Positions 1 through 42,422 of a stretch of 42,422 bases of DNA are shown piece by piece (position 1 is the stretch's first letter; the number at the start of each line of letters is the position of its first letter). Source of the stretch: Coriobacteriia bacterium (GTDB taxonomy: Bacteria > Actinomycetota > Coriobacteriia > Anaerosomatales > Anaerosomataceae); assembly GCA_016933785.1 (NCBI GenBank), contig JAFGAG010000073.1:1-42422 (forward strand), read 5' to 3'. The notes below the pieces were generated by a model. It had not been told where the DNA came from. It ran no database searches and saw only the letters and a program-made list of their open reading frames with translations. Position numbers and translations under genes: made by a program.

Positions 1-66
1 ATCCTCACGCGAGATGAAGCCATAGCCCTTGTCCGGATTGAACCACTTGACGGTACCCTGTGCCAT
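1..66 (-). CDS. Cold-shock protein (CspA family), fragment cut by the left window edge
   Basis: Reverse complement from ATG at 66 reads MAQGTVKWFNPDKGYGFISRED, the conserved CSD N-terminus. Confidence 0.93.
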   Translation of the reverse strand, partial: MAQGTVKWFNPDKGYGFISRED

Positions 67-323
67 GCAAACCCATCCTCTCGCCCCGCAGGGCAAAACA
101 TGTGCGACCCGACTCGTCCCCCGCCATCGGCAGGTGTCGCGTCGCAGATCCAAAGGGCCGCCTCTGGCCCTCTTCGGAGTTTACGCGAACATATCCACGA
201 GACGCTAGTACCAGCATGCGCCATGCGGGCTGACCGTCTGCGCCGTACTCTGCTAGAATCGGCCGCTGTGCGGCCGTCCGGCACCGGCGCACACACGATC
301 CGTGACCGACGAAGAGGCTGCCG

Positions 324-1331
324 ATGTCCGAGTTCCGCACCCGTATGATCCGCGTGCTCTCCTCCCGATGGACGGTCAAAGGGCTGTTCTTCGTCCTGTT
401 CGTCTGGCTCGCATCCCGCCTGCTCGCCTTCGCCTCGTGGGCGCGCGGTGAGGGCCCGTTCGTGCCCCGCCCTGAGGCGGTTGCCGGCATCCTCCCCGTG
501 GGGCACTTCACGAGCTTCTTCGCGTGGCTCAAGGGTGGCGGGTGGGACACGCTGCTCCCCGCCGGACTCGTGATCATCATCGCCGCGCTCGCCACCTCGC
601 TCCTGTTCAAGCGCGGCTTCTGTGGCTGGATCTGCCCGGTCGGTACGCTGTGGGAGGGCGCGGCCGCGCTCGGCCGGAGGGTGAACGGCGGGAAGAACAT
701 CCGCTTGCCGAGGTGGCTCGACATCGCGGGCCGCACGCTCCGCTACGTCATCGGCGTCGGATTCTTCGGGTTCGTGGGCATGGTCTCGATCCCCGAGGCG
801 GTCGGCTTCCGCGAGGTGCCGTATATGTGGGTGGCCGACATCAAGATCATCGAGGGCTTCGGCCAGCCGCTGTTCCTGGTCGTCATCCTCCTGGCGTTCG
901 TGGTCTCGATGCTCCTCGGCCCGGTGTGGTGCCGGTACGTCTGCCCGCTTGGCGCGCTCTACTCGGCTGTGGGCATGGCTTCGCCGTGCGCGGTGAAGCG
1001 CGACGACGAGACCTGCATCGACTGCGGCAAGTGCACGCGCGCGTGTCATGCATTCGTCGACGTGCAGCACGCAGGCACGGTACATGCCGCCGAGTGCGAT
1101 GGCTGCATGGACTGCGTGAAGGTCTGCCCGGTGGATGGCGCGCTCGAGGCCCGGGCCTTCGGCCGCGTCCGGGTCGCGCCCTGGATGTGGCCGCTGCTGG
1201 TCGCCGGGCTGTGGTTTGCGATCTACCTCGCCGCGAAGCTCACGGGCAACTGGGATACCACGATCCCGGTCGAGACGTTCCGCCGGGTCATCGGCTCGGG
1301 GCTACTGGAGCAGACGACGCCGATGTTCTAG
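324..1331 (+). CDS. Membrane 4Fe-4S binding protein (NapH/NosR-like)
   Basis: 335 aa, several TM segments, CGWICPVGTL and CRYVCPLGAL motifs plus two ferredoxin-type clusters (CIDCGKCTRAC, CDGCMDCVKVCP). Confidence 0.88.
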   Translation: MSEFRTRMIRVLSSRWTVKGLFFVLFVWLASRLLAFASWARGEGPFVPRPEAVAGILPVGHFTSFFAWLKGGGWDTLLPAGLVIIIAALATSLLFKRGFCGWICPVGTLWEGAAALGRRVNGGKNIRLPRWLDIAGRTLRYVIGVGFFGFVGMVSIPEAVGFREVPYMWVADIKIIEGFGQPLFLVVILLAFVVSMLLGPVWCRYVCPLGALYSAVGMASPCAVKRDDETCIDCGKCTRACHAFVDVQHAGTVHAAECDGCMDCVKVCPVDGALEARAFGRVRVAPWMWPLLVAGLWFAIYLAAKLTGNWDTTIPVETFRRVIGSGLLEQTTPMF

Positions 1332-1431
1332 GTGCGGCGCGCCCGGGGGCCGTATGATCCGCGCGACGCACGAGACCTGCGCCACGACCGCCCTTACGTG
1401 CTCGTCGTCGTCACGCTTCGCCTCGCCCTGC

Positions 1432-3630
1432 CTACCCCCGCCGGATCACGAAGCAGCGGTGGATGCGGGGGTTGCGCGCGAAGTCCGGCGGGATCGTGGA
1501 CTCACTCACGTCCTCGATCACGAGTCCGGAGAGCGCGGCCGCATCCAGTGTGAACGTGCGCAGGTTGGTCGAGAACACGAGCGTCCCGCCCGGCTCGAGC
1601 AGAGCCACCGCGTCGTCGATGATCCCCACGTGATCCCGCTGGACGTCGAAGGTGCGCTCGCCCATCGACTTGCTGCGCGAGAAGGTCGGCGGGTCGCAGA
1701 AGACGAGCCCGTAGCGCCTGGCACGGCCCTCTTCGATCCTCCGCCGTTCGTCGGCAAGCCACCGCAGGACGTCCGAGCGGAAGATGCGGTTCGTGGGGCC
1801 GTCACCGAAACCGTTGAGCGCCATGGAGCGTTTCGCCCAATCGAGGTAGGTGGCCGAGAGGTCCACGGTGGCGACGTACTTCGCGCCGCCTGCGTGCGCA
1901 TACACGCTCGCCGCCCCGGTGTACGCGAAGAGGTTGCAGACGCGCTTTCCGGCAGCCATCTCGCGCACCATCTCACGCACCGGCCGGTGATCGAGGAAGA
2001 GTCCCGTGTCCAGGTAGTCGTGCAGGTTCACCAGGAACCGCAGGCCCCCCTCGGCGACCTCCACCCACTGCCCGCGCTCGGCCTGCCGTTCGTACTGCGC
2101 GCTCCCCCGCTGGCGCAGGCGCACCTTAAGCGCCACGTCCTCCGGCGCGATCTCGAGCACATCGGCGACAGCCTCGACGGCCTCGGCCAGACGCGTACGC
2201 GCCGCCTCGGGGTCGACCGTAGCGGGTGGTGCGTACTCGGCCACATGCGCGAACCGGCGCCCCCCGTCCGCACCGGAGCCCTGGTACAGATCCACGGCTA
2301 CCGCGTACTCCGGCAGATCGGCATCGTAGACGCGGTAGCAGGTGACGTTCTCGCGACGCGCCCACTTGCCGAGATGGCGAGCGTTCTTGCGCAGCCGGTT
2401 GGCGAACATCTCGGCACCCTGCGAGCGTGCGACGGGCGCCTGCCGGACCTCGGCGCGCACGCCCCTCGACGACACATTGAAGCGGTAGAGCTTCGTCTCG
2501 ATGGCGCCGTTGTAGAGCGTATGCGCGGCATGGCTGCGCAACCCCGTGGCCCGGGCGAGCGCGTCGTCGTTCGTGAGGACCGCCGCCTCCCAGCCGTCGA
2601 ACTCCGCGAGTAGCCGCGCGCCGAGCTCGGCATACAGCGGCGACAGCGTGTCGGCCTCTCCGAGCCGCACACCGTACGGGGGGTTGGTGACGATGAGCCC
2701 CGGCGCGCCGCCCTCGGGCGCGGTGAGCGTGGAGAGCTCACCCGTGTCGATCGCGATCGCCGACCCGAAGCCCGCGCGCTTCGCGCAGGTGCGCGCGATC
2801 GCTACGGCCGCGTGATCTCGATCGCGCCCGGCGATCGTCATCAACCGCTCGCGACCGACCTCGGCACGCCCGTCGGCCTCATCGAGCAGCGCGTGCCATG
2901 CATCCTCGTCATGCCCGAGCCAACCGCCGAATCCCCAGTGCTCGCGAAGAAGTCCGGGGGCGGTGTCGGCGGCTATCATGGCTCCTTCGATCAGCAGTGT
3001 GCCCGAGCCGCACATCGGGTCCACCAGCGCACCGCCGGCTCCGGCGATCTCCGGCCAGCCGGCGCGCACGAGTACCGCGGCAGCGAGGTTCTCCTTGAGG
3101 GGCGCCTCGGCTTGCTCACCCGGTGTCCGATAACCGCGCTGGTGGAGCGGCTCTCCCGAGAGGTCGAGCGAGACCGTCGCCCGCTCCTTGTGGAGCCGGA
3201 TGTTGAGCCGGACATCAGGACGCTCGAAACTCACCGAGGGACGCATGCCCGAGTGCTCGCGGATACGGTCAACCACCGCGTCCTTGGCCTTCTGCGCGGT
3301 GAAGCGCGTGTGCGTGAGCCCGGAGGTGGTCCCGTTCACGTCGATCGCGAGCGTACCCTCGGCCGGGATGTGCTCCTCCCAGGCAACCGTCGACATGCCC
3401 TCGTAGAGCTCTTCAGCCGAGGCTGCCGGGAACTCAGCGAGCGTGAGAAGCACACGGCTTGCGAGCCGCGACCACAGGCATGCGCGGTAGGCGGTCTCGA
3501 GTGGTCCGGTGAAGGTGACGGCGGCCCGGGTCTCGCGCACGTCGGCAGCACCGAGCGCGCCGAGCTCCAGCGCGAGCAGGTGCTCGACGCCCTTGGGGCA
3601 TGTTGCGGCGTATCGGAGCGTGTGTGTCAT
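1432..3630 (-). CDS. rlmKL: Bifunctional 23S rRNA methyltransferase RlmK/L
   Basis: 732 aa; N-terminal THUMP/RlmL-like MTase (DPMCGSGTLLIEGAMIA, VTNPPYGVRLG) fused to RlmK-like MTase (VCNLFAYTGAASVYAHAGGA, FCDPPTFSRSK). Confidence 0.93.
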   Translation of the reverse strand: MTHTLRYAATCPKGVEHLLALELGALGAADVRETRAAVTFTGPLETAYRACLWSRLASRVLLTLAEFPAASAEELYEGMSTVAWEEHIPAEGTLAIDVNGTTSGLTHTRFTAQKAKDAVVDRIREHSGMRPSVSFERPDVRLNIRLHKERATVSLDLSGEPLHQRGYRTPGEQAEAPLKENLAAAVLVRAGWPEIAGAGGALVDPMCGSGTLLIEGAMIAADTAPGLLREHWGFGGWLGHDEDAWHALLDEADGRAEVGRERLMTIAGRDRDHAAVAIARTCAKRAGFGSAIAIDTGELSTLTAPEGGAPGLIVTNPPYGVRLGEADTLSPLYAELGARLLAEFDGWEAAVLTNDDALARATGLRSHAAHTLYNGAIETKLYRFNVSSRGVRAEVRQAPVARSQGAEMFANRLRKNARHLGKWARRENVTCYRVYDADLPEYAVAVDLYQGSGADGGRRFAHVAEYAPPATVDPEAARTRLAEAVEAVADVLEIAPEDVALKVRLRQRGSAQYERQAERGQWVEVAEGGLRFLVNLHDYLDTGLFLDHRPVREMVREMAAGKRVCNLFAYTGAASVYAHAGGAKYVATVDLSATYLDWAKRSMALNGFGDGPTNRIFRSDVLRWLADERRRIEEGRARRYGLVFCDPPTFSRSKSMGERTFDVQRDHVGIIDDAVALLEPGGTLVFSTNLRTFTLDAAALSGLVIEDVSESTIPPDFARNPRIHRCFVIRRG

Positions 3631-3668
3631 GCCCGCACGGTAGCACGAGCGGCGCCGGGTGCGCCCCT

Positions 3669-4346
3669 CTACGGCTCCAGGTACCCGAGTAGCACGCGCA
3701 CCACCGCATGCGCCTGTGCCGCGGCAGCGGCCATGACACGCGAGGCGAACAGCGGGTGTCCGTCCCGGACGTCGCTGGTGAGGTCACCCACCACGTAGAG
3801 GTTCTCGGCCATGCGTTCGGTCACGATCGCGTTGGTGGAGCCGTACCCGGCAAGACCTGAAGCGGTCACGAGCGGCATATCCGGCAGCTCTGTCAGGCAG
3901 GTGTTGAGGATCATCGCCTTCACATCGGCGTCATCGACGGCCTCGACGATCGCGCAGGCACCCCGGACGATTCCTAGGAGGTTGTCGTGGGTGGCCCGCT
4001 CGGCAACGAGATCGAGCCGCACGTCAGAGCGGATACGCTGCAGGTTCTCCGCAAGCGCCACCACCTTGGGCGCACCGATCTGGTCGCGGAAGAAGAACTG
4101 ACGGTTCAGATTGCGCTCGTCGACCGTGTCGAAGTCCACGAGCGTGAGGCGACCGATACCCGAGCGCACCAGCATCTCGGCCACGTTGCTGCCGAGTCCG
4201 CCGCAGCCGATGATCGCGACGGTGCACGTGCGCAGCCGCGCGCGAAGCGCGGGGTCGAGCGTGGTTTCGGGAACTTCGACCTCGACGTGCTCGGGACGAT
4301 GCGGACGCAGGTCGGTCAGATCGGGCGCTCTGTTTGTGTCATCCAT
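3669..4346 (-). CDS. ThiF/MoeB/HesA-family adenylyltransferase
   Basis: IIGCGGLGSNVAEMLVRSGIGRLTLVDFDTVDERNLNRQFF is the canonical E1-like motif; ATG at 4346 just after the MoaD-like stop. Confidence 0.9.
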   Translation of the reverse strand: MDDTNRAPDLTDLRPHRPEHVEVEVPETTLDPALRARLRTCTVAIIGCGGLGSNVAEMLVRSGIGRLTLVDFDTVDERNLNRQFFFRDQIGAPKVVALAENLQRIRSDVRLDLVAERATHDNLLGIVRGACAIVEAVDDADVKAMILNTCLTELPDMPLVTASGLAGYGSTNAIVTERMAENLYVVGDLTSDVRDGHPLFASRVMAAAAAQAHAVVRVLLGYLEP

Positions 4347-4347
4347 C

Positions 4348-4587
4348 TCATCCCCCTGCCACTGGTGGGAAGATCGCCAGCCTGTCGCCCTCAACCAGCA
4401 CCCGCTCTTCAGGAGCGTGCCTGCTGTTGACGAAGATCACACGGGGCTCGTCGGGCAGCCCGAGCATAGCGATCACATCGGCGATCGTCGTACCCTCGTC
4501 CAGATCGAAGGTGCGAGCGTGCCGCCCGCCCTTGCCGTCGGGCTGGAAACCTGAAAAGTGCGCGAACAGCACCACGTCGACCTTCAT
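4348..4587 (-). CDS. MoaD/ThiS-family sulfur carrier protein
   Basis: MKVDVVLFAHFSGF...VLVEGDRLAIFPPVAGG; beta-grasp pattern with C-terminal GG; directly upstream of the ThiF-like gene. Confidence 0.88.
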   Translation of the reverse strand: MKVDVVLFAHFSGFQPDGKGGRHARTFDLDEGTTIADVIAMLGLPDEPRVIFVNSRHAPEERVLVEGDRLAIFPPVAGG

Positions 4588-4671
4588 CCACTCTCCGATC
4601 CCCACGCCGGACGCGCACCCGCAGCGCCGCACGCTCTGCGACGCTGCGGGATGCATCGTACCGTGTCGTGT

Positions 4672-6459
4672 CTACTTGATGCCCAGTTGTGCCGCCACCT
4701 CGGGAACGAAGCTGTGCACGCTGTCGAGCTCCTCGTCGGTCACCGTGAACACCACGTCATGCGGCGCCAACGGCTCCTCGAGGAAGAACTTCGGCAGACG
4801 GTCGTCCGCGTTCGTGAAGCCTGCGTGCTCGTTGAACAGACGCTCGTAGGTGAGCGTCTCCTTGCCGAGCTGCATCAGTGCATCGGCGTCCCACTCGTCA
4901 CCCGTGTGCGCGGCGGCCATCTCGTGGATCGCCTCGAACGCCTCGGGCATGTCGAGCACCGCGAACGCGACGAAGATGCAGAACCCGAGCGAGTCGAGCA
5001 TCGCCGTGGCGATCTGCAGGCCCTGGGACAGCGCCGCCTGGCCCTCGGGCTTGAGCGGATCGACCGTGCCGCCGACGGCGAGCACGTTTGACGTGATCGT
5101 GTACCCGGCGGTGTGGTCGGCGCCCTGCGTGGAGGTCGCGTACGTGACACCGATACCCTGGATCGGGCGCGGATCGTACGCCGGTAGACCCTGGTGCTTC
5201 ACGACCGGGATGTTCTTCACGCCGAAGTGGAGGCCCGTCGCCTCGGCACCGTCACCAAAGACCTTGCCGAGATCGGTGCCATGACCGATCTCGTCGAGGA
5301 CCGCCATCGCAGCCGCGCCATCGCCGAAGGCGATCTTCCCGGAGGCCATGTACACACCGATCATGACGCCAGCCTCGATCGTGTCGATGCCGATGTCGCC
5401 GCACTTGCGGTCCAGTGCCGCCACGGTGTCCATATCGTTGATCCCACAGTCGGCGCCGAGCGACCATGCGCTCTCGTACTCGGGACCCTTGGTGATGTAG
5501 TGACCGTCTTCATCGACGTAGTACCGCGAGCACTGGATCACGCAGCCCGCGTGGCAGCCGTGCTTCACGTTGCCACCGCGCTCGACCGTGATCTCCCGCA
5601 TCGTCTCGCCCGAGATGCCGTCCACGCCTTCGAACTGTCCACTCGAGAAGTTGCGGGTCGGATAGCCGCCTGCCTCATTGATGATGTTGGCAAGCACGTT
5701 CGTCCCAAAGGTCGGGAGCGCCTGGCTCGTGACCGCGTGCGTGGTGAGCGCACCTGAGAACTTCCGGACCGCCGCGATGAACGCGTCCTTGTCGGCGTGC
5801 TCCTTGCCCTTGAGGCCTTCCTCGAATATCGCGATGAGCTTGATGCCCTTGGTGCCCATGACCGCACCGAGACCGCCGCGCCCTGCGAAGCGGTTGGGAT
5901 AGCCGTGGGGGTCGGTGATCGCGATACCGGCCGCCTTCATGCCCATCTCACCGGCCGGACCGTTGACGATGAACGACACCTTCTCGCTGTACCGGTGCTC
6001 GGACGCCTCGATGCCCTTGGCGACCGCGACGGTCTCGTATGTCCCGAGTCCCTTGAGGTCATGACGCGGAACGAGGTCGACCTTGCCGTCCGGGAAGAGC
6101 CTGAGCGCATAGGCCACCGTCTTGTCCGCCGGAACGCCCTCGACGATGATCGCCGCGATGTCCATCTTGCCAAGCGCATGGGCCGCGGTGCCACCCGAGT
6201 TGGACTCCTTGAGACCGCCCGTGAGCGGGCTCTTGGCACCGATCGACAGGCGCCCACCGTTAGGAGCGCTCGTACCGCCGAGGAGCCCGGGCGCGATGAC
6301 CAGCTTGTTGTCCGGTCCCATCGGGTCCGCGTCCGCGGGCACCTCGGTGAAAACGATCGCCGATGTCAGCGCCCGACCGCCGTACCGTGCCCACTTCTCC
6401 GGCAGTGGCTCCTTGCTGATGGTGAGCGTGGACATGTTCACTCTCAGGATCTCACGCAT
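4672..6459 (-). CDS. Aldehyde:ferredoxin oxidoreductase family protein (tungsten-pterin enzyme)
   Basis: About 595 aa; PNRFAGRGGLGAVMGTKGIKLIAI, HGCHAGCVIQCSRYY, EYESAWSLGADCGI, STQGADHTAGYT are AOR-family motifs; GGAGGGAG SD before ATG 6459. Confidence 0.94.
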   Translation of the reverse strand: MREILRVNMSTLTISKEPLPEKWARYGGRALTSAIVFTEVPADADPMGPDNKLVIAPGLLGGTSAPNGGRLSIGAKSPLTGGLKESNSGGTAAHALGKMDIAAIIVEGVPADKTVAYALRLFPDGKVDLVPRHDLKGLGTYETVAVAKGIEASEHRYSEKVSFIVNGPAGEMGMKAAGIAITDPHGYPNRFAGRGGLGAVMGTKGIKLIAIFEEGLKGKEHADKDAFIAAVRKFSGALTTHAVTSQALPTFGTNVLANIINEAGGYPTRNFSSGQFEGVDGISGETMREITVERGGNVKHGCHAGCVIQCSRYYVDEDGHYITKGPEYESAWSLGADCGINDMDTVAALDRKCGDIGIDTIEAGVMIGVYMASGKIAFGDGAAAMAVLDEIGHGTDLGKVFGDGAEATGLHFGVKNIPVVKHQGLPAYDPRPIQGIGVTYATSTQGADHTAGYTITSNVLAVGGTVDPLKPEGQAALSQGLQIATAMLDSLGFCIFVAFAVLDMPEAFEAIHEMAAAHTGDEWDADALMQLGKETLTYERLFNEHAGFTNADDRLPKFFLEEPLAPHDVVFTVTDEELDSVHSFVPEVAAQLGIK

Positions 6460-6558
6460 ATGCCGCTCCCTCCGTTTCATCCGGGTCCACCGCCGTTCGC
6501 CGGGGCAGTAGAGCCGGGGTGCCAACGTCTATGCAGTTCATCCCCACATTCGATGCAC

Positions 6559-6879
6559 TCAGGACGGGGTCTTCTCAGTCTCCACCCCCTCCTTGCCCGC
6601 CGCGTACAGACCGAGGAAGAACCGGTGCGGTCCCGGTGTTCCTTCAGGTACGAACGCGACACGATCACCCGGCATGAGCTGGTGGCCGAGCGGCCTGACC
6701 GTGCGGTTGCAGAACACACCCTCGATCATCGAGAGGGGCAGATCGAGCATGCCGGCGAGCTCCGCGCCGGTGACGCCTTCGGGGGGCAGTTCGACCTCGA
6801 GGACCGTCGGCCCACCACGCTCCTTCTGGAGCGCGTACAGTGCACCGAAGAGGCGTACCGTCACAGCCGGTCGGTCCAT
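6559..6879 (-). CDS. MoaD/ThiS-like protein without terminal GG, upstream of AOR
   Basis: MDRPAVTVRLFGALYALQKERGG...GVTGAELAGMLDLPLSMIEGVFCNRTVRPLGHQLMPGDRVAFVPEGTPG...; GGAGGTG SD before ATG 6879. Confidence 0.78.
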   Translation of the reverse strand: MDRPAVTVRLFGALYALQKERGGPTVLEVELPPEGVTGAELAGMLDLPLSMIEGVFCNRTVRPLGHQLMPGDRVAFVPEGTPGPHRFFLGLYAAGKEGVETEKTPS

Positions 6880-7076
6880 CGGACACCTCCCCAGCGGGCG
6901 CATGCCGCCGTCACGTTCGCGTTTTGTCGGTCTCCTCGCTATACTTACCCGAACACAGCGCCTCATAAGGCGCATCGATCAAGACTCGGTCGTCCTTCGC
7001 TTTCCTCGTGAACTGTCAGGACAACTGCGTCTGCCCGCAGTGCGACCTGACATGGCGCACGAGGAAGGAGCTCTAC

Positions 7077-8291
7077 TTGAGTTTCGACAATCTGGGTCTT
7101 TCGCCACGCCTTCTTGAGGCCGTGGCGTCCATGGGCTACACCAGCCCGACCCCAATCCAGCGCGACGCCATCCCGGTGGTGCTCGAAGGCCGTGACGTCG
7201 TGGGCTGTGCCCAGACGGGCACGGGCAAGACCGCAGCGTTCGTGCTACCCCTGATGCAACGCATCCCCTCCAAGCCCGGCGGACCTCGCGCGCTCGTGGT
7301 CACCCCCACGCGCGAACTCGCCGTGCAGATCGAGGAGGTCGCCGCACAGGTATCCAAGCACACCAAGCACCGCGTGGCCGTAGTGTACGGCGGCGTGGGT
7401 TATGAGCCGCAGACCAAGGCGCTCAGGCGCGGCGTGGACGTACTCGTCGCCACGCCAGGCCGGTTGCTCGATCTGATGGAGCGCAAGCTCGCCGACCTAT
7501 CGCACGTCGAGATCCTCGTCCTGGACGAGGCCGACCGGATGCTCGACATGGGCTTCTGGCCGCAGGTGCGGAAGATCATCCAGACCATCCCCGCCGAGCG
7601 TCAGAACCTGCTCTTCTCGGCCACGATGTCCTCGGATGTCATGCGCATCGTCAGCTCGACACTGCACGATCCGGTGCGTGTGGAGGTGGCGCCCGCCAAC
7701 ACGCCGATCGAGCTCATCGAACAGCGCGTGTACCCTGTGGGCGGCCAGCAGAAGGCGCAGCTCTTGGTGCACCTCATCAAGGAGGACGACCTCGATCGCG
7801 TGATCGTCTTCACCCGCACGAAGCACCGCGCCGACCGTGTCGCGAAGGTGCTGCACCAGAACGGCATCAAGAGTGCGGCGATCCACGGCGACCGGTCGCA
7901 GTCGCAGCGCCAGAGTGCGCTCGAGAGCCTCAAGAACGGGCGATGCAGGGTGCTCGTAGCCACCGACGTGGTGGCGCGCGGCATCGACATCGACGACGTC
8001 AGCCACGTCGTGAACTACGACATGCCCAACTCCCCCGAGGATTACGTCCACCGCATCGGCCGTACCGCCCGCGCGGGCAAGTCGGGTATGGCGGTCACGC
8101 TGCTCGCACCTGAGGAGCACGAGGCGTTCCGCGACATCGAGGTCAAGATCGGTGCGCTGCTCGACACGCATGATGCCGAGGGCTTCGACTACTCCCAGCA
8201 GCGTCTCGTACCAAGTGCCGAGCGCACCGCGACGCGATCGGTCCGCACGGTGTACAGCTCGAGCCGTGGCAAGGGACGCCGACGCCGATAG
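7077..8291 (+). CDS. DEAD/DEAH-box RNA helicase (RhlE-like)
   Basis: Q-motif, AQTGTGKT, PTRELA, VLDEADRMLDMGF, FSAT, HRIGRTARAG. Likely TTG start at 7077 preceded by AGGAAGGAG; ORF track starts at 7008. Confidence 0.95.
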   Translation: MSFDNLGLSPRLLEAVASMGYTSPTPIQRDAIPVVLEGRDVVGCAQTGTGKTAAFVLPLMQRIPSKPGGPRALVVTPTRELAVQIEEVAAQVSKHTKHRVAVVYGGVGYEPQTKALRRGVDVLVATPGRLLDLMERKLADLSHVEILVLDEADRMLDMGFWPQVRKIIQTIPAERQNLLFSATMSSDVMRIVSSTLHDPVRVEVAPANTPIELIEQRVYPVGGQQKAQLLVHLIKEDDLDRVIVFTRTKHRADRVAKVLHQNGIKSAAIHGDRSQSQRQSALESLKNGRCRVLVATDVVARGIDIDDVSHVVNYDMPNSPEDYVHRIGRTARAGKSGMAVTLLAPEEHEAFRDIEVKIGALLDTHDAEGFDYSQQRLVPSAERTATRSVRTVYSSSRGKGRRRR

Positions 8292-8315
8292 GGCGACGCG
8301 AACGAAGATCCGATG

Positions 8316-8336
8316 ACGGGGGCCCCAGGCCCCCGT
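8316..8336 (+). terminator. Probable intrinsic terminator after the helicase
   Basis: ACGGGGGCC-CCA-GGCCCCCGT, 9-bp perfect stem followed by TT; 24 bp after the stop. Confidence 0.75.
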
Positions 8337-8344
8337 TTCCGCTT

Positions 8345-8896
8345 CTAGGCAGTGAGCTCTCGCACCGCGGCGATGAGTGCGTCGGGGCCCGAGGCCTTCA
8401 TCACCTTGCGAGAACCGGACGGCAGCGCGATCTCGTCCGGGCGGCCGGTGAGCACCACGATCGGCGCCCGGGTGACACGGCGGACGTCATGCACCGTGTG
8501 CTCGCCACCGAGCCCGTAGCCGCAGATGACAGCGGTGTACTGAGTGGAGCCCAGGTCTGACTCGGCTTCGGCGAACGACGGTCTCACGTCCACGATCGCG
8601 CCGGTTGAACGGGTGCGCAGCGCGCTGGCCGTGAGGGTTGCGAACACCTGCGAGTCCTCGATGATCAGGTACCGTCTGGCCACGCTCTGAGAGTCATCGG
8701 CCCACTCGCCGGTCGAGCCGTCGGGGAGCAGGTTGCGCGGTAGGGTGCGGCCGGCGGCCAGATGACCGTAGAGCGCACACCCCTCACCGGTGGAGGACTC
8801 GCACAGCGAGAGAACGTTCGGGTATCGGACGCGTTTGATCACGCTCGAGCGCAGCTGCTGGTGCAGCTCACAAGCATCGGAGACCGGGCACGACAT
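8345..8896 (-). CDS. Receiver-like protein with Cys-containing N-terminus
   Basis: MSCPVSDACELHQQL...LSLCESSTGEGCALY then a receiver-like fold (YLIIEDSQVFATLTASALR...PIVVLTGRPDE...KVMKASGP). Confidence 0.7.
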   Translation of the reverse strand: MSCPVSDACELHQQLRSSVIKRVRYPNVLSLCESSTGEGCALYGHLAAGRTLPRNLLPDGSTGEWADDSQSVARRYLIIEDSQVFATLTASALRTRSTGAIVDVRPSFAEAESDLGSTQYTAVICGYGLGGEHTVHDVRRVTRAPIVVLTGRPDEIALPSGSRKVMKASGPDALIAAVRELTA

Positions 8897-9029
8897 TACG
8901 CGAACTCCTCTTTGTCGGGGATACGTGCTGGTTGCTCGTAACGTACCATAGGCGATACGCCGCCCTCGGACCGTGAGCCCCATCACAGCGCACGATGACC
9001 TCGGGACGAGCGGTCGTCGTGGTGGATCA

Positions 9030-9884
9030 TCAGCCAGCGTCCGGCACGGCCAGCCGCCACACCGCGATGTCGACCGACACGGTGGCCGCGATCGCCTCCC
9101 CGAGTCCGTCCGCCTGTGCGCGCACGCGATCGGGGGTGGTGTGCCGTGCGCTCGGGCCCATCGATACGAGGGCGACTGCGTCGGCGACCGTGAGGGTGAC
9201 CAGCTGCTCGAAGCGACGGGTGGTCTCGCGCGTGAACAGTCCCTCGAGCGTGCGCCCGATCCGCGCTGCCTTGTCGGGGTCGACCGAGATCATGCCGAGC
9301 GGTCCGATGAGTTCTCGTAGGTGCAGCGAAGTAGGAGTGACGATGACGAGCGCCCCGCCCGGTGCGAGAACGCGCGCGATCTCGGGCGCGTTGCGTGGCG
9401 AGAACACGCTCATCACCACCGCCGCGACACCATCGCGAACCGGCAGCGGTCTCCAGATGTCGCAGACGACCGCACCCGCGCGAGGATGCGAGCGTGCCGC
9501 CACCCGGGCAGCATACTTGGAGATATCGAGTGCCAACCCGGTCCGGCCGGGCGCCTGGTCCAGGGCGGCAGCAAGGTACTCGCCCGTGCCCGCCCCCGCG
9601 TCGATGACACAACCCGCCGCCCCTTCGGCGGCCCGCGCAGTCTCGGTAGCGACCGCGTCGATGAGTGACCGGTAGTGCCCTGATGCGAAGAACGCCATTC
9701 GGGCGGTTACCATCTCGTGCGTGTCGGCCGTGCCGGGATCGGCCCCGCCCGACAGCATGTTGACGTAGCCTTGCCGGGCGACGTCAAAGCTGTGCCCCTG
9801 CGCGCAACGGAGAGAGCCTCCGGCTCGCGCGAAACGCGCACGGCAGACGGGACACTCCAGCAACTCGTGAAAACCCTCCGCCAT
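9030..9884 (-). CDS. RlmA-family 23S rRNA (guanine-N1) methyltransferase-like protein
   Basis: N-terminal Zn-ribbon ECPVCRARFARAGGSLRCAQGHSFDVARQGYVNML plus SAM-MTase DAGAGTGEYLAAAL and FSPRNAPEIARVLAPGG, typical of RlmA/RrmA. Confidence 0.88.
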   Translation of the reverse strand: MAEGFHELLECPVCRARFARAGGSLRCAQGHSFDVARQGYVNMLSGGADPGTADTHEMVTARMAFFASGHYRSLIDAVATETARAAEGAAGCVIDAGAGTGEYLAAALDQAPGRTGLALDISKYAARVAARSHPRAGAVVCDIWRPLPVRDGVAAVVMSVFSPRNAPEIARVLAPGGALVIVTPTSLHLRELIGPLGMISVDPDKAARIGRTLEGLFTRETTRRFEQLVTLTVADAVALVSMGPSARHTTPDRVRAQADGLGEAIAATVSVDIAVWRLAVPDAG

Positions 9885-9966
9885 CACACTCCCCGTCCAA
9901 CGCCCGGCTCATCCTCATCGTACCGCCCCCGCCGTACAATGGGAGCACCCGACGAGAGGATCGATC

Positions 9967-10461
9967 ATGGCCCCTGAGGTCCGCGGCGCCCAGAACATCA
10001 GCCGCATGTGCATGGTCTGTGGGACAGAGAACACCGCGGGGCTGCACGCCCGCTTCTACGAACTCGACAACGGCGAGCTTGCGGGGGTCTTCACGCCTCG
10101 CGAGGAACACCAGGGCTATCCCGACCGCCTGCACGGTGGGATCGCATCGACCATCCTCGACGAGACGATGGGCCGGGCGATCAACCTCACCGACCCGGAC
10201 GCATGGGGGGTGACGATCGAGCTCGCCGTACGCTACCGCAAGCCCGTCCCGCTCGGCAGCGAGGTGGTGGCGCATGGTCGCATCACCAAGGATGGTGGCC
10301 GGATGTTCGAGGGTAGCGGTGAGATCCGTCTGGAGGACGGAAGCGTCGCGGTAGAAGCGACCGGACGCTACCTGCGCTTGCCAATAGAGAAGATCGCCGA
10401 AGGCGACTTCGAACGTGAGTGGTTCGCCGACGAGGGTCCGCTGCCGACGTCGATCGGGTAG
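9967..10461 (+). CDS. PaaI-family hotdog thioesterase
   Basis: CMVCGTENTAGLHARFYEL...GGIASTILDETMGRAI...ELAVRYRKPVPLGSEV hotdog pattern. Confidence 0.85.
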   Translation: MAPEVRGAQNISRMCMVCGTENTAGLHARFYELDNGELAGVFTPREEHQGYPDRLHGGIASTILDETMGRAINLTDPDAWGVTIELAVRYRKPVPLGSEVVAHGRITKDGGRMFEGSGEIRLEDGSVAVEATGRYLRLPIEKIAEGDFEREWFADEGPLPTSIG

Positions 10462-10491
10462 CGTCTCGAGAATCATGCTCCCCCGAAACGA

Positions 10492-10521
10492 GAGCAGGGC
10501 CACCAGGAGGTAGCCCTGCTC
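10492..10521. terminator. Probable bidirectional terminator between convergent genes
   Basis: GAGCAGGGC ... GCCCTGCTC 9-bp inverted repeat between convergent stops at 10461 and 10543. Confidence 0.65.
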
Positions 10522-10542
10522 GTCAGCGTCCGGACCTATGGT

Positions 10543-10722
10543 CTACGCCTTCGGTTGCCACTTGCAGCGCACCGGCGACTCTATCACGCCCGTCTTCTTG
10601 AGCGCGTCCATCGCCTTGTCGACGACCTTGCGGTCGAGGCCGGTCATCTCGGCAAGCTTGCCTGCCGCAACCGGCTCACCTGCCGCCTTCATCGCTTCAA
10701 GCACCTGATCGACCGTCTCCAT
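10543..10722 (-). CDS. Small winged-helix-like protein
   Basis: METVDQVLEAMKAAGEPVAAGKLAEMTGLDRKVVDKAMDALKKTGVIESPVRCKWQPKA; wHTH pattern. Confidence 0.72.
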   Translation of the reverse strand: METVDQVLEAMKAAGEPVAAGKLAEMTGLDRKVVDKAMDALKKTGVIESPVRCKWQPKA

Positions 10723-10751
10723 GCGGGACTCCTTGTTCGTGAGGATGTGGC

Positions 10752-11336
10752 TTAGGGCTTCCAGACCTCCCACACGTGACCCGTGAGGTCATCGGTGGGT
10801 GTGAGCGTCGGATCCCCGGGCTGCCAGCCGGACGGCATGACCTCGCCGGTGGCCTGCTGGTGCTGGTAGGCCTTGATCTGGCGGATCAGCTCGTCAGGGT
10901 TGCGGCCCACCGGAGGCGTGAGGACCTCCATCGCCTGGATGACGCCGTTGGGATCGATGATGAAGCGACCGCGCACGTCCACGGCTCCGTTGTAGACACC
11001 GTAGAGCTCGCCGATCTTGCCACCCGCATCCGAGAGCATCGGGAACGGGATGCCGCCGTCGACCATCTTGGAGAGCTCGGTCTCGTCCCACACTTTGTGG
11101 GAGTGAACGCTGTCAACACTGAACGAGAGGACCTCAACGCCCAGCTCCTGCAGTTCCGGGTATCTCTTGGCGACCGCCGAGATCTCGGTCGGTCAAACGA
11201 ACGTGAAGTCGCCCGGGTAGAAGCAGATCACGACCCACTTGCCACGGTAGTCGGAGAGCTTGAACTTGCCGAACTTGCCATCGTGGAACCCACTGGCCAC
11301 GAAGTCCGGGGCCTCTGTGCCGACAAGGATGCTCAT
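10752..11336 (-). CDS. prxU: Selenocysteine-containing peroxiredoxin (AhpC/TSA family), UGA at 11193-11195 read as Sec
   Basis: From ATG 11336: [48 protein letters not shown]48[47 protein letters not shown]...VWEVWKP; single in-frame TGA exactly at the catalytic Cys of FTFVCPTE. Confidence 0.92.
11162..11183 (-). promoter_or_regulatory. Candidate bacterial SECIS element
   Basis: mRNA sense AUCUC-GGC-[GGUC]-GCC-AA-GAGAU; 8 bp with AA bulge; loop begins about 18 nt after the UGA; loop GGUC resembles E. coli fdhF SECIS loop. Confidence 0.8.
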
Positions 11337-11390
11337 ATGCACCATCTCCTCTTCATCCGTCGCCGCGACATGCGGCGTAGCTGCTTTCCA

Positions 11391-11410
11391 CCGGCGGGCT
11401 GACCCGCCGG
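11391..11410. terminator. Hairpin between Fur-family and peroxiredoxin genes (terminator or attenuator)
   Basis: CCGGCGGG-CTGA-CCCGCCGG perfect 8-bp stem, no T-tract. Confidence 0.45.
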
Positions 11411-11426
11411 GAGGTACCCTGTCTCG

Positions 11427-11900
11427 CTATCGGCGGACGTCGCCCGTAGCTGCGTCTGCTGCTTCGCACCCGGTGCACAGGCCCTTCACTTCGAGCCGCA
11501 CCGAGGTGATCTCGCCCACCCCCTCGAGATAGGACGGGACAGCCAGACATCCGATGTCCTCGGTGCCCAGGTCGAATATCCTCCCGCACCGCACGCAGAC
11601 GAAGTGATGGTGCGTCGAGACATCCGGATCGAACCGGGTCGCACCGGTCGCTGCTATCCGCTCGATGAGACCGCGTGCCGCCAGTGTCGATAGCGTGCGA
11701 TACACCGTGTCGCGTGAGATCGTGGGCACGCGCTCGCGAACAGCGCGGAACAACTCGTCGGCATCGGGATGATGCGTGGCCGATGCAAGCTCCCGGATGA
11801 CCTCGAGGCGCTGGTGGGTCATCCGCAGTCCATCCGCCTTGAGGGCCTCGGCGAACGCCTGTTCACGCTCGCTGCTGCTGTGGACCTTCATATCCATCAT
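11427..11900 (-). CDS. Fur/PerR-family transcriptional regulator
   Basis: MMDMKVHSSSEREQAFAEALKADGLRMTHQRLEVIRELAS...DTVYRTLSTLAARGLIERI...THHHFVCVRCGRIFDL...CTGC. Confidence 0.93.
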   Translation of the reverse strand: MMDMKVHSSSEREQAFAEALKADGLRMTHQRLEVIRELASATHHPDADELFRAVRERVPTISRDTVYRTLSTLAARGLIERIAATGATRFDPDVSTHHHFVCVRCGRIFDLGTEDIGCLAVPSYLEGVGEITSVRLEVKGLCTGCEAADAATGDVRR

Positions 11901-11989
11901 CGATCCTTCTTGCAGATATATACTAAATAGGATTGTACCGCAATAAGCATACCCATCGCCACCGCGACTGAAACGCCGACAACACGTCC

Positions 11990-12898
11990 CTAGAGCGTCC
12001 CGAAGGCGTAGCCTTGCTCGCGCAGACCTGCGATGACGGCATCGAGTGCCTGCGTGTCGCTGGAGGACACGCCATGCAGCAGGTAGATCGCACCCGGATG
12101 GCTGCCGCTCAAGATGCGCTCGATGGTCACGCCCACAGGCGGCTGGTCGTCCACGATCCAATCGCGATGTGCGAACCCCCAGAAGACGCTCTCGTAACCG
12201 AGCTGCTGCGTGAGCCACAGTGAACGGGCACTGTATTCCCCCATCGGCGGGCGCATGACCCGCGCCATCTCCATACCCGTCACATCCCGGAAAAGCGCCG
12301 AGGTCTCTGCGAGCTCCGCCTCGAACATCGCGCGGTCATCAACGAGATCGGGAAGCGATGGGTGGCTCATGGTGTGGTTCCCCACCACGTGGCCGTCCGC
12401 CGCCATGCGCCTCACGAGATCGGGGTTCGACCGCACGTAGGAACCTGTGACGAAGAAGGTGGCCTTCACGCCGTTTCGCGCAAGCGCGTCGAGGATCGCG
12501 GGCGTGTTGCCGTTCTCGTAACCCTGATCGATCGTGAGGTAGACGAGCCCGGGATCCGGCCCCGTGTAGCGACCGCCGTACGTCGAGAGAAGGCGCGCAG
12601 CGTCGTCGGGAATGCGTGGGACGCGATGTGCTGGATCGGCAGTGTAGAACCAGGAGCGGGTCGTGCCGTCCGTGGGCTCGGGGACTCCGGGCACGGGTGG
12701 GGTCGGCTCCACGGGCGCAGGCTTCACCGGCTCAAGTGCCGGTCCGGGCGCGATGGCAGGCTCCTCGGCCGGTGGCAGCTGGCCCGGTGCGGAAGGTCCG
12801 GACCACGGCGGCCACACACAGCCGGTGACCACGGCGATGACCGACACGAACGCGAGCAGCACCCACATACACCGGGCTGTGGTGGCACTCCGTACCAT
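11990..12898 (-). CDS. Polysaccharide deacetylase family lipoprotein, PdaA-like
   Basis: VYLTIDQGYENGNTPAILDALARNGVKATFFVTGSYVRSNPDLVRRMAADGHVVGNHTMSHPSL; lipobox-like VTGC; GGAGGTGAGAG SD before ATG 12898. Confidence 0.88.
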   Translation of the reverse strand: MVRSATTARCMWVLLAFVSVIAVVTGCVWPPWSGPSAPGQLPPAEEPAIAPGPALEPVKPAPVEPTPPVPGVPEPTDGTTRSWFYTADPAHRVPRIPDDAARLLSTYGGRYTGPDPGLVYLTIDQGYENGNTPAILDALARNGVKATFFVTGSYVRSNPDLVRRMAADGHVVGNHTMSHPSLPDLVDDRAMFEAELAETSALFRDVTGMEMARVMRPPMGEYSARSLWLTQQLGYESVFWGFAHRDWIVDDQPPVGVTIERILSGSHPGAIYLLHGVSSSDTQALDAVIAGLREQGYAFGTL

Positions 12899-13047
12899 CG
12901 TCGCTCTCACCTCCCGGACGCGCACGCCCCACACCGATGCGATGCGCATCTGTCTGTGTGACGGCGGGAGCGCCACACCGGTTCGCGCTGGCACACCGCA
13001 TGCTGCTTACCCACGAACGGTGCCCGCCTCACGACTCTGGAGCTGCA

Positions 13048-13710
13048 ATGAGACCGACACCCCGCACCGCCCTGCTCGTCGCCGCCGTGCTGATCGTCGG
13101 CATCGCCTTCACGATCACCAACGCGCAGTCCGCCAACACACCTGGAACGACCAAGACCGAGGGATCCCGCATCACGAGGATCGTCGCGAAGCTTGAAGCC
13201 GATTCGAGCATGGAGATCCCCGTGCGCCTGCTCGAGGGCTCCGATGCCGCGCACGAATCAGCGCACATCTTCGACGCGATCGCCGGAGTGCGGGGCGTGA
13301 GCTCGGCCACGCTCGACACCGGGACGCTCGTCCTGACCGTGGCGTACGACTCCGCATCGACCGACCCGGCGGAGGTCGAGCGCGCACTGTTCAGCACCGG
13401 CTACGCGCAGGCCCCTCCGTCCGAGGCCGTGAACGCTGAGATGTCCGCCGATGGGACCACCCAGCGTGTGGCGGTGTCCGATGATGGGGCCAGGCTCGTG
13501 CCCGCGGTCTTCCAGGCGCGCGCCGGCCTCCCGCTCACCGTGGAGTTCGGCCCCGGGACGCAGTGCCGCACGAGCATCGTCTTCCCGGAACTCGGCGTCA
13601 GCGCGGACATCACATCAGGAGCCACGGTCGAGCTTCCCGCGATGGAGCCAGGCACGTACACCATCCAGTGCGGCGGTGGCGGTAACGAGGGCGTGCTCAT
13701 CGTCCAGTAG
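13048..13710 (+). CDS. Exported protein: HMA-like domain plus cupredoxin-like domain
   Basis: Signal/TM at N-terminus; FGPGTQCRTSIVFPELGVSADITSGATVELPAMEPGTYTIQCGGGGNEGVLIVQ resembles cupredoxin-like domains. Confidence 0.72.
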   Translation: MRPTPRTALLVAAVLIVGIAFTITNAQSANTPGTTKTEGSRITRIVAKLEADSSMEIPVRLLEGSDAAHESAHIFDAIAGVRGVSSATLDTGTLVLTVAYDSASTDPAEVERALFSTGYAQAPPSEAVNAEMSADGTTQRVAVSDDGARLVPAVFQARAGLPLTVEFGPGTQCRTSIVFPELGVSADITSGATVELPAMEPGTYTIQCGGGGNEGVLIVQ

Positions 13711-13724
13711 CACGACCGGCGGGT

Positions 13725-14519
13725 TCACCGCCCCCCGCTCGTCCACCTCTCCAGCCACCAGGTGGCCGAGCGGTTCATCTCGGCCATGAACGCCGAGGCG
13801 AACTTGCGCCGGTACACTGCCTGCGCGTAGTTGGCGACGCCTTCCGGCAGCCCCGACGGCGCGTGCAACTCCGCAAGCTCCCGGACGACTTCGGCAGCCT
13901 CCACCCCGGTGCGCCGACGATACCGGTCACGGTGGACGAGACCCCGACCGTAGCGCCCGATCGGTGCCCGGCGTTTGCGCGGGCGCCCGAAGCACACCAT
14001 CGCGGCGGGGAACGTGTGCGGCGGGAGGTGGAGCAGGCCCGCCACCTCCTCGCCGTTCTCGATGATGTCGCCGATGTAGCATGACCCGATGCCGAGCGAC
14101 TCCGCGGCGATCACGGCCGTCTGTGCGGCAATGATCGCGTCCGCGCATGCGAGGAACAGGTCGCCCGGCCCGGTGTGCGTACGGTGATCGGTCGCGTCGA
14201 CGGCTTCAACGTCACTCACAGCGAACAGGTCCGTCCACTTCTGCCAGTCAGCGGCGAACACGAGCACCCATGGCGCGGTGGCGATGAACGGTTGATCGTC
14301 GCAGGCGACAGCCAGCCGTTCCTTGAGCGCCTGCTCCTCGACCTCGATGATCGAGTAGAGCACCATGTTGCCTCCGGTCGGTGCGCGGAGTGCGGCGTGC
14401 AGGATGGCCTGGCGTTCGTCGTCGGTGAGCGGGGCCGGATCGTAGGTCCGGGTCGAGCTCCGCTGCGCGATCAGCTCGAGGGTAGGGTTCGTGAGCGGGC
14501 CGGGCTTCGTGACATCCAT
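13725..14519 (-). CDS. Nitroreductase family protein
   Basis: LELIAQRSSTRTYDPAPLTDDERQAILHAALRAPTGGNMVLYSIIEV...AAESLGIGSCYIGDI. Confidence 0.9.
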   Translation of the reverse strand: MDVTKPGPLTNPTLELIAQRSSTRTYDPAPLTDDERQAILHAALRAPTGGNMVLYSIIEVEEQALKERLAVACDDQPFIATAPWVLVFAADWQKWTDLFAVSDVEAVDATDHRTHTGPGDLFLACADAIIAAQTAVIAAESLGIGSCYIGDIIENGEEVAGLLHLPPHTFPAAMVCFGRPRKRRAPIGRYGRGLVHRDRYRRRTGVEAAEVVRELAELHAPSGLPEGVANYAQAVYRRKFASAFMAEMNRSATWWLERWTSGGR

Positions 14520-14523
14520 CGGG

Positions 14524-15798
14524 TCACCTCACGGGATCGCGCACGATGGGGCATGTCATGCAGTGTCCGCCGCCACGACCCTTGCCGAGTTCGGAACCCT
14601 CGATCTCGAGGACCTCGATGCCGGCGGCACGCAGCCTGGCGTTGGTGTGCACGTTCTTGGAGTACGCGACCACCACGCCGGGTTCGATGGCGACCACGTT
14701 GTTGGCGTCATCCCACTGCTCACGGGCGGACTGGAAGTGGTCGCCTCCGGTCTCGATAGTGCGTATCCGGTCGACTCCGAGCGCATCGGCGCACGCCTCG
14801 AGGACCCCCGCCTCCTCGATCACCTCGAAGCTGTCGCTCCGGTCACCGGGGCGCACGCTGAAGACTTGCATGCCCTCGATCACCGGCGGGAAGAGCGTGA
14901 CGGCATCGTGATCGACGAAGGTCATCACGGTATCGAGATGCATGTAGGCGCGCTCCTGCGCCATGCGGCAGACGATCACGCGGTGGGCCTCGCCTGCGGA
15001 GAAGAGCGAGGAGGCGACGTGCTCCACCATGCGGCCGGTGGACCGCTCACCAAGCCCGATGAGGACCGTCCCGTTGCCGATGGGCATGACGTCACCACCC
15101 TCGAGGGACGAGCCCTGGCTGAAATCCTCGAGCGGGAAACGCGCCGTATCGCCTGCCGCCGGATACCAGAAACTGAAGTCAGCTGCGGCGAACCGCGGAT
15201 GAAAGCGGTACACGAGCGAGACCAGCACGACCTCCATGCGCCGTGCGGCCCAGAAGAGTGGCGGCAACACGACGCCGCCGTACAGCCACGCACTCGAATC
15301 GCGCGTGAAGAGCGTGTTCGGGAGCGGCGGCAGAACGAAGCTCTGCGGCTCGGCGAGCACCGCACCGAGCGAGCGGCGGCGCAGCGCGTCCACGTCGACG
15401 CCTTCGACCTCGGAGACGAGCAGTCCGCCGATGAGCGCGGCCGCCAGCCGTGTGTGAGGGAGCTCGCGCAGATAGGCCCGCAGCTCCGCGACCATCGACA
15501 ATCCCACCGTATACGAGGAGACGGCGCTTGAGATGGCTTCTTCGCGTGCTTCGCTCGACGCCGCGAACGCCTCGGCAAGAAGCTCGCTGAAGTACAGGAC
15601 CTCGACGTCGCGGGAGCGCAGCAAGGCGACGAAGGCGTCGTGCTCGGCAGCAGCACGCTCCACCCAGACCACATCGTCGAACAGGAAGTCGGAGCGGTTC
15701 GCGGGCGTCAGCCGCTCGAGCGCCATCCCGGGACGGTGGACGAGTACGGTGCGCAACGTGCCGACCTCCGAGCTGACACGCGGTTCGAGCGGCTGCAT
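14524..15798 (-). CDS. arcA: Arginine deiminase
   Basis: MQPLEPRVSSEVGTLRTVLVHRPGMALERLTPANRSDFLFDD...PNTLFTRDSSAWLY...EGGDVMPIGNGTVLIGLGERST...HLDTVMTFVD...GKGRGGGHCMTCPIVRDPV. Confidence 0.96.
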   Translation of the reverse strand: MQPLEPRVSSEVGTLRTVLVHRPGMALERLTPANRSDFLFDDVVWVERAAAEHDAFVALLRSRDVEVLYFSELLAEAFAASSEAREEAISSAVSSYTVGLSMVAELRAYLRELPHTRLAAALIGGLLVSEVEGVDVDALRRRSLGAVLAEPQSFVLPPLPNTLFTRDSSAWLYGGVVLPPLFWAARRMEVVLVSLVYRFHPRFAAADFSFWYPAAGDTARFPLEDFSQGSSLEGGDVMPIGNGTVLIGLGERSTGRMVEHVASSLFSAGEAHRVIVCRMAQERAYMHLDTVMTFVDHDAVTLFPPVIEGMQVFSVRPGDRSDSFEVIEEAGVLEACADALGVDRIRTIETGGDHFQSAREQWDDANNVVAIEPGVVVAYSKNVHTNARLRAAGIEVLEIEGSELGKGRGGGHCMTCPIVRDPVR

Positions 15799-15907
15799 CG
15801 CGACCTCCTCGGCACGGCGGACTCTCTCCGCTACTATGCCACGAGGCGTGCCGAGTGGCACCCGGCTTGCACAGCAGCTCCGGTACACACCGACCGAAAG
15901 GCACCAC

Positions 15908-16390
15908 ATGAGCGAGCGTGGCCAGGACGACCCGCGGCGAGCGCCGCGGTGGCCGCAGGCTGGCGTGCGTGCGCAACTGACGGCAGGAGCGCTCATGTGG
16001 CTCATCGGGGCGAGCATCCTGCTCGTGCGCGGGACGGCGTACATCCAGGGCCGTTCGTGGCACGCCTGGGCGCTTGCGGCCGGACTCGCACTCGGCGTGA
16101 TCAAGTCGCGCTACCTGCTCGAAGGCGTCGCCGAGCGCGCGGTGGCGCGCATCCGTGATCGCGGACGGGCCTGGCTGCCGGGGTTCTTCTCACTCAGGTC
16201 GTGGGCGCTCGTCGCCACCATGATGGGCGGCGGCATGGTGCTCCGACGTATCGTCGTAGCGCCGGACCAGATCGGCGCGGGCATCCTCGGCGCGATCTAC
16301 CTCGGCGTTGGCGCCGCGCTGCTGCTGGCCGACCGCGTCTTCTGGCACGCGGTGTTCGGCCGTACGCGGAACGGCGTGGTGCTGCGGTAG
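15908..16390 (+). CDS. Hypothetical membrane protein
   Basis: 160 aa, several hydrophobic segments; ATG at 15908. Confidence 0.7.
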   Translation: MSERGQDDPRRAPRWPQAGVRAQLTAGALMWLIGASILLVRGTAYIQGRSWHAWALAAGLALGVIKSRYLLEGVAERAVARIRDRGRAWLPGFFSLRSWALVATMMGGGMVLRRIVVAPDQIGAGILGAIYLGVGAALLLADRVFWHAVFGRTRNGVVLR

Positions 16391-16415
16391 AGCATCGCCA
16401 GGTCCGCCCGGTCCG

Positions 16416-16802
16416 CTACGCCTGCTTGATCTCGATCTCCATGCCATCGGGATCGGGGAAGAAAAGCAGCCGCCACCCACCCGGCATCTCCCGGATCGCG
16501 ATGTCTTCGGCGATGATTCCGGCCTCCCGAAGCTCCGAGAACGCCGCGTCGATATTCTGAGTCTCCAGCGCGAGATGCTTGAAGCCGAGCACACGCTCGG
16601 GCAGATCGGGCGCCGGGACGGGCTCGGCGTACGCGAAGAGCTCGATCTCCAGCGCGCCGAGCCGCATGAAGGAGAGCGTCTTGTCGGCCATGACACGCTC
16701 GTTACCGTCGATGAATCCGAGCGTCCGGTAGAATGACTTCGAGCGCTCGAGGTCGCTCACGACGATGCCGATGTGGTCAGGTCTCAGATCCACGGTGTTC
16801 AC
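16416..16802 (-). CDS. VOC-superfamily (glyoxalase-like) protein
   Basis: VNTVDLRPDHIGIVVSDLERSKSFYRTLGF...LGFKHLALETQNIDAAFSELREAG...WRLLFFPDPDGMEIEIKQA; GTG start overlapping the YqeY-like stop. Confidence 0.88.
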   Translation of the reverse strand: MNTVDLRPDHIGIVVSDLERSKSFYRTLGFIDGNERVMADKTLSFMRLGALEIELFAYAEPVPAPDLPERVLGFKHLALETQNIDAAFSELREAGIIAEDIAIREMPGGWRLLFFPDPDGMEIEIKQA

Positions 16803-17242
16803 CCCAGCCTTCCGCCGACGATCCGGGCGACCTCGGCTTTGTCGCAGTTGCCACCACACTCGGCGCTGATCAAGCCGATCGCCCGGCCCATCTCGCGCTT
16901 CTCCGTGATGCCCTCGGCGGCAAGCACGCGCTCCACGACCCCGGCAAGCGCGTCTCCTGTGACCTGCGCCGGGAGCAGCTCCTCAAGGATCGCGACCTGC
17001 TCGGTCAGCAGCGCCGTCCGCGCGTCGTCCGTGCCCACTTTCATGGACCCCTCGAGCGTCTCGCCGGTCTGTTTGAGGACCTTCTTCAGCAGCGCGACGA
17101 CCTCCTCGGACGTGACCTCGCGCTTCGCGTCCTTCTCCTTGATGTCGATCTCGTTCTTCACCTGCCGCAGGATCGAAAGGCGCACCTTGTCGTGCGCACG
17201 CAGTGCCGAGGTGATCTCCGAGACGATGAGTGCCTTGTCCAT
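16799..17242 (-). CDS. GatB/YqeY domain protein
   Basis: LRAHDKVRLSILRQVKNEIDIKEKDAKREVTSEEVVALLKKVLKQ...LLPAQ...EMGRAIGLISAECGGNCDKAEVARIV. Confidence 0.9.
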   Translation of the reverse strand: MDKALIVSEITSALRAHDKVRLSILRQVKNEIDIKEKDAKREVTSEEVVALLKKVLKQTGETLEGSMKVGTDDARTALLTEQVAILEELLPAQVTGDALAGVVERVLAAEGITEKREMGRAIGLISAECGGNCDKAEVARIVGGRLG

Positions 17243-17351
17243 CGTGGTGCCTCCCGTGCATGTGACAGCCAGACGCATGCGAGTGTAACGCAGACGTCAC
17301 CTCCAGGGGCTTGCATGAGCGTGCTCCGGCGTTTAGATTGGCACCCTAACC

Positions 17352-17369
17352 ATTAGTCGCCTAACTAAT
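17352..17369. promoter_or_regulatory. Candidate MarR operator
   Basis: ATTAGT-CGCCTA-ACTAAT perfect inverted repeat 31 bp upstream of the marR-like ATG. Confidence 0.7.
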
Positions 17370-17400
17370 AACTCCGGCCACCCGCCGCAAAGGAGCTCCG

Positions 17401-17907
17401 ATGCATCACCACACACACCCGCCGACTGACGCCTTTGACTCGGCACTGGAGGGCGTCGATCCCCTCTCGCTCGACGTCTTCAAAGCCCAGAAGCGCTCAA
17501 TGGTGCTCAGCCGGCACCTCATGATGTCGAGTCTCTCCAGCGAGGAGTCCCACCCCGGTCAGGCCGCGTGCCTCCTTGCGCTTTCGACAAGCGGCGGCAT
17601 GAGCCAGAGTGAGCTGGCCGACGTTCTGCACGTATCGAAGCCCACGGTCACCGTGATGCTCCAGAAGCTCGAGGCCGCCGGCGCACTCGAGCGGCGCACC
17701 GACGAGCACGACCAGCGTGTGACGCGGCTCTTCCTCACGCAGCGCGGTGTAGAGCTTGCGGAGCGGATGCGCGCTGTCCATGCCGAGATCATCAACACCA
17801 CGATCGGACGTCTGTCCGAGGCCGACCGGCGCGAGCTTCTGCGCCTGCTCACGATCCTGAACGGCCATGCGGCCGCGAGACTCCACGGAGAGGACGTCGC
17901 CCGATGA
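17401..17907 (+). CDS. MarR-family transcriptional regulator
   Basis: MSQSELADVLHVSKPTVTVMLQKLEAAGALERRTDEHDQRVTRLFLTQRG. Confidence 0.93.
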   Translation: MHHHTHPPTDAFDSALEGVDPLSLDVFKAQKRSMVLSRHLMMSSLSSEESHPGQAACLLALSTSGGMSQSELADVLHVSKPTVTVMLQKLEAAGALERRTDEHDQRVTRLFLTQRGVELAERMRAVHAEIINTTIGRLSEADRRELLRLLTILNGHAAARLHGEDVAR

Positions 17908-19631
17908 TGAGACTCCTTCGGTTCCTGAAGCCGTACCGGAAGCAGGTGGCGCTCGTCCTGGTGCTGGTCTTGCTCCAGGCGATCGCGAACCTCTACCTCC
18001 CCGACCTCAACGCGAACATCATCAACGACGGCGTCGCCAAGGGTGACACGGGCTTCATCCTGCGTGAGGGTACGCTCATGCTCGGCGTGGCGCTCGCACT
18101 CGGCGTGATCTCGATCATCTCAGTGTACTGGGGTGCCCGCACGGCCATGGCGTTCGGCCGCGACCTCCGCCATGAGGTCTTCCACATGGTGCAGCGCTTC
18201 TCACTTGCCGAGCTCAATACCTTTGGGGCCCCCTCGCTCATCACCCGTACCACCAACGACGTGCAGCAGATGCAGATGCTCGTCGTCATGGGCCTCAATG
18301 TGATGGTGATGGCTCCGTTCATGGCGATCGGCGGCATCATCATGGCCGTGCGCCAGGACGCGCCACTCTCGCTCCTGATCGCGGTCGTGATCCCGGTGCT
18401 CGCGATCATCCTCGCCATCCTGATGCGCAACGCGATGCCGCTCTTCAAGAGCATGCAACTGCGAATCGATCGCGTGAACCAGGTCATGCGCGAGAAGCTC
18501 GCGGGCATCCGCGTCATCCGTGCGTTCGTGCGTAGCGACTACGAGGAGCGCCGGTTCGATGTCGCCAACCGCGAGCTCTCCGAGTCGATGCTCGGCGTGG
18601 GCCGGTTGTTCGCCGCGATGATGCCGACGGTGATGGCCATCTTCAACCTCGCCCTCGTGGCCACGATGTGGTTCGGCGGCCTGCGCATCGACAGCGGCGC
18701 CATGCCCATCGGCAACCTCACCGCGTTCCTCACCTACATCATGCAGATCCTCATGTCGGTGATGATGGCCTCACTCATGTTCGTGATGGTCCCGCGCGCC
18801 GCCGCCTCGGCCGAACGCATCAACGAAGTGCTCGACACGAAACCGCAGATCGCTGATCCAGAGAGCCCGGTCGTTCCCGCCGAGACACGCGGCGTGGTGG
18901 AGTTCCGCGACGTGGAGTTCCGCTATCCGGGAGCCCAGGACCCGGTGCTCTGCGGCATCTCCTTCGTGGCCGAACCTGGCCAGACCACGGCGATCGTCGG
19001 CAGCACCGGCAGCGGCAAGTCCACGCTCATCAACCTCATCCCCCGCTTCTACGATGTCACCGGTGGGCAGCTGCTCGTCGACGGCGTGGACGTGCGGGAT
19101 ATGACGCAGTCCGAGCTCTGGAGCCGCGTGGGATTCATCCCGCAGAAGGCGTTCCTCTTCAGTGGCACCGTGGGCAGCAACCTGCGGTACGGCAATGATG
19201 ACGCGACCGACGAAGAGCTCTGGCACGCGCTTGAGGTGGCCCAGGGCAAGGCCTTCGTCTCGGCGCTCGACGGCGGGCTTGAATCGCCCATCACCCAGGG
19301 CGGCACCAACGTTTCCGGTGGCCAGCGTCAGCGGCTCGCGATCGCACGCGCACTCGTGAAGCGCCCCGAGGTCTACGTCTTCGACGACAGCTTCTCCGCG
19401 CTCGACTTCAAAACCGACGCGGCGCTGCGCGCTGCGCTCGCACGCGACACCGCTGACGCGACCGTCATCATCGTCGCGCAGCGGGTGAGCACCATCATGC
19501 ATGCCGACCGGATCATCGTGCTCGATGAAGGACGCATCGTCGGCTCCGGCACGCACGATGAGCTGCTCGGGTGCTGCCCGACCTACGGCGAGATCGTTAG
19601 AAGCCAGTTGACCGAGGAGGAGGTCGCATGA
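17904..19631 (+). CDS. ABC exporter half-transporter (degenerate-site subunit)
   Basis: TMD plus NBD: VGSTGSGKST, NVSGGQRQRLAIARAL, VYVFDDSFSALD; ATGA overlap with marR. Confidence 0.95.
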   Translation: MMRLLRFLKPYRKQVALVLVLVLLQAIANLYLPDLNANIINDGVAKGDTGFILREGTLMLGVALALGVISIISVYWGARTAMAFGRDLRHEVFHMVQRFSLAELNTFGAPSLITRTTNDVQQMQMLVVMGLNVMVMAPFMAIGGIIMAVRQDAPLSLLIAVVIPVLAIILAILMRNAMPLFKSMQLRIDRVNQVMREKLAGIRVIRAFVRSDYEERRFDVANRELSESMLGVGRLFAAMMPTVMAIFNLALVATMWFGGLRIDSGAMPIGNLTAFLTYIMQILMSVMMASLMFVMVPRAAASAERINEVLDTKPQIADPESPVVPAETRGVVEFRDVEFRYPGAQDPVLCGISFVAEPGQTTAIVGSTGSGKSTLINLIPRFYDVTGGQLLVDGVDVRDMTQSELWSRVGFIPQKAFLFSGTVGSNLRYGNDDATDEELWHALEVAQGKAFVSALDGGLESPITQGGTNVSGGQRQRLAIARALVKRPEVYVFDDSFSALDFKTDAALRAALARDTADATVIIVAQRVSTIMHADRIIVLDEGRIVGSGTHDELLGCCPTYGEIVRSQLTEEEVA

Positions 19632-21679
19632 GCGAGACCACCGCGCGCACGAACGCACCGGCTCCCGTGAGCGGCCCCGGTCGGGGCCCCGGTCCCGGTG
19701 GCCCGATGATGGGCCCGGGCGGGCACGGACTGATGGCGGGAGGCGCGAAGTCCAAGAACTTCCGCGGCACCATGAAGCGCCTCGGCGGCTACCTCAAGCC
19801 TGAGGCTGCCAAGCTCATCGTGGTCCTGCTGCTCACGATCGCGTCGGTCGCGGCAAGCGTCTCCGGGCCGCGCATCCTCGGCACGGCCACCAACGTGCTC
19901 TTCGAAGGCGTCATCGGAACGGCACTTGCCGAGCGCCTGCCGGAAGGGGCGACCGCCGATGAAGCCGTGGCCATGCTGCGGACAGGCGCGGAGCAGCTGC
20001 GCGCTCAGGGCGAGGACACCGAAGCCGAGCAAGCCGAGCAGCTCGCCGACATGCTCTCAGGGATGGACGTGGTCGTCGGCCAGGGTGTCGACTTCAGCCT
20101 CGTGGCGCAGTGGCTGCTCGTGCTTGCTGGCGTGTACCTGCTCGCGGCGCTCTTCGGTTGGGGACAGGCGTACATCATGGCCGGGGTGACCCAGCGCACC
20201 ATTTACGGCCTGCGCAAACGTGTGGACGAGAAGCTCGCACGTCTGCCGCTCAAGTACTTTGACGACCACTCGCGCGGCGACACGCTCTCGCGCGTGACCA
20301 ACGACATCGACAACATCGCGCAGACGTTGCAGCAGCAGGCCGCGCAGATCCTGAGTTCCGTGCTCACCATCGTGGGCGTCCTCGGCATGATGGTCTGGAT
20401 CAGTCCTCTGCTTGCAGGCATCTCACTCCTCGTGATCCCCGCTTCGGTGGTGGTGGCGATGTTCATCGCCAAGCGCTCGCGTGTACAGTTCGCGGCGCAG
20501 TGGGAGAAGACCGGCACCCTCAACGGGCACGTGGAGGAGATGTTCACCGGCCACAGTGTGGTGAAGGTCTTCGGCCGTCAGGCCGAAGCGGTGGAGGTGT
20601 TCGATCGCGAGAACGAAGGGCTCTACCAGGCGTCGTTCCGCGCGCAGTTCATCTCCAGCACCATCCAGCCATCGCTCCACTTCCTCAACAACCTCAACTA
20701 CGTGGGCGTGGCCGTCATCGGTGGCCTCAAAGTCGCGAGCGGCTCACTCACGCTTGGCGACGTACAGGCGTTCATCCAGTACTCGCGCCAGTTCAACCAG
20801 CCGATCGTCCAGACCGCCTCCGCCGCTAACGTGCTGCAGTCGGCCGCAGCATCTGCCGAGCGCGTCTTCGAACTCCTCGATGCCGAGGAGGAGGTCGCGG
20901 AAACGACCGAACCTGTACGGCTCGAGGCTCGCGCCGGGCACGTGGAGTTCGAGAACGTGCGCTTCAGCTACTCAGCGGACACGCCGCTCATCGAGGATCT
21001 CTCGCTCGAAGCGCGCCCCGGGCAGACGGTCGCGATCGTCGGACCCACAGGTGCGGGCAAGACAACGCTCGTGAACCTGCTCATGCGCTTCTACGAGATC
21101 CAGGACGGCGCCATCCTCATCGATGGCATCGATACGCGAGACATGACACGCGACGACCTGCGAGCGACGTTTGGCATGGTCCTCCAGGACACATGGCTGT
21201 TCAAGGGCACGATCCGCGAGAACCTCGCGTACGGCCGTGAGAATGCGACGGAGCAGGAGATCCTCACTGCCGCAGAGGCCGCGCACGTGGACCACTTCGT
21301 ACGCACCTTGCCCGAGGGCTACGAGACCGAGCTCAACGACGACAGCTCCAACATCTCGCAGGGGCAGCGGCAGCTGCTCACGATCGCGCGTGCGTTCGTG
21401 GCCGACCCCCCGATCCTCATCCTTGACGAGGCCACGAGTTCGGTCGACACCCGCACGGAAGCACTGATCCAGCAGGCGATGGCGCGGCTGATGGAGGGTC
21501 GTACGAGCTTCGTCATCGCCCACCGGCTCTCGACGATCCGCGAGGCCGACCTCATCCTCGTGATGAACGAGGGGGCGATCATCGAGCAAGGCACGCATAC
21601 CGGACTCATGGATGCTGGGGGCTTCTACGCCGACCTGTACAACAGTCAGTTCACAGAGGCGTTCGACGAAGCGGTCTGA
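19628..21679 (+). CDS. ABC exporter half-transporter (canonical Walker B subunit)
   Basis: TMD plus NBD: VGPTGAGKTT, NISQGQRQLLTIARAF, ILILDEATSSVD, SFVIAHRLSTI; Gly/Pro/Met-rich N-terminus. Confidence 0.95.
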   Translation: MSETTARTNAPAPVSGPGRGPGPGGPMMGPGGHGLMAGGAKSKNFRGTMKRLGGYLKPEAAKLIVVLLLTIASVAASVSGPRILGTATNVLFEGVIGTALAERLPEGATADEAVAMLRTGAEQLRAQGEDTEAEQAEQLADMLSGMDVVVGQGVDFSLVAQWLLVLAGVYLLAALFGWGQAYIMAGVTQRTIYGLRKRVDEKLARLPLKYFDDHSRGDTLSRVTNDIDNIAQTLQQQAAQILSSVLTIVGVLGMMVWISPLLAGISLLVIPASVVVAMFIAKRSRVQFAAQWEKTGTLNGHVEEMFTGHSVVKVFGRQAEAVEVFDRENEGLYQASFRAQFISSTIQPSLHFLNNLNYVGVAVIGGLKVASGSLTLGDVQAFIQYSRQFNQPIVQTASAANVLQSAAASAERVFELLDAEEEVAETTEPVRLEARAGHVEFENVRFSYSADTPLIEDLSLEARPGQTVAIVGPTGAGKTTLVNLLMRFYEIQDGAILIDGIDTRDMTRDDLRATFGMVLQDTWLFKGTIRENLAYGRENATEQEILTAAEAAHVDHFVRTLPEGYETELNDDSSNISQGQRQLLTIARAFVADPPILILDEATSSVDTRTEALIQQAMARLMEGRTSFVIAHRLSTIREADLILVMNEGAIIEQGTHTGLMDAGGFYADLYNSQFTEAFDEAV

Positions 21680-21697
21680 GGGGCGCCCGGGCGCGCC

Positions 21698-23176
21698 CTA
21701 CCAGTCCACGATGCGGCGCTCACCCTCAAGCGCACGGATATGCGTGGCATCTTGCACGACCTCGAGACAGCCGCGGTATCCGCCGACTGCGTCGCGCATG
21801 GCGAAATACCGGATGTGGAGGAACCTTCCCTGCATTTGGATCCAGAACTCGGCCGTGTCCTTCTCGCCGCCCCTGAAGGAGGTGAGTATCTCCTCGACCT
21901 TGTGTACGCTCGCCGGCGGGTGACAGTTGCGGACCTCACGGCCGATGACCGCGGGCGAGCGTGGGAAAACGCGCTCGCCTTCAGAGTAGAAGCGGACGCG
22001 GTCGTGCTCATCAACGAAGCTGAGGTCGAACGGCAGCGCGCTGAGCATCAGGTCTACTTGCTCTCGCGTGAGCGCGCCGGTGGTGAGGAGGAGTTGCGCA
22101 TCCGCCACCATCTGTCCGGATGTCGGCGCTGCGCCCTCGAGCGTGGGCGCACCTCCCGTGCCGGGAAGGACGGTGGCGCTGGCTCCCGCCAATACGGGAG
22201 CTTCGATCCAGGCGTAGCCGATCTCCGCATCACCCGAGGCGAGCGCGATCCACTCTGCCTCATCGAGCACGTCGAGCGCCGTCGGGAACAGGATCTTCTC
22301 CTCCTTGTAGACCATGTCATCAACAGCCTGGAGCGTCTCCCCGAGCGACTCTGCGACCTCATCGGTGTCGCCCGCCTCGGCACTCGCACGATCTCGCCGG
22401 ATCATCGCGATGATATCGTCATCGAGCGCCCACATGACCTTGGTGGGCCCCTCCACGCCATGGCTTTCGAGCACGGGGAAGAGCTGCATCTCTTTGCGAC
22501 GGTAATGCGTTGCGACCTCCGAGAGGCGCGCAAGGCCCTCGGCGATACGGGCGATGACGCTGCGGTCCGCGGCGAGCGCTTCGAGGTCGGCCCGAAGCGC
22601 AGCCGTGATCTCGGCCACGACCTCGTTCTCGCGCACGTAGGCGTCGACCGGATGGGTGGCGGCGACCGCCAGCACCTCCCCCGACTCGAGCGACTCTTTG
22701 AACACGGCCACATGCACGTCGCAGAGACGCTGTACCTCGGTGACGGGCATCCCCTCGGCGATCAGCGCTTGCTCCATCATGGCAACCTCGGCGGCATCGA
22801 TGTCGCGCGCAAGCTCGTCGAAGCGCGCCTTCACCGACTCCACGCTGGCGCCGTCGTGCAACTCGCGGATGAGTCCCTTCAGTGTCTCCTGGCGGCGTGC
22901 CCGCTCAGCGTCGTCCAGCGGTGGCGCCGCGCCGGCGGTCTCTTCGGCCACGATGGAGTGCATCGCGACTTGCTCGCGAACGGCTTCGGCGAGTGTCTCG
23001 GGGTCGAGATCGGCCATCTTCGCGGCGGCCTCAAGTGTGGCGACACGGCCCACGGTGTTGTAGACCACCGGATTGGCCAGTTTCTCGAATGCCGGTGCAT
23101 AGCCCGTGAGCCATGACTTCAGGAACGGGTACGTCTGAAGTAGGTCGTGCACTTTGGTGTCGGGCCCGATTCGCAT
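21698..23176 (-). CDS. DUF438/hemerythrin/PAS domain protein
   Basis: LKGLIRELHDGASVESVKARFDELARDIDAAEVAMMEQALIAEGMPVTEVQRLCDVHVAVF (DUF438), ATHYRRKEMQLFPVLESHGVEGPTKVMWALDDDI (hemerythrin), C-terminal PAS. Confidence 0.88.
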   Translation of the reverse strand: MRIGPDTKVHDLLQTYPFLKSWLTGYAPAFEKLANPVVYNTVGRVATLEAAAKMADLDPETLAEAVREQVAMHSIVAEETAGAAPPLDDAERARRQETLKGLIRELHDGASVESVKARFDELARDIDAAEVAMMEQALIAEGMPVTEVQRLCDVHVAVFKESLESGEVLAVAATHPVDAYVRENEVVAEITAALRADLEALAADRSVIARIAEGLARLSEVATHYRRKEMQLFPVLESHGVEGPTKVMWALDDDIIAMIRRDRASAEAGDTDEVAESLGETLQAVDDMVYKEEKILFPTALDVLDEAEWIALASGDAEIGYAWIEAPVLAGASATVLPGTGGAPTLEGAAPTSGQMVADAQLLLTTGALTREQVDLMLSALPFDLSFVDEHDRVRFYSEGERVFPRSPAVIGREVRNCHPPASVHKVEEILTSFRGGEKDTAEFWIQMQGRFLHIRYFAMRDAVGGYRGCLEVVQDATHIRALEGERRIVDW

Positions 23177-23366
23177 GGCAAGACTCCTTCGTGATGATGC
23201 GGCACTTGTTCCAGTTCATATCCATTCCGGCCCACGGGCGACCACGCGCTATGGGCGGTTGCCTCGCAGTGACTGCCCAAACACGCGCGCACCTGTACAA
23301 TTGCGTGTCCGCGTACAGCCAACGTGCACGACCGATGGCACGCACCAACTGAAGGAGATTCGCACC

Positions 23367-24317
23367 GTGAACATGTACCTCGCCGCACTGCTCGGCTTCG
23401 TGCTGCTCTTCGGCGGTGGAGAAGGCCTCGTCCGTGGCGCCGTCGCGGTGGCACGCCGGTTCGGGCTGTCCTCCCTACTCATAGGCCTCACGGTCGTGGC
23501 CGCCGGCACGTCGGCGCCGGAACTCATCGTCAGCCTGAGCGCCGCGATCAAAGGCAATGCCGATATCGCGCTCGGCAACGTGGTGGGCAGCAACATCTTC
23601 AACGTGCTCGGGGTGCTCGGTATCTCCGCGCTCATCGCACCGATCATCGTGAAGCCTGCCGAGGTGAAGCGGGACACGCTCATCATGGCGGGTGCGATGG
23701 TCGCACTCGCGGTCGCGGCGCAGTCTGGTGTGATCGGCTGGCCGGTGGGATCGATGCTCATCGTCGCGGTCATCGGCTACACGGTCTACTCCTACCGTAC
23801 CGAGCTGCGCGAGAAGCCGGCGCCCTCTGCGGAGCTCCACGAGCACGAGGGTGAAGAGTTCGAGGGGCCGTCGAGCCTCTGGCTCGGTCTGCTGTATATC
23901 GCCCTCGGGCTCGGCGCGCTGGTCATCGGCTCCCAGCTGCTGGTCACGGGGGCCACCGAGATCGCCCGTACGTTCGGCGTTCCGGAGGCCGTGATCGGCC
24001 TCACACTCGTCGCCATCGGCACTTCACTGCCCGAACTCGCCACGAGCATCGCCGCGGCGGTGCGTGGACACTCCGATGTGGCGGTCGGCAATGTGTTGGG
24101 CAGCAACATCTTCAACGCGCTGCTGATCATCGGCGCGACCGCGGTGGTCCGCCCTATCGGTGTGGCCGAGAGCATGGCGCGCCTGGACGTCTGGCTCATG
24201 GTGGCCGCGGCCCTCGCCCTCATACCGCTTCTCATCGGCCGGGGCCGCATCGGGCGGGTGGCGGGCGTGGTACTCACCGCTTCATACGCGATCTACGCGG
24301 TGCTTCTGCTCGCGTAG
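23367..24317 (+). CDS. Calcium/sodium antiporter (YrbG-like CaCA family)
   Basis: Two repeats: VVAAGTSAPELIVSLSAAIKGNADIALGNVVGSNIFNVL and LVAIGTSLPELATSIAAAVRGHSDVAVGNVLGSNIFNALLI; GTG 23367 after GAAGGAG. Confidence 0.95.
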   Translation: MNMYLAALLGFVLLFGGGEGLVRGAVAVARRFGLSSLLIGLTVVAAGTSAPELIVSLSAAIKGNADIALGNVVGSNIFNVLGVLGISALIAPIIVKPAEVKRDTLIMAGAMVALAVAAQSGVIGWPVGSMLIVAVIGYTVYSYRTELREKPAPSAELHEHEGEEFEGPSSLWLGLLYIALGLGALVIGSQLLVTGATEIARTFGVPEAVIGLTLVAIGTSLPELATSIAAAVRGHSDVAVGNVLGSNIFNALLIIGATAVVRPIGVAESMARLDVWLMVAAALALIPLLIGRGRIGRVAGVVLTASYAIYAVLLLA

Positions 24318-24328
24318 CCGCACCGCGC

Positions 24329-24349
24329 AGACCTCGCTGCGTCAGGTCT
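24329..24349. terminator. Possible terminator hairpin between convergent genes
   Basis: AGACCT-N9-AGGTCT inverted repeat, no clear T-tract. Confidence 0.35.
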
Positions 24350-24358
24350 CCGATCCTC

Positions 24359-24529
24359 CTACGGATGCACTCCCGACCACGGAGCACCTATCCCGATGCC
24401 GGGTGCGTCTTGCCATCCCCATCCGGGATCGCCTCCGCTGCCACCGTGCGCCAGTGCCTCTGTGCTGGCAGAGAGCACGAATGCGACAGCGAGCACCGCG
24501 AGAACGAGGGAGCGCGTACGCTTCTTCAT
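24359..24529 (-). CDS. Small secreted protein, 56 aa (not in the ORF track)
   Basis: MKKRTRSLVLAVLAVAFVLSASTEALAHGGSGGDPGWGWQDAPGIGIGAPWSGVHP; signal peptide; GGGGAGGTGA SD upstream of ATG 24529. Confidence 0.75.
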   Translation of the reverse strand: MKKRTRSLVLAVLAVAFVLSASTEALAHGGSGGDPGWGWQDAPGIGIGAPWSGVHP

Positions 24530-24552
24530 GTCGGTTCACCTCCCCGTACGGC

Positions 24553-24623
24553 CCGCACGATCCGCCGGGATACCGGCGTGCGTGCGGTCTATCCCCCCGC
24601 CCACTGGCGAGCCCTCATGGGCG
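24553..24623 (-). promoter_or_regulatory. Hairpin-rich leader upstream of the small secreted ORF
   Basis: On minus: CGCCCA-N14-TGGGCG, then CCGCACG-CA-CGCCGG-TATC-CCGGCG-GAT-CGTGCGG just before the SD. Confidence 0.4.
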
Positions 24624-24751
24624 ATGAGACTTCCTACCCACGAGCGTCGGCGCATAACGCATGGGGCGGCTGTGTGGCCCAGGGAGCTGTGCGGGGGTAG
24701 CATGGGGCCAGACATGCGGCTGGATCGCACGCGCAACCAACAGGAGCACAC

Positions 24752-25402
24752 ATGCACGTGGTCATCGGGGGGTACGGGCGGGTCGGGCGCTATCTTGCGT
24801 TCATGCTCGAGGAGCGTGGGCACCGGGTCTCGGTGATCGACCACGACGAGAGCGCCTTCGCGGCCGCGGGGCGCGATATCCGCGGGCGTCGCATCACCGG
24901 CGAGGTGTTCGACCGTGCGACCCTCGAGAAGGCGGGCATCGCCGACGCGGACGCCTACGCGGCTGTAACGAGCGGTGACAACAGCAACATCGTGAGTGCC
25001 CGCGTGGCCCGTGAGCGCTTCGGAGTGCCGTGCGTGGTGGCACGCATCTACGACCCCCGTCGCGCGCTGATCTACGAACGGTTCGGCATCCCCACCATCT
25101 CGAGCGTCAACTGGTCGGGCGCCATGCTGCTCGCGACCATCCTCGAGCCCGACGTCAAGACAACCGCCATCTATGGCGGCGGCGAGGTGCTCACGATCAC
25201 GGCCGACGCATCACTCAGCCTGACCGGCAAGCGGGTGAGCAACCTGGATTACCCGGGCAAGTTCCACATCTCGGCCATCGTGCGTGATGGCATCGCCCGG
25301 CTCCCCGAGCCGAGGACCGAGCTCATCAAGGGAGACCGACTGAGCATCACCGTGACCCGTGAAGCCCTTCCGGAGCTCAAGCGGCTCCTCGACCTGGAGT
25401 AG
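24752..25402 (+). CDS. TrkA/RCK-family protein 1 (CeoB-like)
   Basis: MHVVIGGYGRVGRYLAFMLEERGHRVSVIDHDESAF, TrkA-N Rossmann plus TrkA-C. Confidence 0.9.
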   Translation: MHVVIGGYGRVGRYLAFMLEERGHRVSVIDHDESAFAAAGRDIRGRRITGEVFDRATLEKAGIADADAYAAVTSGDNSNIVSARVARERFGVPCVVARIYDPRRALIYERFGIPTISSVNWSGAMLLATILEPDVKTTAIYGGGEVLTITADASLSLTGKRVSNLDYPGKFHISAIVRDGIARLPEPRTELIKGDRLSITVTREALPELKRLLDLE

Positions 25403-25412
25403 GAGGCCGCTG

Positions 25413-26105
25413 GTGAAGATCATCATCGTCGGCGGTGGCAAGACAGGGGCGTACCTCGCCGAGCGCCTGCAGCACGACCACGAGATCGTCCTGATCGAGC
25501 AGCGTCGGGAGCGTGTGGAGCACCTCCGCATCGCGCTTCCGGAAATCGAGACGCTGCTGGGCGACGCGTGCGAGCCCGAGGTGCTCGAGGCGGCCGGAGC
25601 TGCGGGGTCGGACATGGTCATCGCCGTGACCGGTGACGACGAGGACAACCTCGTCGTTGCGATGCTGACCAAGGTACTCGAAGGCGGCATGGTGTACGCA
25701 CGCGTGAACCACCCTCAGAACGAGTGGTTGTTCGACAAAGACTGGGGTGTGGATGTCCCGGTCTCGTCCCCCGCGATGCTCTACGGGCTCATCGGCAGGG
25801 ACCTCGTGTTGGGCAACGTCGTGCCGCTACTCGACCTTCGGGCCGACGATGTCGTGGTCGAGGAAGTCACCCTGCCAGCCGAAGCCGGGGCCGTGGGACG
25901 TACGCTCGCCGATGTCTCGCTCCCGGCAAACGTCTCGGTGATCGCGGTCATCGCGGCCGGTGGTGCCGGCGTGCTACCCGCCCGAGGCGAGACCGCGCTC
26001 GGTGCGGGTGACGTGCTCCTGTTGCTCACACAGGGGACGCTCGATGAGGTGGCCGTGCTCGATGCGCTCGGCATCACGCACCCGGAAGAGCCTGGCGTCG
26101 AGTAG
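25413..26105 (+). CDS. TrkA/RCK-family protein 2 (CeoC-like)
   Basis: VKIIIVGGGKTGAYLAERLQHDHEIVLIEQRRERVEHL...VIAVTGDDEDNLVVAMLTK; GTG start. Confidence 0.9.
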   Translation: MKIIIVGGGKTGAYLAERLQHDHEIVLIEQRRERVEHLRIALPEIETLLGDACEPEVLEAAGAAGSDMVIAVTGDDEDNLVVAMLTKVLEGGMVYARVNHPQNEWLFDKDWGVDVPVSSPAMLYGLIGRDLVLGNVVPLLDLRADDVVVEEVTLPAEAGAVGRTLADVSLPANVSVIAVIAAGGAGVLPARGETALGAGDVLLLLTQGTLDEVAVLDALGITHPEEPGVE

Positions 26106-26111
26106 GCGCAC

Positions 26112-28004
26112 TCACTCCTGACGGCGCGGCGTCTCCGGCAGCGCGCACGCCAGCGGCGTGCACGGCTCGTTGATGTGATACGGCACGTCGGTAAGTATCA
26201 CGCCCGGCTCGCCGAAGAGTTGCTGCTTCAGGAACAACGACGTCTGATCATGCAGTATGGCGTCGCCTACGTTCTCCGGAGCGTACTCGGGGAGGATCAC
26301 CGTGACGACATGGTCGTTGGTGGGCCTGGGCACCGCACGGATGAACTCCATGATCGGGCTGAGTATCTCCCGGTAAGGCGACTCGATGATGGTGAGCTTG
26401 ATGCCGAATGCCGCCTTGTCCCAGCGCCTGCGGAACACATCGCCCGTACCGTCGATATCGACGTAGAGCGCCTCCACCCGGTCGGCCTGCAGTGTGCGCG
26501 CGTAGCGAAGGGCACGAACGAGGCGGCGGTCGATAGACTTCACCAGCACGATGACGTGGTTGTGCATGCGGTTGTACGACTGCCAGTCGAGGTCCGCGAA
26601 CTCATCGGGACGGATCGCAAGGTCCTTGCGAACGCGATCGTACTGGCGGCGCACCCAGAGGAACAGCGCCACTATCGCCGGGATGAGGATGAGCACGATC
26701 CAGGCGCCGTGCGCGAACTTCGCGGTCGCGATGACCGCGGTGACCACACCTGTGGCGGTCGCCCCCACCGCATTGATCGCGAGCGAGCGCTGCCACCCCT
26801 GCTCCCGGATGCGGAGATGATGCCGCACCATGCCCGCCTGCGACAGCGTGAAGGATAGGAAGACGCCCACCGCGTACAGCGGGATGAGCCTGGTGGTCAC
26901 ACCGCCGAACGCCACCAACAGCACGATGGCGGCGATGGTGAGCAGGATGATCCCGTTGCTGAAGACGAGACGGTGCCCCCGGTCGCGGAGCTGGTGCGGC
27001 AGGAAGTCATCATCGGCCACGAAGGAGGATAGGCGCGGAAAGTCCGCATACGCGGTATTGGCCGCAAGCACGAGGATCGCGGCGACGCTCGCGGAGATAA
27101 CGTAGTAGAACCACCCGGTGCCGAACATTGCCCGCGAGAGCTGGCTGATGACCGTCTCGGTCTCGGATGGCTGGACCCCTGCGAGCGTCGAGAGCAGCAC
27201 GATCCCCGTGAAGAGGAAGAGGAGGATGCCCGCCATCCAGGTGAGCGTGATCGACGCGTTCTTGCCCTCCGGCTGCCGGAACGCCTGCACGCCGTTGGCG
27301 ATCGCTTCAACGCCAGTCATCGCGGTGCAACCCGAAGCGAACGCCTTGAGCACGAGGAAGAGGCCCAGGCTCTGCACGATCTCGATGGGCTCGGCGGGCA
27401 CCGGGACCGTGAACGGGTCGCCGGTGGCGAACCTCACGAGCCCCGCAACCACCATGAAGCCGATGAGCGCGATGAACGCGAACGTGGGCCCGGCGAAGAT
27501 CGTCCCGGACTCCTTGACGCCTCGCAGGTTGGCGACCGCGAGCAGCAGCACGAACCCGATCGCGATCGGCACCGTGTACGGCAGGAGTTCGGGCCGGGCC
27601 GAGGTGATCGCAGCCACGGCAGCCGAGATCGACACTGCGACGGTGAGGATGTAGTCGACCAGGAGCGATGCGCCCGCGACGAGCCCGGGTACCGTCCCGA
27701 GATTCTCCTTGGCGACGATGTACGAACCGCCGCCGCCCGGGTACTCCCGGATCGTCTGGCGATACGACAGCACCACGATCACGAGCAGTACACCTATGGC
27801 CACGGCGATCGGGAGGGTGAGACTGAGCGCGGCGGTGCCGGCGAGGGCGAGCATGAGCATGATCTCGTGCGGCGCGTAGGCGACCGAGGAGAGCGCGTCG
27901 CTCGAGAAGACCGCGAGCGCGACCGGGTTGCTGAGGCGCTGGTGCATCGCCTCCCGGTTGTGCAGTGGATCGCCGAGCAGGAACCGCTTCAGTGGACCCG
28001 CCAT
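26112..28004 (-). CDS. APC-family permease, KimA-like
   Basis: LSNPVALAVFSSDALSSVAYAPHEIMLML, EYPGGGGSYIVAKENLGTVPGLVAGASLLVDYILTVAVSISA; about 12 TM segments plus cytosolic C-terminal domain. Confidence 0.9.
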   Translation of the reverse strand: MAGPLKRFLLGDPLHNREAMHQRLSNPVALAVFSSDALSSVAYAPHEIMLMLALAGTAALSLTLPIAVAIGVLLVIVVLSYRQTIREYPGGGGSYIVAKENLGTVPGLVAGASLLVDYILTVAVSISAAVAAITSARPELLPYTVPIAIGFVLLLAVANLRGVKESGTIFAGPTFAFIALIGFMVVAGLVRFATGDPFTVPVPAEPIEIVQSLGLFLVLKAFASGCTAMTGVEAIANGVQAFRQPEGKNASITLTWMAGILLFLFTGIVLLSTLAGVQPSETETVISQLSRAMFGTGWFYYVISASVAAILVLAANTAYADFPRLSSFVADDDFLPHQLRDRGHRLVFSNGIILLTIAAIVLLVAFGGVTTRLIPLYAVGVFLSFTLSQAGMVRHHLRIREQGWQRSLAINAVGATATGVVTAVIATAKFAHGAWIVLILIPAIVALFLWVRRQYDRVRKDLAIRPDEFADLDWQSYNRMHNHVIVLVKSIDRRLVRALRYARTLQADRVEALYVDIDGTGDVFRRRWDKAAFGIKLTIIESPYREILSPIMEFIRAVPRPTNDHVVTVILPEYAPENVGDAILHDQTSLFLKQQLFGEPGVILTDVPYHINEPCTPLACALPETPRRQE

Positions 28005-28077
28005 CGCCCGCCCTGTCGTATCGAGTGCCGTAAGTCGTCGACAAGCGTACTCCATACGGGCCGCCAGCGGACCGTCA

Positions 28078-28650
28078 TCAGAGCAGGTCTCGGAGGTCCA
28101 TCCTGCGCTCGCGCCATGCGGGCACGTAGCGGGCGAGCTCCCGATAGAAGGCGGCGTCGTGCGCTCGCACGCGCAGATGACAGAGCTCGTGGTAGATCAC
28201 GGCGTCGAGGCACTCGAGAGGCGCCCGGACGAGTAGCGTGTTGAGGCTCATCCAGCCGCCCGGCGAGAGGCTTCCCCAGCGCGAGCGCATCGTCCGCAGA
28301 CGCAGTCGGGGCTTGACCTCGCCATCGCGCGCGAATCGCTCCCAGCACACATCGAGCCGCTGTTCGAACAGCTCGCGTGCCCGAGCGCGCTCTCCGGCGT
28401 CGACAGGCACAGGGGACTCCCAGGCGCGCGCCAGGGCCTCGGCACGTTTGCGCGCGATCCAATCGGTGCGCTCGTCGACGAAGCGCTCGAGGTCGCGCTG
28501 GGACACCCACCGCGGAGCCCTGACCCGCAGCGTGCCGTCGCGTCCGACCACCAGCGCCACGGTCCGGCGGTCCGAGCGTACGACCTCGTAGGCAACGTGC
28601 TCGCCGTCTATGGTCACCGTGCGCCCCCTGCGTCCGACTCTGCGCGTCAT
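28078..28650 (-). CDS. YgjP/SprT-like metallopeptidase-type protein
   Basis: RTMRSRWGSLSPGGWMSLNTLLVRAPLECLDAVIYHELCHLRVRAHDAAFY; HExxH-like HELCH. Confidence 0.9.
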   Translation of the reverse strand: MTRRVGRRGRTVTIDGEHVAYEVVRSDRRTVALVVGRDGTLRVRAPRWVSQRDLERFVDERTDWIARKRAEALARAWESPVPVDAGERARARELFEQRLDVCWERFARDGEVKPRLRLRTMRSRWGSLSPGGWMSLNTLLVRAPLECLDAVIYHELCHLRVRAHDAAFYRELARYVPAWRERRMDLRDLL

Positions 28651-29315
28651 CCCGCGACGACCCGGCCGTCCCGGAGCATCAGGCGCTCGTCAGCGTGCTC
28701 GGCCATGCGCATGTCGTGGGTCACCATCACGCACGTCATCCCCCGCTCGTGGACCTGGTCCTTGAGCATCTCCACCACCTGGAAGCCGCGCTCGGTGTCC
28801 AGGCTCGCGGTGGGTTCGTCGACGAGCATGATGGTGGGCGTGTTCATGAGCGCCCGCGCGATCGCCACCCGCTGCCGCTCACCACCGGAGAGAAGGGCAG
28901 GCCGGTGCGATACACGATCCGCCAGACCGAACGACTCGAGCAGGTCGTCCGCACGGGTACGGTCCTCGCGCGTGATCCGGCCCGAGAGATGCGGCACCAG
29001 GAGCAGGTTGTCGCGTGCGGTGAGATAGGGCACGAGATGATGCTCCTGGAAGACGATGCCGACGGTCTCGCGCCGATAACGCGCAGCATCGGCTGACGAG
29101 CGCAGGTGCAGCGGGTGGCCGTCGATGATGACCTCGCCCGAAGTAGGCGTGAGCAGCCCGGCGATGATGGACACGAGTGTGGTCTTGCCCGAGCCCGATG
29201 GGCCGATCATGGCGAGCAGCTTGCCCTCACCGAGCCTGAAGGACACCTGGTCGAGCGCGGTCACCTGGGTCCGACCGCTCCCGTACGTCTTGGTGATGTC
29301 GTTGATCGCCAGCAT
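28647..29315 (-). CDS. ABC transporter ATP-binding protein (MacB/LolD type)
   Basis: IGPSGSGKTTLVSIIAG, LLSGGERQRVAIARALMNTPTIMLVDEPTASLD, VMVTHD. Confidence 0.95.
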   Translation of the reverse strand: MLAINDITKTYGSGRTQVTALDQVSFRLGEGKLLAMIGPSGSGKTTLVSIIAGLLTPTSGEVIIDGHPLHLRSSADAARYRRETVGIVFQEHHLVPYLTARDNLLLVPHLSGRITREDRTRADDLLESFGLADRVSHRPALLSGGERQRVAIARALMNTPTIMLVDEPTASLDTERGFQVVEMLKDQVHERGMTCVMVTHDMRMAEHADERLMLRDGRVVAG

Positions 29316-29330
29316 CGCTCCTCCTCCTTC

Positions 29331-30482
29331 CTACGCCGACGTCCGGCCAAGTGCTGTGGCCGGGTCGATCTTGAGGATGCTTCTGAGCGAGAACAGGCTG
29401 CCAACGTACGCCGTCCCAAAGATCGCGAGGACGGCCACCGCCCAACGACGGGGGTCGGGATCGAACGCCATCATCGGCGGCATCCCGGCGCCCGCACCGA
29501 GTGCAAGCACGGTCCCCAGTACCGTCGCGATGGCGACGAGGACCGTGATCTGCAGGAGCAGGTCCCTGTAGAGGTATGCGTTGGACGCGCCGATCGCCTT
29601 GATGGCGGCGATCTGCGAGGTCTTGTGCAGTGTGGTGATGTAGAAGAAGACGCCCACCAGAAGCGCGCCGATCACGACAGACACACCCTGGATGCCGTTG
29701 ACCGCGAGGATCATCTCAGGCATACCGTTGCCCGCATCCGCCGCATCCTGGATGCCCGCGACCCGATACGCGTCACCGAGCCCACGCTGCACCTCTTCGA
29801 TCGTGGTACCGGGCTCGAGGTCGATTGCGGCGACCGACGCACTCCCGCTGAACTGCTCCGCCATGCGGGCAGCGGCCACCTCGCCAGCCTGTTCCCCGTC
29901 ATCTCCGGCACCAAGTAGCGCCGCGAGGTGCAGCGCCTCCCACGTCTCGAGATCGACCCATACCGTCGGCACCATCACGTAGCGCCGACCCTCCGTGAAC
30001 CCGACGACCTTGAGCGACGCATCCATCGGAGTGAGCGTGATCGTGTCGCCGATCTCCACGCCATCGAGCTCCGCGGTCGCGTCGAGCACCGCCTCGTCGT
30101 GCCCGCTCGCCGCACGCCCTTCGATGATCGGTAGCTGATCCATGCTCCCGCCGAGGCCGAAGACGCGTACGTCGAACGGCTCGTCGACCGAGCCGACCGA
30201 AGCGTAGGTGTGCCCGACACCGTAAGCCCCTGCGATACCGGACGTTCCCGCGACCGCATCGAGATCGTCGGCTGAGAGGATGCTGCGTTCGATTGTGGGA
30301 TACGTATCACGCTGGAAGACGAGCGCATCGGCGTCGAGCCTGGACTTGGCGCCCGACATGCCGGTGAGCAGCCCCTCGGACATGGCCGAGGTGACCATGG
30401 TGAGCGACACCACCAGACCGATCGCGAGCGCGATCAGCGAGAACTTGAATTTGCTGCCGAAGAGCTCCTTGATGGCGAACAT
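29331..30482 (-). CDS. ABC transporter permease (FtsX/MacB type)
   Basis: N-terminal TM, large extracytoplasmic domain, C-terminal FtsX-like TMs (GALLVGVFFYITTLHKTSQIAAIKAIGASNAYLYRDLLLQ). Confidence 0.9.
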   Translation of the reverse strand: MFAIKELFGSKFKFSLIALAIGLVVSLTMVTSAMSEGLLTGMSGAKSRLDADALVFQRDTYPTIERSILSADDLDAVAGTSGIAGAYGVGHTYASVGSVDEPFDVRVFGLGGSMDQLPIIEGRAASGHDEAVLDATAELDGVEIGDTITLTPMDASLKVVGFTEGRRYVMVPTVWVDLETWEALHLAALLGAGDDGEQAGEVAAARMAEQFSGSASVAAIDLEPGTTIEEVQRGLGDAYRVAGIQDAADAGNGMPEMILAVNGIQGVSVVIGALLVGVFFYITTLHKTSQIAAIKAIGASNAYLYRDLLLQITVLVAIATVLGTVLALGAGAGMPPMMAFDPDPRRWAVAVLAIFGTAYVGSLFSLRSILKIDPATALGRTSA

Positions 30483-30630
30483 CGTGCCCCCATCGGTGTC
30501 AGACGCAGTGTTCCGATGGTAGCTGATTGCCGCGACGCATGCGGCAGGCGTGGGAATGGTGTTGCACTGCCGCGCAGAGAGGTGTGTACTCTCCCGATAC
30601 GGAACGCATCATCGTGGAGAGGGGCCACCG

Positions 30631-31527
30631 GTGATCAAGAAATACGTCCTCGAGACCCGACCGCAGTTCCTGACGCTCGCGCTCGCACTCGTCGTGCACG
30701 GCAGTGCGCTCGCGGCGTGGCATGGATCGGTGCACATCGGCCGCTCGCTGCTGGCGGCACTCGCGCTGATGCTGCTCCAGGGCAGCGTGAACGTGCTCAA
30801 CGACTGGCATGACTGGAGCCGAAGCGGCATCGACCACGCCACCCGGCAAACGCCGTTCTCGGGTGGCAGCGGCATGCTGCCCCGCGGTGAGATGTCATCA
30901 CGCAACGCACTCGCCCTGGGCATCGGCACGCTGCTCGCCGGCGCAGCGATCGGCGTGTACCTCTCGTGGCTGGCGGGCTGGCCGCTCCTCGTCCTCGGGG
31001 TCGCCGGTGCGCTCTCGGTGGTGCTGTACACACCGGTGTTCACCCGGATCGGACTCGGCGAGATCATGGCCGGACTCGGGCTCGGCGTGCTGCCCATCGT
31101 GGGGACCTACTATCTCCTGACCGGCACGCTCGACATCGCCGCGTGGGTGTCGGGCATCCCTGCGACACTGCTCACCTACAACCTGCTGCTCCTGAACGAG
31201 TTCCCCGACGCGGAGGCCGACCGCGCTGGCGGCCGTCACCACATGGTCGTGCTCCTCGGCAAGCGCACCGCGAGGTGGCTGTACGCGGCCGTGGAGGCCG
31301 GCACGTTCGTGTCGATCGTCCTTGGCGTCGTCTACGGCGTGATGACACCGTGGGTGTTGCTCGGGCTCATCGCTGTGGTGCCCGCCTCTCATGCGGTGCG
31401 GGTCACGCTGCAGGACTACGAGAGCTTTGAGGCGCTGATCCCGGCACAGGGCGCCAACGTACAGGCCGTCATCGGCACGAACATCCTGATGGCGGCCGGA
31501 TACGTGATAGCCGCGATACTCGGATAG
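30631..31527 (+). CDS. UbiA-family prenyltransferase
   Basis: NVLNDWHDWSRSGID and NEFPDAEADRAGGR Asp-rich motifs; polytopic; GTG start. Confidence 0.9.
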   Translation: MIKKYVLETRPQFLTLALALVVHGSALAAWHGSVHIGRSLLAALALMLLQGSVNVLNDWHDWSRSGIDHATRQTPFSGGSGMLPRGEMSSRNALALGIGTLLAGAAIGVYLSWLAGWPLLVLGVAGALSVVLYTPVFTRIGLGEIMAGLGLGVLPIVGTYYLLTGTLDIAAWVSGIPATLLTYNLLLLNEFPDAEADRAGGRHHMVVLLGKRTARWLYAAVEAGTFVSIVLGVVYGVMTPWVLLGLIAVVPASHAVRVTLQDYESFEALIPAQGANVQAVIGTNILMAAGYVIAAILG

Positions 31528-31542
31528 CGGGATGATGAGGGC

Positions 31543-31839
31543 GTGATGGAGGAGGCCGGCTCAGCGGTGCAGGTCGTGCGCGCGCACCTGTCGATCAGCG
31601 GACTGGTGCAGGGCGTCTACTTCCGCGCGTCGACCGCCGAGGCCGCCCGTGCGATGGGCGTTTCGGGATGGGTGCGCAACACCCGCGATGGCGTCGAGGC
31701 CGTCTTCGAGGGGCCACGCCCTGCGGTCGACCGGGCGATCGCCTGGTGCCACAAGGGGCCGCCCGCTGCGGCGGTGGAGCGCGTGGACACCATCTGGGAG
31801 GAACCTGAAGGGCTACGCGGGTTCTCGATCAGGCACTGA
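31543..31839 (+). CDS. Acylphosphatase
   Basis: SISGLVQGVYFRASTAEAARAMGVSGWVRNTRDGVEAVFEG. Confidence 0.94.
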   Translation: MMEEAGSAVQVVRAHLSISGLVQGVYFRASTAEAARAMGVSGWVRNTRDGVEAVFEGPRPAVDRAIAWCHKGPPAAAVERVDTIWEEPEGLRGFSIRH

Positions 31840-31852
31840 GCGGACGGAGCTG

Positions 31853-32473
31853 ATGCGGATGATCGGGGGAGCCGGGAGACGTGGGATCGTGGTAGCCGCG
31901 ACGATGGCCGCGGCGGCGGCGCTCGCGACAGAGGTCGCCAGCAGGTACATCATCACCCGCTTTCCGGAGCGACCGACGGCGCCAGACCTCGCGTACGAGG
32001 TACTGCCCCACATTCCCGAAGGCAGCTACGTGACACTCGTGGCGATGGCCGCAATCATCGTTCTGTACATGGCCTCCGTGATCCGGCACGATCCGGGACG
32101 CATCCCGGCGCACATCACCGCGATCGCGCTGGTGTACCTGTTCCGTGCCGCGATGACCGTGCTCACACCCCTGGCACATGCCCGGGACGGCTCGCTCGTC
32201 CCCTTCCCGCTTTTCACGAACGGGCTCTTCCCCTCGGGGCATACGGCGCTTGCGCTGTTGCTTCTGCTGTTCATCGGCCGCAAGAAAGCTCCACGCCTGC
32301 ATGCGGTCGGCGTGGCCCTGTTCTTCGTGATGGCCGTATCGATGCTGTTCTCGCGCGGCCACTACTCGATCGACATCGTCGGAGGGGCGCTGCTCGGTTA
32401 CTTCGTGTGGCGGGAGTGGTCGGAGGGGAGCATGTTCGAGCCACTGCGGCGGCTCGTGTCGCCCCAGGGCTAG
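31853..32473 (+). CDS. PAP2-like membrane phosphatase
   Basis: LFPSGHTALALLLLLFIG and SRGHYSIDIVGGALLG motifs; multi-TM. Confidence 0.82.
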   Translation: MRMIGGAGRRGIVVAATMAAAAALATEVASRYIITRFPERPTAPDLAYEVLPHIPEGSYVTLVAMAAIIVLYMASVIRHDPGRIPAHITAIALVYLFRAAMTVLTPLAHARDGSLVPFPLFTNGLFPSGHTALALLLLLFIGRKKAPRLHAVGVALFFVMAVSMLFSRGHYSIDIVGGALLGYFVWREWSEGSMFEPLRRLVSPQG

Positions 32474-32928
32474 GACCCCGTAGAGCCCGTGGCAGCCTCG
32501 GCCAGCGCGCTCAGACCGCGCGCGAGCGCTCGAACGTCATCATCGCTGAGGGATCCGAGCCACTCGTGCACGTGCTCGCGCCTGCCCTGCCGCAGGTGGG
32601 AGACCAGCTCCATCCCCGCCACGGTGGCCGTCACCACCGCACGGCGCCGGTCGCCTGGGTCCTGCATCCTCGCCGCATATCCCCGTCGGACCAGCTGCTC
32701 CACCACCTGGCTCGCCGCTGGCTCACCGATACCGAGGTCGGCGGCGAGACCGGTGATCGAATGGCCGTCACCGCTTGCAATAGTGATGAGCGCCTTGAGC
32801 TGAGCGGCAGGCAGACCGAGCTGAAGCCAGGCAGGAAGGTTCACCCTATGGAGTTCCTCATTGACCGTGCGCAGCGTGCGGGCGATCTCACGCTCGTCAC
32901 GCGAACGAGATGACTCGGCCATGTGCAC
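32470..32928 (-). CDS. MarR-family transcriptional regulator
   Basis: SITGLAADLGIGEPAASQVVEQLVRRGYAARMQDPGDRRRAVVTATVAG. Confidence 0.9.
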   Translation of the reverse strand: MHMAESSRSRDEREIARTLRTVNEELHRVNLPAWLQLGLPAAQLKALITIASGDGHSITGLAADLGIGEPAASQVVEQLVRRGYAARMQDPGDRRRAVVTATVAGMELVSHLRQGRREHVHEWLGSLSDDDVRALARGLSALAEAATGSTGS

Positions 32929-32996
32929 CCTCTCGCCGGTAGGACCGCGAGCAGCCGGATGTTCAGCGCATGATTACATCACAAAGTACGAACCAT

Positions 32997-33009
32997 TCAC
33001 AAGTTGTGA
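32997..33009. promoter_or_regulatory. Candidate MarR operator between divergent genes
   Basis: TCACAA-G-TTGTGA perfect dyad; a further TCACAA occurs at about 32978. Confidence 0.65.
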
Positions 33010-33123
33010 TAATATGGGATGTCCCCCGCGCCCGCAGAGCGACGCTGTCGCTCGGCTCGAGCTTCACCACCCCCGGCGCTCCTTGCGGGACACACGTACG
33101 GTGCACGAGATGAGGCGGTACCG

Positions 33124-33411
33124 ATGGCACATTCGTTCAGGCGCATGCAGACTGCACAGTCACAGGCCGACCAGCCGGTCGTCGTGTATGACGATGGTGG
33201 CAGCGGGATCGAGGCTGCGTGTACCAAGCGGTTCGCCGCGTACGGATGCACCATCTCCTGTGACGCGACGCATACCGTCTGGGTCAAGCGTGCCGATGGC
33301 ACCAAGTCCGTCGGGCTGCAGCGATGGATGGCCGAGCGCAACTCCATGGACGACCTTCTCGACAACATCGCCGTCCGCCTCGGTCTCGAGAAGGAACGTG
33401 CACTTCACTAG
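33124..33411 (+). CDS. Hypothetical small protein
   Basis: 95 aa MAHSFRRMQTAQSQADQPVVVYDDGGSGIEAACTKRFAAYGCTISCDATHTVWVKRADGTKSVGLQRWMAERNSMDDLLDN... Confidence 0.65.
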   Translation: MAHSFRRMQTAQSQADQPVVVYDDGGSGIEAACTKRFAAYGCTISCDATHTVWVKRADGTKSVGLQRWMAERNSMDDLLDNIAVRLGLEKERALH

Positions 33412-33423
33412 TCGAGGCCGGGC

Positions 33424-36400
33424 CTAGTTCGCTGACCGCGGGAGCGTAAGGGAGAACGTCGAACCCTTCCCGGGTTCGCTCGTAACATGGATCTCTCCAC
33501 CGAGCAGCCGCGCGAGCTCCCGCGAGATCGTCAGCCCCAGCCCGGTCCCTTCATGTTCGAGGCCCGAGTCGACGTCCACCTGGCTGAACGGCTCGAATAT
33601 CAGCGGAATCTGTGAGAGCCGCACGCCCCGCCCGGTGTCCGAGACCGCGAAGCGCACGACACCAACCTCAGCGGTCAGGCACAACTCGATGTGGCCCTCG
33701 CCGGTGAACTTGACGGCATTGCCGCCCAGATTCAGCAGGATTCGCTTCACCTTCATCCGATCGGACTCTATCCGCACCTCCGACTCCGGCGTCGCTACGC
33801 GAAGATCGAGCCCCGCATCCCCTGCGAGCGGCCGTAAGAAGTCGGCTACCTCCTCCAGCAGTTCGCCTGCAGAGAAGTCCTGACGATCCACGGGTGCACG
33901 GCCTACCTGAGCGCGCGTGAGATCGAGCAGGTCGTTGATGATGGCGAGCAGGTGCCGTCCGGCTGAGTTGATCATCCCGACCTCGACCCCCTGCTCCTCG
34001 GTCAGCGGACCTGCAACGCCCTGTCTGAGTATCGCCGAGAAGCCGATGATCGAGTTCAGCGGAGTGCGAAGTTCGTGGCTGAGACGGGTGAAGAGCTCCA
34101 CCTTTGCATCCGTCGTGCGCTTCAGCTCAACGTTGGCCGCCTCCAGGTCGCGCGTGCGCGCGCTGACCAACTCTTCGAGGTGCTCCCTGTGCTGCTCGAG
34201 CTCGGCCGCCGAGCGCTTCGCCTCGGTGATGTCGCGCACGAAGACCACTGCGCCAGGCTTGCGCCCGTACATGATCGGCGCGCCACTCGTCTCCACATCG
34301 ATCTCGCTGCCATCCATTCGCAGATGTACCATCTCCTGTGGTGGCTGCGACCGATGATCCTCGTTCAACGCTTCGATGCGTGCCCTCGCCAACTCGCGCA
34401 TGTCCACCCGAATCCGGTCCAAGACGGGCTGCCCGATAAGTTCATCCGCGGTCGTCGCGCCGTACAGACCGACCGCCGCCTCGTTCAAGTAGGCGAAGCG
34501 ATGCTCCGTCTGCACGAAGATCGCCTCCGGTGCGGTGTCCACCAGTGCTCGGAAACGGTGCTCACTTTCGTGCAGCGCCCGCTCGGCATCTCGGCGAAGC
34601 GTCACGTCCGTGAAGATCGACATGTTGTACGTGTCCCCGCCGAGGACCACCGGAGTGGTCGCAACCGATACCCATCGCGTACCGCCGTCCTTACGGACGA
34701 TCTCAGTCTCCAGATACGGGAGGCCGCCATCGAGCGCATCGGCGGCCAGACGGATCGCCTCGGCCCGTCGCTCGGGCGTGGGGAAGACGAGCTCGAACCA
34801 GCTCTCGCGCTCGACTTCCTCTTTTGTATAGCCGCTGATGTCCTCCATCGCCCGGTTGTACACAAGTAGCCGACCGTCCGGGTGTCCCACTGAGACGCCC
34901 TGGTCCGTCTGTTCGATGAGCGTACGGAACCGCGCTTCACTCTCCGCGAGGCGTTCCTGCGTGCGCAGCCTTTCCAGGGTGACGAAGCACAGGTTGGCGA
35001 ACGATTCCACCACGCCGCACGGCATCTCGGCATCCAGCTCGCGGGTCAACACGTGTACCCCCGCGTGGGCGAGGCCCGAGTCCGCAACGCCGATGGTCCA
35101 CAGTTCCACGGTGCCGAGCATCCGCTCCAGTGCTCTGGCTACCGCCTGCGGGACTTGCTCGCGTGCCAGTTCCGATAGCCCTCCTTCGATGCGCTCCATC
35201 CTGCCGGCTTCAAGGATCCGTCGATACGCCTTGGTCACCGGGTACCTTTGATCATGGATCGCCCAGCCAATGAGCTGCTCTGCCTTGTGGACCAGATTCG
35301 CATCCACACCGACGACATCCCGCGTGACGAGGGCACCATCCGATGGATCCACCTCGTTGATGATCACGACCGCCTCGGGAAACTCGGCGGCGAAGAAGTC
35401 ACGGACGACCGCGAAGACAGAGTCTCTGTCTGGTGCCCGCAACAGTCGTGCACTTGCAACCGCGAGCAGCTCGGCCTCGATGACGCGCCGCTCCATGGCC
35501 TCGGCTGCCCGCAGCGTCCTGCTGACGTCGGCGATGATTCCAAGGATGCGCGTTGGCTCACCCGCAGCGTTCCGGTCGCTTACGACACCGAGCAGCTGGT
35601 ACCAGCGATGACGTCCGTCGGGGTGATGCCACCGAAAGTGATGACCCGACTCGTCCGTGTGCTCCGAGGCGAGCGCGGCTAGATGTGCATCGAAGGCCGT
35701 GCGGTCTTCCGGATGGATTCCGGCGCGCCACTCCGCTGACGGCATCGACGCAGGTCCATCGCCGAGACCCATCAGCCGCGCGGCTTCCGCCGACAGGCTC
35801 ATAGTGTCCGATGCGATGTCCAGGTCCCACGTGCCCTCCTCGGCTGCAGCCATCGCGAGGCGGAGACGACTCGATTCATCAACCAGCGCTGCCCGAACCT
35901 GTTCGCGCTCCAGCTGCTCGATCATCATTCGGGCCGCGAAGGCGGTCGCAAACGGGAACAGCGTCAAGAGCAATGGACCGACCTCACGAACCACCCTGGC
36001 GCCCATGTCGGCCGGCAGTAGGAGATACTGGACTCCGAGCATCGCGATATGCACGACAAGGCCGAACGCAACGAGTTCGACCGTGCGAAGCGATGCCAGA
36101 CGACCGCGGCTGAGCCGGTGCATCCCCACCCCGAGGACACCGGACGTCACGACCGTCATCACGCCCGCGAACGCCCCCGGACCCCCCAGGAAGATGCGGT
36201 AGCCGACCGTGATCGCTCCCGCCACCAGTGCCACGGGTGCACCCCCGAAGAGACCGGCAAGGCTCATGACGATCGACCGGCCGTCGTAGAACACGCCCGG
36301 CGAGAAGCTGAAGGGTGTGAGCATGCCGACCACAGCGACGGCGCCATAGACGACACCGGAGGCGATGACACTGAGACGCGGGTGGGCGATCAGAATCCGC

Positions 36401-36468
36401 GCGAGGTACCGCAGTGCGGTGGCCAGCAACACCACGAGGGCGACGTTCTGTATGAGCGTTAGAAACAC
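33424..36468 (-). CDS. Multi-PAS sensor histidine kinase with LytS-type 5TM N-terminus
   Basis: N-terminal SPGVFYDGRSIVMSLAGLFGGAPVALVAGAITVGYRIFLGG (5TMR_LYT-like), several PAS, HisKA (LFTRLSHELRTPLNSIIGF), HATPase (NLGGNAVKFTGEG, DTGRGV, GTGLGLTIS). Confidence 0.93.
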   Translation of the reverse strand: MFLTLIQNVALVVLLATALRYLARILIAHPRLSVIASGVVYGAVAVVGMLTPFSFSPGVFYDGRSIVMSLAGLFGGAPVALVAGAITVGYRIFLGGPGAFAGVMTVVTSGVLGVGMHRLSRGRLASLRTVELVAFGLVVHIAMLGVQYLLLPADMGARVVREVGPLLLTLFPFATAFAARMMIEQLEREQVRAALVDESSRLRLAMAAAEEGTWDLDIASDTMSLSAEAARLMGLGDGPASMPSAEWRAGIHPEDRTAFDAHLAALASEHTDESGHHFRWHHPDGRHRWYQLLGVVSDRNAAGEPTRILGIIADVSRTLRAAEAMERRVIEAELLAVASARLLRAPDRDSVFAVVRDFFAAEFPEAVVIINEVDPSDGALVTRDVVGVDANLVHKAEQLIGWAIHDQRYPVTKAYRRILEAGRMERIEGGLSELAREQVPQAVARALERMLGTVELWTIGVADSGLAHAGVHVLTRELDAEMPCGVVESFANLCFVTLERLRTQERLAESEARFRTLIEQTDQGVSVGHPDGRLLVYNRAMEDISGYTKEEVERESWFELVFPTPERRAEAIRLAADALDGGLPYLETEIVRKDGGTRWVSVATTPVVLGGDTYNMSIFTDVTLRRDAERALHESEHRFRALVDTAPEAIFVQTEHRFAYLNEAAVGLYGATTADELIGQPVLDRIRVDMRELARARIEALNEDHRSQPPQEMVHLRMDGSEIDVETSGAPIMYGRKPGAVVFVRDITEAKRSAAELEQHREHLEELVSARTRDLEAANVELKRTTDAKVELFTRLSHELRTPLNSIIGFSAILRQGVAGPLTEEQGVEVGMINSAGRHLLAIINDLLDLTRAQVGRAPVDRQDFSAGELLEEVADFLRPLAGDAGLDLRVATPESEVRIESDRMKVKRILLNLGGNAVKFTGEGHIELCLTAEVGVVRFAVSDTGRGVRLSQIPLIFEPFSQVDVDSGLEHEGTGLGLTISRELARLLGGEIHVTSEPGKGSTFSLTLPRSAN

Positions 36469-36552
36469 TCAGCTCACCTTCTCGGCGTTGCACTCCGGTC
36501 GTTGGCTCTCGAATCATGATAGCCTGAGTCCCGTCAGCGAGAGGAGCAGGCG

Positions 36553-38589
36553 ATGTCACGCATCCTGGTGGTCGACGATGCGGCGGAGGCCCGTCATCTG
36601 CTCCGCACGATTCTGAGGCACGCCGGTCATGAGATCGCCGAGGCCTCAAATGGCAGCGAGGCCCTGCAAGCGATACACGACGGATCCTTCGACCTCGTGA
36701 TCTCCGACGGTCTGATGCCGGTGATGGATGGGTTTCGCTTGTGCATCGAGCTGCGACGCGACCCGAGCACGAGCATGCTGCCGTTCATCCTCTACACCGC
36801 GACCTTCACCGACCCCGACGACGCACAGCTTGCATCCACGATGGGGGCGGACGCGTACCTGCTCAAGCCGATGGATCCGGCGGACATCCTCCAGGCGGTC
36901 AACGAGGTACTCGATCGCCAGGGACCCGGCCGACATGACGTTCTGCCGGATGATCGTCTGGTGGAGGTCTTCGAGTCCTACAGCGATCGCATGGAGCAGA
37001 AGCTCGACAAGAAGGTGGCAGACCTCGCAGCCACACGCGCGCTGCGAGACTCATACCATGCGCTGCTCGACACCCTACCGGTGCACGTCCTTACCCTCGA
37101 CCACGAGGGCCACATCGACTTCGTCAACACTGCCACGCGAGCGTTCATCGGGTCGACGGATACTGCGGACATACTCGACGCCTTGCACCCGAAGGACCGA
37201 GACTCGGCTCTGGCCTTCGTCGAGTCGTTGCTGAACGACCCGCGGCCGGCTCGCAGCTCGATGAGTGTCCGGCGCCACGATGGCGCATATGCCCTGTTCG
37301 AGGTGACCGCGCGCGCCTACAACAGCCCGGGAGGCGAACCTCTCGGATTCGTGCTCGCTGGCGAGGATATCACCCGCGGCGAGCAGCAAAGAGAGCTTCT
37401 GCTGCATGCCGCCGACTACGATCCACTCACTGACCTTCCCACGCGCCACGTCTTCGATCGTCGGTTCGACGAGATCCTCCGTAACGTCGGCAAGGGCGCC
37501 CGGTGTGCGCTGCTCTTCATCGACTGCGACGATCTGAAGGGCGTGAACGATCGATACGGCTTCGACGTGGGTGACGTGACGTTGGCGAACCTCGCCCGTG
37601 TGATCGTCGAGTCTGGGCGCCCGGGAGACCTTGTAGCGCGACTCTGTGCAACTGAGTTCGTCGTGTTGGCTGAGGACTTCGGCTGGAACGAGGCGGGTGA
37701 GCTCTCCAACACGATTCGCGCAGCAGTCGCGCAGGGAGCTTTGGTACCCGCGGCGCCGGAGATGCGTCTCGGGGTGAACATCAGCATCAACGTCATCCCG
37801 GAGGTTGAGCCGCCCGGAGCCGATAGAGTGCGCGGTCAGCTAACAGCGGCGCCGGCTGACGCGGAGTCCCGTCTGTTGATGGCGCTTCAGGGTCGGCCGG
37901 CGATGTCGTTTGACCCCATCTACTCCCTGGAGGACCGGCGCCTGGTCCGCTGCTCCGTGCGGTATGCCTTCGCGGTCGACGAGCGACTGGTCACTGGAGA
38001 CGAACTCGCACTGGGCATCGCGAAGCATGGTGTCGCTCGCCGCATTGCTGCCCGCGTTGTGGAACTCGCCCTGGAGCACACACGGAGGACCGGCATCCCC
38101 TGCTCGGTCCCCCTCACGCTCGCGAACGTGCTCGACCCCACGCTGTTCGAACGCGCCGAACTTGCCGCCGCGCGAGAACCGGTGGACCTGAACCGCCTGC
38201 TGTTCGAGATCTCCGACTGCGACGCCGGCGGCATCCAACCGCCGATGAGCTGGCTCGCTGCTGCTCGACGCTCCCCGATCAAGCTGGTTCACGTGTGTGA
38301 TGACCTCTCCAGTCTGATAGCGGAGCACACCGCGGCTCTCGGGGCGGACGAGGTCGTAGTGCGCCTGGCGGAAGTGATCGATCGAGATGGCCAGGTCTAT
38401 CCGGGCGCGTTGCCGGTGATCGCGGCATTGCGCGAGTCGAACGTCATCGTCACGGTCACCGGCGTTGACGATCCGGCATCACTCGAGGCCCTGAGGTCGA
38501 TCGGCGTGGCCCAGGCTGCGGGCGACGCGCTCTCACCGGTCGTCCCGCACCTCGATCAGGCTCCACGTACGCTTCCGGGGAAGGACTAG
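36553..38589 (+). CDS. Response regulator with PAS and degenerate GGDEF and EAL-like domains
   Basis: REC: ILVVDDAAEARHLLRTILRHAGHE...VISDGLMPVMDG; GGDEF-like: DPLTDLPTRHVFDRRF...LARLCATEFVVL-like (VARLCATEF); EAL-like C-terminus. Confidence 0.85.
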   Translation: MSRILVVDDAAEARHLLRTILRHAGHEIAEASNGSEALQAIHDGSFDLVISDGLMPVMDGFRLCIELRRDPSTSMLPFILYTATFTDPDDAQLASTMGADAYLLKPMDPADILQAVNEVLDRQGPGRHDVLPDDRLVEVFESYSDRMEQKLDKKVADLAATRALRDSYHALLDTLPVHVLTLDHEGHIDFVNTATRAFIGSTDTADILDALHPKDRDSALAFVESLLNDPRPARSSMSVRRHDGAYALFEVTARAYNSPGGEPLGFVLAGEDITRGEQQRELLLHAADYDPLTDLPTRHVFDRRFDEILRNVGKGARCALLFIDCDDLKGVNDRYGFDVGDVTLANLARVIVESGRPGDLVARLCATEFVVLAEDFGWNEAGELSNTIRAAVAQGALVPAAPEMRLGVNISINVIPEVEPPGADRVRGQLTAAPADAESRLLMALQGRPAMSFDPIYSLEDRRLVRCSVRYAFAVDERLVTGDELALGIAKHGVARRIAARVVELALEHTRRTGIPCSVPLTLANVLDPTLFERAELAAAREPVDLNRLLFEISDCDAGGIQPPMSWLAAARRSPIKLVHVCDDLSSLIAEHTAALGADEVVVRLAEVIDRDGQVYPGALPVIAALRESNVIVTVTGVDDPASLEALRSIGVAQAAGDALSPVVPHLDQAPRTLPGKD

Positions 38590-38595
38590 ATACGC

Positions 38596-39255
38596 ATGCA
38601 GCCCACACGCGTTCTGCTCATCGGCCGCAAGACCATGTGCATGGAGGGCCTTGCCGCGATACTCAACACCGACCCTGAGATCGACCTGGTCGGAAGAGCG
38701 GCCGAGTGGCAGGAGGGTGTGGCTCGTGCGGAGGCGCTCGCGCCGGAGATCGTCATCGTGGACATGGTGCACTGCGACGAGTGCGGGCCGTCCAACCCCT
38801 CGGCATGTGTGTCCGCATTCACCCAGTCCAAGGTGATTGTCGTGGGGCTGCCGGATGCGGACACCGGGATCGTCGACGCGTTCGAGGCGGGGGCACTGGG
38901 CTATCTGTCACTCCGCGGGCAGAGCGCTGAGGATATACGTCGCGTGGTGGCTACCGTGGCCTCAGGTGAAGCAGCACTGGACCCAAGGCTTTCTGCGAGT
39001 GTACTCGTCCGCATGCGTCGGCTCGCGCGTCAGTCTGACGGACGCATGTCGCGAGACGCCACACCGACCGACAGGGAGCATGAGGTTCTCTCTCTGCTGG
39101 TTGCAGGTCACTCGAACCGGCAGATCGCGCAGGCCCTGCAGGTATCGGAGAGCACAGTCAAGAATCACCTGCATACTGTGTACTCCAAGCTGGGAGTGGA
39201 ATCCCGCGGCCAGGCGATCAGCGAGGCAATCCGGCGTGGTCTGGCGCAGCCTTAG
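38596..39255 (+). CDS. LuxR/NarL-family response regulator
   Basis: C-terminal LuxR HTH: TDREHEVLSLLVAGHSNRQIAQALQVSESTVKNHLHTVYSKLGVESRGQAI; receiver-like N-terminus. Confidence 0.93.
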   Translation: MQPTRVLLIGRKTMCMEGLAAILNTDPEIDLVGRAAEWQEGVARAEALAPEIVIVDMVHCDECGPSNPSACVSAFTQSKVIVVGLPDADTGIVDAFEAGALGYLSLRGQSAEDIRRVVATVASGEAALDPRLSASVLVRMRRLARQSDGRMSRDATPTDREHEVLSLLVAGHSNRQIAQALQVSESTVKNHLHTVYSKLGVESRGQAISEAIRRGLAQP

Positions 39256-39845
39256 GCGAACACTCCAGTGAGTACGCGGATCTCCCGCTCGTCCTCGAGC
39301 GCCTCACAGAGCACGCGCACCACCGCTTGATCGAATCGCGACGCCTCTTCATCGCGAAGGAGCTCCAGCGCCTCCTCCTGACTGAAGCAGGAACCGCCGG
39401 CGCTCCGGATGCCGCCGCATGCTCCACCGACCACATCGCAGACGCCGAGAATGCGTGCAGACAGTGGTATCTGCACCCCAGCATGGCCGCCCGGATAGCC
39501 GGAGCCATCCCAGCGCTCGTGATGTCCGAGAACAGCCAAGGCCGACTCGGCTGGTAGTCCAAGCATCTGGATCATACGGGCTCCATGCTCAGGATGTGTC
39601 TCCCACACCCGTCGCTCCTCGGTGGGAAGGTCCCACCGCGAGCCGAGATGCGGGAACGGCAGGCGAAGCATGCCCGCATCATGAAGCAGCGCCGCCAGGT
39701 GAAGACTCTCGAGTACCGCATCATCAAACTCGAGCCGCAGCCCCACCATGCGGCAGAGCCGCGCGACGGCGTGTGCGTGCCGTGAGTAACCGGGCTGACG
39801 ATCGTCCACGAGGGTCACGATGAGTCGTATGTATGCAGCGGACAT
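39252..39845 (-). CDS. HD-GYP domain protein (candidate c-di-GMP phosphodiesterase)
   Basis: LAALLHDAGMLRLPF and LGHHERWDGSGYPGG motifs. Confidence 0.88.
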   Translation of the reverse strand: MSAAYIRLIVTLVDDRQPGYSRHAHAVARLCRMVGLRLEFDDAVLESLHLAALLHDAGMLRLPFPHLGSRWDLPTEERRVWETHPEHGARMIQMLGLPAESALAVLGHHERWDGSGYPGGHAGVQIPLSARILGVCDVVGGACGGIRSAGGSCFSQEEALELLRDEEASRFDQAVVRVLCEALEDEREIRVLTGVFA

Positions 39846-39868
39846 CGCTGCCTCCTGGGTGCGAGCGA

Positions 39869-40192
39869 TCACCAGGCGTACACCTGGGCACCTGTGGCAC
39901 CCTCCGGCATCTCCACCCTGTGCCCCAAGGTCGGTCCGCCGTTGACCGTCCACTGTTCTCCGTCCGGCAGATGGGCGGACGCCTCCCAAGGGATGTTGGA
40001 TCGCACCGTCAGATGCCCGTCACCGAAAGCGACGCGGATTTCGGGCCGCACGACCGCGGTGACCTGAACAGAGCCCGCAGCTCCCCGCCCGACCTCCGTG
40101 GCAACGGCCGCATTTGGGAGCAGCGCGACCGCAAGACACAGAAGCGCCACGACGGGTAGTGCCTCCACTCGTCTTGATCTCCGTGCGCCCAT
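39869..40192 (-). CDS. Exported hypothetical protein
   Basis: 107 aa with signal peptide (VEALPVVALLCLAVALLPNAAVATE). Confidence 0.6.
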   Translation of the reverse strand: MGARRSRRVEALPVVALLCLAVALLPNAAVATEVGRGAAGSVQVTAVVRPEIRVAFGDGHLTVRSNIPWEASAHLPDGEQWTVNGGPTLGHRVEMPEGATGAQVYAW

Positions 40193-40384
40193 GCCGGCCT
40201 CTCATCGCTGTCCGATCCTGTCTTAGGTAACGGACGGCGGTGGGGCTGAGCGCATAGGCCACTGTGGCAGACTCTCGGGGCACTGGAGACAACGCAACGG
40301 CCGGGGACGAACGGTCGATGACCCTGCACTCAAGGTACTAGTATCTTTGGCTACTCGCGTGCCCGTCTCGGCTACTTGGAAGCC

Positions 40385-40774
40385 TCAGTACCAGCCGCGT
40401 GCGGGACGGCCCGGTGAGTTGGGATCCTTACGGACTGCAGGGTCCCACACATTCTCGACGAGAATGAGGACGTCACCCTCGGGCAGCCGGTACACCGACA
40501 CCGCGAGCACCATTGAGCCGCGCCGCGTAGGGATCACATCGGCATGCACGTGGTAGGGTTCACCGGTGGCGGCGACGCGTTCAATGGCAGGCACGATGGC
40601 AAGCTGCTCGGCCAGCGGAACGGCGCGTTCCACCGCCTCACCCACGATGACCCTCGTACCGACCGAGGCAGCCTCTGCGGCCGCTTCGTTGACCCAAAGG
40701 ACCGTCATCGCGCCCGGATCGATCACGAACGCCTTCGCCCTGACCGGCGTGTCACGTTCTTCACCCGCAACCAT
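40385..40774 (-). CDS. Single PAS-like domain protein
   Basis: MVAGEERDTPVRAKAFVIDPGAMTVLWVNEAAAEA...VPAIERVAATGEPYHVHADVIP...LPEGDVLILVENVWDP. Confidence 0.65.
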   Translation of the reverse strand: MVAGEERDTPVRAKAFVIDPGAMTVLWVNEAAAEAASVGTRVIVGEAVERAVPLAEQLAIVPAIERVAATGEPYHVHADVIPTRRGSMVLAVSVYRLPEGDVLILVENVWDPAVRKDPNSPGRPARGWY

Positions 40775-40856
40775 CGGCTCACCGCCTCTCCGGGCAACGG
40801 TATCACGATGAGGGGTGGGCCCGAGTGCGCGGAACCGTAGGCGGGCGCAGCCAGGA

Positions 40857-40902
40857 CGCAACGGTAGGCCGGGCGATGGAAAGCGCCCGGCCTACCGTTG
40901 CG
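40857..40902 (-). terminator. Very long hairpin after the cell-wall-binding gene
   Basis: CGCAACGGTAGGCCGGGCG-ATGGAAAG-CGCCCGGCCTACCGTTGCG, 19-bp perfect arms, 14 nt past the stop codon; no T-tract. Confidence 0.7.
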
Positions 40903-40916
40903 CGACTGATGCATGC

Positions 40917-42422
40917 TTACCGAAGAGCCTGCTCAACATCAGTGCGAACGGCTGTGGTGACGACCCCGGTTCCACCGAGGTAGCGCACCTCAGCGATCGC
41001 CGCCTTGTTAGCCACGAGTACGGTCCTCACGTTCGCATCCAGACTAGTTGAAGGCGTGAGCACCATTACGCTCCCGCTCACCCCTTGGAGTACGCCACCC
41101 GCAAGCGCGTCTGGGAAGTCCTGACCGGTCGCTACGCCAACACGGTTCCAGGAGAGCCCAGCGGTGCTCACCCCATAGGAGGCGACGTTGACCGCTGTCT
41201 GATACCGATTATCGCCCGCGATCCGTGAAGCAGCGCCTAGTGTGGTCCTCATCCGAGACTCCACTGCGGTGCTGACAGCCGCCGTACCTCCAAGCACCAC
41301 CGCATTGGTGACGCCAGCGGATTTCATACGTGTTGCGAGGGCCGAGTTGTCACCCGCAGCGGGGTCTATGAGGTAGATCGGCCAACCCTTGGCCGCTGCC
41401 AGGGGTGAAGCACCGAGTGCATCCGGGAAGTTCTGCCCCGTCGAAACGAACGCTCGGCCGGAGTACGTCGACCTGGCCTTCATCTCCGCTATCGTGCGCG
41501 CAGCGATCTTCTCGCTCGTCTCGTAGCGGTTCGCTCCAGCAATACGCTCTACTGAAACGCCACTGAGAGCATCAAGCGCCGCATGGACGTCATTCGATAC
41601 AGCGCCGGTTCCGCCCAGGATGATGACCTTGGTAGCATTCAGGCGATCGATCTCCGCGGCCACAGCAGGCGAGAGCGAGTTCGGGGCCACCAGCAGGATG
41701 GGGCCGCGCATCGCACCAGCGAGGGCCGATCCGCCGAGAGCATCCGGCCAGTTGAACGCGGTCGCAATCACAACGGTTGACGCACCTGATGGGAAAGCCT
41801 TCTTTGACGCTTCGATTGCCGTGGTGATCCGATCGGTCCCTGCGATCTGGGTGACAGTGAGCCCCAGAGCCTCGAAGCTAGCCGTCAGTGTCTTATCCGC
41901 GCGGATATTGGTGTCCGTGCGAGTGGCCGCGGTGGAGCCGTCAGACCACTTGACGAATCTGAATCCCGTGTTGGGCTTGGCCGTGACGGCAGTACCGCTG
42001 CCGCCGGACAGGATGCTCTGGGTAGTGGTTCCTACGATGGTACCGCCTGTGCCCGCGATGTACTTGAGGTTGAAGTACGGCGTCAGCCGGATCGCATCGA
42101 AGGCGATCTCCTTCCCTGCTCCGTCCCCGGTCACATCATCCAGCTCGACCCACGCTGACCCCAGTGCAAAGGAGTAGCTGCCGAGGTTCGCCCACTGGTT
42201 GGACAGCACGAGCTGATTGACCGACTTGTGCACGAGGCCGCTTGCAGTGTTGATGTGGTAGTCGGCTGAGGTCGTGCCTGCATGCGTGGATGTGACGTAT
42301 GCCTCTGCCTTGTACTTGCGCGCGCCGTTGATCCTGGAAAGATCGAACGTCCAGCGGGCGTAGTTGTCACGGGTGCCGCTCCCGCTGTACGTCCATATGC
42401 CGGTCCCATAGAGGCCGCCGCC
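40917..42422 (-). CDS. Cell-wall-binding repeat (CWB2) surface protein, N-terminus beyond the window
   Basis: Three CWB2 repeats (IAGTDRITTAIEASKKAF, IAGANRYETSEKIA, IAGDNRYQTAVNVA), a bacterial repeat-like domain, and an upstream golvesin-like segment (YARWTFDLSRINGARKYKAEAYVTSTHAGTTSADYHIN...); frame open to 42422. Confidence 0.92.
   Translation of the reverse strand, partial: GGGLYGTGIWTYSGSGTRDNYARWTFDLSRINGARKYKAEAYVTSTHAGTTSADYHINTASGLVHKSVNQLVLSNQWANLGSYSFALGSAWVELDDVTGDGAGKEIAFDAIRLTPYFNLKYIAGTGGTIVGTTTQSILSGGSGTAVTAKPNTGFRFVKWSDGSTAATRTDTNIRADKTLTASFEALGLTVTQIAGTDRITTAIEASKKAFPSGASTVVIATAFNWPDALGGSALAGAMRGPILLVAPNSLSPAVAAEIDRLNATKVIILGGTGAVSNDVHAALDALSGVSVERIAGANRYETSEKIAARTIAEMKARSTYSGRAFVSTGQNFPDALGASPLAAAKGWPIYLIDPAAGDNSALATRMKSAGVTNAVVLGGTAAVSTAVESRMRTTLGAASRIAGDNRYQTAVNVASYGVSTAGLSWNRVGVATGQDFPDALAGGVLQGVSGSVMVLTPSTSLDANVRTVLVANKAAIAEVRYLGGTGVVTTAVRTDVEQALR

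What the first reader, a model, noticed from the sequence alone, without database searches (positions are those of the whole stretch)
24359..24529. Unannotated 56-aa secreted Gly/Trp-rich protein
The minus strand between the antiporter and TrkA genes encodes MKKRTRSLVLAVLAVAFVLSASTEALA|HGGSGGDPGWGWQDAPGIGIGAPWSGVHP with a near-ideal SD. It falls below the ORF-track length cutoff. The predicted mature peptide is only about 29 aa and rich in Gly, Trp and Pro.
Basis: seen in the sequence. Interest (0 to 1): 0.6.

Follow-up and report, generated by a model that had tools for sequence, protein, structure and literature searches.

The report
Lineage-restricted small secreted glycine-tryptophan peptide
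A tiny bacterial gene for a 56-residue protein, probably exported and trimmed to a 29-residue glycine- and tryptophan-rich peptide that begins with histidine, is a real protein-coding gene kept by selection in a few related bacteria; its job is unknown, and metal binding outside the cell is the best testable guess.

Summary
Minus-strand 24359-24529 encodes the stated 56-aa ORF, with a strong Shine-Dalgarno sequence and an in-frame stop two codons before the ATG. It is a real gene. Orthologues lie at the same place in two same-genus genomes (79% identity) and at a different place in a genome of another genus (57%). The mature part is under strong purifying selection (omega 0.085 and 0.13), and no permutation of 20,000 matched the observed conservation. 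All four proteins keep AxA|HGG and the core HGGxGG[D/E]PGWGWxDAPG...GAPWSG.

The gene is rare and patchy: 4 of 69 genomes of the order, with clean empty sites in close relatives at both loci. The locus therefore gives no support for a role in K+ or Ca2+ transport. Both copies point at a convergent gene and no same-strand gene follows, which argues against an arrest/leader peptide, a toxin-antitoxin pair and a bacteriocin with an adjacent immunity gene. No Pfam, NCBIfam, PHROG, PADLOC, plasmid, phage or PDB match.

Best mechanism, inferred: Sec export, signal peptidase cleavage, release of an anionic 28-29-aa peptide whose free N-terminal histidine chelates a transition metal. Gene real: about 0.95. 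Export and cleavage: about 0.85. Metal binding: about 0.3. "Unannotated" could not be checked.

The parts
24359..24529 (-). 56-aa coding sequence MKKRTRSLVLAVLAVAFVLSASTEALAHGGSGGDPGWGWQDAPGIGIGAPWSGVHP plus stop
   Evidence: ORF; orthologues; purifying selection
24449..24529 (-). predicted Sec signal peptide, residues 1-27, ending ALA (AxA in all four orthologues)
   Evidence: alignment; AlphaFold helix 2-29 with block pLDDT 81-88; sequence diverges faster than the mature part; SignalP not available
24362..24448 (-). predicted mature peptide HGGSGGDPGWGWQDAPGIGIGAPWSGVHP, 29 aa, average mass 2810.0, predicted charge about -2, no Lys/Arg/Cys
   Evidence: (omega 0.085 and 0.13)
24536..24545 (-). 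Shine-Dalgarno GGGGAGGTGA; its TGA (24536-24538) is an in-frame stop two codons upstream of the ATG
24552..24588 (-). second conserved hairpin of the leader, CCGCACG...CGTGCGG, with diverged inner arms
   Evidence: found only upstream of this gene and only in G000, G002, G003
24591..24630 (-). first conserved hairpin of the leader, GTCTCATCGCCCA...TGGGCGGGGGGAT; arms nearly invariant between species, loop diverged
   Evidence: (19/20 over the 5' arm window and 16-18/20 over the 3' arm windows, against 7-10/20 in most windows just upstream)
24634..24639 (-). GGGTAG directly upstream of the hairpin (GGGTAC in G002/G003), possible -10 element of an alternative sigma factor; speculative
   Evidence: conserved in alignment only; the sigma-70 scan found nothing
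24698..24703 (+). TAGCAT, likely -10 of the divergent TrkA promoter, also upstream of TrkA in the empty-site relatives; puts the leader on the small-gene side

Best explanation
A lineage-restricted, patchily inherited single gene encodes a Sec-exported pre-peptide. Shown: the frame, start, stop and mature sequence are under purifying selection; the gene stands alone and sits at two different places, each empty in close relatives. [quoted passage not shown] Inferred, weaker: that histidine (amino and imidazole nitrogens), helped by invariant Asp/Glu-7 and the nearby Trp residues, chelates a transition metal such as Cu(II) or Ni(II) outside the cell, so the peptide acts as an extracellular metal binder or carrier. 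My estimates: gene real 0.95, exported and cleaved 0.85, metal binding 0.3.
For: Orthologues in G002, G003 (79%) and G009 (57% to the window protein); one is the MAG contig DSAI01000078.1. dN/dS of the mature part 0.085 and 0.13; substitutions concentrate at third positions, 12 of 16 in the mature part against G003; permutation 0/20,000. Comparable SD, same in-frame stop before ATG, same AxA|HGG in all four. His1, Gly2, Gly3, acidic residue 7, Trp10, Trp12, Asp14 and Trp24 are kept at 57% overall identity. Mature part free of Cys, nearly free of Lys/Arg, net charge -1 to -3. A free N-terminal His after signal cleavage chelates 3d metals regardless of fold and is rare, 2.6% of secreted proteins (PMC12537917). 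Bacillus subtilis YcnI binds Cu(II) with an N-terminal His, one Glu and a nearby Trp (PMC8424229).
Against: No direct evidence of transcription, translation, export or metal binding. SignalP was not available; cleavage one or two residues later would remove the N-terminal His. The organisms are probably strict anaerobes, where free Cu(II) is scarce (Ni or another metal is possible). No metal-handling gene that would point to Cu or Ni neighbours it at either locus. The mature part has no confident predicted fold (pLDDT about 46). The ligand set is inferred by analogy only.
Confidence: 0.35

Rival explanations
1. A secreted signalling peptide or pheromone sensed by a receptor elsewhere in the genome.
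For: Short, exported, conserved core with no fold, stand-alone gene with its own conserved leader. Patchy inheritance fits a dispensable social trait.
Against: No receptor, exporter or response regulator adjacent at either locus. The mature sequence is conserved across genera, whereas pheromone systems often diversify quickly (own knowledge).
Confidence: 0.25
2. A cell-envelope or matrix peptide: Gly/Trp-rich segments bind cell-wall polysaccharide or minerals, or coat the surface.
For: Gly/Trp/Pro composition and three invariant Trp. The family, if it is Anaerosomataceae as inferred, contains Gram-positive Fe(III)-reducing cells with pili-like appendages (PMC9686372).
Against: Short, with no anchor, Cys, repeat or sortase signal; absent from most relatives with the same presumed lifestyle.
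Confidence: 0.2
3. An antimicrobial (Sec-dependent bacteriocin) peptide.
For: Size, signal peptide, Trp and Gly content, patchy distribution.
Against: Net charge -1 to -3 with no Lys and at most one Arg, unlike membrane-active Trp-rich peptides. No immunity gene beside it at either locus. No PADLOC, Pfam or NCBIfam match.
Confidence: 0.1
4. A regulatory nascent peptide (secretion monitor such as SecM or ApcA) whose export state controls a downstream gene.
For: Signal peptide followed by a conserved C-terminal part with Ala-Pro-Gly; arrest peptides are known to be patchy (PMC10987492).
Against: No same-strand gene follows in either locus; the next gene is convergent. The motif is DAPG/GAPW, not R-A-P-P/G. 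No secA, secDF or yidC nearby.
Confidence: 0.04
5. Not coding on this strand: the conservation belongs to an antisense + strand ORF or to a structured RNA or DNA element.
For: Antisense frame 1 is also open in all four genomes with dN/dS 0.23-0.26, because its third positions coincide with those of the sense frame.
Against: The antisense frame has no conserved start or end (open lengths 122 to 339 codons, ATG absent at the conserved place in G009). Its replacements are less conservative than in the sense frame (mean BLOSUM -1.15 against 0.00 for G000/G009). The sense frame keeps SD, ATG, stop and signal peptide.
Confidence: 0.03

Closest known systems
Lineage-restricted small secreted proteins of unknown function (as catalogued in the global smORF catalogue GMSC, PMC11364881, and FESNov families, PMC10849945)
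   Same: Under 100 aa, signal peptide, purifying selection on the frame, found in mostly uncultured taxa, no known domain
   Different: Not checked for presence in those catalogues. This family has a 28-29-aa mature core, sits at two unrelated sites, and carries a conserved leader within the genus
[quoted passage not shown] 'signal-strapping' set, PMC12537917)
   Same: Invariant His directly after an AxA signal cleavage site, plus conserved acidic residues
   Different: Those described are folded domains; this is a 28-29-aa peptide with no predicted fold and no sequence match
YcnI/DUF1775 mono-histidine brace (PMC8424229)
   Same: The ligand types (N-terminal His, acidic residue, nearby Trp) are all present and conserved
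   Different: No DUF1775 domain, no cupredoxin fold, no copper operon; resemblance of parts only
Sec/YidC-associated arrest peptides (ApcA, ApdA, SecM; PMC10987492)
   Same: Signal peptide plus conserved C-terminal segment, patchy distribution, short ORF
   Different: No R-A-P-P/G motif and no downstream same-strand gene

Membership tests
Small secreted protein under selection | Frame conserved with dN/dS below 1 and more than chance | tested here: met
Small secreted protein under selection | Signal peptide with signal peptidase I site | tested here: inconclusive
   n-region, hydrophobic core and AxA|H conserved in four orthologues; SignalP not available
Small secreted protein under selection | Translated and found outside the cell | not testable with these tools
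   needs Ribo-seq and peptidomics
N-terminal-histidine metal-binding secreted proteins | Conserved His at mature position 1 | tested here: met
   His invariant directly after AxA in four orthologues; depends on the predicted cleavage site
N-terminal-histidine metal-binding secreted proteins | Binds a transition metal | not testable with these tools
   needs ITC or EPR
YcnI/DUF1775 | DUF1775 domain | tested here: not met
   Pfam scan, no DUF1775 match
Sec/YidC arrest peptide | Encoded upstream of and co-directional with secA, secDF, yidC or another regulated gene | tested here: not met
   next gene is convergent at both loci
Sec/YidC arrest peptide | R-A-P-P-like arrest motif | tested here: not met
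   conserved motifs are DAPG and GAPW; non-RAPP arrest motifs also exist
Cationic antimicrobial peptide or bacteriocin | Net positive charge | tested here: not met
   charge -1.2 to -3.1 at pH 7
Cationic antimicrobial peptide or bacteriocin | Adjacent immunity or transport gene | tested here: not met
   no candidate immunity gene or dedicated peptide exporter beside the gene at either locus; two ABC exporter genes lie about 3 kb away in the window but not at the G009 locus
Bacterial lipoprotein | Lipobox cysteine | tested here: not met
   no Cys in the mature part of any orthologue
RiPP precursor | Modifying enzyme gene nearby | tested here: not met
   none among the neighbours scanned by Pfam at either locus; distant enzymes not excluded

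The most novel reading that the evidence does not exclude
A ribosomally made, unmodified 28-29-aa secreted metallophore-like peptide: signal peptidase alone creates its metal site by exposing an N-terminal histidine (a minimal mono-histidine brace of His1, Asp/Glu7 and Trp), carried as a stand-alone gene that appears at unrelated intergenic sites.
Probability: 0.15. Interest if true: 0.65.

Novelty: new member of a known kind. Interest (0 to 1): 0.38.

Why it matters
It adds a real, selected small secreted protein family with no match in the libraries searched, in a poorly studied anaerobic Coriobacteriia lineage. One carrier appears to be a cultivated type strain, so expression and peptide release can be tested directly. 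The conserved N-terminal histidine gives a cheap, sharp biochemical test. If the metal idea holds, it would be a very simple case of a metal site made by signal cleavage alone; if not, it remains an ordinary orphan small protein.

Tried and rejected
Rfam at gathering and at permissive thresholds: nothing in the leader. Covariance model of the leader: only the three genus members score well; the next hits (E 0.01 and weaker) that I read lie in coding sequence or at gene ends, not before a small ORF. Pair counting shows no compensatory changes, because the arms are conserved in sequence; RNA structure is therefore neither supported nor refuted by covariation, and it could equally be a DNA palindrome. 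In single folds the window leader is only modestly more stable than shuffles (z -2.07) and the G003 leader is not (z -0.44). Conserved 15-mer of the leader as a regulon motif: no other exact copy in five genomes; near matches close to control level. Sigma-70 promoters and intrinsic terminators: none found. Viral contigs: the pattern hits read as unrelated frames or a tail-fibre-like protein. Plasmids, phages, PDB, PHROGs, PADLOC, NCBIfam: nothing significant. Weak hits in the class searches are mostly signal peptides of longer proteins or chance matches; not every one was read. Structure prediction: helix for the signal peptide, low confidence for the rest, so no fold search was made. Functional link to the antiporter or TrkA: no support, because G009 carries the gene elsewhere and G001 has both neighbours without it.

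Full report
WHAT IS THERE. The minus-strand ORF at 24359-24529 is exactly as reported. It starts at an ATG preceded by GGGGAGGTGA (24536-24545). The TGA within that sequence is in frame and ends two codons before the ATG, so the start codon is fixed; an in-frame stop two codons before the ATG is present in all four orthologues. It lies between a + strand Na/Ca-exchanger-family antiporter gene (its frame ends at 24317; PF01699) and a + strand TrkA gene (from 24752; PF02254, PF02080). In GC-rich DNA an ORF of this size is expected by chance many times over, so the case rests on comparison.

IS IT A GENE. Six-frame searches found orthologues in two same-genus genomes, G002 and G003 (79% identity), between the same two neighbours, and in G009, another genus of the same family (57% over the whole protein, 78% over the mature part). 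Pairwise dN/dS is 0.18 (window against G003) and 0.27 (window against G009) overall, and 0.085 and 0.13 for the mature part; in the mature part of the G003 comparison 12 of 16 differences are at third positions. Randomly re-placing the 36 observed nucleotide changes never gave as few as the observed 12 amino-acid changes in 20,000 trials, and 39% of trials created a stop.

SENSE OR ANTISENSE. One antisense frame (+ strand, inside ORF 24396-24836) is also open in all four genomes and shows dN/dS 0.23-0.26, because its third positions coincide with the sense third positions. It is rejected because it has no conserved start, ends or length (122 to 339 open codons), its replacements are less conservative (mean BLOSUM62 -1.15 against 0.00 for window/G009), and the sense frame alone keeps SD, ATG, stop, signal peptide and cleavage motif.

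ANATOMY OF THE PROTEIN. All four proteins have a K/R-rich start, a hydrophobic core and AxA directly before HGG. The mature peptide is HGG[SG]GG[DE]PGWGW[QL]DAPG-x(3-4)-GAPWSG with a variable end (VHP or R). It has 9-10 Gly, 4 Pro, 3 Trp, no Cys, no Lys, at most one Arg, and a predicted charge of -1.2 to -3.1. The mature part is more conserved than the signal peptide, as expected if the released peptide is what selection acts on. AlphaFold gives a helix for the signal peptide and low confidence beyond it (mean pLDDT 61; mature blocks about 46). No significant match in Pfam, NCBIfam, PHROGs, PADLOC or PDB.

DISTRIBUTION AND HISTORY. Only 4 of the 69 genomes held for the order carry it: three of four in the genus, one of two in G009's genus. 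A draw of 400 genomes of the class added none, nor did a pattern search of 397 genomes drawn from the phylum, nor plasmids or phages. G001, whose TrkA is 91% identical to the window's, has the antiporter and TrkA about 100 bp apart with no ORF and no leader, and G020, of another genus, has the same short gap. In G009 the gene sits between a histone-deacetylase-family gene and an isocitrate/isopropylmalate dehydrogenase gene. In G017, G008 and G023 those two genes are adjacent and the gene is not found. The gene has therefore been gained or lost at two unrelated sites. Horizontal transfer or transposition is inferred; no terminal repeats were seen around the window copy, and only one copy per genome was found.

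LEADER. Within the genus the roughly 100 nt upstream contain two hairpin-forming segments (24591-24630 and 24552-24588). The 5' arm of the first is conserved at 19/20 and the 3' arm at 16-18/20 between the window and G003, against 7-10/20 in most windows just upstream, and at synonymous sites about half the positions differ. The likely TrkA promoter (TAGCAT at 24698-24703, kept in the empty-site relatives) lies on the other side, so the leader goes with the small gene. All variation is one-sided, so covariation cannot confirm an RNA fold, and the single-sequence folds are not clearly better than shuffles. No Rfam family matches and no other gene was seen to carry it in the ten genomes searched. 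G009 does not share it.

HOW IT MIGHT WORK. Both copies stand alone: the following gene is convergent and no same-strand gene follows. This argues against a leader or arrest peptide, a toxin-antitoxin pair and a bacteriocin with adjacent immunity. The changed location suggests that the antiporter and TrkA are incidental neighbours. The peptide is acidic, which argues against a membrane-active antimicrobial. The one feature with a chemical prediction is the invariant histidine directly after the predicted cleavage site. An N-terminal His chelates 3d metals through its amino and imidazole nitrogens whatever the fold, and is rare among secreted proteins (2.6%; PMC12537917). In B. subtilis YcnI, one N-terminal His, one Glu and a nearby Trp suffice for nanomolar Cu(II) binding (PMC8424229). 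The peptide has the same kinds of residues (His1, Asp/Glu7, Trp10/12), all conserved. I therefore commit to an extracellular metal-binding peptide as the most likely single mechanism, at about 0.3, ahead of a signalling peptide (0.25) and an envelope peptide (0.2).

ORGANISM. Inference only: G003 (2.1 Mb, 6 contigs) and G015 (1.8 Mb, 9 contigs) match the published assemblies of Anaerosoma tenue M08DHB (2,107,022 bp, 6 contigs) and Parvivirga hydrogeniphila Es71-Z0120 (1,840,996 bp, 9 contigs) (PMC9686372; sizes). The order would then be Anaerosomatales (OPB41, Coriobacteriia), and a cultivated carrier exists.

VERDICT. The finding is right: a real, conserved, probably secreted small protein. 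It is a new family of a known kind, lineage-restricted small secreted proteins, with an interesting but unproven metal-binding possibility.

Noticed in passing
24396-24836 (+): An antisense ORF overlapping the small gene is open in all four orthologous regions and mimics conservation, because its third codon positions coincide with those of the sense gene; a trap for automatic gene callers.
   Followed up: yes
24362-24448 (-) and G009:C19:580-660: The window and G009 share a 30-nt identical stretch (cccggatggggatggcaagacgcacccggc) that differs from the same-genus G003 copy at several positions, which may hint at more recent exchange between the two lineages.
   Followed up: partly
21698-23176 (-): A DUF1858-DUF438-hemerythrin-PAS protein, possibly an oxygen, NO or metal sensor, next to the antiporter gene.
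   Followed up: no
24752-26105 (+): Two overlapping TrkA-type (N and C domain) genes in tandem, followed by a convergent amino-acid-permease/K+-transporter-like gene (26112-28055, -).
   Followed up: no
L033:2278-3870: In G009 a CxxCH-rich multihaem cytochrome gene lies on the far side of the histone-deacetylase-family gene next to the peptide gene.
   Followed up: no
33427-36468 (-): A 1014-aa sensor with a 5TM-5TMR_LYT region, several PAS domains and a histidine kinase.
   Followed up: no
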